NCBI GenBank assembly: GCA_903926465.1
Contig: CAIYJE010000116.1
Coordinates: forward strand, 1 to 35,979
DNA length: 35,979 bases
Direction of reading: 5' to 3'
From: an uncultured Planctomycetales bacterium
GTDB lineage: Bacteria > Planctomycetota > Planctomycetia > Isosphaerales > Isosphaeraceae
Made by a program: the position numbers and the translations under genes. The notes beneath the pieces were generated by a model. The model ran no database searches and was not told the DNA's origin. It saw only the letters and a list, made by a program, of their open reading frames with translations. Numbering within the stretch: the stretch's first letter is position 1; every line of letters begins with the position of its first letter. Positions 1 to 35,979 of this stretch are shown here, piece by piece.

Positions 1-1
1 A

Positions 2-127
2 CTGGAGCAGGAAACGTCAGCTTGGTCAACGGATGCGAATAGCAGACAGCGTGGTGTAGACTGGCAAATGAAAGTCGACGATGCTCGCACCAAGCTCAAG
101 AGCGTCTACCCCAAACCTAAGCCGTGA
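2..127 (+). pseudogene. C-terminal end of an IS630-like transposase (partial at window edge)
   Basis: The frame opening at base 2 runs 41 codons to a TGA at 125-127. It contains W, then VDWQMKVDDARTKLKSVYP, close to the usual C-terminal pattern of IS630-family DDE transposases (V-x-W-x-F, DAR-x-KLK-x-LYP). The rest lies left of the window, so I cannot tell whether the element is intact. No terminal inverted repeat was identified between the stop and the convergent gene ending at 135. The family assignment rests on one short motif and is moderate. Confidence 0.55.
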
Positions 128-134
128 CTAAGCA

Positions 135-1901
135 CTAGCCTTGCTGGCACCACTGCCGCCAGACCGTGCGGAGCTGCGCTTCAAAGGCGGCGGCGTAGCC
201 AGCGGCATCGCACAGGGGAGAGGCGGCCATCCGGGGCCGCAGGCTGGCCCGCAGCTCGGTCAAGCGTTCGGGATTGTTCGCCAGGTCCACCGCCAGGCGA
301 ATGTAATGGTCGCGGTCTTGGGCAATGGTTTCCCAGCAGCCGGCGTTGGTCAGGTGGCTCAAGGAATGGCGGCTGGCAAAGGTTTCGCCGGGCCAGGTTA
401 CCACGGGCACGCCCATCCAAACCGTTTCACAGGTGGTAATCCCGCCTGAATAGGGAAATGGATCGAGCGCCAGGTCCAGCTCGCGGTACACCTGCAGGTG
501 CTCGATGTGGGTGGTGTTGCCACGCAGGTCAATCCGGCTGGCGTCAATGCCCTGCTGGGCAAACTCGGCCCGCAGCCGCGCGGCGGTGGCCAGCTCGTCG
601 CACCCTTTGTACTTCAGTAGCAACACAGAGCCGGGCACCTTGCGCAAGATTTCGGACCAGCAGGCCACGGTCTCGGTGGTGAACTTGGTGGGGTTGTTCA
701 GCGAGCCAAAGGTGGCATGGCCGCGTGTCAAGAGTGGCAGCGGGGCTGGCTCGGGGGCGTAGCTGGGCGGCTCGTAACCAATGTAGCCAGCCGGCAGCCG
801 CAAGATCTGCTCGGAGTAGAACGGCTCAGCAGATTCGGGCACGTGGTAGGCGTCTGCCAGCAGGTAATCCATGGCATCCAGGCCGGTGGTTCCCACGTAT
901 CCAGCCCAGGAAATTTGCAAGGGGGCGGGCTTGCGTACAAACACGGGCAGGCGGTTGAAGTCGGTATGGCCGGCCAGGTCGAACAAGATATCAATGCCAT
1001 CGGCCTGAATCTGGTGGCAGAGGGGGTCATCGGGGGTGTCACCCACTTCACGCCAGGTCGAGCAGGCGCGGGCCAACCGCTCAGACAGGGCGTCTCGCCG
1101 GCCGCCGCTGGCGTAGCAGGTCACGTGGAACTGGTTGCGGTTGAGCCGCTCCAGCAACGGGGTCAGGAACATGCTCACCGGGTGGTAGAAGAGGTCGGGC
1201 GAGAGGAAGCCCAGCCGCAGCGGGCGGTCTGGGTTTTTATCCAGGTGCGGAAAGCGGGTCTGGAGGCCGGCCAGGGGGGCCTCGTGCCGGGCTGCCCAGG
1301 CCTTGTGCTCGTGCGCCAGGCTGGCCAGGGAAATGCCTGGAAGGTACTGCAAGGCGAACAGCAGCTTGCTATGAAGCTGGGCGTTGCCGGGGTCCAGCAA
1401 AAGTTCGGTGCGGAGAACGGCGATGGCCTCTGGCACGCGGCCTTGCATTTTGAGGGTTTCGCCCAGGCGTTGCAGCCAGCCTGGCCAGCGAGAATCGGCC
1501 GTGAGCAGGTGGCGCAACTGGTGTTCGGCGCGGCCAAACTGGCCCAGGTCTTTGGCAATGTTGGCCAGGTTATTGCGCGCGGCGGATTCTTGGGGGTTCA
1601 GGGCAAGGGCCTGTTCGTAGGCGGTACAGGCCTGCTCAGACTGGCCCTCGGCCTGCAGCACCACGCCCAGGTTGTAAAAGTACTTGCTTTGGCTGGCGTT
1701 AAGCTGGATCGCCCCTTGCAGCCATTGCAGGGCGGCCGCGTTATTGCCCAGTTGGTGGCAGGCCACGCCCAGCAGGTGCCAGGCTTCGGCGTGGCGGGGG
1801 TCGGTGGCCAGAATTGTTTCGTAGAGGCGAATGGCCTGGTCAAACGCACCAGCCTGGTGCGCCTGGACCGCTGCGGCCATGGTTTCGGGCAGGGTAGACA
1901 T
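135..1901 (-). CDS. TPR-containing O-GlcNAc transferase, SPINDLY/OGT family
   Basis: The 588-residue protein has about four TPR units in residues 5-170 (for example AWHLLGVACHQLGNNAAAL and FYNLGVVLQAEGQSEQA). A GT41-type catalytic region follows. Visible landmarks are GFLSPDLFYHPV near residue 230, FDLAGHTDFNRLPVF, ISWAGYVGTTG, FGSLNNPTKF and the donor-site block DPFPYSGGITTCETVWMGVP. The family transfers GlcNAc or fucose from nucleotide sugars to Ser/Thr, with TPRs choosing the substrate; bacterial targets are mostly unknown. The ATG at 1901 has an AAGGAAA about 12 bases upstream. It stands alone and converges on the transposase remnant. The family is secure; donor and target are unknown. 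Confidence 0.9.
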   Translation of the reverse strand: MSTLPETMAAAVQAHQAGAFDQAIRLYETILATDPRHAEAWHLLGVACHQLGNNAAALQWLQGAIQLNASQSKYFYNLGVVLQAEGQSEQACTAYEQALALNPQESAARNNLANIAKDLGQFGRAEHQLRHLLTADSRWPGWLQRLGETLKMQGRVPEAIAVLRTELLLDPGNAQLHSKLLFALQYLPGISLASLAHEHKAWAARHEAPLAGLQTRFPHLDKNPDRPLRLGFLSPDLFYHPVSMFLTPLLERLNRNQFHVTCYASGGRRDALSERLARACSTWREVGDTPDDPLCHQIQADGIDILFDLAGHTDFNRLPVFVRKPAPLQISWAGYVGTTGLDAMDYLLADAYHVPESAEPFYSEQILRLPAGYIGYEPPSYAPEPAPLPLLTRGHATFGSLNNPTKFTTETVACWSEILRKVPGSVLLLKYKGCDELATAARLRAEFAQQGIDASRIDLRGNTTHIEHLQVYRELDLALDPFPYSGGITTCETVWMGVPVVTWPGETFASRHSLSHLTNAGCWETIAQDRDHYIRLAVDLANNPERLTELRASLRPRMAASPLCDAAGYAAAFEAQLRTVWRQWCQQG

Positions 1902-1978
1902 GATGGCTTGGGGCTTTCCTTTTACGAAGGTGGCACAGGCCCCAGTATACGGCAGAGTTCCGGTCCCTGGGGTGGTCG

Positions 1979-2143
1979 ATGTGGCGGGCGGGCGGGCGGA
2001 TCATCATCCATTCAGAGCCCTGGGTGGTGGAAGGCCGAGGGGCATACGCCCAAGTCGAAACATTCGGCCAGGGTCAGGCCATCCCGCTGGTGCTGGATGG
2101 CCGAGAGGTCGCCCAGATTACCTGGGAAGAGCTGCTCCGCTGA
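1979..2143 (+). CDS. Possible small hypothetical protein (54 aa)
   Basis: An ATG at 1979 opens a 54-codon frame ending with TGA at 2141. The product starts MWRAGGRIIIHSEPWVVEG and ends PLVLDGREVAQITWEELLR. The balanced, charged composition and acidic C-terminal end look protein-like rather than random, and a G-rich stretch lies just upstream. The frame is open back to 1904, so a longer N-terminus or a remnant of a larger gene is possible. I do not recognise a family. It sits between the start of the O-GlcNAc transferase gene (other strand) and the guaB promoter. Confidence 0.33.
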   Translation: MWRAGGRIIIHSEPWVVEGRGAYAQVETFGQGQAIPLVLDGREVAQITWEELLR

Positions 2144-2234
2144 GCAAGGGGCCGGCACCACGGCAAAAGCGTTCGTTCTGCTCGGTGTTTTACGGGGTTT
2201 TCAACCGCCTCCCAGTCCAGATGACCGGTTCATC

Positions 2235-2263
2235 TTGCCGAAAACGGGCAACATGGGTCTAAT
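2235..2263 (+). promoter_or_regulatory. Candidate sigma-70 promoter for guaB
   Basis: TTGCCG (2235-2240) and TCTAAT (2258-2263) are separated by exactly 17 bases. This would give a leader of about 100 bases before the GTG at 2371. No purine riboswitch fold was recognised in the leader. Confidence 0.5.
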
Positions 2264-2370
2264 CTACGAGGAAAGGCACCCGGAACTGCTACTACAAGAC
2301 TGCGGCGCGTTTTGAGTTTACAGAACGTCTGGACCGTGGCGGGTTTGTTCCTGGGTCGGAGTCTTTCCTC

Positions 2371-3882
2371 GTGCATGATCGCATCGCCTATCAAGGGATC
2401 ACCTTCGACGACGTCTTGCTGGAACCCGGCTATTCCGAGGTTTTACCGCGTGATATTGACGTCCGAACCCGGCTCACGGCCCGAATCCCGCTGAATTTGC
2501 CGCTACTCTCCGCCCCCATGGACACGGTGACCGAGGCAGAACTTGCCATCGGCCTGGCCCAAGAGGGGGGCATTGGCATTATCCACAAGAACATGACCAT
2601 TGAGGCCCAGACCCTTGAGGTTGATAAGGTCAAGCGGTCAGAGAACGGGATCATTGTCGACCCGATCACGCTGCCGCCGTCGGCCTCGGTGGGCGAGGCC
2701 CGAGAAATTATGCGTGGGCATAATATCTCGGGGGTGCCTATCACGGTGGATGGCCGGTTGCGGGGCATTCTGACGCGCCGAGACCTGCGGTTCCTGGAGT
2801 CCAATGAGCTCCAGATTGAAGAGGTGATGACCAAAGAGAATCTGGTCACCGCCCCGGCCACCACCACGCTTGAAGAAGCCGATCGCATTCTCACCCGAAA
2901 TAAGGTGGAGAAACTTCTCCTTGTAGACGATGAATTCCGATTGAAGGGATTGATCACTATCAAGGACATCGACAAGATGCACCGCTACCCCCATGCTTGC
3001 AAGGATGCACGAGGCCGACTGCGTGTCGGCGCGGCGGTGGGCGTGTATGACCTGGAGCGTGCGGCTTCGCTGATTGAGGCGGGGGTGGACGTGCTGGTGG
3101 TCGATTCTGCGCACGGGCACAGCAAGAACGTGATCGAGACGATCCAAAAAATCAAAGCGTTGCATGATATTGACGTGGTGGCTGGCAATGTGGCCACGGC
3201 CGATGGGGCTCTGGCGCTGGCCAGGGCCGGTGCCGATGCGGTGAAGGTGGGCATTGGGCCTGGCTCGATTTGCACCACCCGGGTGGTTTCGGGTGTGGGT
3301 GTGCCCCAAATCACGGCCATTGCGCATTGTGCCAAGGCGGTGGGTGGGTCAATTCCGCTGATCGCCGATGGCGGCATTCGCTATTCGGGAGATATCACCA
3401 AGGCCTTGGCGGCGGGTGCCCACTGCGTGATGATTGGCGGCCTGTTTGCCGGCCTGGCGGAAAGCCCTGGAGATACGATCATCTTCCGGGGCCGGTCATT
3501 CAAAACCTATCGTGGCATGGGCTCGCTGGGGGCCATGGCCAAAGGCTCTCACGAACGGTATCGCCAGGATCATCCTGGCAAAACCTCGGAATCTCGGTCG
3601 GGTGGCGGCGGCGCCAAGTTTGTGCCTGAAGGGGTTGAAGGGCGTGTGCCGTACAAGGGCCCGCTGGCCGATTACGTCTTTCAGTTGATTGGCGGCCTGC
3701 GTGCCGGCATGGGTTACTGCGGCACCCGAACCATTGAAGACTTGCGAACCAAGGCGCGCTTTATTCAGGTTACGCATGCGTCGGTCCAGGAAGGACATCC
3801 GCATGACATCGTGATCACCCAAGAAGCGCCCAATTACTCCAGCTTCTCCACCGAGGGCGATGCCGCTCGGTCGGGGGCATAG
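2371..3882 (+). CDS. guaB: Inosine-5'-monophosphate dehydrogenase
   Basis: This enzyme oxidises IMP to XMP with NAD+, the committed step of GMP synthesis, in the cytoplasm. The 503-residue product has the usual length. It begins with the family N-terminus ([19 protein letters not shown]) and carries two CBS domains at about residues 95-205 ([28 protein letters not shown]). The TIM barrel has VVDSAHGHS and the loop [18 protein letters not shown], with catalytic Cys301. The phosphate-binding [10 protein letters not shown] and the flap with an Arg-Tyr pair (SHERYRQDH) follow. The start is GTG, with GGAG 9 bases upstream; no in-frame ATG fits better. The gene has its own promoter-like site and terminator and appears monocistronic. 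Confidence 0.97.
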
Positions 3883-3906
3883 CGCGGAGACCTGACCTTC
3901 CCCGGC

Positions 3907-3941
3907 CCCGCCCGATCGTGTATGACCGGGCGGGATATTTT
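3907..3941 (+). terminator. Rho-independent-type terminator after guaB
   Basis: CCCGCCCG (3907-3914) pairs perfectly with CGGGCGGG (3927-3934) around a 12-base loop, followed by ATATTTT. It begins 24 bases after the guaB stop. Confidence 0.7.
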
Positions 3942-4040
3942 GACCCTCACAGTATCCTGAGTGTCTCATTTCGAGTGCATGCAGGATTTCGGACCCGAGC
4001 GAGACTCCCAAGGATGGGACCGTCAGCAAGGAGGCAAGAC

Positions 4041-6320
4041 GTGCATCGCTTCCGCACCCCCACGACCCTGATTGCGGTGGCCTGCGTGACTGGACTTCTG
4101 GCCTCCGACGTTCGGGCCCAGCTGTTCCGTCGCCCAAGCCCGCCCCCGGCACCACCTGCGGCGGCAACCGATCCAGCCCAAGCGGCGGCCAGTGGCAACG
4201 CGCCTGGCACCCCGTCTCGCGGGGCACGCCAGTTGCTCCGCAATGGACTGGACTATTTAGATAAGTACGGCGACCCGGCCCGTGCGCTCAGCTACTTCAA
4301 AGAAGCCAAGCGCCAGCAAGCCGACCTGACCGCCGCCGAGAAGCAATCGCTGGAAACTGCGGTGGCTCGCGCCCAGCGGATTCTGGCAGGCAACGAGGCG
4401 GCCCGGGCACCAATTGCACGGAGCGCACCGGCCTCTAGCCTGATGCGAGACACCACCCGGGGCAGCCTGCTCGACGAACCAGGCCGACCTGCGGCCCTCG
4501 CCGCAAAACCGATCAAGGCCGACCGCTCGATCCAGACCACCTCGGCGCCAGACCTGGACCCCGGTCTGGAACTGGCCCCTTCGGCCAGCACCAGTCTCAA
4601 GCCAACCGCCGTGGCGGATCCGGCCGACGAACCGGCCCCGCTCACGCTCCCGGAACCACCCCCTTCGCTGGACACGCCCGGCAAACTGGGTGACAAGCCC
4701 GTGGCCGCACCTGCGGCTGCTGAGCCACCGGCCGCGCTGGGCCTGACCATTCTGACGGGTGCCGACGATCCCCTTTCGCTAGCTTCGCCTTCGCCGGCCG
4801 CGGTTGCCGCCACCGCGCCAGTTGCCCCAGCCGAGCTGGAGCCCGCCGTTGAACCGGCCACGCCCAGGTTGAAAGCTAGCGAAGTGGCTGACGAGGTTCT
4901 GACTCTGACCATGCCCGAGGCGAGTGAGGATCCAGCGGTGCCAGCTGCATCGGCAAAGCTAGCCGACGAGGTTCTGACACTGACCATGCCCGAGGCGAGT
5001 GAGGATCCAGCGGTGTCGTCTGCGTCGGCCGATCTGCCCGACGAGGTTCCAACGCTCAAGGTTCAAGCGGAGGTGGGCGCCCAGGGCTTGCCCGCGTTAC
5101 CGGATGGCGACGATATTCCGGAACTGCGTGTTACGCCCATTGATGGGTCCGATGCGCACACATCGTCGGCACGCATTGAAGAGGTCGAGCCAGCCCAGCG
5201 GCCCCTGCTCTTGCCACCACCGGCCCCCCGGCCTGCACAACGCCTGGGTGGGATTGAGGTGCGAGACACGGCGGCCCCGGCCATGGCCGAAGAGACTTTG
5301 CCCACGCTGCCCAGCGAGCCGGCTCCGGCCCCAGCCCCGGCTGTAATCACCGTGCCAGCGGCCGAGCTGCCTGCCGGTGTGGCAACACCGGCGCTGGATG
5401 TGAGCGAACCAGAGCCCCGCAAGATTACCCTGGTCGAGCCTGGCCAAACCGGTCGGTCGAACGCGGATCCGGCCAGTATTCCGCTGGCCCCGGCCCCTGC
5501 AGCCGATGAATTGGCGATCTCGCCTGGTGCTGGCCTGGACTCGCTGCCGAGCCTGCCGAAACCACCGGCTGCTTTGCCACAGCCAAGGGCGGCGGTGGGG
5601 GCTTCTGACCCTGCCGATTCTCTGCCTCAGCTACCCACCAATTCTGGCGAAGCCATGCCAACCTCTGAAGGGCAGCGTGCCCCGGTTGTGTTGCCAGACG
5701 CCATTCCGGGATCGGGTCAGCCCCAGATCCGGGTGCGGCGTGCCGAGACGTTGCGTGAGGTCGAAGAACTGGCCAGGCGTCAAACGGCCGAAGCCCGCGT
5801 GGCCGCCGAAGCGGCGGGACCGGCCGACGCCGCCATGCGGCGTGAAGATGCCTCGGCCGATCTGCCCAGAGCCCCCTCGGCCACCGAGGCTCGACCGATC
5901 AAGCCCATTGATATCCCTGAGGAGTTCATTCCTCTGGAGAAGCGGAATTTCGGCCCCCAGCGGAAATTCTGGGCTGCCCCCGCCATCTGCCACACGCCGC
6001 TGTACTTCCAGGATGCCGCCCTGGAGCGATACGGGCAGAGCGTGGAACAGGCCCTGGGTCCACACCTGGGCCAGACCTTCTCTTACCCCCTGGACGATCC
6101 CCGGCAGTCGATCCAGCGCCAGCAGATGCTGCAACCGGCCTACTCGGCGGGCATGTTCGCTCTGCAAATTCTGGCCCTGCCTTACAACCTGATCATGGAT
6201 CCGCCTTGGGAAGCGCAGTATGACCTGGGCTACTACCGCCCTGGCGACCCGATTCCGCCCGATACCACCTATCTGCCCACCACCGGCGTGGGGCCTCCGC
6301 TCCGCGGCCGGAAGTATTGA
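4041..6320 (+). CDS. Secreted Pro/Ala-rich protein with conserved-looking C-terminal domain
   Basis: The start is GTG at 4041: AAGGAGG lies 6 bases upstream, and from here the product begins with a clean signal peptide (cationic MHRFRTP, hydrophobic core, cleavage after VRA before QLF). The frame is open upstream to 3918, but that extension would bury the signal peptide. The 759-residue product has a TPR-like helical segment near residues 60-120 (LLRNGLDYLDKYGDPARAL). About 500 residues of low-complexity Pro/Ala/Glu sequence follow, including a 25-residue tandem repeat. The final 130 residues look folded (FWAAPAICHTPLYFQDAALERYGQ, then a hydrophobic stretch and a Pro/Tyr-rich tail). I know no function. 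The pattern fits an exported, possibly envelope-anchored planctomycete protein. Confidence 0.8.
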   Translation: MHRFRTPTTLIAVACVTGLLASDVRAQLFRRPSPPPAPPAAATDPAQAAASGNAPGTPSRGARQLLRNGLDYLDKYGDPARALSYFKEAKRQQADLTAAEKQSLETAVARAQRILAGNEAARAPIARSAPASSLMRDTTRGSLLDEPGRPAALAAKPIKADRSIQTTSAPDLDPGLELAPSASTSLKPTAVADPADEPAPLTLPEPPPSLDTPGKLGDKPVAAPAAAEPPAALGLTILTGADDPLSLASPSPAAVAATAPVAPAELEPAVEPATPRLKASEVADEVLTLTMPEASEDPAVPAASAKLADEVLTLTMPEASEDPAVSSASADLPDEVPTLKVQAEVGAQGLPALPDGDDIPELRVTPIDGSDAHTSSARIEEVEPAQRPLLLPPPAPRPAQRLGGIEVRDTAAPAMAEETLPTLPSEPAPAPAPAVITVPAAELPAGVATPALDVSEPEPRKITLVEPGQTGRSNADPASIPLAPAPAADELAISPGAGLDSLPSLPKPPAALPQPRAAVGASDPADSLPQLPTNSGEAMPTSEGQRAPVVLPDAIPGSGQPQIRVRRAETLREVEELARRQTAEARVAAEAAGPADAAMRREDASADLPRAPSATEARPIKPIDIPEEFIPLEKRNFGPQRKFWAAPAICHTPLYFQDAALERYGQSVEQALGPHLGQTFSYPLDDPRQSIQRQQMLQPAYSAGMFALQILALPYNLIMDPPWEAQYDLGYYRPGDPIPPDTTYLPTTGVGPPLRGRKY
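4890..5015 (+). repeat. In-frame tandem repeat, two 51-bp cores with 75-bp period
   Basis: Bases 4890-4940 and 4965-5015 are identical except for one T/A change. They encode DEVLTLTMPEASEDPAV twice, and a third degenerate unit (DEVPTLKV) follows. The near identity at DNA level suggests a recent duplication inside the disordered region. Confidence 0.85.
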
Positions 6321-6376
6321 GCCTGGACAGCCACCCCACCCCGGTGCGGTGGCTCCAGAATGCAGGTTGGCACACC

Positions 6377-6414
6377 AGGCCCGGGCGGAAAGGAAAACCT
6401 TTTCGTCCGGGCCT
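6377..6414 (+). terminator. Strong hairpin, probable terminator
   Basis: A 17-bp stem with two G-U pairs closes an AAAA loop (6394-6397) and is followed by CTTCTTGC. It starts 57 bases after the stop of the secreted protein gene. The tail is only moderately T-rich. Confidence 0.6.
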
Positions 6415-6531
6415 TCTTGCAGGATGCGGCACGCCGGGTGGTTCCCACAGCCGATCTATGAAAGAGTTGCGTTGTTCTGATTGGAAATGTGTGAATTCCT
6501 GCAGGTCTTAGCAAAAGCTGATCCCTCTCTC

Positions 6532-6560
6532 TTGTTTCGGAGTTGGCCGAAACGTAAAAT
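6532..6560 (+). promoter_or_regulatory. Candidate promoter with embedded dyad upstream of the PhoU-like gene
   Basis: TTGTTT (6532-6537) and TAAAAT (6555-6560) lie 17 bases apart. The spacer overlaps a perfect inverted repeat, GTTTCGG (6534-6540) and CCGAAAC (6547-6553), which could be an operator. It lies 114 bases before the PhoU start. It does not look like a classical PhoB box. Confidence 0.45.
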
Positions 6561-6674
6561 CCGGTATTAGGGTAGACTGTGATCTCAGGCTTGCGGACCT
6601 GGCCTTTTTTGAGGCCGTGTTAAAACCAGCCGGGTGACCTGTCAGGGACGAGTGTCAAGATTGCCAAGGACGCA

Positions 6675-7445
6675 ATGAGAGGCCAGCGCACGATGCCGAC
6701 GATCGAAGGCGGATCGGGCAGTTGGGACACATCCGAACGGGTGGCCCTGGGTCGCCATTTTGTGCGCGATATGGAGCACCTCTGGGAGCAGCTTTTGAAG
6801 CTCTCGGCGGTGGTTGAGACATCGCTCACGCATTCGATCCGGGCGCTGGTGGAGAATCGGCCCGATCTGGTGGCCGAGGTCCGGAGCGAGGAAGCGGAGA
6901 TCAATAACTGGGAAGTCCAGATTGAGCTCGACTGTTTGAAGGTGCTGGCGCTGCATAATCCGGTGGCCTCGGACCTACGGCGGGTGGCGGCCATTCTCAA
7001 GATTGACGGCGACCTGGAACGGATGGGGGACCTGGCAGACCATATTGCCAAGCGGGCCCGGAAGATGGCCAATGAGCCCAACCCGATTCCGATGCCGCCC
7101 CGGCTGGAAAGCCTGGCCCAAGAGGCGCTTAGCCAGGTGCATAAGGCACTCGATGCCCTGGCCCGAAATGATGTGGAACTGGCCAGGAACGTGATTGTTC
7201 TGGACCGGCAGGTGGATACGCACCGTCGCTTGCTGCAGCGTGAGTTCAAAGATGCGATCCGCCGCCAGCCTGAGCGGATCAATACCTGGCTCCGCCTGAT
7301 CAACATCTCTCGCAACCTGGAGCGGGTTTCGGACCACGCCACCAACATTGCGGAGGCGGTGGTCTACCTCAAAGAAGGTCGGATCATCCGCCATGATCGC
7401 AGCCGGGCCGCCCGAACCGAGCCCGAGACGGATACCGAAGACTGA
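6675..7445 (+). CDS. phoU: PhoU-family phosphate regulator
   Basis: PhoU proteins are cytoplasmic helical regulators that couple the Pst phosphate transporter to the PhoR/PhoB two-component system. The 256-residue product shows the two PhoU repeats: FVRDMEHLWEQLLKLSAVV near the start, and two metal-binding helices of the family (GDLERMGDLADHIAKRA at about 111-127, RNLERVSDHATNIAEAV at about 214-230). The ATG at 6675 has AAGGA 4 bases upstream; a second ATG at 6693 is possible and would remove six residues. A charged Arg/Glu tail ends the protein. No pst, phoR or phoB gene is adjacent, so it is an orphan copy here. The family is confident; the phosphate role is inferred from the family. Confidence 0.9.
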   Translation: MRGQRTMPTIEGGSGSWDTSERVALGRHFVRDMEHLWEQLLKLSAVVETSLTHSIRALVENRPDLVAEVRSEEAEINNWEVQIELDCLKVLALHNPVASDLRRVAAILKIDGDLERMGDLADHIAKRARKMANEPNPIPMPPRLESLAQEALSQVHKALDALARNDVELARNVIVLDRQVDTHRRLLQREFKDAIRRQPERINTWLRLINISRNLERVSDHATNIAEAVVYLKEGRIIRHDRSRAARTEPETDTED

Positions 7446-7531
7446 GCCTGGACACGAGTTGCCAAGGCGAGGGTGTTGCTTGGCTGGAACCGTGCCCTTT
7501 GCAGGCGTTTGTCTGGCCTGGGTTTGAAAAA

Positions 7532-8509
7532 TCAGCCGTTGGGCTCGTCGCGGAACGCCACCAGGTGAACGCCGCGAACTTCGGTGGGCCGGAATCCGGT
7601 TTGGGTATACAGGCGTTTGGCGGGTGTGTTGCGGGAATCGACGGCGAGTTCCAGGCGGGCCCGCAACGGCCTGGCCACTTCCAGGGCGTGAATGACGGTG
7701 GCGCGGCCCAGGCCCCGGCCTCTGGCTGCGGGGGTCAGGCCCAGGTAGGCCACCTCCATGGCATCACGATCGGGCCGGTCGAGCATCAAAAGCACGGCGG
7801 CCGCGGCGGGCTCTTGGGGAAGGTAGCCGATTTGCCAGAGCTCATCCTGGTAATGGCCGGTGGCCCGATGGCTGGCCTGGATATCGTCCAGGGACCGAGC
7901 GCCCATCAGTTCGGGCATATCCAGGCTCTGTTCGTAGGTGGCTTCCAGAACGGTCTGGAACTGGGCGGCGGTGGTGGGGCTGTAATGCGCCCAAACCAGG
8001 CGCGGCACACTGAGCCCGGTGGGGCGGGTGGCCACCGACCCGGCGGTGAGTCTGGACAGATAAATCAGGTCGGTCACGTAGGGCATGCCGCCGAGCTTGA
8101 GGTCTTCCACTTGCTGGGCTTTGCCAGGCCGTTCGATGAGGGTCTGGACGACCCGGACCCCAGCGTCTCTGAGTCCGGCCACGGCCTGGCGGATCAGGTC
8201 GGCGGCCACCTGGTTGCGTGAGCCTCGCCAGATCCGGGCCCCCGGCATGCGATCGAGGCTGACCTCTGGGGGCCAAAGGGCGGCCGTTCGCCCCGCATAC
8301 ACCTGCGCCAGCAAGGCACCCACCATCACGTCGGCCTGGCGGGCGACCCAGAGTTCCGTGAGGTCGATCGTCCCCTGCTCCACTTCGGCCAGGAGCCGGT
8401 TCACCATCTCGGTCCGCGGCCGGCCACGTAACCGCCAGCAAAGGACCTCCAGGGCCTCAAGCTGATCGCCCGGGGAACAGCGTGATATTTCAACCGGTAC
8501 AAAAGCCAT
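7532..8509 (-). CDS. GNAT-family N-acetyltransferase (probable double GNAT)
   Basis: The C-terminal third holds the acetyl-CoA-binding motif (LGLTPAARGRGLGRATVIHA), preceded by the usual beta strand and followed by RLYTQTGFRP. GNAT enzymes transfer acetyl groups from acetyl-CoA to amines. The N-terminal half (ELWVARQADVMVGALLAQV) resembles a second, degenerate GNAT fold, as in mycothiol-synthase-like proteins. I chose the ATG at 8509 (325 residues, MAFVPVEISRCSPGDQ) because sequence further upstream is Pro-rich and runs into the divergent promoter region. No clear ribosome binding site precedes it, so the start is uncertain. The substrate is unknown. Its end faces the end of the PhoU-like gene, 86 bases apart. 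Confidence 0.82.
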   Translation of the reverse strand: MAFVPVEISRCSPGDQLEALEVLCWRLRGRPRTEMVNRLLAEVEQGTIDLTELWVARQADVMVGALLAQVYAGRTAALWPPEVSLDRMPGARIWRGSRNQVAADLIRQAVAGLRDAGVRVVQTLIERPGKAQQVEDLKLGGMPYVTDLIYLSRLTAGSVATRPTGLSVPRLVWAHYSPTTAAQFQTVLEATYEQSLDMPELMGARSLDDIQASHRATGHYQDELWQIGYLPQEPAAAAVLLMLDRPDRDAMEVAYLGLTPAARGRGLGRATVIHALEVARPLRARLELAVDSRNTPAKRLYTQTGFRPTEVRGVHLVAFRDEPNG

Positions 8510-8622
8510 GAGGGGGGTGCATTTACAAGGGGGTGGCGGCAATCTTGGCCAGGCTGGCAAAATTCCGCCAACGATCGGGCCCTCCAGAGCCGTATCATAC
8601 GATGTGTGAGGAGGGTATTGCG

Positions 8623-9327
8623 ATGTCGTATCGGCTCGAGTCCACATCTCGTCCGGGTTCGGACGGCACTCGCAGTGAGGCCGGTCCGGGTTCGCCGCTT
8701 GAGCGGTCCGACGAAACCAGCGATGCCCGGCTTGTGGAGCAGGCGCGGCTGGGTGACGATCAGGCCTTTGGTCTGCTGGTCATTCGCTATGAACGCAAGC
8801 TGCTCAGGGTTTTGTACCGCCTGGTGCGAGACGAAGAGCTTGCCCGCGACCTGGCCCAAGAGACGTTCTGGAAGGTGTACACCCGGCTCGATCGGTTTGA
8901 CACCGCCCGCCGGTTTGGTCCCTGGCTGTTCCAGGTGGGGGTAAACCTCACGCTCGACCAGCTCAGACGGGTGACCCCAATCGTCACCTCGCTCGACCAG
9001 CCGCAAGGTCGCCAGAGCTTGGCCCCCTCATACGCGGGTGCCATTGCGGAACCAGATAGCCGACTTCAGGCCGAACTGTCACAGGAAGTTCATCACGTGC
9101 TGGAAAGTATTCCCCTCGACTACCGAACGGTGCTGGTGCTTCGCGACCTTGAGGGGTTTTCGTCGGCGGAAGTGGCGGCAATCGTTGGCCGCCGCGAAGC
9201 CACGATCCGCTGGAAACTGGCGAAAGCCCGTGAGATGTTCCGCCAGCACTGGGAGCGCAGACAACTGTTTCCAGCGCCCGGTAGACCCTCTGAGCGAAAT
9301 GAGGTGAACCATGGCCATGGGGTATGA
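8623..9327 (+). CDS. RNA polymerase ECF-type sigma factor
   Basis: The 234-residue product contains sigma-70 region 2 (DQAFGLLVIRYERKLLRVLY, then ELARDLAQETFWKVYTRL) and region 4 (LESIPLDYRTVLVLRDLEGF, then AAIVGRREATIRWKLAKARE). There is no region 3, as expected for extracytoplasmic-function sigma factors. The ATG at 8623 has AGGAGGG 7 bases upstream; the frame is open further up, but without support. A 30-residue Ser/Arg-rich leader precedes region 2. The last 17 bases overlap the next gene, which encodes its likely anti-sigma factor. A short dyad, CGTATCATACG, lies at 8591-8601 in the leader and might be regulatory. Confidence 0.93.
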   Translation: MSYRLESTSRPGSDGTRSEAGPGSPLERSDETSDARLVEQARLGDDQAFGLLVIRYERKLLRVLYRLVRDEELARDLAQETFWKVYTRLDRFDTARRFGPWLFQVGVNLTLDQLRRVTPIVTSLDQPQGRQSLAPSYAGAIAEPDSRLQAELSQEVHHVLESIPLDYRTVLVLRDLEGFSSAEVAAIVGRREATIRWKLAKAREMFRQHWERRQLFPAPGRPSERNEVNHGHGV

Positions 9328-9874
9328 CGGCTGCCGCTGGGTGACCGCCCGCTTACCGCTGCAGGCCGGCGGGGAACTGCTGGGCCTGGACCGCCGCCGG
9401 GTGGAACGCCACCTGCTAAGCTGCCCAGCGTGCCGGGCCCGGCTTGATGCCTTGAGCTCCACGCTGAACCTGCTGCACACGGCCGCCCAAGATCCGGCCG
9501 CGCTTCCCGAACAGGGGGCCTCACTCTGGCCACTGGTGGCCCAGCAGATCCGTGAATCCAGGCACAACCCCAGTCGCAGCAGCGCCACCCTGTCGCTGCC
9601 GAGCCGGTGGTGGGGGCTACGGTTGGCCCTGGCAGCCAGCGTTTTGATTCTGGCGGGGTTTGGCGTGTATCAGCTTCAGTACAAGAGCCCGGTGGTGTTG
9701 CGGCCCTGGCCCCCCACCATCGCGCTACGTTCCCGGCTCGCACCGCCACCAGTGACCGTCAAACGGGAGTTACCTCCCGCACCACCGGTCACCGAGATCG
9801 CCTCGGTTGAGGAACCCGACGAGGAGTCCAACTCCGAATCCGACTCTAGCGCCCCGGTTGGCACCGCCAACTGA
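9311..9874 (+). CDS. Zinc-finger anti-sigma factor, single-pass membrane protein
   Basis: The 187-residue product has the zinc anti-sigma motif H-x3-C-x2-C (His34, Cys38, Cys41 in RHLLSCPACRARL). One transmembrane helix (about residues 103-120) follows, then a Pro-rich, acidic C-terminal tail that should lie outside the cytoplasm. This family holds its cognate ECF sigma factor until an envelope signal releases it. The gene overlaps the sigma gene by 17 bases, implying translational coupling. The ATG at 9311 has GAGGTG 4 bases upstream. Cys8 is an extra candidate ligand. The periplasmic part is too short and low in complexity to suggest a ligand. Confidence 0.85.
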   Translation: MAMGYDGCRWVTARLPLQAGGELLGLDRRRVERHLLSCPACRARLDALSSTLNLLHTAAQDPAALPEQGASLWPLVAQQIRESRHNPSRSSATLSLPSRWWGLRLALAASVLILAGFGVYQLQYKSPVVLRPWPPTIALRSRLAPPPVTVKRELPPAPPVTEIASVEEPDEESNSESDSSAPVGTAN

Positions 9875-9953
9875 TTGCTGGGCCAGACTGGTCGCCCATC
9901 AGCGGGGAGAAACCGAGATGTGCTGACATGCGTGGTCTGCGTATGTCAAGAAC

Positions 9954-9982
9954 CGGCCCGGTCGCCCTCATCCGGCCGTGCC
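9954..9982 (+). repeat. Dispersed repeat, copy 1
   Basis: These 29 bases recur exactly at 10221-10249. About 24 bases upstream of each are also similar but diverged (both contain GCGTGGTC and a CAAG just before the core). A shorter, diverged version ends the window at 35947-35979. The core includes CCCTCATCCGGCC, typical of a widespread non-coding repeat class. Confidence 0.75.
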
Positions 9983-10121
9983 GGCCACCTTCTCCCGCCA
10001 AGCGGGAGAAGTGGTTTATCAACGCTGACAGAATGGAACCACGGATCTTACGAGCGGAACAGAAGAATGGACGATATGGACGGAATGGACGAGAACGAAG
10101 CCGCCGGCCACCTTCTCCCGC
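9980..10121 (+). repeat. Hairpin-forming repeat, one full and one partial copy
   Basis: The 19 bases at 9980-9998 recur exactly at 10103-10121. In the first copy, TTCTCCCGC (9990-9998) pairs perfectly with GCGGGAGAA (10002-10010) over a 3-base loop. It may also act as a terminator for the sigma/anti-sigma operon. The spacer holds a short imperfect repeat of ATGGACG. No credible gene lies in 9875-10284. Confidence 0.65.
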
Positions 10122-10220
10122 GGTGCGGGTGAAGCGGTTTGGTGCGTTTACCGCGTGTTGGTCTGGCTCCGGGTTGGAGAACGTGCGTGTTGTTCCCCGC
10201 GTGGTCGGCATGTGCAAGCT

Positions 10221-10249
10221 CGGCCCGGTCGCCCTCATCCGGCCGTGCC
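10221..10249 (+). repeat. Dispersed repeat, copy 2
   Basis: Exact 29-base match to 9954-9982, 267 bases away. It lies just beyond the 3' end of the epimerase gene on the other strand. Confidence 0.75.
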
Positions 10250-10284
10250 GCGCCTTTGCCTCACGTTTGGTCGGGCTCAATGGG

Positions 10285-10995
10285 TCAGACCTGGGGCTCT
10301 GGCCCTGCCAGCACGCTGCGGGGAACGCCAATGTGGGCCACATGCACGGGCCCGGTGTAGTCAGCCGCGCCCGGGGCGGCAAAGCCAATCTTGGGGGCCA
10401 CAAACGTGACCGTGGCCGTGGCACGCACGGCAATTCCCAGGGGCAGACCAAGATCGGCATCGAGCCCGGAAGGGAGGTCGAGCGCCAGGATGGGCTTGCC
10501 GCTGGAGTTCATGGCCTCAATCACCAGCCGGATCGGCCCCTCGACTGCGCGGCTTAGACCGGTCCCCAGCAGGGCATCGACCACCCAGTCGGCCTCGTGC
10601 AGCCAGGCCGTCAGCCGATCAACCGACACCGGCCCGGGCTCAACCACCGGTTCAAAGCCGGCACGGCTCAAAATTTGAAACTGGGTGCGAGCATCTGCGC
10701 TGAAGTGGGCGGGTGTTCCGAACCAGACCACCCGGGTGGGCACGCCACGCAGGTCCAGGTGGCGAGCCACCACGCCGCCATCGCCACCGTTATTGCCGGG
10801 CCCGCACAGCAGCAGCACGCGGGAGGCCGGTTCCAGCTGGTCGGCCAGCCACTCGGCGGCCCCACGTCCCGCATTCTCCATCAACACCAGCGAAGGGATG
10901 CCGAATTCCGCAACCGCCCGGGCATCCACCGCACGCACCTGGGCCCGGGTCAGAGGTGGAACGGCCGGCACTGAGCCCTGGGCCTGATGTGACAT
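10285..10995 (-). CDS. nnrE: NAD(P)H-hydrate epimerase (YjeF N-terminal domain, stand-alone)
   Basis: This enzyme interconverts the R and S hydrates of NADH and NADPH so that the dehydratase NnrD can repair them. The 236-residue product has the family landmarks: an N-terminal VDARAVAEFGIPSLVLMENAG, the Rossmann-like GPGNNGGDGGVVARHL (about residues 65-80), VVDALLGTGLSR and LDLPSGLDADLG. It lacks a C-terminal NnrD kinase-like domain, so the dehydratase must be elsewhere. The ATG at 10995 has GAGAGGG 7 bases upstream; an ATG 18 bases further up overlaps that site and is unlikely. It lies 44 bases downstream of a same-strand exported-protein gene and may be cotranscribed with it. Confidence 0.92.
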   Translation of the reverse strand: MSHQAQGSVPAVPPLTRAQVRAVDARAVAEFGIPSLVLMENAGRGAAEWLADQLEPASRVLLLCGPGNNGGDGGVVARHLDLRGVPTRVVWFGTPAHFSADARTQFQILSRAGFEPVVEPGPVSVDRLTAWLHEADWVVDALLGTGLSRAVEGPIRLVIEAMNSSGKPILALDLPSGLDADLGLPLGIAVRATATVTFVAPKIGFAAPGAADYTGPVHVAHIGVPRSVLAGPEPQV

Positions 10996-11039
10996 ACGTA
11001 CACCCTCTCCCATTTGCGAGCCAAACGCTTCAAGAACCG

Positions 11040-11846
11040 TCAAAACGCCGGTTTGTGCCTGGCAACGGCTGGGGTTCGAGCGGATCGCGCGGGGGTGAGA
11101 TGCAGATTCTTGAGGATCTTGGCAGCCGTGCGCAATTCGTCGGAGGGGCCCAGCTTGTAGTTGCGGGTGGTCTCGTGCCTCAGTTGGGTCAGGGACTCGG
11201 AGACCTGGGGATCGAGGGCCAACTCATGATATTGGGCCATCAGGGGGGTCACCAGCAGTTCCAGCTCACGGGCCGACTTGAAGCAGGCCTGGCCGGTTTT
11301 TTCCACCTCGGCGGCCGCCTTTTTGCGGTCGTCTGGTTTGGGGCTTTGGGCCTGCGCGGTGGAGACCTGGGCTTTGAGCTGGTTGGCCTGAGTTAGCAGG
11401 GCGGCATGCTGCTGGCGCAACGGGGCAAGCTGGGCATTGACCATGGTACGCATGCGGGGATGAACGTTCCCCATGCTGTTGATCTGTTGCTGCAGAGCGC
11501 CGGCCTGTTGCTGAAGGGTTTGCCACTGCATCTGCAGGTTTGCGAGATTCTCGTCATATTCAGCGATCTGCATTTGCTTCAGCATCGCCTTTTCATACTC
11601 GGCGTAAAGCAACTGCGTCTGGTTGAATTTGGTGATCGCCGGTCCTTCGTTCAGAAGGTACTTGCGATCGTCTTGGGACAACCCTTTTTCGATCAGAACC
11701 TGCTCCAGCTTGCGACGGCTGGAAGCGGCCTGGGTGGCTAAATTCGGGTCGTCGGAACTTGGGGCGTAAGCCGCGCCGTGCGCCAGGCTTGCCGTCATGA
11801 ACACCGCCCCCAGAAAACGTGCCGATACCAACCGGAAAGGATTCAT
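11040..11846 (-). CDS. Exported coiled-coil protein of unknown function
   Basis: The 268-residue product starts MNPFRLVSARFLGAVFMTAS, a signal peptide with likely cleavage near AHGAAYA. The middle (about residues 85-170) is rich in Gln, Leu and Ala with heptad-like spacing, suggesting a long coiled coil (LQMQWQTLQQQAGALQQQI). The C-terminal part is helical and basic. The ATG at 11846 has GGGAG about 9 bases upstream; a longer start at 11876 would put charged residues before the signal peptide. I recognise no family. It could be a periplasmic scaffold or OmpH-like chaperone, but nothing specific supports that. It precedes nnrE by 44 bases. Confidence 0.75.
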   Translation of the reverse strand: MNPFRLVSARFLGAVFMTASLAHGAAYAPSSDDPNLATQAASSRRKLEQVLIEKGLSQDDRKYLLNEGPAITKFNQTQLLYAEYEKAMLKQMQIAEYDENLANLQMQWQTLQQQAGALQQQINSMGNVHPRMRTMVNAQLAPLRQQHAALLTQANQLKAQVSTAQAQSPKPDDRKKAAAEVEKTGQACFKSARELELLVTPLMAQYHELALDPQVSESLTQLRHETTRNYKLGPSDELRTAAKILKNLHLTPARSARTPAVARHKPAF

Positions 11847-12336
11847 GGCAGGAATCTCCCGAGCTTGGCGGCTCAACCGGGATCAACGCCCCGAGGATCT
11901 TCGAGCCCTGGAACGCCGGGAGCGGCTGGCGGGTTCTACAGGAATAGGAATGGGGATGAGAACCGGTTTGCACCGGGCGTCATAAAGCCGACCGAGACGT
12001 TTGATCACGAGGCCGATCCATGCGATGGCGGACATACCGAACCCCCCTGCACTACACGACCCACATCCTTGAAACCCTTGCCTCGGAAATTATACGCGTT
12101 TCCAACCGGCGCATGACGAATTTCGTAGGCTTCTGTTCAGAAATATCGGTTTTGGGAGCGATTGGAAATCAGTCTGATGCACCTTCAACGGGAATTCGGG
12201 GTCGAGTTGGGGCAAGGATGGAACCGGATTGGGCGGGGTGAAGAACCTAGAGATTCGCGCTGGGTTGACAGGGTTTCTTCAAGGTTCCAAGATACAGGGA
12301 GGACGCACGGAAATCTCTCAGAAAACAGGTCCAGCC
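11847..12336. other. Divergent intergenic region without a recognised gene
   Basis: About 490 bases separate the exported coiled-coil gene (-) from the FmdB-type gene (+). Short open frames here have no good ribosome binding site or protein-like composition. Apart from the promoter candidate at 12265-12293, I see nothing definite. Confidence 0.6.
12265..12293 (+). promoter_or_regulatory. Candidate promoter for the FmdB-type zinc-ribbon gene
   Basis: A perfect TTGACA (12265-12270) is followed after 17 bases by CAAGAT (12288-12293), a weak -10 match. The gene starts 43 bases further on. Confidence 0.4.
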
Positions 12337-12585
12337 ATGCCCCTTTATGAGTATCGCTGCTCCCCCTGCGAGCAGAACTTCGAGGCCTTGGTCCGGAGCT
12401 CAAGCGACCAGCCCCGCTGTCCCAAGTGCGGAGCCGACCGGGTGGAAAAGCAGTTCAGCGTACCGGCTGCCGCGCAGGCCAGCGCGGGTGCGGCAACTCG
12501 TTCCAGCAGCCTGCCGATGGCCAGCGGCCCTGGCTGTGGAGCCCCCGTCTGCTGTGGCGGTGGTTGCTCGATGATGGGCAATTGA
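12337..12585 (+). CDS. FmdB-family zinc-ribbon protein
   Basis: The 82-residue product begins MPLYEYRCSPCEQNFE, the hallmark of the FmdB/CxxC_CxxC_SSSS putative regulatory family. The zinc ribbon uses Cys8/Cys11 and Cys28/Cys31 (PRCPKCGA). A Ser/Ala-rich linker leads to a Cys/Gly-rich tail (CGAPVCCGGGCSMMG) that could bind another metal. The family is named for a putative regulator of formamidase genes, but its molecular role is not established. The ATG at 12337 is chosen because family members begin exactly at MPxYEY; only a weak AGGT precedes it. The gene is followed by a strong terminator and appears monocistronic. Confidence 0.88.
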   Translation: MPLYEYRCSPCEQNFEALVRSSSDQPRCPKCGADRVEKQFSVPAAAQASAGAATRSSSLPMASGPGCGAPVCCGGGCSMMGN

Positions 12586-12657
12586 TCACTCCTCAAGAGG
12601 CTCCCCGTCTGGCTTGATCCAAATCGCTCCCCCAAAACCCACCTTGGGACCACCGTC

Positions 12658-12693
12658 AAAGCACCGGCCCAGCACGCCGGTGCTTTGTTATTT
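12658..12693 (+). terminator. Rho-independent-type terminator after the FmdB-type gene
   Basis: AAAGCACCGGC (12658-12668) pairs perfectly with GCCGGTGCTTT (12676-12686) over a 7-base loop, followed by GTTATTT. The rest of 12694-12896 is AT-rich and probably carries the promoter of the efflux gene, but no convincing -35/-10 pair was found. Confidence 0.75.
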
Positions 12694-12896
12694 CCAGAAG
12701 ACCCCAACGTTAAAGACGGGTTGTAACTCGCTTTTTCCGTAAACCAAAAGGGGCATTAGCTACATGTGCGCAATTCCGACCAACTGCTCCAATTAACATA
12801 AAGGATACAACCCACACCGAACGATAAGTGAATAGGCTTCAATTCAGGAATGATTGATCGAAGTACCACACTTCGCAGGCTGGCAAGGACGCTCCC

Positions 12897-14750
12897 ATGG
12901 ACCTCAATCCAAGATTCACTCACTCCAAGCAAGCGATCAGCGGAGTGGTCATTTGCGGCCTGATGCTGGTATTCCTGCCTGGCTGCGGAATTCCTCAGCT
13001 TCGGCGGCCGGAATCGGGTCCTGTTTTGCCCGAAACCTTTAATGGCGAAGTCAGTACGGAAAACTCTTCACAGCTCTCAATCGAGGATTTCTACCAAGAC
13101 CCGATCCTCACCCAACTCATCGACCAGGGCCTGGCCAATAATCGGGAACTCAAGATTCTGAATGAAGAGGTCCAGATCGCCGGCAACGAGATCTTGTCAC
13201 GCTCAGGGGCGTACCTACCGTTCGTGACGGCGGGCGGGGCGGCCGGTCTGGAACGCGTCAGCCGCTTCAATCTTTTTGGTTCAGGCCTCTACAATGACTA
13301 CTTTTTGCCCGGCAAAAGGTTCCCCAATCCCTTTGGCAATTACATGGGGGGCTTGGATCTTTACTGGAAGCTGGACATCTATCGTCAGTTGCGTAATGCC
13401 CGAGATGCAGCGGCCGAGCGTTATGTCGCCGCGAGTGAGAAGCGAAATTATTTCGTGACCGAACTGGTCGCTGAAATTGCCCAGAATTATTACAAACTGA
13501 TCGCATTCGACAAACGCCTGGAAAACCTCGATCAAATCATCACGCTTCAAGAGCAAAGCCAGAAAGTCGCTGAGGCCAAGAAAGAAGCCGCCCGGGGCAC
13601 CGAACTGGCGGTTCAGCGCTTCAAGGCCGAAGTTCGCAAGAACCAGAGCGATAAGCTGATCGTCAATCAGGAAATTATTGTCACCGAGAATCGCATCAAC
13701 TTCCTGCTCAACAGGTATCCGCAGACGGTCGAGCGTAACTCGAGCGAATTCCTGGACCTTCAGATCAACGCTTTGAGCCTGGGCTTACCCTCGCAATTAC
13801 TTCAATACCGGCCTGATATACGAGAGGCCGAACGCGACCTGACGGCGGCCGGGCTCGACGTCAAGGTTGCACGCGTAAATTTTTTCCCTCAGCTCGTAAT
13901 CAACGGTGCAACAGGCCTGAATGCCTTCAGTTTCCGGTACCTGTTTGAGCCACAAGCCGTGGTGGGGAGTATTGCGGCTGGCATGGTCGGGCCACTGATC
14001 AACAAACGTGCCATCCAGGCCGACTATCTCAACGCCAACGCCAGACAGCTCCAGGCCGTCTACAACTACCAGCGCGTCATCCTGGAAGCCTTCACCGAGG
14101 TGATCAACCGGGTGGCCAAGCTCCAGAACTATAGCCAAAGTATCGACGTCAAGAAGCAGCAAGTGGTGGCGCTTGTTGCCTCCGTGGAATCTGCCAGTAA
14201 CCTATTCCAGGCGGCACGACCCGAGGTCGATTACATGGACGTGCTCTTCTCTCAGCGCGACCTGCTGGACGCCAGAAGAGTCCTGATCGAGACCAAACTC
14301 GAACAACTGACTGCCATCGTCGACACCTATCAGGCCCTGGGCGGCGGTGTGTTGTCGAATCCTATTCAAGGCCCCCCCACCCAGAACCTTTCAATTCATA
14401 CGGTCCGGGAAGGCGAAAACCTCCAATCCATCTCCGTGCTCTACTATAATACACCAAGCTACGCCCAGGCCATCTGGGCAGCCAACAACAAGGTAATCCG
14501 CGATCCCAACGTGCTGGTGGTGGGCGAAAAGATTGTGATCCCCCACATCGAACAGCTTGCCCCAGCACAGACCGATCAGACGACACAACCAGTCTCGTCC
14601 CTCCCTGAATCCGTACCGACGGAGCCAGCCGTGGCCCCACCGCCGGCATCGGTTGAACTTGGGCCATTCAGCCAGAAACCGGCAGTCGATACCGATGTCA
14701 AAAAAGCATCCGAAACCAAGCCTTGGTGGCGCGGACGTATGCCACGCTAA
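12897..14750 (+). CDS. Outer-membrane efflux lipoprotein (TolC/NodT-like) with C-terminal LysM domain
   Basis: The 617-residue product is the outer-membrane channel of an RND-type pump. It starts with a lipoprotein signal ending in the lipobox LPGC (Cys30). Two outer-membrane efflux repeats follow, about residues 65-260 and 290-480, with typical helices (ELVAEIAQNYYKLIAFDKRL; YRPDIREAERDLTAAGLDVK; LFSQRDLLDARRVLIE). NodT/OprM proteins usually end near here. This one continues with a LysM-like domain at about 499-551 (HTVREGENLQSISVLYYNTP; NVLVVGEKIVIP) and a Pro-rich, basic tail. LysM binds peptidoglycan, so the channel may be anchored to the wall. The ATG has AAGGA 7 bases upstream. The fusion-protein and pump genes follow on the same strand after about 1 kb. 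Confidence 0.92.
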   Translation: MDLNPRFTHSKQAISGVVICGLMLVFLPGCGIPQLRRPESGPVLPETFNGEVSTENSSQLSIEDFYQDPILTQLIDQGLANNRELKILNEEVQIAGNEILSRSGAYLPFVTAGGAAGLERVSRFNLFGSGLYNDYFLPGKRFPNPFGNYMGGLDLYWKLDIYRQLRNARDAAAERYVAASEKRNYFVTELVAEIAQNYYKLIAFDKRLENLDQIITLQEQSQKVAEAKKEAARGTELAVQRFKAEVRKNQSDKLIVNQEIIVTENRINFLLNRYPQTVERNSSEFLDLQINALSLGLPSQLLQYRPDIREAERDLTAAGLDVKVARVNFFPQLVINGATGLNAFSFRYLFEPQAVVGSIAAGMVGPLINKRAIQADYLNANARQLQAVYNYQRVILEAFTEVINRVAKLQNYSQSIDVKKQQVVALVASVESASNLFQAARPEVDYMDVLFSQRDLLDARRVLIETKLEQLTAIVDTYQALGGGVLSNPIQGPPTQNLSIHTVREGENLQSISVLYYNTPSYAQAIWAANNKVIRDPNVLVVGEKIVIPHIEQLAPAQTDQTTQPVSSLPESVPTEPAVAPPPASVELGPFSQKPAVDTDVKKASETKPWWRGRMPR

Positions 14751-14864
14751 GTCCCGAAAGACCGCTTGATTCGCCCAGAATAGTCAGGTTTGAGCACTGT
14801 CTCCCGTGGTGGCCGCATCCCGGGAAGTATGCCTGGAACTGGTACTAGCGGAACCATGAAAGCC

Positions 14865-14913
14865 GCCGAGAACGTTGGGAGTTGGCTGTGAGACAACTCC
14901 CAACGTTCTCGGC
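14865..14913. repeat. Perfect 20-bp inverted repeat
   Basis: Bases 14865-14884 pair perfectly with 14894-14913 over a 9-base loop. On the plus strand AAAAAA follows rather than T residues, so a standard plus-strand terminator is unlikely. It lies 115 bases after the channel gene's stop and could stabilise its mRNA 3' end. Confidence 0.8.
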
Positions 14914-15001
14914 AAAAAACCGGCCTGATCCGGCTTGACGCCCACCGGCTGAGGATCGTATAGGTAATAGTGAGCTTATCTCGTGTATTGCTCGTGAGGA
15001 T

Positions 15002-15025
15002 TTTCCACTCTCATTTGAGTGGAAA
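15002..15025. repeat. Perfect 9-bp inverted repeat
   Basis: TTTCCACTC (15002-15010) pairs with GAGTGGAAA (15017-15025) over a 6-base loop. It could be an operator or RNA hairpin. Confidence 0.6.
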
Positions 15026-15155
15026 GTGTGAAGTTTGGGTAGGAGACCCGATACTTCGCTCAGCCGCGCGAGGAATAGTTGAGACAAATGCAGAGAATCG
15101 CTCAACGATTGTCGATGAACGACTCCTGTACGACCCTGTTGTGGCATCACGAGCT

Positions 15156-15524
15156 ATGTACAAACACAATGTTCTCGGGTCGAAAGTTTGGCTCATCTGT
15201 TTTCTGGGATCACTATTCGTATCTCTTGCGGCAGGGCAGTGGATCTTCGCATTTTCGGTTTCTCCGTGCCAGCCTCATGGCTCGACGTACTGCTTATCTA
15301 AAGGCTTTCAACTGGCAGTGCACTTGAAGGCTGCAACTCACACTGACGCTAATGATTTGAAAGAGTTTCTTGACTCTGAGAGTAAAGAGCAGGAGCAGGA
15401 TGGCGTTGACCCGCCTGGTAAGTCATACGTCCTTCATAGTAATGCTTGCTGCTTGATAAAAGTCACTGATCGCCACTTCGTGTTTCCCCGCTTGGATTCC
15501 CAGCACCACCCTCTTCGTTGTTGA
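15156..15524 (+). CDS. Possible small membrane or exported hypothetical protein
   Basis: From the ATG at 15156 the 122-residue product starts MYKHNVLGSKVWLICFLGSL and continues hydrophobic (FVSLAAGQWIFAF), as for a signal anchor. A Cys-containing region, an acidic stretch (NDLKEFLDSESKEQEQD) and a basic end follow. The frame also extends upstream to a GTG at 14970. Neither start has a good ribosome binding site. Codon use is AT-richer than in neighbouring genes. I recognise no family. It may be a small accessory gene of the efflux cluster, a decayed gene, or no gene. Confidence 0.3.
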   Translation: MYKHNVLGSKVWLICFLGSLFVSLAAGQWIFAFSVSPCQPHGSTYCLSKGFQLAVHLKAATHTDANDLKEFLDSESKEQEQDGVDPPGKSYVLHSNACCLIKVTDRHFVFPRLDSQHHPLRC

Positions 15525-15634
15525 AGATCTCCGTTCTGTTGATCATGGCCGACTGTGGTATCCCTTCCCCGCAGTGTAACCGGCTTTGCCGACGGATCAG
15601 TTCCGTTTGATCATCTTTCTTTTTGTTCCACAAA

Positions 15635-15664
15635 CACTCAATTCCAGAATTCTGGAATTGAGTG
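15635..15664. promoter_or_regulatory. Perfect 30-bp palindrome, candidate operator
   Basis: Bases 15635-15649 are the exact reverse complement of 15650-15664 with no spacer; the centre reads CCAGAATTCTGG. It lies 146 bases before the membrane-fusion gene. A loopless palindrome of this length fits a homodimer or tetramer binding site better than an RNA hairpin. Confidence 0.65.
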
Positions 15665-15700
15665 CCTGGAATTTCATGTTCAAATCCAAAACAGATAGCA

Positions 15701-15731
15701 ATATCTATATGCAAATATAGATATGTTTTTT
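15701..15731 (+). terminator. AT-rich hairpin with GCAA tetraloop and T tract
   Basis: ATATCTATAT (15701-15710) and ATATAGATAT (15715-15724) form a perfect 10-bp stem closed by GCAA, a stable GNRA-type loop. GTTTTTT follows at 15725-15731. This looks like an intrinsic terminator or attenuator 79 bases before the membrane-fusion gene, though an all-A/T-rich stem is weak. Confidence 0.5.
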
Positions 15732-15809
15732 AAATAGATTAGAAACCTTGTCTTGGGTGAGCCCCTGGCCACCAGATCACACTGCCTGCTATGGCGTAGG
15801 ATAAATTTG

Positions 15810-17105
15810 ATGTCTGTACAAGAGACCAAGATGATCTCGGAAGTGGCCCAAATACACACCGAAGTGAGCCAGGGCGTTTCCGTGACGAGGAAAATTGCGA
15901 GAGCTTTATTGTTATGCCTCGTAGGGGCTGGTGTGGCCACGGCGGGGCTCTACAAGTCTCGGGTAGAGGTTCCCGCGTTGGGGACGGAACGAATTTACAC
16001 CAGTTTAGACGAGGTGGGAGAAAAGGTCGCGAAGGCAAAAACCAAACTGCTGGAACTGGTTGGCACACAGGCCAAGGAGCACGCCGAGGGGGCTCATCAT
16101 GAGACCCACAAGATCTTGGTCACGTCTCCCATGCAAAAGCCTGTCACCGTCACCCAGCCGTACGTGTGTCAGATCCATTCACAGCGACATATTAATCTTC
16201 GCGCGATGGACAATGGCTATCTCGAAGAAATTCTGGTGAAGGAAGGCCAGTTGGTGAAGAAGGGGGATCCGATGTTCCGGATCATCGCGATTCTTTATCA
16301 AGCAAAACTGGACGCGGAGCTGGCCGAGGCGGAACTCGCCCAACTGGAATATACCTACACCAAGAAACTGGTCGAGCAAAAGATGGTTTCGCAAAATGAA
16401 ATATTGCTGTTGGGAGCGAAATTGGCCAAGGCTCAGGCAAAGGCGAATCTGGCAAAGGCGGAACTCAGCTTCACGAACGTCACCGCTCCCTTTGATGGTA
16501 TCGTTGATCGACTGCATGAGCAGTTAGGCAGTTTGATCAAGGAAGGAGACATCCTGACCACCCTCTCCGACAACAGCCTGATGTGGGTCTATTTTAATGT
16601 CCCCGAGCGAGATTACCTCGAATACATGGATGACCTCGAAAAACACAAGGAAGAGAAGATCGAATTGATGCTGGCCAACGGCAAGAAGTTCGAGCAGGAG
16701 GGGAAGATCGGCGCCATCGAGGCCAAGTTCAACAACGAAACCGGTAATATCCCGTTCCGCGCCGATTTCCCCAACCCGGACAGGCTCTTGCGTCACGGCC
16801 AAACCGGCACGATCCTGATCCACCGGGTCGTCGAAGATGCAGTCGTGATTCCTCAGCGAGCGACCTTTGAGAACCTCGCCAAGCGCTACGTGTATGTCGT
16901 TGATGAGGACGACGTCGTCCATCAGCGTGAAATCATCGTGGAACACGCCCTGGAAGACATCTACGTGGTGAAGCCGGGGATTCTCGACCCGAGTGAGAAG
17001 ATTGTGCTTGAGGGGATGCGCGAGATCCACGACGGTGAGGAAGTCAAATACGACTATCACTCGCCCGAAGAAGTCCTGGAAAACCCGAAGAACAAGGCGG
17101 AATGA
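15810..17105 (+). CDS. RND efflux membrane-fusion (periplasmic adaptor) protein
   Basis: The 431-residue product links the inner-membrane pump to the outer-membrane channel. It has an N-terminal membrane anchor (about residues 30-48, ALLLCLVGAGVATAGLY) instead of a lipobox. A barrel-sandwich half-motif follows (LRAMDNGYLEEILVKEGQLV), then an alpha-hairpin rich in Ala/Glu/Lys (AELAEAELAQLEYTYTKKLV) and the second half-motif (VTAPFDGIVDRLHEQLGSLI). A beta-barrel (WVYFNVPERDYLEYM) and membrane-proximal region complete it. The tail is acidic. The ATG at 15810 has AGGA 8 bases upstream; an upstream TTG at 15753 lacks support. The pump gene begins 81 bases after the stop. Confidence 0.92.
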   Translation: MSVQETKMISEVAQIHTEVSQGVSVTRKIARALLLCLVGAGVATAGLYKSRVEVPALGTERIYTSLDEVGEKVAKAKTKLLELVGTQAKEHAEGAHHETHKILVTSPMQKPVTVTQPYVCQIHSQRHINLRAMDNGYLEEILVKEGQLVKKGDPMFRIIAILYQAKLDAELAEAELAQLEYTYTKKLVEQKMVSQNEILLLGAKLAKAQAKANLAKAELSFTNVTAPFDGIVDRLHEQLGSLIKEGDILTTLSDNSLMWVYFNVPERDYLEYMDDLEKHKEEKIELMLANGKKFEQEGKIGAIEAKFNNETGNIPFRADFPNPDRLLRHGQTGTILIHRVVEDAVVIPQRATFENLAKRYVYVVDEDDVVHQREIIVEHALEDIYVVKPGILDPSEKIVLEGMREIHDGEEVKYDYHSPEEVLENPKNKAE

Positions 17106-17186
17106 CCAGAGCCATCCGGCGGATCGACGTTTAGTTCCCAAAAGAGCCTTTTCGACATCGGTCGCAACCCAGGACACCCCACTCCC

Positions 17187-20100
17187 ATGTCCGCGAATAT
17201 TCTCCGTCGGCCGGCGTTGGCGATCGTGATCTCAATCCTGATTCTGTTCCTCGGCGGCCTGGCGATCGTGACCCTTCCGATTTCGCAGTTTCCATCGGTC
17301 GCCCCGCCCAGCGTCATTGTGGCCGTGTCGTATCCCGGAGCCAGCGCCGAGGTTCTTGTCGATTCCGTGCTCATCATCCTGGAACAGGCTATCAACGGCG
17401 TCCAGGACATGCGTTACATGGCGTCCGCGGCCACCAGCGCCGGTGAAGGAGCCATCCAGATTATCTTCGAGCCGGGAACCGATCCCAACGTGGCGGTCGT
17501 GAATGTGAACAACCGCATCGCCATTGTGAAGAATCGCCTCCCGGACATCGTGGAACGCGAAGGCATCATCGTCATGCAGTCGATGACGAGCATGCTCATG
17601 TACGTGAACGTCTATAGCACGGACAAGGGGCTCGACCAGAATTTCCTGTATAACTACGTGACGGTCAACGTCCTGCCCGAGATCAAGCGGACACGCGGGA
17701 TCGGAAGCGCCAACATTCTGGGGAATCGCGCCTATGCCATGCGCGTGAACCTGAATCTGGAACGAATGCGCGCTTACAACGTATCGGCTGACAGCGTGAT
17801 GAAGGCGATCTCCGAACAAAGCGTGATCGGCTCGCCCGGCCGCATCGGCCAGGCGACCGGCAAAACCTCGCAAACCATCGAGTACGTCTTGACCTGGGTC
17901 GGCCGCTACAACAAGCCGGAACAGTATGAAAACATCGTCTTGAAGGCGAATCCCGACGGCGAAATCCTTCGACTCCGCGATATCGCCACGGTAGAACTGG
18001 GATCGTCGTTTTATGATCTCTACTCAGACATCGACGGTAATCCCTCAGCCGCGATCGTCCTCAAGCAGAGCCCCGGCTCAAACGCGGCCGTCGTCATTGA
18101 AGAGGTCAAGAAGAAACTCGAACAGATCAAGGAAGATACATTCCCCCCGGGTATGGACTTCGAGATCAGCTACGATGTTTCCTCGTTCCTGGAAGCGTCG
18201 ATTGAGAAGGTGCTGCACACCCTGTTCGAGGCGTTCGTACTGGTGGCGGTGGTGGTCTACCTGTTCCTGGGAGACGTGCGATCGACGCTGATCCCGACTC
18301 TGGCCGTGCCGGTCTCCTTGATCGGCACGTTCTTCGTGATGCTGCTCCTCGGCATCTCGATCAACCTGATCACGCTCTTTGCGCTCGTGCTGGCGATCGG
18401 CGTCGTGGTTGACGACGCCATCGTGGTGGTCGAGGCCGTGCATGCCAAGATGGCGACGACCCATCTCTCCCCCTACCAGGCGACCCGAGAGGTCGTCCGG
18501 GAGATCAGTGGCGCAATCATCGCCATCACCATGGTGATGACCTCCGTGTTCATCCCCGTCACGTTCCTGCCCGGTCCGGTCGGTGTCTTCTATCGCCAGT
18601 TCGGCATCACCATGGCGGCGTCGATCATCCTCTCCGGTGTGGTGGCCCTGACTCTCACCCCGGTCCTTTGCGCCATGCTGCTCAAGCCCCATTCCAGCAA
18701 CACCAAGCGCGGGCCATTGGGCATGCTCCTGCACCTGTTTGATCGTGCCGTCGAGAAGGTCACCGGGGGCTACGCCGGGCTCCTGCGGGGGATCGTCTCA
18801 CGACGTTTACTGACCATGCTCGTGATATCCGGATTCTGTTGCGGCATCTACCTGGTAAACACGCAACTGGCGACGGGATTCATCCCGCTGGAGGACCAGG
18901 GGATCATCTACGGGATCATCCAGACCCCACCCGGCTCGACACTCGAGTACACCAACGCCAAGTCGCACGAACTCCAGGCAATCGCCAAGACCGTCGAGGG
19001 GGTGGTCTCGGTCTCCTCACTGGCCGGCTACGAAGTTCTGACCGAAGGACGCGGCTCAAACGCAGGGACCTGTCTGATCAATCTCAAGAACTGGTCCAAT
19101 CGCAAGTTGACCTCGCGGCAGATCATCGAGGAACTCGAGGAGAAAGGCCGCGCGATCGCCAATGTCAAACTTGAGTTCTTCGAACCGCCGGCCGTACCCG
19201 GCTTCGGCGCGGCAGGCGGCTTCTCCACGCGTATCCTCGATAAGACAAATTCGATGGACTACAAACGCCTGGGCGAGGTCACCGACAAATTCATGGCTGC
19301 GCTCGGTAAGCGTAAAGAGGTGAAGGGACTATTCACGTTCTTCGCCAACAACTACCCCCAATACGAAATCATCATCAACAACGACGTGGCCATGCAAAAG
19401 GGAGTATCGATCGGCAACGCGATGGAGAATCTCTCGATTGTCGTCGGCAGCACCTGGGAACAAGGCTTCGTCCGGTTCGGACAGTTCTTCAAGGTTTATG
19501 TCCAGGCCGCGCCTGAGTTTCGCAGGATCCCGGAAGACCTGGATAACATGTTCGTGAGGAACGAGGCGGGCGACATGGTCCCTTATTCTTCATTCATGAC
19601 TCTGCGCAAGAAGCAGGGCCTGAACGAGATCAACCGCTACAACCTGTACCCGTCCGCGGCCATTCAGGGTGCGCCGGCCAAAGGTTTCAGCACCGGCCAG
19701 GCGATCCAGGCGATCCGGGAAGTTGCCGCGGAGACGCTCCCCCGCGGCTACGACATCGGCTGGGAGGGCCTTACCTATGACGAAGCCTCCAAGGGGAACG
19801 AAGCCGTTTACATCCTGCTGATCGTCGTCGTTTTCGTCTATCTGGTACTCGTCGGGCAGTACGAGAGCTTCCTGTTACCGCTGGCGGTGATCTGCTCGCT
19901 GCCGGTTGGTCTCTTCGGCACCTTCCTGCTGCTCAAACTCACGGGTTTGTCCAACGATGTCTATGCCCAGATCGGCCTGGTCATGCTGGTCGGCCTGCTG
20001 GGCAAGAACGCGATCCTCATCGTCGAATTCGCCGTCCAGAGACGCGCCGAGGGGGCGAGTATCCGCGACGCGGCCATCGAAGGAGGGAAGTTACGATTCC

Positions 20101-20363
20101 GTCCAATTTTAATGACCTCCTTCGCCTTTATCGCCGGTCTCTTGCCGCTGGTGATCGCCACCGGACCTGGCGCCATCGGCAACCGTACCATCGGAACGGC
20201 CGCCGTGGGTGGCATGCTTCTGGGGACCGTGATCGGTGTCTTGGTCATTCCCGGCCTCTATTACCTCTTCGCGAAGCTCTCGGATGGACGTCACTTACTC
20301 AAAGATGAGACCGATGAGCCTTTGAGTGAGATAGTCGTGGCTCACCACGGGCACCATGAATGA
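17187..20363 (+). CDS. RND multidrug efflux pump, HAE1 family (AcrB-like)
   Basis: The 1058-residue protein matches the full length of HAE1 pumps, which export hydrophobic compounds using the proton gradient. It has the N-terminal helix with RRPALAIVISILILFLGG and a PISQFPSVAPP motif, two large periplasmic regions and twelve expected helices. Proton-relay residues are present: the Asp pair in helix 4 (AIGVVVDDAIVVVEAVHAKM) and the Lys in helix 10 (GLLGKNAILIVEFAVQRR). The sequence is complete, without frameshift. The ATG has no strong ribosome binding site. The Gly-Phe-rich loop near residue 680 suggests a drug rather than metal pump. No local regulator gene was found, so the substrate is open. 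Confidence 0.96.
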   Translation: MSANILRRPALAIVISILILFLGGLAIVTLPISQFPSVAPPSVIVAVSYPGASAEVLVDSVLIILEQAINGVQDMRYMASAATSAGEGAIQIIFEPGTDPNVAVVNVNNRIAIVKNRLPDIVEREGIIVMQSMTSMLMYVNVYSTDKGLDQNFLYNYVTVNVLPEIKRTRGIGSANILGNRAYAMRVNLNLERMRAYNVSADSVMKAISEQSVIGSPGRIGQATGKTSQTIEYVLTWVGRYNKPEQYENIVLKANPDGEILRLRDIATVELGSSFYDLYSDIDGNPSAAIVLKQSPGSNAAVVIEEVKKKLEQIKEDTFPPGMDFEISYDVSSFLEASIEKVLHTLFEAFVLVAVVVYLFLGDVRSTLIPTLAVPVSLIGTFFVMLLLGISINLITLFALVLAIGVVVDDAIVVVEAVHAKMATTHLSPYQATREVVREISGAIIAITMVMTSVFIPVTFLPGPVGVFYRQFGITMAASIILSGVVALTLTPVLCAMLLKPHSSNTKRGPLGMLLHLFDRAVEKVTGGYAGLLRGIVSRRLLTMLVISGFCCGIYLVNTQLATGFIPLEDQGIIYGIIQTPPGSTLEYTNAKSHELQAIAKTVEGVVSVSSLAGYEVLTEGRGSNAGTCLINLKNWSNRKLTSRQIIEELEEKGRAIANVKLEFFEPPAVPGFGAAGGFSTRILDKTNSMDYKRLGEVTDKFMAALGKRKEVKGLFTFFANNYPQYEIIINNDVAMQKGVSIGNAMENLSIVVGSTWEQGFVRFGQFFKVYVQAAPEFRRIPEDLDNMFVRNEAGDMVPYSSFMTLRKKQGLNEINRYNLYPSAAIQGAPAKGFSTGQAIQAIREVAAETLPRGYDIGWEGLTYDEASKGNEAVYILLIVVVFVYLVLVGQYESFLLPLAVICSLPVGLFGTFLLLKLTGLSNDVYAQIGLVMLVGLLGKNAILIVEFAVQRRAEGASIRDAAIEGGKLRFRPILMTSFAFIAGLLPLVIATGPGAIGNRTIGTAAVGGMLLGTVIGVLVIPGLYYLFAKLSDGRHLLKDETDEPLSEIVVAHHGHHE

Positions 20364-20590
20364 TCGCCCTGGGCAAGGGCCTGCATGCCCTGATGCTCGC
20401 TCAGGGCTCGGTTCCCTGTTCCGTAGATCTTCAATCGCAGTGCCCGAACCCCGGATGCCTGGTGCGCAAGGCTCTTGCTGAGTGGAATACTTGCGCTTGG
20501 GCCTGATGAATCATCATCACGTCAACGGTTCAGAATTGTAACGGCCGAATGTCGTTATTTACAGCGGTTCACGTTTGGATTGCATCCAGG

Positions 20591-20654
20591 TTGTGGTGCA
20601 GGCATCCCGCCTGCCCTGGTAAGCCAGAGTGCGGGCCAGAGGCCTGCACCACAA
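20591..20654. repeat. Palindromic REP/MITE-like element
   Basis: TTGTGGTGCAGGC (20591-20603) pairs perfectly with GCCTGCACCACAA (20642-20654). Inside are nested stems CCCGC/GCGGG and CTGG/CCAG. The whole unit of about 64 bases can fold into one long hairpin and sits in the gap between the convergent pump and zinc-ribbon genes. Open frames across it are not credible proteins. The rest of 20364-20874 shows nothing definite. Confidence 0.65.
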
Positions 20655-20874
20655 AAAGAGCCCCTCGGGGAATCTATGGCTTCCGTGTGCAACGCAATGG
20701 TGAACCGCTGCAAATTTGGCTTCACGGCGACCAATCTCTCGAAGGTCAGGCTGCTGTTCACGAGGCCACTCAAGAACGTCAGCTTGTCAGGAATTGGTCG
20801 CAATCTTCGGATCGGTTCACGCAAACAGGAGAACTTCGGTCAAGCCTGTGAAACCATGGTCCAGATTACTTTGA

Positions 20875-21714
20875 TCAACGTTTCTTCTTTTTGGGCTCTT
20901 CTTTGGGCTTGGGCAGGCCCACTTCCAAACTTTTGGCGGCGTCGAGCTTGTAGGTTTCACCCTCGGGCACAAAGTACAAAGGGAGCGTGAAACCGCCGTT
21001 CCACTTGTAACCCGCCTCATTTTCGCCCTTCAACTGGCTCCGCTTGCCGTCCTTGATCAGTGCTTTCTCTTCCTTCACGCCGGCGGGGGTGGTGGCGCTC
21101 AGGTAGTACAGGTTGACCATGGCAATCCGGCCGCCGTCTTGGTCTAACACCCCGTTCAGAATGGGGTCCACCGTGTCGCCCACCTGAGGGTTTTGCGGAC
21201 CCTGGAATTCGAACTTGGGGCGAAGTTCGTCGTACCACTTCTTGACCGCGTCATCACTGCCGGGCATGGCAAACTTCTGAATTGCGGGAAGTTTGTTATC
21301 CACCCAGGCATCCACAATGGCGGCCGAGATATCTTCCACCGTTTTGGGGGTGCTCTTGAAGAGTTTGGGGAGCCGGAACCCGGCCCCAAACAAGATCCCC
21401 ACCAGCACCAGCACGCCAAACCCGACCTTGACCTTCATCGGCAGCTTTTTCAGCAGATCGGCGAATCCGGTGATCTCCTGCTGCCCTTTTTTCTTGGGCT
21501 TTCCTTTGCCGCCACTTCCCTTGGTGGCCTGCTTCTTCTTCTCTTCATCCTTTTTGGCCTTGGCCGCGATCACGTTGGGGTCGCCCAGCACCATGGTGCC
21601 AGACTTGTCCATGAAGAAGACCGCATCACACTTTTTACAGTGCATCCGGGTATTAAGCCGATCCGGAGGCACATTGCCACGCCGCCCACAACCTGGGCAC
21701 GTCATCGGAATCAT
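20875..21714 (-). CDS. MJ0042-like zinc-ribbon membrane protein
   Basis: The 279-residue product begins MIPMTCPGCGRRGNVPPDRL and has a four-Cys zinc ribbon (Cys6, Cys9, Cys26, Cys29) of the MJ0042 type. A Lys-rich linker (residues 52-80) precedes one transmembrane helix (about 97-113, VGFGVLVLVGILFGAGF). The C-terminal 160 residues look like a folded extracytoplasmic domain and end in PKPKEEPKKKKR. The ATG at 21714 has GAGGTAA upstream. Similar ribbon-helix-domain layouts are common in planctomycetes, but their role is unknown. It converges on the pump gene. Confidence 0.8.
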   Translation of the reverse strand: MIPMTCPGCGRRGNVPPDRLNTRMHCKKCDAVFFMDKSGTMVLGDPNVIAAKAKKDEEKKKQATKGSGGKGKPKKKGQQEITGFADLLKKLPMKVKVGFGVLVLVGILFGAGFRLPKLFKSTPKTVEDISAAIVDAWVDNKLPAIQKFAMPGSDDAVKKWYDELRPKFEFQGPQNPQVGDTVDPILNGVLDQDGGRIAMVNLYYLSATTPAGVKEEKALIKDGKRSQLKGENEAGYKWNGGFTLPLYFVPEGETYKLDAAKSLEVGLPKPKEEPKKKKR

Positions 21715-22324
21715 GAAACGTTACCTCGGTCGCAATACACCATCGAACCTGAACGGAGAGCCAACCCGGAACCAGCCCGTGGCGGAACACGGAATGCCGA
21801 TCTCACCAAGAGCCGACGGCCGCCGACCCACCCAGGTGGCTGTGTACACCTCTGGCGAACGTCCCTGGCCAGAGTTCTACCCTTACAATCATATCTCCGA
21901 AGATTCCCAACGTGTGGGTAGGACCCCTCACCCCGGAACAGAATCTACGTGATTGATTCGGTCAATCGACTGCGGTCATATGATAAGTGTACCTTTTTGT
22001 ACTTGCTTGCCCAATCGTTTCGTCCAGAATGCCCAGCCTGAAACCCCATAAAGACCGGATAAACCGGTGAAACCGGCTCTGCGGCCAATCACGATTTCAA
22101 AAAATAGACATTTCCCAAAAGCGACACGTCTTAACGGATGTTGCCAGCCGCCCGCCCACCCCCCCCGGCCGTCACGGTTGAGCTGACAGATTTTCAGCAC
22201 TGGTCGCGAATTTCCGCCGCTGGCTGGGGGCCTGAAAGGCGCAAACCGACCGAATCGGGTAAAGTCTGCCCAACGGCTTCGGGCTAGGGTTCAGGATTTT
22301 TCGAGGCGATGAGGCCAACCACCC
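21715..22324. other. Intergenic region, no gene recognised
   Basis: About 610 bases lie between divergent genes. Open frames here show no convincing start or composition. The 22060-22075 stretch holds three ACCGG-type repeats. I see nothing else definite, and no strong promoter pair. Confidence 0.5.
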
Positions 22325-23290
22325 ATGCGTGTGCTTGTGACCGGGGCAACAGGATTTGTGGGTGGGCACCTGATCGAGCACCTGGTCTCCGCCGGGGATC
22401 AGGTGGTGGGGGTTTGCAGGAGCGGTGAGTGGCCGGCCACCCTGGAACATCTGGCCGCGGTGGCCCGGTTGGAACCGTGCGACCTGGCCCACATTGACGA
22501 ACCCAGCCTGGTGGCCTGGCTCGACCGAAAGCAACCGCAGGCGATCTATCATCTGGCGGCCCAGTCCAATCCCCAGCGCAGTTTGGCCAACCCGCGTGAA
22601 ACCTGGGCCCAAAACCTGGGCGGAACCCTGAACCTGCTGGAATCCGTTGCCAAAACCGGGCTCAAGCCCCGAATTGTGCTGGTCGGTTCTGGAGTCAGCT
22701 ACGGAAATCCGGCCCCCGAGCACCTGCCGGTGGACGAAACCTGTCCACTGTTGCCCAATAATCCCTACGCGGCCAGCAAGGCGGCGGCCGACTTGCTCGG
22801 GATTCAGCACCACCTGACCCATGGCGCGGAAATCATGATCGCACGCCCGTTCAACCATTCTGGGCCACGCCAAAGCGACCAGTACGTACTGGCTAGCCTG
22901 GCGCGCCAGGTGGCCGAGGTTGAGGCCGGCCGATCACCGGCGGTCGAACACGGAAACCTGGCGATTGTGCGAGACTTCACCGATGTCCGTGACCTGGTCA
23001 AAGCCTACCGCCTGCTCATTCTGAAGGGGCACCCCGGCCTGGTTTACAACCTGGGCACCGGCAGAGACCTGAGCCTCCAGCAGATGCTGGAGATCTTGAT
23101 CAGCCTGGCTCGCACCTCCATTCCCACCCACGCCAACCCCGCCCGGATGCGGGCCGTGGATCTGCCCAGGTTGCTGGCCAACGCCAGCCGGCTCACCCAG
23201 CACACCGGCTGGACTCCCCAACTCTCAATCGAGACGACCCTGGCCGACATGCTCCAGTACTGGCGAGATCAGCCCCCGGTCTCGGCCTGA
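22325..23290 (+). CDS. NAD-dependent epimerase/dehydratase, GDP-6-deoxy-mannose reductase-like
   Basis: The 321-residue extended short-chain dehydrogenase has the NAD(P) motif GATGFVGG (residues 7-14), the strand end YHLAAQSNPQRSL, the catalytic serine region VGSGVSYG (about 120-127) and the Y-x3-K pair (Tyr148, Lys152 in YAASK). RPFNHSGPRQ (174-183) is characteristic of the GDP-mannose dehydratase/RMD branch, so the likely reaction is reduction of GDP-4-keto-6-deoxymannose to GDP-rhamnose. Other nucleotide-sugar substrates are possible. VRDFTDVRD and YNLGTGRDLSLQQML are also typical. It may feed surface polysaccharide synthesis such as the glycosyltransferase locus at the window end. The start has only a distant GAGG. 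Confidence 0.88.
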   Translation: MRVLVTGATGFVGGHLIEHLVSAGDQVVGVCRSGEWPATLEHLAAVARLEPCDLAHIDEPSLVAWLDRKQPQAIYHLAAQSNPQRSLANPRETWAQNLGGTLNLLESVAKTGLKPRIVLVGSGVSYGNPAPEHLPVDETCPLLPNNPYAASKAAADLLGIQHHLTHGAEIMIARPFNHSGPRQSDQYVLASLARQVAEVEAGRSPAVEHGNLAIVRDFTDVRDLVKAYRLLILKGHPGLVYNLGTGRDLSLQQMLEILISLARTSIPTHANPARMRAVDLPRLLANASRLTQHTGWTPQLSIETTLADMLQYWRDQPPVSA

Positions 23291-23474
23291 GCTTGCCTAT
23301 CCCACGGCAACCCAGACAACTGCGGACCCTGCTGGCCAGCCCAGGCACGGGCCCTGATTTCGGGATCTTCCCTCGGTAGTTTGTGCGGTTCGTGGCTGCC
23401 CTGGATAAAATGAATGGGTGGCCTGCATACCCAAGGCCTGGTTCCATGGTTCGGGGTTCCACAAGGACTGATCT

Positions 23475-24395
<921 letters not shown>

Positions 24396-24442
24396 ACCCC
24401 CGCTGGATTGGCAGGCCGGACCGACCCGATTGCGAGCTTGGG

Positions 24443-24468
24443 CTTGGGGGTCAGTTTCGACTCCCAAG
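24443..24468. terminator. Hairpin downstream of arsM
   Basis: A 10-bp stem with one G-U pair (24443-24452 with 24459-24468) closes a 6-base loop. No T tract follows. A second dyad, GCACCAGA (24531-24538) with TCTGGTGC (24560-24567), lies further on between the convergent genes. Confidence 0.45.
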
Positions 24469-24593
24469 GCCTGAACTGCAGGCCTGGATGCAGCAGTTCT
24501 CGCTCACGCTTCGGGCCATAAGGAGATCAGGCACCAGAAGCACCACTTTAAACCCAGCATCTGGTGCTAGGCCGGCCACCGGCTCAGCTCAGG

Positions 24594-24848
24594 TCAGACC
24601 AGGCCCACACTTGAAGTGGTCGAGCTAGAAAACCCACCCAGACGCCGGGCCAGCTGGCCAATTTCCGCCAGACCAGACAGCAACTGGGGATCTTCCAGAT
24701 CCGCCTCGGCCGAGAGGGCGTGCAACAGCCCACACAACAGGGCCGACTCATCGGCACCAATCGCAAACCGGGAATCCGTCCCTGGGGAAATCAGGGTCCC
24801 TGCAGACCGATCCGTGGAGGGGACTCGTGCGTCAGTTCGCTGGCTCAT
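24594..24848 (-). CDS. Small hypothetical protein (84 aa)
   Basis: The ATG at 24848 has a good ribosome binding site (AGGAG, 7 bases upstream). The product has a Ser/Thr-rich, probably flexible N-terminal third. A helix-like acidic/Leu-rich segment follows (ALLCGLLHALSAEADLEDPQ, then LLSGLAEIGQLARRL) and a Ser-rich tail. No signal peptide or membrane helix is seen and I know no family. It lies about 330 bases downstream of gyrA on the same strand. The ribosome binding site and regular helix pattern support a real gene. Confidence 0.5.
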   Translation of the reverse strand: MSQRTDARVPSTDRSAGTLISPGTDSRFAIGADESALLCGLLHALSAEADLEDPQLLSGLAEIGQLARRLGGFSSSTTSSVGLV

Positions 24849-25178
24849 CCGGCCACTCCTGGGCGGAAACAGTTCAAAAAACTCACGATGTCAAAATCAA
24901 TCGTACCAATGAAACTCGACCGACCGGAAGAGATTCTTGAAGATCTTGCTTGTGATTCCAGGAAGTCCTGGAAATCCAGAGAGCCTGGAGAGATCAGGCA
25001 AAATAACAAAGCCGTACGGCCCAGGAACCGGCGGGCCCAGGCAATTCCGGCAAGGAACAGCTCAGACCGGTGCGAAGCGGCACGAATTCAAGCCTCAAAC
25101 GGCTCAAGGACCACCGGCGCCCATCAAAGGCACCGGTGGCCGGCTCAACGTCACACCCTGGCTCAGTGGTTCCGTCGC
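24849..25178. other. gyrA downstream region, no gene recognised
   Basis: This 330-base stretch holds an 18-base dyad, TTCCAGGA (24956-24963) and TCCTGGAA (24966-24973). The plus-strand open frames covering it become Arg-rich and unlike real proteins. Nothing else definite is seen. Confidence 0.45.
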
Positions 25179-27878
25179 TCATTCGCCGCCGCGGTCGGGT
25201 TCGCCATCGCCATCCCGATCATCAATGTGGTCACTGGCCTCGGCCCGGCCCACCTGGTCGTCCAGGATCGCGATGTCGCCATCGGGGCCTGGCAGCCCGG
25301 CTGGGGCCACTTCCAGACTGGCCGCCAGCTCGGCAGCCGCCAGTTCCGCATCGGCGGCCAACTCTTCTTCAGGGAGTTTGGCCAGCGAGCCCACCGACGT
25401 GTTTTCATCGACCTTGATTAACCGCACCCCCTGGGTGTTGCGGCCAATGCAGTTGATGTCGGCCACGCGGGTTCGAATGATGATGCCGCCCGTGGTCGTG
25501 ATCATCACCTCATCGGCGTCGGTCACCTTGGCCACCGCCACCACCGAGCCGTTGCGGTCGGTGGTCTTGATATCAATGACCCCCTTACCGCCGCGCGTCT
25601 GAGAGCGATACTCGCTCAGAGCGGTCCGTTTGCCATGCCCGTGCTCACACACGGTCAGCAAACTGGCAGGGTCTTCCTGGCCGTTGATCACGACCATGCC
25701 TACCACTTCATCCCCCTCATCCAGCGAGATCCCACGCACGCCATAGGCAGGGCGGCCCATCGACCGAACGTCCGATTCATCGAACCGGATGCTCATCCCT
25801 TCCTTGGTGGAAAGCAGGACCTGGTCTCCAGCCTTGATACGGTTGACGCCAATCAGGGTGTCTCCCGCATCCAGACCCAGGGCAATGATGCCACGGCCCA
25901 GAGGACGCTTGAAGGCGGTGAGGTCGGTCTTCTTGACCGTACCGCCCCGGGTGACCATGAACAGATACTCATCCGGCACAAAGTTCCGGACCGGGACCAG
26001 GCCGGTGACCTGCTCTCCTTCTTCAAGCTGCAACAAATTCACCAGGGCCCGGCCCGAGGCCGTTCGCGCGGCCATGGGCAGGTCGTACACCTTCAGCCAG
26101 TACACCTTGCCTTTGTTGGTGAAGAACAGGATGTAATCATGCGTCAAGGCCACGAACATATGCTCCAGGAAGTCGCCTTCCCGGGTGTTGGTGGCCGAGA
26201 TCCCGCGTCCGCCGCGCCCCTGGGCACGGTACGTGGAGGGGGGCAGCCGCTTGATGTAACCATCGTGGGTGATGGTCACCACCATGTACTCTTCGCGAAT
26301 CAGGGATTCTTTGTCGTAGTCGGCCACTTCCTCGTCGGAAATCAGACTGCGACGGGCGTCTGCGTACTTGGCTTTGATTTCGACCAGGTCCGCGTTGATC
26401 AGTTCGCGGATCAACTGGGGGTCGGCCAGAATGGCCTCATAGCGGCCAATGTCTTCCTTCAGGCCCCGGTATTCGGTGGCCAGCTTGTCGGCCTCCAGGC
26501 CGGTCAGCCGCTGAAGCTGCATGGCCAGAATGGCATCGGCCTGCATTCTGGTCAGACCGCCGGTCTGCTTGGCATCGGGATCGTCCAGGGCGCGACGGAG
26601 AATCTCGGGAGAGACCTCAATCCCCATCAGGCGAACCCGGGCCTCGGCCGGATCGCGAGAGGACCGGATCACCCGGATGATCTCGTCGATATAGGTGAGG
26701 GCGATCAGCAACCCTTCCACCAGGTGGGCCCGCTGCCGGGCCTGGCGCAGCTGATACTGGGTGCGCCTGCGGATCACGTTCACCCGGTGATCCAGGTACT
26801 GCGCCAGCATGTCTTTCAGGGTCAGGGTTCGCGGCCGGCCATCCACCAGGGCCAGCAAGATCACGCTGAAGCTGCTCTGGAGCGGCGAAAACTGGAAGAG
26901 CTGGTTGAGGATGACAATCGGGTCCTCCCCCTTCTTGCACTTCACCACAATTCGGACCGGCTGCTTGCGGTCTGACTCGTCGACCACGTCCACCACGCCC
27001 GAGATCCGGCCGGCGGTCACCAGTTCGGCAAGCTTCTTGAGCAGCCCTTCTTTGGTGAGCTGGTAGGGGATCTCGGTCAGCACGATGTGGGTGCGGCCGT
27101 CCTTCAACTCTTCGAACTCATACTTGGCGCGTAAGATCACCCGGCCGCGGCCGGTGCGGTACGCTTCCAGAATTCCCATGTGGCCGCAGATGGTGGCACC
27201 GGTGGGGAAGTCTGGGCCCTTGATGAACTCCATCAGGTCATCAAGCTCAAGCGTGGGGTTGGCGTTCAGCGCCAGCAAGGCATCGCAAACTTCGCCCAGG
27301 TTGTGCGGGGGAATAGACGTGGCCATGCCCACGGCAATTCCGCCCGACCCGTTCACCAGCAGGTTGGGGAACTTACCGGGCAAAACCCGGGGCTCGTTGT
27401 ATTTTTCGTCATAATTGGGCTGAAAGTCGACGGTATCGAGGGTGATATCCTCGAGCATGTCGGCCGCCACCGGGCTGAGCTTGGCCTCGGTGTATCGCAT
27501 GGCGGCGGGTGGCAGACCGTGGATGCTGCCAAAGTTCCCCTGCCCATTGATGAGCAGGTGCCGCATATTCCACCACTGGGCCATGCGGGCCAGGGTGGGA
27601 TAAATGGAGTTATCACCGTGGGGGTGATACCGCTTCATGGTCTCACCCACGATACCGGCACACTTGCTGGTGCTGGAACCGGGGGTCAGGCCCAGATCTC
27701 GCATGGCCACCAGAATTCGCCGCTGCGAGGGCTTCAGGCCGTCACGCACGTCGGGCAAGGCGCGACTGACAATGACCGACATCGCGTACGTGAGGTAACT
27801 CTCTTTGAGTTCCTCCTCGATGTTCAGCGGGATTGGCGGCAGCGGTTCCGGAATGGCGGGTGGTTGCGCAGTGCTCAC
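25179..27878 (-). CDS. gyrA: DNA gyrase subunit A
   Basis: GyrA forms the DNA-cleaving half of gyrase, which introduces negative supercoils. I chose the GTG at 27878 (AAGGA about 11 bases upstream, product of 899 residues), since sequence further up is Pro/Arg-rich and not GyrA-like. Visible are the N-terminal block NIEEELKESYLTYAMSVIV, catalytic Tyr129 (AAMRYTEAKLS), the winged-helix region, and the GyrA-box QGRGGRG near residue 552 that marks a wrapping gyrase rather than topoisomerase IV. The beta-pinwheel C-terminal domain follows, with an acidic tail. The quinolone region reads HGDNSIYPTL: Asn90 and Pro94 stand at the E. coli Ser83 and Asp87 positions. gyrB is not in the window. Confidence 0.96.
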   Translation of the reverse strand: MSTAQPPAIPEPLPPIPLNIEEELKESYLTYAMSVIVSRALPDVRDGLKPSQRRILVAMRDLGLTPGSSTSKCAGIVGETMKRYHPHGDNSIYPTLARMAQWWNMRHLLINGQGNFGSIHGLPPAAMRYTEAKLSPVAADMLEDITLDTVDFQPNYDEKYNEPRVLPGKFPNLLVNGSGGIAVGMATSIPPHNLGEVCDALLALNANPTLELDDLMEFIKGPDFPTGATICGHMGILEAYRTGRGRVILRAKYEFEELKDGRTHIVLTEIPYQLTKEGLLKKLAELVTAGRISGVVDVVDESDRKQPVRIVVKCKKGEDPIVILNQLFQFSPLQSSFSVILLALVDGRPRTLTLKDMLAQYLDHRVNVIRRRTQYQLRQARQRAHLVEGLLIALTYIDEIIRVIRSSRDPAEARVRLMGIEVSPEILRRALDDPDAKQTGGLTRMQADAILAMQLQRLTGLEADKLATEYRGLKEDIGRYEAILADPQLIRELINADLVEIKAKYADARRSLISDEEVADYDKESLIREEYMVVTITHDGYIKRLPPSTYRAQGRGGRGISATNTREGDFLEHMFVALTHDYILFFTNKGKVYWLKVYDLPMAARTASGRALVNLLQLEEGEQVTGLVPVRNFVPDEYLFMVTRGGTVKKTDLTAFKRPLGRGIIALGLDAGDTLIGVNRIKAGDQVLLSTKEGMSIRFDESDVRSMGRPAYGVRGISLDEGDEVVGMVVINGQEDPASLLTVCEHGHGKRTALSEYRSQTRGGKGVIDIKTTDRNGSVVAVAKVTDADEVMITTTGGIIIRTRVADINCIGRNTQGVRLIKVDENTSVGSLAKLPEEELAADAELAAAELAASLEVAPAGLPGPDGDIAILDDQVGRAEASDHIDDRDGDGEPDRGGE

Positions 27879-28401
27879 TCGAGATCGGTCCTTCCTCGGC
27901 AGATAACCTGGCACCAACACCGGCGTACGGGCCCTTGGTGGCAGGCTCGCGGTCAAGACATACATTCTACGCCATTGGCCCACGGCACACAAGCGTTTCC
28001 GGCTCTGCCGGGGTCGCCCCAAGTAATGCAGGATCAAGCAGTAAGGCGCGGCCAGCCCGGGCCCCGAAACCGGCCGGCCGGCCGGCCTCAGCTGGGATCC
28101 CAGGCGGGGCCGAAAATCGAACCGGCGATCCCACCAAAACGCGCGGGGCGGACAATGGACACCCCTTTGGAGCCGAGCCTGGCGCGGCAAGCCTCGACGA
28201 TAACCCCTCGCACTCTACGCAAACCCTAGATCCCACCAAAACTCCGTGAAATGGCCTGTGGAATCCGAACGTAGGTGCTTTACGGGGAGCAATGTAGGGT
28301 CGAAAATGAAACGCGTATTTCGCGCGCCTGGCAAAACGCATGGGCGCGGTCCTCGGCATGCCCTGCGGGGACCTCTCACTTCGTATCAAGGACGCACAGC
28401 C
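27879..28401. other. Divergent region between gyrA and a secreted-protein gene
   Basis: About 520 bases. A 14-base direct repeat, GATCCCACCAAAAC, occurs at 28127-28140 and 28229-28242, 102 bases apart. This spacing and identity suggest a repeated regulatory site or a small duplication. No convincing promoter hexamers were found and no gene is recognised. Confidence 0.5.
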
Positions 28402-29586
28402 ATGAGAACGTGGTCAACGACAATGGGAATGGCACTGCTGGGGCTGACCAGCATGGCAACCGCCCAGCAGCCTGGGCTGCCGGCTCCAACGCTGCCGGCT
28501 CCCGGACAGGTTCAGGTTCAGGTTCAGGTTCCCGCGGTTCCAGTCATCCCCCGACCTGCGGGAACGCAGACCGCTCCAGCGACACCCGCTGCGGTGGTTC
28601 CAGGGCGAGCGGTTGCGCCCGCAACTACCGTCCCCGCTCAGGCCGCTCCAGGGCGACCCGTTGCAGTTCAGGCGGGCGCGGCTGCGGCCCCCGCTCAGGC
28701 CGTACCCGCCGATCAGGCCGCATCGGCCGCGGCCGTGGCCGAGCGACTGGCGGGATTCGTCAAAGCCTTCAATGATCGCAACGCCACCGCCCTGGCCGAC
28801 TACTTGACCGAAGATGCCACCCTGATCGCCAGTGACGGCGTGGTGACACGCGGCAAGCCTGCCCTGGGCGAACTGTTCACGGCCGGGTTTGCTCAACCCA
28901 CAAATTACACGCTGGCTTCCACCATTGAGGGAACCCGGTTCCTGACGCCCGACGTGGCTCAGCTTGAGGGCGTGAGCAAGCTGACCGCCCCCAACGAACC
29001 CTCCGTGGTCAATAACTTCGTGTCGCTGGTCACCCGCACCAACAACGTCTGGCGAATTGCCGAGATTCGTGACCTGCCGGCCGCCCCCGAAGTGGTTGCA
29101 CCGGCCGATCGGCTGGCAGAACTGGAGTGGATGGTGGGCGACTGGGTGAGCGAAAGCGCGGAAGCCAATACCAAGACCACCTCCAGCGTGCGCTGGGGTG
29201 ATAACAAAGCGTTCCTGGTTCGCCAGGCCAGCGAGCAGGTTGGCCAGGAGAAGCCCCACACCAGCCTGATGATTGTGGGCTGGGATCCCCAGAGCAGCCA
29301 GATCAAGTCCTGGTTGTTTGATTCTGAAGGGACCGTGGGCGAGGGGCTTTGGGCCCGCGCCGCCGATAACCAGTGGGTGATCCGGGCCCAGGGCGCCCAC
29401 ATCGATGGCACCAGCGGCTCGGCCACTCAGGTGATCACGCTCGAGAACCCCAACGCCGCTCGCACCAGCACGGTAGACCGGATGAGCGGCGGCGTGATCG
29501 TTCCTGACAAGGATGAGATTCTGATGGTCCGTCGGCCCCCGGCTTCTCCAGCGGCCGCCCCGGGCGCCGCGGCCCCCGCTCGCTGA
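28402..29586 (+). CDS. Secreted protein with SnoaL/DUF4440-like domain and a DUF1579-like domain
   Basis: The 394-residue product starts with a signal peptide (MRTWSTTMGMALLGLTSMA, cleavage near TAQ). A Pro/Ala/Gln-rich linker runs to about residue 110 and includes a QVQVQV run. A SnoaL-like fold follows (about 115-230): AERLAGFVKAFNDRNATALA, then LTEDATLIASDGVVTRGKPA. Last comes a beta-rich region (about 238-385, LAELEWMVGDWVSES, LMIVGWDPQSSQIKSW) resembling DUF1579-type lipocalin-like domains. Such pairs are annotated as SgcJ/EcaC-like in planctomycetes, but no reaction is established. The ATG has AAGGA 9 bases upstream; the GTG at 28246 would hide the signal peptide. Confidence 0.82.
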   Translation: MRTWSTTMGMALLGLTSMATAQQPGLPAPTLPAPGQVQVQVQVPAVPVIPRPAGTQTAPATPAAVVPGRAVAPATTVPAQAAPGRPVAVQAGAAAAPAQAVPADQAASAAAVAERLAGFVKAFNDRNATALADYLTEDATLIASDGVVTRGKPALGELFTAGFAQPTNYTLASTIEGTRFLTPDVAQLEGVSKLTAPNEPSVVNNFVSLVTRTNNVWRIAEIRDLPAAPEVVAPADRLAELEWMVGDWVSESAEANTKTTSSVRWGDNKAFLVRQASEQVGQEKPHTSLMIVGWDPQSSQIKSWLFDSEGTVGEGLWARAADNQWVIRAQGAHIDGTSGSATQVITLENPNAARTSTVDRMSGGVIVPDKDEILMVRRPPASPAAAPGAAAPAR

Positions 29587-29633
29587 TTTGACCTTTGGGG
29601 ATCGGCGACAAGAATTCCCCAGATGGCCAAGCT

Positions 29634-29673
29634 GAACGTGCTTGCCAGGCCCTGAGCCTTGGCAAGCACGTTC
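29634..29673 (+). terminator. Strong hairpin after the SnoaL-like gene
   Basis: GAACGTGCTTGCCA (29634-29647) pairs with TGGCAAGCACGTTC (29660-29673). The stem extends inward by GGC/GCC with one bulged A. The tail is only weakly T-rich. It probably ends transcription before the next secreted-protein gene. Confidence 0.55.
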
Positions 29674-29772
29674 GCGGGCTCTTGGGCTTCGCTTCAAAAC
29701 AGAAACATAACCGTACGGTGGTCCCGCAGACGCGGCACTCGGCAGATTTCCTGTCATACAAGAGGTTCACCT

Positions 29773-32502
29773 GTGATTCGCAATCGAGTTGCTCTCGCTC
29801 TGGCGGCGGCCGCGGTCCTCGGACTCGGCACCACCACAGCCTTTGCCCAGCGCGGCCGTGGTGGTGGCGGCGGCGGTGGCGGCCGGCCCGCAGGCGGCGG
29901 AATGGCCAGGCCCATGGGTGGCCAGATGGCCCGCCCCGCAGGCGGCGGTGGAATGGCCAGGCCGGCAGGTGGTGGCGGCATGGCCCGTCCAGCCCAGCCG
30001 ATGCAACGCCCGGCCCAGATGCCGATGCAACGTCCAGCCCAGCCGATGCAACGCCCGGCCATGCCTGGAGGCGGCATGTCCAGGCCGGCCCAAATGCCCG
30101 CGCAACGGCCCAATATCAGCATGCCCCAGAACCGACCGGCCACCATGCCCGGCAATGTGGGCCGACCCAACGTTCCCCAGAATCGACCCACCACCATGCC
30201 CGGCCAGGTCGGCGGTGGCATGAATCGACCCACCACCATGCCCGGCCAGGTCGGCGGTGGCATGAACCGACCCGGTGGCGCGGGGGGTATGAATCGACCC
30301 ACCACCATGCCCGGCCAGGTCGGCGGTATTGGTGGCATGAATCGGCCCACCACCCTACCCGGCCAGGTCGGCGGTGGTAATCGTCCCCCTTGGGGCGGTG
30401 GCAATGTTGGGAATCGACCGACCACCTTGCCCGGCCAAGTGGGTGGCGGCATGAACCGACCCGGCGGCGTGGGTGGAATTGGTGGCATGAATCGGCCCAC
30501 CACCTTGCCCGGCCAAGTGGGTGGCGGCATGAACCGACCCGGCGGCGGCGGCGGTGGGATCAACCCCGGCAACCGACCCGGCGGTATTGGTGGCATGAAT
30601 CGGCCCACCACCCTGCCCGGCCAGGTGGGCGGCGGGAACCGGCCCCCTTGGGGCGGTGGCGGTACAGGCGGTGGTAACTTCAACCCCGGCAACCGACCTG
30701 GCGGCATTGGCGGTGGCAACTTCAACCCCGGTAACCGACCCGGCGGCGTGGGTGGAATTGGTGGCATCGGCGGAGCTGGTGGGAACCGCCCTGGGTTTGG
30801 CGGTAGCGGAACCTGGAATGGCGGCAATCGCCCTGGCGGTGGTAACTGGGGCGGCAATGGTAACAACTGGGGCGGGAACCGGCCCGGTATCGGTGGCGGC
30901 AACAACAATAACATTGGTAACACCACCAATATCAACGTCTCCAACCGCCCTGGCGGCGGTGGCAACTGGGGCGGCGGTGGCAACTGGGGTGGTGGTGGCA
31001 ACTGGGGCGGAAATCGGCCCGGCGGTGGTAACTGGGGCGGCGGTGGTTACAACAACTGGAACGGCAATCGTCCCGGTGGTGGTTGGTACGGCGGCCGGCC
31101 TGGCGGCAACACGGTGGTGAATAACAACTACTACGGCCCCGGCTGGAGTGGCGCCAACTACGGCAACTGGTACCACGGTGGTTCTGGCAGCGCTTTCTGG
31201 GGTGGTTTCGCCGGTGCCATGACGGGTGTGGGGATCAGCAACCTTCTCAGGCCCAACTATGGCTATGGCATGGGCTATGGCTACGGTGGTTATGGCATGG
31301 GTTACGGTATGGGAATGTACAACTACGGCAGCATGTACAACACCATGGGCTATTACCCATCGGCCTGGACCATGCCGATGTATGGAAGCTGGGGCCTGGG
31401 TGGCGTGGCCAACAACTGGATGACCTCCAGCTACATGAACCCCTATGTCACGCCGGCCACTCAGACCGTGATCGTGCAGCAGCCCGTGCCGGTGGTCATT
31501 GACGCCTCGGGCGTTCAGCAGCAGGCACCCGCCACCCAGCAAATGGTGGCCTATGACTATTCCAAGCCGATCGACCTGGCCTCTGCGCCGAGCGACGAGC
31601 AGACCGCGGAATCGGCCCAGAAGATGTTCGAATCGGCGCGAGAGCGATTCAAAGCGGGTGACTACGGCCAGGCCCTGTCGCTGTCTGATCAGGCGCTCAC
31701 CCAGCTTCCCAATGACCCGACCCTGCACGAGTTCCGGGCGCTCGCCCTGTTCGCGTTGAAGCGGTATGACGAAGCCGCGGCCACCGATTACGCCGTGCTT
31801 TCGGCCGGTCCAAGCTGGAACTGGGCCACCATGGTCGGGCTCTACCCCAACGTGGAAGCCTACACGGCCCAGATCCGCGACCTCGAAGCCTTTGCCAAGG
31901 CCAACCCAATGGCCGCCGCGCCCCAGTTCTTGCTGGCATACCACTACCTGGTGCAAGACCACAAAGACGCGGCCGCCACGCGGTTCGCCAAGGTGGCCGA
32001 AATGCAGCCCAAGGACGAACTTTCTGCGAAGTTCGCCAAACTGCTTGAAGTGAACAAGGCCGCCCTGGCCGCCGCACCGGCCGCCGGTGCTCCAGCCGCT
32101 GCGGGCGCCGCTCAGCCAACCGAGGTGGCTCAGAACGTCCCTGGGAATCCACCGGTGACCGGTGGTGCAGCCCCCGAGGCAGCCCAGGCCAAGGTCGAAC
32201 CGCCGCCACCACCGCCCGAGACGCTGGCCGGCACCTGGACCGCCAAGCCAGACGCCAAGGTGACCATCACCCTGACACTGGGCACCGACGGTGCCTACAC
32301 CTGGTCGATCGTTCAGGGCGGACAAACCCAGACCATCACCGGCAAAGCCGGCTACAAAGATGATGTGCTGGTTTTGAACCAAGAGGAGGGCCCCCCCTTG
32401 GCCGGCAAGATCAAACTTGATGCCGCCACCAACTCCTTCACGTTCAAACCCCCAGGCGCACCCGAGAGCGTAGATGGCCTGACGTTCTCCAAGCAAAGCT
32501 GA
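29773..32502 (+). CDS. Large secreted Gly-rich repeat protein with TPRs and a C-terminal beta-rich domain
   Basis: The GTG at 29773 has AGAGG 7 bases upstream and gives a clear signal peptide (MIRNRVALALAAAAVLGLGT, cleavage after AFA). The 909-residue product is modular. First comes a Gly/Arg/Met/Pro-rich segment with MQRPAQ units, then seven RPTT(M/L)PGQVGG repeats. Asn/Trp/Gly repeats (GGNWGGGGNWGG) and a Tyr/Gly/Met segment (about 495-520) follow. TPR-like helices lie at about 615-765 (ARERFKAGDYGQALSLSDQA). A short beta-rich domain ends the protein (about 816-909, LAGTWTAKPDAKVTITLTLG). Similar designs occur in planctomycetes. The repeats suggest an extracellular matrix or cell-surface role; no enzyme is recognised. 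Confidence 0.85.
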   Translation: MIRNRVALALAAAAVLGLGTTTAFAQRGRGGGGGGGGRPAGGGMARPMGGQMARPAGGGGMARPAGGGGMARPAQPMQRPAQMPMQRPAQPMQRPAMPGGGMSRPAQMPAQRPNISMPQNRPATMPGNVGRPNVPQNRPTTMPGQVGGGMNRPTTMPGQVGGGMNRPGGAGGMNRPTTMPGQVGGIGGMNRPTTLPGQVGGGNRPPWGGGNVGNRPTTLPGQVGGGMNRPGGVGGIGGMNRPTTLPGQVGGGMNRPGGGGGGINPGNRPGGIGGMNRPTTLPGQVGGGNRPPWGGGGTGGGNFNPGNRPGGIGGGNFNPGNRPGGVGGIGGIGGAGGNRPGFGGSGTWNGGNRPGGGNWGGNGNNWGGNRPGIGGGNNNNIGNTTNINVSNRPGGGGNWGGGGNWGGGGNWGGNRPGGGNWGGGGYNNWNGNRPGGGWYGGRPGGNTVVNNNYYGPGWSGANYGNWYHGGSGSAFWGGFAGAMTGVGISNLLRPNYGYGMGYGYGGYGMGYGMGMYNYGSMYNTMGYYPSAWTMPMYGSWGLGGVANNWMTSSYMNPYVTPATQTVIVQQPVPVVIDASGVQQQAPATQQMVAYDYSKPIDLASAPSDEQTAESAQKMFESARERFKAGDYGQALSLSDQALTQLPNDPTLHEFRALALFALKRYDEAAATDYAVLSAGPSWNWATMVGLYPNVEAYTAQIRDLEAFAKANPMAAAPQFLLAYHYLVQDHKDAAATRFAKVAEMQPKDELSAKFAKLLEVNKAALAAAPAAGAPAAAGAAQPTEVAQNVPGNPPVTGGAAPEAAQAKVEPPPPPPETLAGTWTAKPDAKVTITLTLGTDGAYTWSIVQGGQTQTITGKAGYKDDVLVLNQEEGPPLAGKIKLDAATNSFTFKPPGAPESVDGLTFSKQS
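30181..30660 (+). repeat. Coding repeat array, seven NRPTT(M/L)PGQVGG units
   Basis: The first two units lie 42 bases (14 residues) apart at 30181 and 30223. Later units are spaced by inserted Gly/Asn/Pro stretches. DNA identity between units is high, so the array can expand or contract by recombination and may be mis-sized in short-read assemblies. A degenerate unit (RPATMPGNVG) precedes it. Confidence 0.85.
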
Positions 32503-32531
32503 GCCTGAGCCCAATCTCTGGCTTCTCAAGT

Positions 32532-32576
32532 GGTTCATGATTGGGGTTGCACACAAAAACAACCCAATCGTGAACC
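32532..32576 (+). terminator. Hairpin after the Gly-rich protein gene
   Basis: Bases 32532-32549 pair with 32560-32576 apart from one bulged G and one G-T pair, over a 10-base A-rich loop. It lies 30 bases after the stop. Confidence 0.5.
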
Positions 32577-32604
32577 GTATTAACCAACCCGGCAACCGTG
32601 TATC

Positions 32605-32647
32605 CGCCCGTCACTCCAGACGCGTTCCGCGTCTGGAGTGACGGGCG
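32605..32647. terminator. Perfect 20-bp stem hairpin, likely terminator
   Basis: Bases 32605-32624 are the exact reverse complement of 32628-32647, with a TTC loop. TTATCATTT follows. It is the second hairpin after the Gly-rich gene and would isolate it from the downstream polysaccharide gene. Confidence 0.65.
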
Positions 32648-32828
32648 TTATCATTTGATGGCCAAAGAGCTGGGCTGTACGGAATTCCAAACATCACACG
32701 CTCAGAACTTTTTCTATTTAAGGCAAGACTTTACCCCGCCCAAACCGCACCACACTCTTCGAATTGACCAATTCTTTTAAGCCTATTCACGCTTAACCGG
32801 TAGCATACGCCCGCACGTCAAGATGACA

Positions 32829-32857
32829 TTGACGCCATGTAAGACTAGTGCTAAATA
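32829..32857 (+). promoter_or_regulatory. Candidate promoter for the WbsX/GT4 gene
   Basis: TTGACG (32829-32834) is followed after 17 bases by TAAATA (32852-32857). This predicts a leader of about 85 bases containing the alternative helices described at 32892-32940. The surrounding 150 bases are clearly AT-richer than nearby genes. Confidence 0.42.
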
Positions 32858-32891
32858 AGACGCCAAGAATAGCCATAGAAGGCTAGACGCA

Positions 32892-32940
32892 CACAAGGCG
32901 GCTGGATCTCGGCCTTGTGGATCGGCAAAACACAAGGAGG
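32892..32940 (+). promoter_or_regulatory. Leader with mutually exclusive helices, one covering the ribosome binding site
   Basis: CACAAGG occurs at 32892-32898 and again at 32931-32937, where it is part of the ribosome binding site AAGGAGG (32934-32940). CCTTGTG (32913-32919) lies between and can pair with either copy, over 14-base and 11-base spacings. The upstream helix extends to 8 bp (CACAAGGC with GCCTTGTG) and leaves the site free; the downstream one (7 bp) hides it. This is a possible translational switch. No ligand-binding riboswitch core was recognised. Confidence 0.45.
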
Positions 32941-32949
32941 TTGGGATCA

Positions 32950-33081
32950 ATGAGCCAGCATGCCGTGACAGCTCAGGATGGCTGCCCCGTGAGGCTGATT
33001 GCCTTCCATTTACCCCAGTTTCATCCGATCCCGGAGAATGATGACTGGTGGGTCGGGGGTTCACGGAATGGGCCAACGTAA
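32950..33081 (+). pseudogene. 5' fragment of the WbsX/GT4 gene (frame broken)
   Basis: The ATG at 32950 has a strong ribosome binding site (AAGGAGG, 9 bases upstream). It encodes the true N-terminus of a WbsX-like domain: [20 protein letters not shown], then W. The family continues W-W-G-x-G-FTEW. Here the frame instead reads VGGSRNGPT and stops at 33079, while GRGFTEW appears in the next frame from 33051. Restoring one G in the GGG at 33050-33052 joins the two. So this is the start of the gene described at 33048 and 34814, cut off by an apparent one-base deletion or a sequencing error. Confidence 0.75.
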
Positions 33082-34817
33082 CTCGAGCCCGGCCCCTCTT
33101 CGGCGGACATGATCAGCCCAGGTTACCGGCGGATCTGGGGTTTTATGATTTGCGTTTACCAGAGGCCCGGGCCGCCCAGGCGGAGCTGGCGCGAGCGTAT
33201 GGTATTGAGGGGTTTTGCTACTGGCATTACTGGTTCCATGGCCAGCGCCTGCTGGAACGACCCGTCAATGACATTCTGGCAACCGGTGAACCCAACTTCC
33301 CCTTCTGTCTGGCCTGGGCCAATGAATCGTGGTCTCGATCTTGGCTGGGCGATGACCGCGAGATCCTGATCGAACAAACCTACTCCGAGCAGGATGACCG
33401 GGCCCATGCGCGCTGGCTGGCACAAGCCTTTGCCGATCCACGCTATATCCACGTGCATGGCCGGCCGTTGCTGGTGATTTACAAACCGAAGGCTTTGCCC
33501 AGCAGCCAGCGGACCACGAATTTGATTCGAGAGGAATGCCTGCGGCTCCGGTTACCCAATCCTTACCTGGTTGGCATCGACGCCCATTGCCCAGGTACCG
33601 ATCTGCGCACACTTGGTTTTGATATGACCGAGCATCACGAGCCGCAACTCAGTGCCCTGGGTGCCAATGCGTTTCAAGACAATCCGGGGTTCGCAAAGCT
33701 CAAACGCAATCTCCGCAAAGGGATTCCGCACGCAGGCTACAAGATCTACTCGTACGCCGAAGCCACCCGGAGAATGGCGACGGTGCGGCCCAGTTTCTCC
33801 CATTTCCCCTGCTGTTTCGTGGGCTGGGATAACACGGCCAGACGGGGCAAGAACGCGATTGTGATGGTGGATGGCAGTCCTCGCCTCTTTGAGGAGCAAC
33901 TCGCTCAGATGGTCTCCGGGGTCATGCACAAGCCTCCCCAGGAACGGGTGGTGTTTATCAACGCCTGGAATGAGTGGGCGGAAGGGATGTACCTGGAGCC
34001 TGACCAGAAACATGGTCACCAATATCTTCAGGTGGTACGCCGCGTTGTAGAAAATGCCAGCTCCGCATTTGACGCAGATGCTGGCCAAGGGTTTCAGGGC
34101 TCTGCTTCTGAACCAATTCAAACATCACACATCCGCGTTCACGGCGCGACCGATTCTCCCCAGGGCATTCCACGCCTGGCCTCTCTGTACCGGCAAACAA
34201 GTAACCCGATTGGCTCCGAGCAGCATTCGTATCGTGTGGACGGTATCAACCGAGACGTACCTGAGAATCAAAACGATCTGCTGGAGGTTGAGGCCCAAGT
34301 GACTACGTCTCCCATGACCGCCAGAATTTACGAACCGTCCATAACTCAATACGTTGATCCGAATCATCTGTCCTGTTTTCGGATGCTGGATTCGATCGAG
34401 CCAGAGCGTAACTTACTCTTGCAAGAAAACCGTAACCTGATGGCACAACTGGCAGACATCCGCGCTTCACGAGCCTTCAAGCTGGCCCGCAAGTTGAACC
34501 GGGTAATTATGAGTCTAGTTCCGCCAGGTTCAAGAAGGCGACGGCTGGCCAGGAACAGCTATCGGGGCCTGAGGTCACTTCCAAGGGTCTGTCGTCGGTT
34601 GCATCAGCAGGTCACACAGCAAAGGGATCGTGACCATGCTTCGCAGCCTGATGCCTGCCAACCGCTTGTGCGACCTCAGCAACCGGAACGGCGAGCCAAG
34701 GGGTGCATCCTGGTGGTTGACCATCAGGTTCCGATGCTTCATAGCGATGCTGGATCTGTCCGCATGTCAAACATCTTGGAAATTCTGGGGGGGGGGGGGC
34801 GTGCGGACACCAAGTGA
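33048..34817 (+). CDS. WbsX-like polysaccharide biosynthesis domain plus coiled coil (middle part of a frameshifted gene)
   Basis: This 589-codon frame continues the N-terminus encoded from 32950. Residues 1-340 match the WbsX/glycosyltransferase GH99-like family found in O-antigen and capsule loci: [70 protein letters not shown] and [20 protein letters not shown] variable linker follows, then a short coiled coil ([20 protein letters not shown]) and a basic stretch. Near 34700 a GT4 N-terminal lobe begins ([20 protein letters not shown]). The frame then enters a 13-G tract and stops 6 codons later. The listed GTG start is not the real one. Confidence 0.8.
34787..34799 (+). repeat. 13-base G homopolymer inside the glycosyltransferase gene
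   Basis: Thirteen consecutive G residues interrupt the reading frame. With 13 the frame ends in RADTK and a stop at 34815. Run lengths of 5, 8, 11 or 14 join it to the downstream frame, which reads [14 protein letters not shown] directly after the tract. Long G/C tracts in surface-glycan genes are classical slipped-strand phase-variation sites, and also common assembly errors. Confidence 0.85.
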
Positions 34818-35881
34818 CCTTCTTTCCCAATTATCCAGACACCTCGGCAGCCAACCTGGAAGCAATCCAGAACATGGGAGTTGAGGTGATTCAGCCGCCG
34901 CTGTTCAGTGACCTGCGGGCTTATCTCAAGGAATACGGTTCTGAGTATTCGCTGGTCATTCTCTCGCGTGCCGATATTGCGGCCCAACATCTGAGCGTGG
35001 TGCGATATTACGCGCCTCAGGCCAAGGTGGTCTTTGACACGGTCGATCTTCATTTCTTGCGTGAAGAACGGCAGGTAAAACTGAGCGGCAGCGCGGAGCA
35101 AACCAAGCGGGCCGAACGCCGCAGACGCCAGGAACTGACACTGGTGAAGTTGGCCGACTTGACCCTGGTTGTCAGCCCCTTGGAAAAAGCGATTCTTGAG
35201 GCGCAAGTTCCTGGCTGCACAATCCAGGTCTTACCAACTATTCAGGGTCTTACGCTCCGCAATTGCCCTGGCTTTGATGATCGAACCGATCTGCTGTTCA
35301 TCGGTGGCTTTGATCATCCACCCAATGTGGATGCGGTCCTCCACTTTGTCTCCAAGGTCTTTCCACACATCCAGGACAAGATTCCCGGCATAGTCTTTCA
35401 TGTGATCGGGTCCAACACGCCAGCCTGCATCTTCGACCTGGCAGGACCTGGGATTCGAGTGCATGGTCGTATTCCTGATGTTGAACCGCTGTTTGACCGG
35501 TGCCGGCTTTCCGTGGCCCCGCTGCGTTATGGTGCGGGCGTGAAAGGAAAAGTGAATCAGAGCATGGCCCTGGGCGTACCCGTGGTGGCAACCTCTATCG
35601 CCGCCGAGGGAATGCATCTGGAGCATGAGCATAATATTCTGATCGCCGATGAACCGGAAGAGTTCGCAAACGAGGTGGTGCGGCTCTGGAATGACCCAGA
35701 GCTTTGGAATAATCTTGTTGGAAATGGATATAAGAATATCCAAATGCATTTTTCAACCGCAGCTGCCCAGGCAAAGATTGATCAACTACTGGCCTGGGCG
35801 GGACTCAACGCTGGAACCCAAGAAGAGCGAGAGGCGAATCCCAACGATCGACCATCTCTAGCTTTCATTGAACCCTCGTGA
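34814..35881 (+). CDS. GT4-family glycosyltransferase (3' part of the frameshifted WbsX/GT4 gene)
   Basis: The frame from 34814 encodes 355 residues of a GT-B glycosyltransferase lacking its first 30-40 residues, which lie upstream of the G tract in another frame. Landmarks are VVFDTVDLHFLREERQ, ADLTLVVSPLEKAIL, LLFIGGFDHPPNVDAVLHF, VHGRIPDVEPLFDRCRLSVA and the donor-site region PLRYGAGVKGKVNQSMALGV followed by PVVATSIAAEGM. This family transfers sugars from nucleotide donors to a growing glycan. The GTG at 34814 has no ribosome binding site of its own. I infer that the natural protein runs from 32950 to 35881 as one chain of about 975 residues. Confidence 0.85.
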   Translation: MTFFPNYPDTSAANLEAIQNMGVEVIQPPLFSDLRAYLKEYGSEYSLVILSRADIAAQHLSVVRYYAPQAKVVFDTVDLHFLREERQVKLSGSAEQTKRAERRRRQELTLVKLADLTLVVSPLEKAILEAQVPGCTIQVLPTIQGLTLRNCPGFDDRTDLLFIGGFDHPPNVDAVLHFVSKVFPHIQDKIPGIVFHVIGSNTPACIFDLAGPGIRVHGRIPDVEPLFDRCRLSVAPLRYGAGVKGKVNQSMALGVPVVATSIAAEGMHLEHEHNILIADEPEEFANEVVRLWNDPELWNNLVGNGYKNIQMHFSTAAAQAKIDQLLAWAGLNAGTQEEREANPNDRPSLAFIEPS

Positions 35882-35898
35882 AGCCTGGTCCATGCACC

Positions 35899-35925
35899 GC
35901 TTGTGAGTGCAAGCTCATTTTATGA
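35899..35925 (+). terminator. Weak terminator-like hairpin at the gene end
   Basis: GCTTG (35899-35903) pairs with CAAGC (35910-35914) over a 6-base loop, followed by TCATTTTATGA. The stem is short. Confidence 0.35.
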
Positions 35926-35946
35926 TTTTGTGAATGCGTTCTAGAT

Positions 35947-35979
35947 CGGCCCGGTCCCCCTTATCCGGCCTTCGGCCAC
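35947..35979 (+). repeat. Dispersed repeat, diverged copy 3 (cut by window end)
   Basis: It starts CGGCCCGGTC and includes CTTATCCGGCC, matching the repeats at 9954 and 10221 with changes, then TTCGGCCAC. It continues beyond the window. Confidence 0.6.

Follow-up and report, generated by a model that had tools for sequence, protein, structure and literature searches.

A 13-G tract at a frame break in a planctomycete WbsX-GT4 glycosyltransferase gene, a candidate slipped-strand switch in a copy with a second frameshift

The window analysed here, a stretch of 35,979 nucleotides, is contig C116 of the draft genome of an uncultured Planctomycetales bacterium (6.89 Mb, 207 contigs, completeness 99.66). 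Towards its end, on the forward strand, lies a gene that joins a WbsX region to a GT4 domain and changes reading frame at an uninterrupted run of 13 G (34787-34799). An earlier note on this DNA had placed such a run at the frame change of a WbsX/GT4 protein, and direct reading of the sequence confirms it, with two frames meeting at the tract. The upstream frame corresponds to an ORF call at 33048-34817 and matches the WbsX family (PF14307, E 2.5e-116, 389.4 bits against a curated cut-off of 25.1), while the downstream frame, called from GTG 34814 as an ORF at 34814-35881, matches the GT4 family (PF13692, Glyco_trans_1_4, E 2.4e-23, 83.4 bits against a curated cut-off of 27). The profile of the PEP-CTERM/XrtA system glycosyltransferases (TIGR03087), tested on the downstream piece alone, gave 121 bits, below its curated cut-off of 316.65. 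As delimited by Pfam match and comparison, the WbsX region covers 32950-34034, and it is followed in the upstream frame by a translated linker without a Pfam match (34035-34703). The GT4 domain begins in the same frame at 34704-34786 (CILVVDHQ...), where translation and alignment place strand beta-1 and helix alpha-1, is interrupted by the tract at the end of helix alpha-1, a site set by eye on a homologue model, and resumes in the downstream frame at 34800-35881. The two frames overlap at 34814-34817, where the GTGA read directly from the sequence holds both the upstream-frame stop and the downstream-frame GTG. There is no other stop around the tract in 580 codons of the upstream frame and 359 codons of the downstream frame (939 in all), and codon usage scores positively both before and after the tract. 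Judging by the family names, the gene is probably of a surface-glycan type. Elsewhere in the window, two ORFs in neighbouring frames of the minus strand (10285-11043 and 11040-11876) overlap by four bases and represent either an operon pair or another frameshift, and a long TPR-containing ORF (29659-32502) holds tandem repeats of 18-42 bases at 29881-31029.

The frame of the gene is also broken a second time, independently of the tract. GTG 33048 is merely the mechanical start of the ORF call, the likely WbsX start being ATG 32950, and a net one-base shift occurs among short G runs at 33046-33059 on the same strand, with no long run present at the site. Comparison of WbsX motifs shows this second frameshift, which the earlier note had mentioned, to be real: the motif WWG[R/K/N]GFTEW, which covers the break point, lies in a single frame in six of the seven WbsX loci examined, three of them paralogues from the same genome, and is absent from the seventh (L208). 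Consequently, full-length expression does not depend on the length of the tract alone, and slippage alone cannot restore the gene from its ATG. The statement of the earlier note that tracts of 5, 8, 11 or 14 G would give a full-length product is thus arithmetically right for the tract and fails for the gene, in which the second frameshift remains. The WbsX part is 64% identical to a relative, and the GT4 part is 55% identical to its own paralogue, which is encoded in a single open frame on contig C195 of the same genome; among named homologues, the GT4 part matches best one from a Planctomycetota MAG (51%). A search of the genome for a further copy of the locus found nothing more than 67% identical at the DNA level. 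A motif scan of the GT4 loci found WbsX and GT4 within one ORF in none of the 83 homologue loci, and the two nearest WbsX relatives are ORFs of 450 and 436 codons, so that the arrangement of the gene is unusual in its own right.

A strict GT4 motif search placed the tract site in only eight of the 83 homologue loci, and tblastn was used instead, which located it in 81, the remaining two (L061 and L107) lying too close to the end of a contig. The G runs at the site are at most three bases long in 48 loci, two in 19, four in 11, five in two and six in one. None of the 81 homologues thus carries more than six G at the matching position; this is weak evidence, as all of them are distant, with at most 55% identity, and none of the 39 relatives compared is congeneric. 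The lack of a long G tract in any relative had been named beforehand as a finding that would speak against a switch, and these distant homologues do lack it. The stretch that corresponds to the tract is gap-free and without length change in all ten aligned homologues. In a structure model of a homologue (mean pLDDT 87, with a helix at 32-46 and a strand at 50-55), the tract would fall at the end of helix 32-46, as read by eye from the alignment, and extra glycines at this helix end, even if in frame, may be harmful.

Long G runs are over-represented in this genome. Using a first-order Markov model built from 48 kb of the genome, window included, 7.5 runs of at least 12 G and 2.3 runs of at least 13 G would be expected in 6.89 Mb, against 22 and 18 observed. 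Runs of eight and nine G, on the other hand, fall far below expectation (59 vs 554 and 18 vs 172, respectively), and those of 10-11 G number an estimated 10-12. The runs of at least 12 G comprise four of 12, eight of 13, four of 14, one of 16, two of 18, two of 21 and one of 35. The length distribution therefore has a second peak at 13, with the middle lengths depleted and the long ones in excess. Judged from the window alone the excess is weak evidence, since dinucleotide shuffles average 2.06 nine-G matches and 10 of 100 reach the five overlapping matches observed. Runs of at least 12 A, found in nine of the 40 genomes searched, are absent from this one. Runs of at least 12 G occur in 24 of the 40 (this genome included), among them assemblies of one to five contigs, and the idea that such runs are peculiar to the present draft was rejected for this reason; runs of at least 11 G are found in ten of the 12 relatives with ten contigs or fewer. 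In Isosphaera pallida, G patterns are described as strongly over-represented, according to an excerpt of PMC4060949. Four contigs of the draft (C8, C63, C90 and C207) have a G run of 18-35 at one end or a few bases from it, and the assembly may be breaking at long G tracts. No repeat element common to the tract flanks was seen among the 30 most-shared 13-letter words listed for 48 flanks, each of which occurs at two loci at most. Two intergenic tracts (L017 and L026) are followed on their 3' sides by similar short words (GAGGTGCCTG...CCATTTTGG), noticed by eye, which possibly belong to a small repeat family.

The gene context was examined for 48 tracts of at least nine G, namely every one of the 22 with at least 12 G, together with 26 of the tracts of 9-11 G, whose number is estimated at 28-30. 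For most long tracts the nearest genes were assigned by Pfam, and for those of 9-11 G, except L235, the context was read from open frames and codon usage. Four of the 48 tracts are at contig ends. Among the other 44, three break a gene, two lie in frame within one (L233 and L246) and 39 are intergenic or at a gene edge. Two tracts whose surrounding open frames have non-coding scores (L017 and L024) were counted as intergenic, and those at gene edges include one at the 3' terminus of a grpE ORF (L021). Long G tracts are hence rare within genes; runs of eight G lie in frame within genes in 19 of 59 cases. A stricter automatic rule, by which 1387 of 2908 random positions were in-frame coding and 27 of 2908 were frame switches, called a frame switch at only one of the tracts of at least nine G, that of a DNA methyltransferase gene (L018). 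The window tract and L235 lay under its threshold and were called by a laxer rule and reading, as was the in-frame status of L233; the rate at random positions (27/2908) is not taken as a p-value for the tracts, as the automatic rule caught L018 alone. Two 8-base tracts flagged automatically as switches (L291 and L294) were rejected, because reading by hand revealed neighbouring genes in both cases; the downstream ORF of L291 matches PF06439 and its upstream ORF has no Pfam match, and L294 has no Pfam match. Genes of the planctomycete cytochrome C and DUF1553 families (Pfam) were seen near tracts in this genome; together with its 83 DUF1501 matches and the Planctomycetota MAG homologue of the GT4 part, they agree with the DNA coming from a planctomycete. 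At L020 (contig C106, 3001-3013, minus strand), for example, 13 G separate the stop of a DUF1553 gene from the ATG of a DUF1501 gene, whose translation this tract might tune.

Besides the WbsX-GT4 gene, two other genes of this genome are broken at G runs, and in all three the G's are on the coding strand. The first is the type III Mod methyltransferase gene L018 (contig C101, 1748-1761, minus strand), in which 14 G sit between TGQA and RFAANTETSGRFHTNWLNMM. Its downstream piece matches MTase_III of PADLOC (E 1.7e-144) as well as PF01555, and its upstream piece, which has no Pfam match and only NCBIfam matches below cut-off, aligns with the same ORFs of relatives. The gene thus has the makings of a phasevarion-type mod gene, that is, a type III Mod with a repeat tract in its frame. 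It is adjoined by a DUF4391 gene, and a putative partner Res gene may also be present, judging by eye from what looks like the beginning of an ORF close to the end of the contig. The longest G run in the loops of its homologues is four (eleven loops, one being that of its own paralogue and one too distant to compare). A type III mod paralogue in the same genome (L196; contig C160, 198500-202500) has a frameshift at about 1392-1407 that involves no long homopolymer tract. The second is a surface-protein-like gene (L235; contig C64, 502-510, minus strand) that is broken by nine G about 105 codons from its start and reads GLEGLEQRTLLS followed by a G/N/T/S-rich stretch. Neither piece has a Pfam match and the downstream piece has no NCBIfam match; we take the gene to resemble the giant surface proteins of planctomycetes. 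That the three broken genes are of kinds known for phase variation is suggestive and would lend some support to a switch, by a comparison made post hoc; dispensable genes are also those most tolerant of breaks.

In the 12 relatives with few contigs, 30 of the 62 runs of at least 11 G were analysed. In one of them, assembled as a single contig (G035), a helicase gene of hrpB type is cut in two by a G/C tract of 12 bases (L144, about 1502-1513), and both parts of this gene match helicase domains and HrpB_C in Pfam. The helicase gene is not of a contingency type and counts against reading such tracts as switches. In another relative a run of 11 G lies in frame within a kinase-WD40 gene (L137), and two further loci (L138 and L160) have no Pfam match.

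Taking these observations together, we lean, by little more than an even chance, towards the view that the tract is genuine and mutable and operates in the manner of a slip-strand switch, with both the tract and the upstream frameshift now keeping this copy off. In the mechanism we propose, a short G run at the site, of the kind seen in homologues with at most six G, was most likely expanded by slippage into the present 13-G tract, at which replication strand slippage would continue to add and remove G's. The downstream GT4 part would thereby be moved in and out of frame, as in a slipped-strand translational switch, and we infer that tract length would vary between cells and that GT4 activity would follow it. 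For G/C tracts of 12-13 bases in C. jejuni, an extract of PMC8224891 leads to deletion rates of roughly 0.003-0.004 per division; such rates make slippage at the 13-G tract very likely, possibly at a lower rate in another repair background. At 13 G the tract is within, or slightly longer than, the lengths that switch in known systems. A contingency gene carries a simple repeat inside its reading frame, as the 13 G are here, with a mutability that their length suggests; its frame is otherwise intact, so that slippage alone gives ON, which the frameshift at 33046-33059 precludes in the present gene; and, as a supporting rather than a defining feature, its tract recurs in relatives, which it does in none of the 81 homologues. 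We therefore do not class the WbsX-GT4 gene as phase-variable, since its frame is also broken elsewhere and since it is known from the assembled allele alone. As it reads, this allele is off twice and at present would be a non-functional or locked-off copy. The ON/OFF switch put forward in the earlier note accordingly has on its side the tract, the break in the frame that it causes, the excess of long G runs across the genome and two other broken genes, and has against it the second frameshift, the homologues and the mainly intergenic or gene-edge position of the tracts. That selection ever favoured switching appears doubtful to us.

The strongest competing explanation, which we hold to be possible and clearly less probable than a switch-like tract, is that of a decaying gene, in which the upstream frameshift, or some other event, first put the glycosyltransferase out of action and the later growth of the G run was neutral, never yielding a useful switch. 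Two frame breaks in one gene are what decay would leave, the 39 of 44 tracts outside genes or at their edges are what neutral growth predicts, and both the frameshift without a long tract in the methyltransferase paralogue on C160 and the split helicase gene of the single-contig relative fit the same account. Yet the gene is otherwise well kept, with no further stop in its 939 codons and with the above identities of its WbsX part to a relative and its GT4 part to a paralogue, and all three of the G-broken genes found are of a contingency type.

A sequencing or assembly error, by which the true tract length differs, the upstream frameshift is likewise erroneous and the gene is intact, seems improbable. 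Long homopolymers are difficult for sequencing platforms, the draft is in 207 contigs, four of its 22 runs of at least 12 G (one of them of 35 G) are at contig ends, and the two breaks fall within the same gene. Against this, the DUF1501 family of the genome is nearly free of frameshifts: internal stops are missing from all 83 of its matches, and 78 of them run in a single open frame over 320 or more of the 390 positions; among the five partial ones, two are found together in one open frame and two in short open frames (77 and 126 codons). Furthermore, a Pfam scan of 20 ORFs of the window assigned 11 of them to a family, in every case without a change of frame, and the 8-G runs show the in-frame cases noted above, with both automatic switch flags among them traced to neighbouring genes. 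Indel noise is thus low in the conserved genes checked, the 13-G run itself being hard to size, and an error is less likely than the earlier note had feared. Split or coupled expression, in which a single allele would make both parts by stopping at the TGA past the tract and restarting at GTG 34814, or through RNA polymerase slippage, has the GTGA overlap in its favour and is very improbable, given that the paralogue and the homologues are single-frame through the tract site and that, on the homologue model, a restart product would miss beta-1 and alpha-1 of the GT4 domain.

Returning to the tract as a slip-strand switch, its closest parallels are the poly-G glycosyltransferase and surface genes of Campylobacter, with which the WbsX-GT4 gene shares a coding-strand, slip-prone and frame-breaking G tract in a gene of putative surface-glycan type. 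The setting differs, in that ORFs contain 82% of the poly-G tracts of a Campylobacter draft set, according to an excerpt of PMC6321876, whereas most are intergenic here. Tracts over 13 are rare in Campylobacter according to an extract of PMC8224891, whereas the peak here is at 13, and the WbsX-GT4 gene also has its second frameshift. The modH gene of H. pylori has, according to part of PMC3230613, coding tracts of between 9 and 15 G, some lengths being ON and others OFF, and L018 is like the OFF alleles of modH in that a run of 14 G breaks the frame of a type III Mod; unlike modH, it belongs to a planctomycete and is known here from the sequence of one allele. Among type III mod genes in REBASE, 17.4% hold simple repeats capable of switching, as stated in an extract of PMC7394358. 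Frame transitions have been tabulated for two planctomycete genomes, as far as an excerpt of PMC3711429 goes, and no report of phase variation in planctomycetes appeared among the matches listed by a literature search, judged by title and abstract opening.

We regard it as somewhat unlikely, and offer it tentatively, that a small set of poly-G switches, comprising a surface-glycan glycosyltransferase, a type III DNA methyltransferase driving a phasevarion and a surface protein, exists here outside the classical host-associated groups on the basis of a growth of G runs to about 13 in the lineage. Even if neutral, the second peak at 13, with few of the long runs in genes, is a measurable mutational feature of the genome. 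Should sequencing reads reveal a mixture of tract lengths here, the planctomycetes, a mostly environmental phylum, would be added to the groups with candidate contingency genes, a candidate phasevarion among them, and it would become possible to test whether glycan switching makes these bacteria resistant to phages or grazers.
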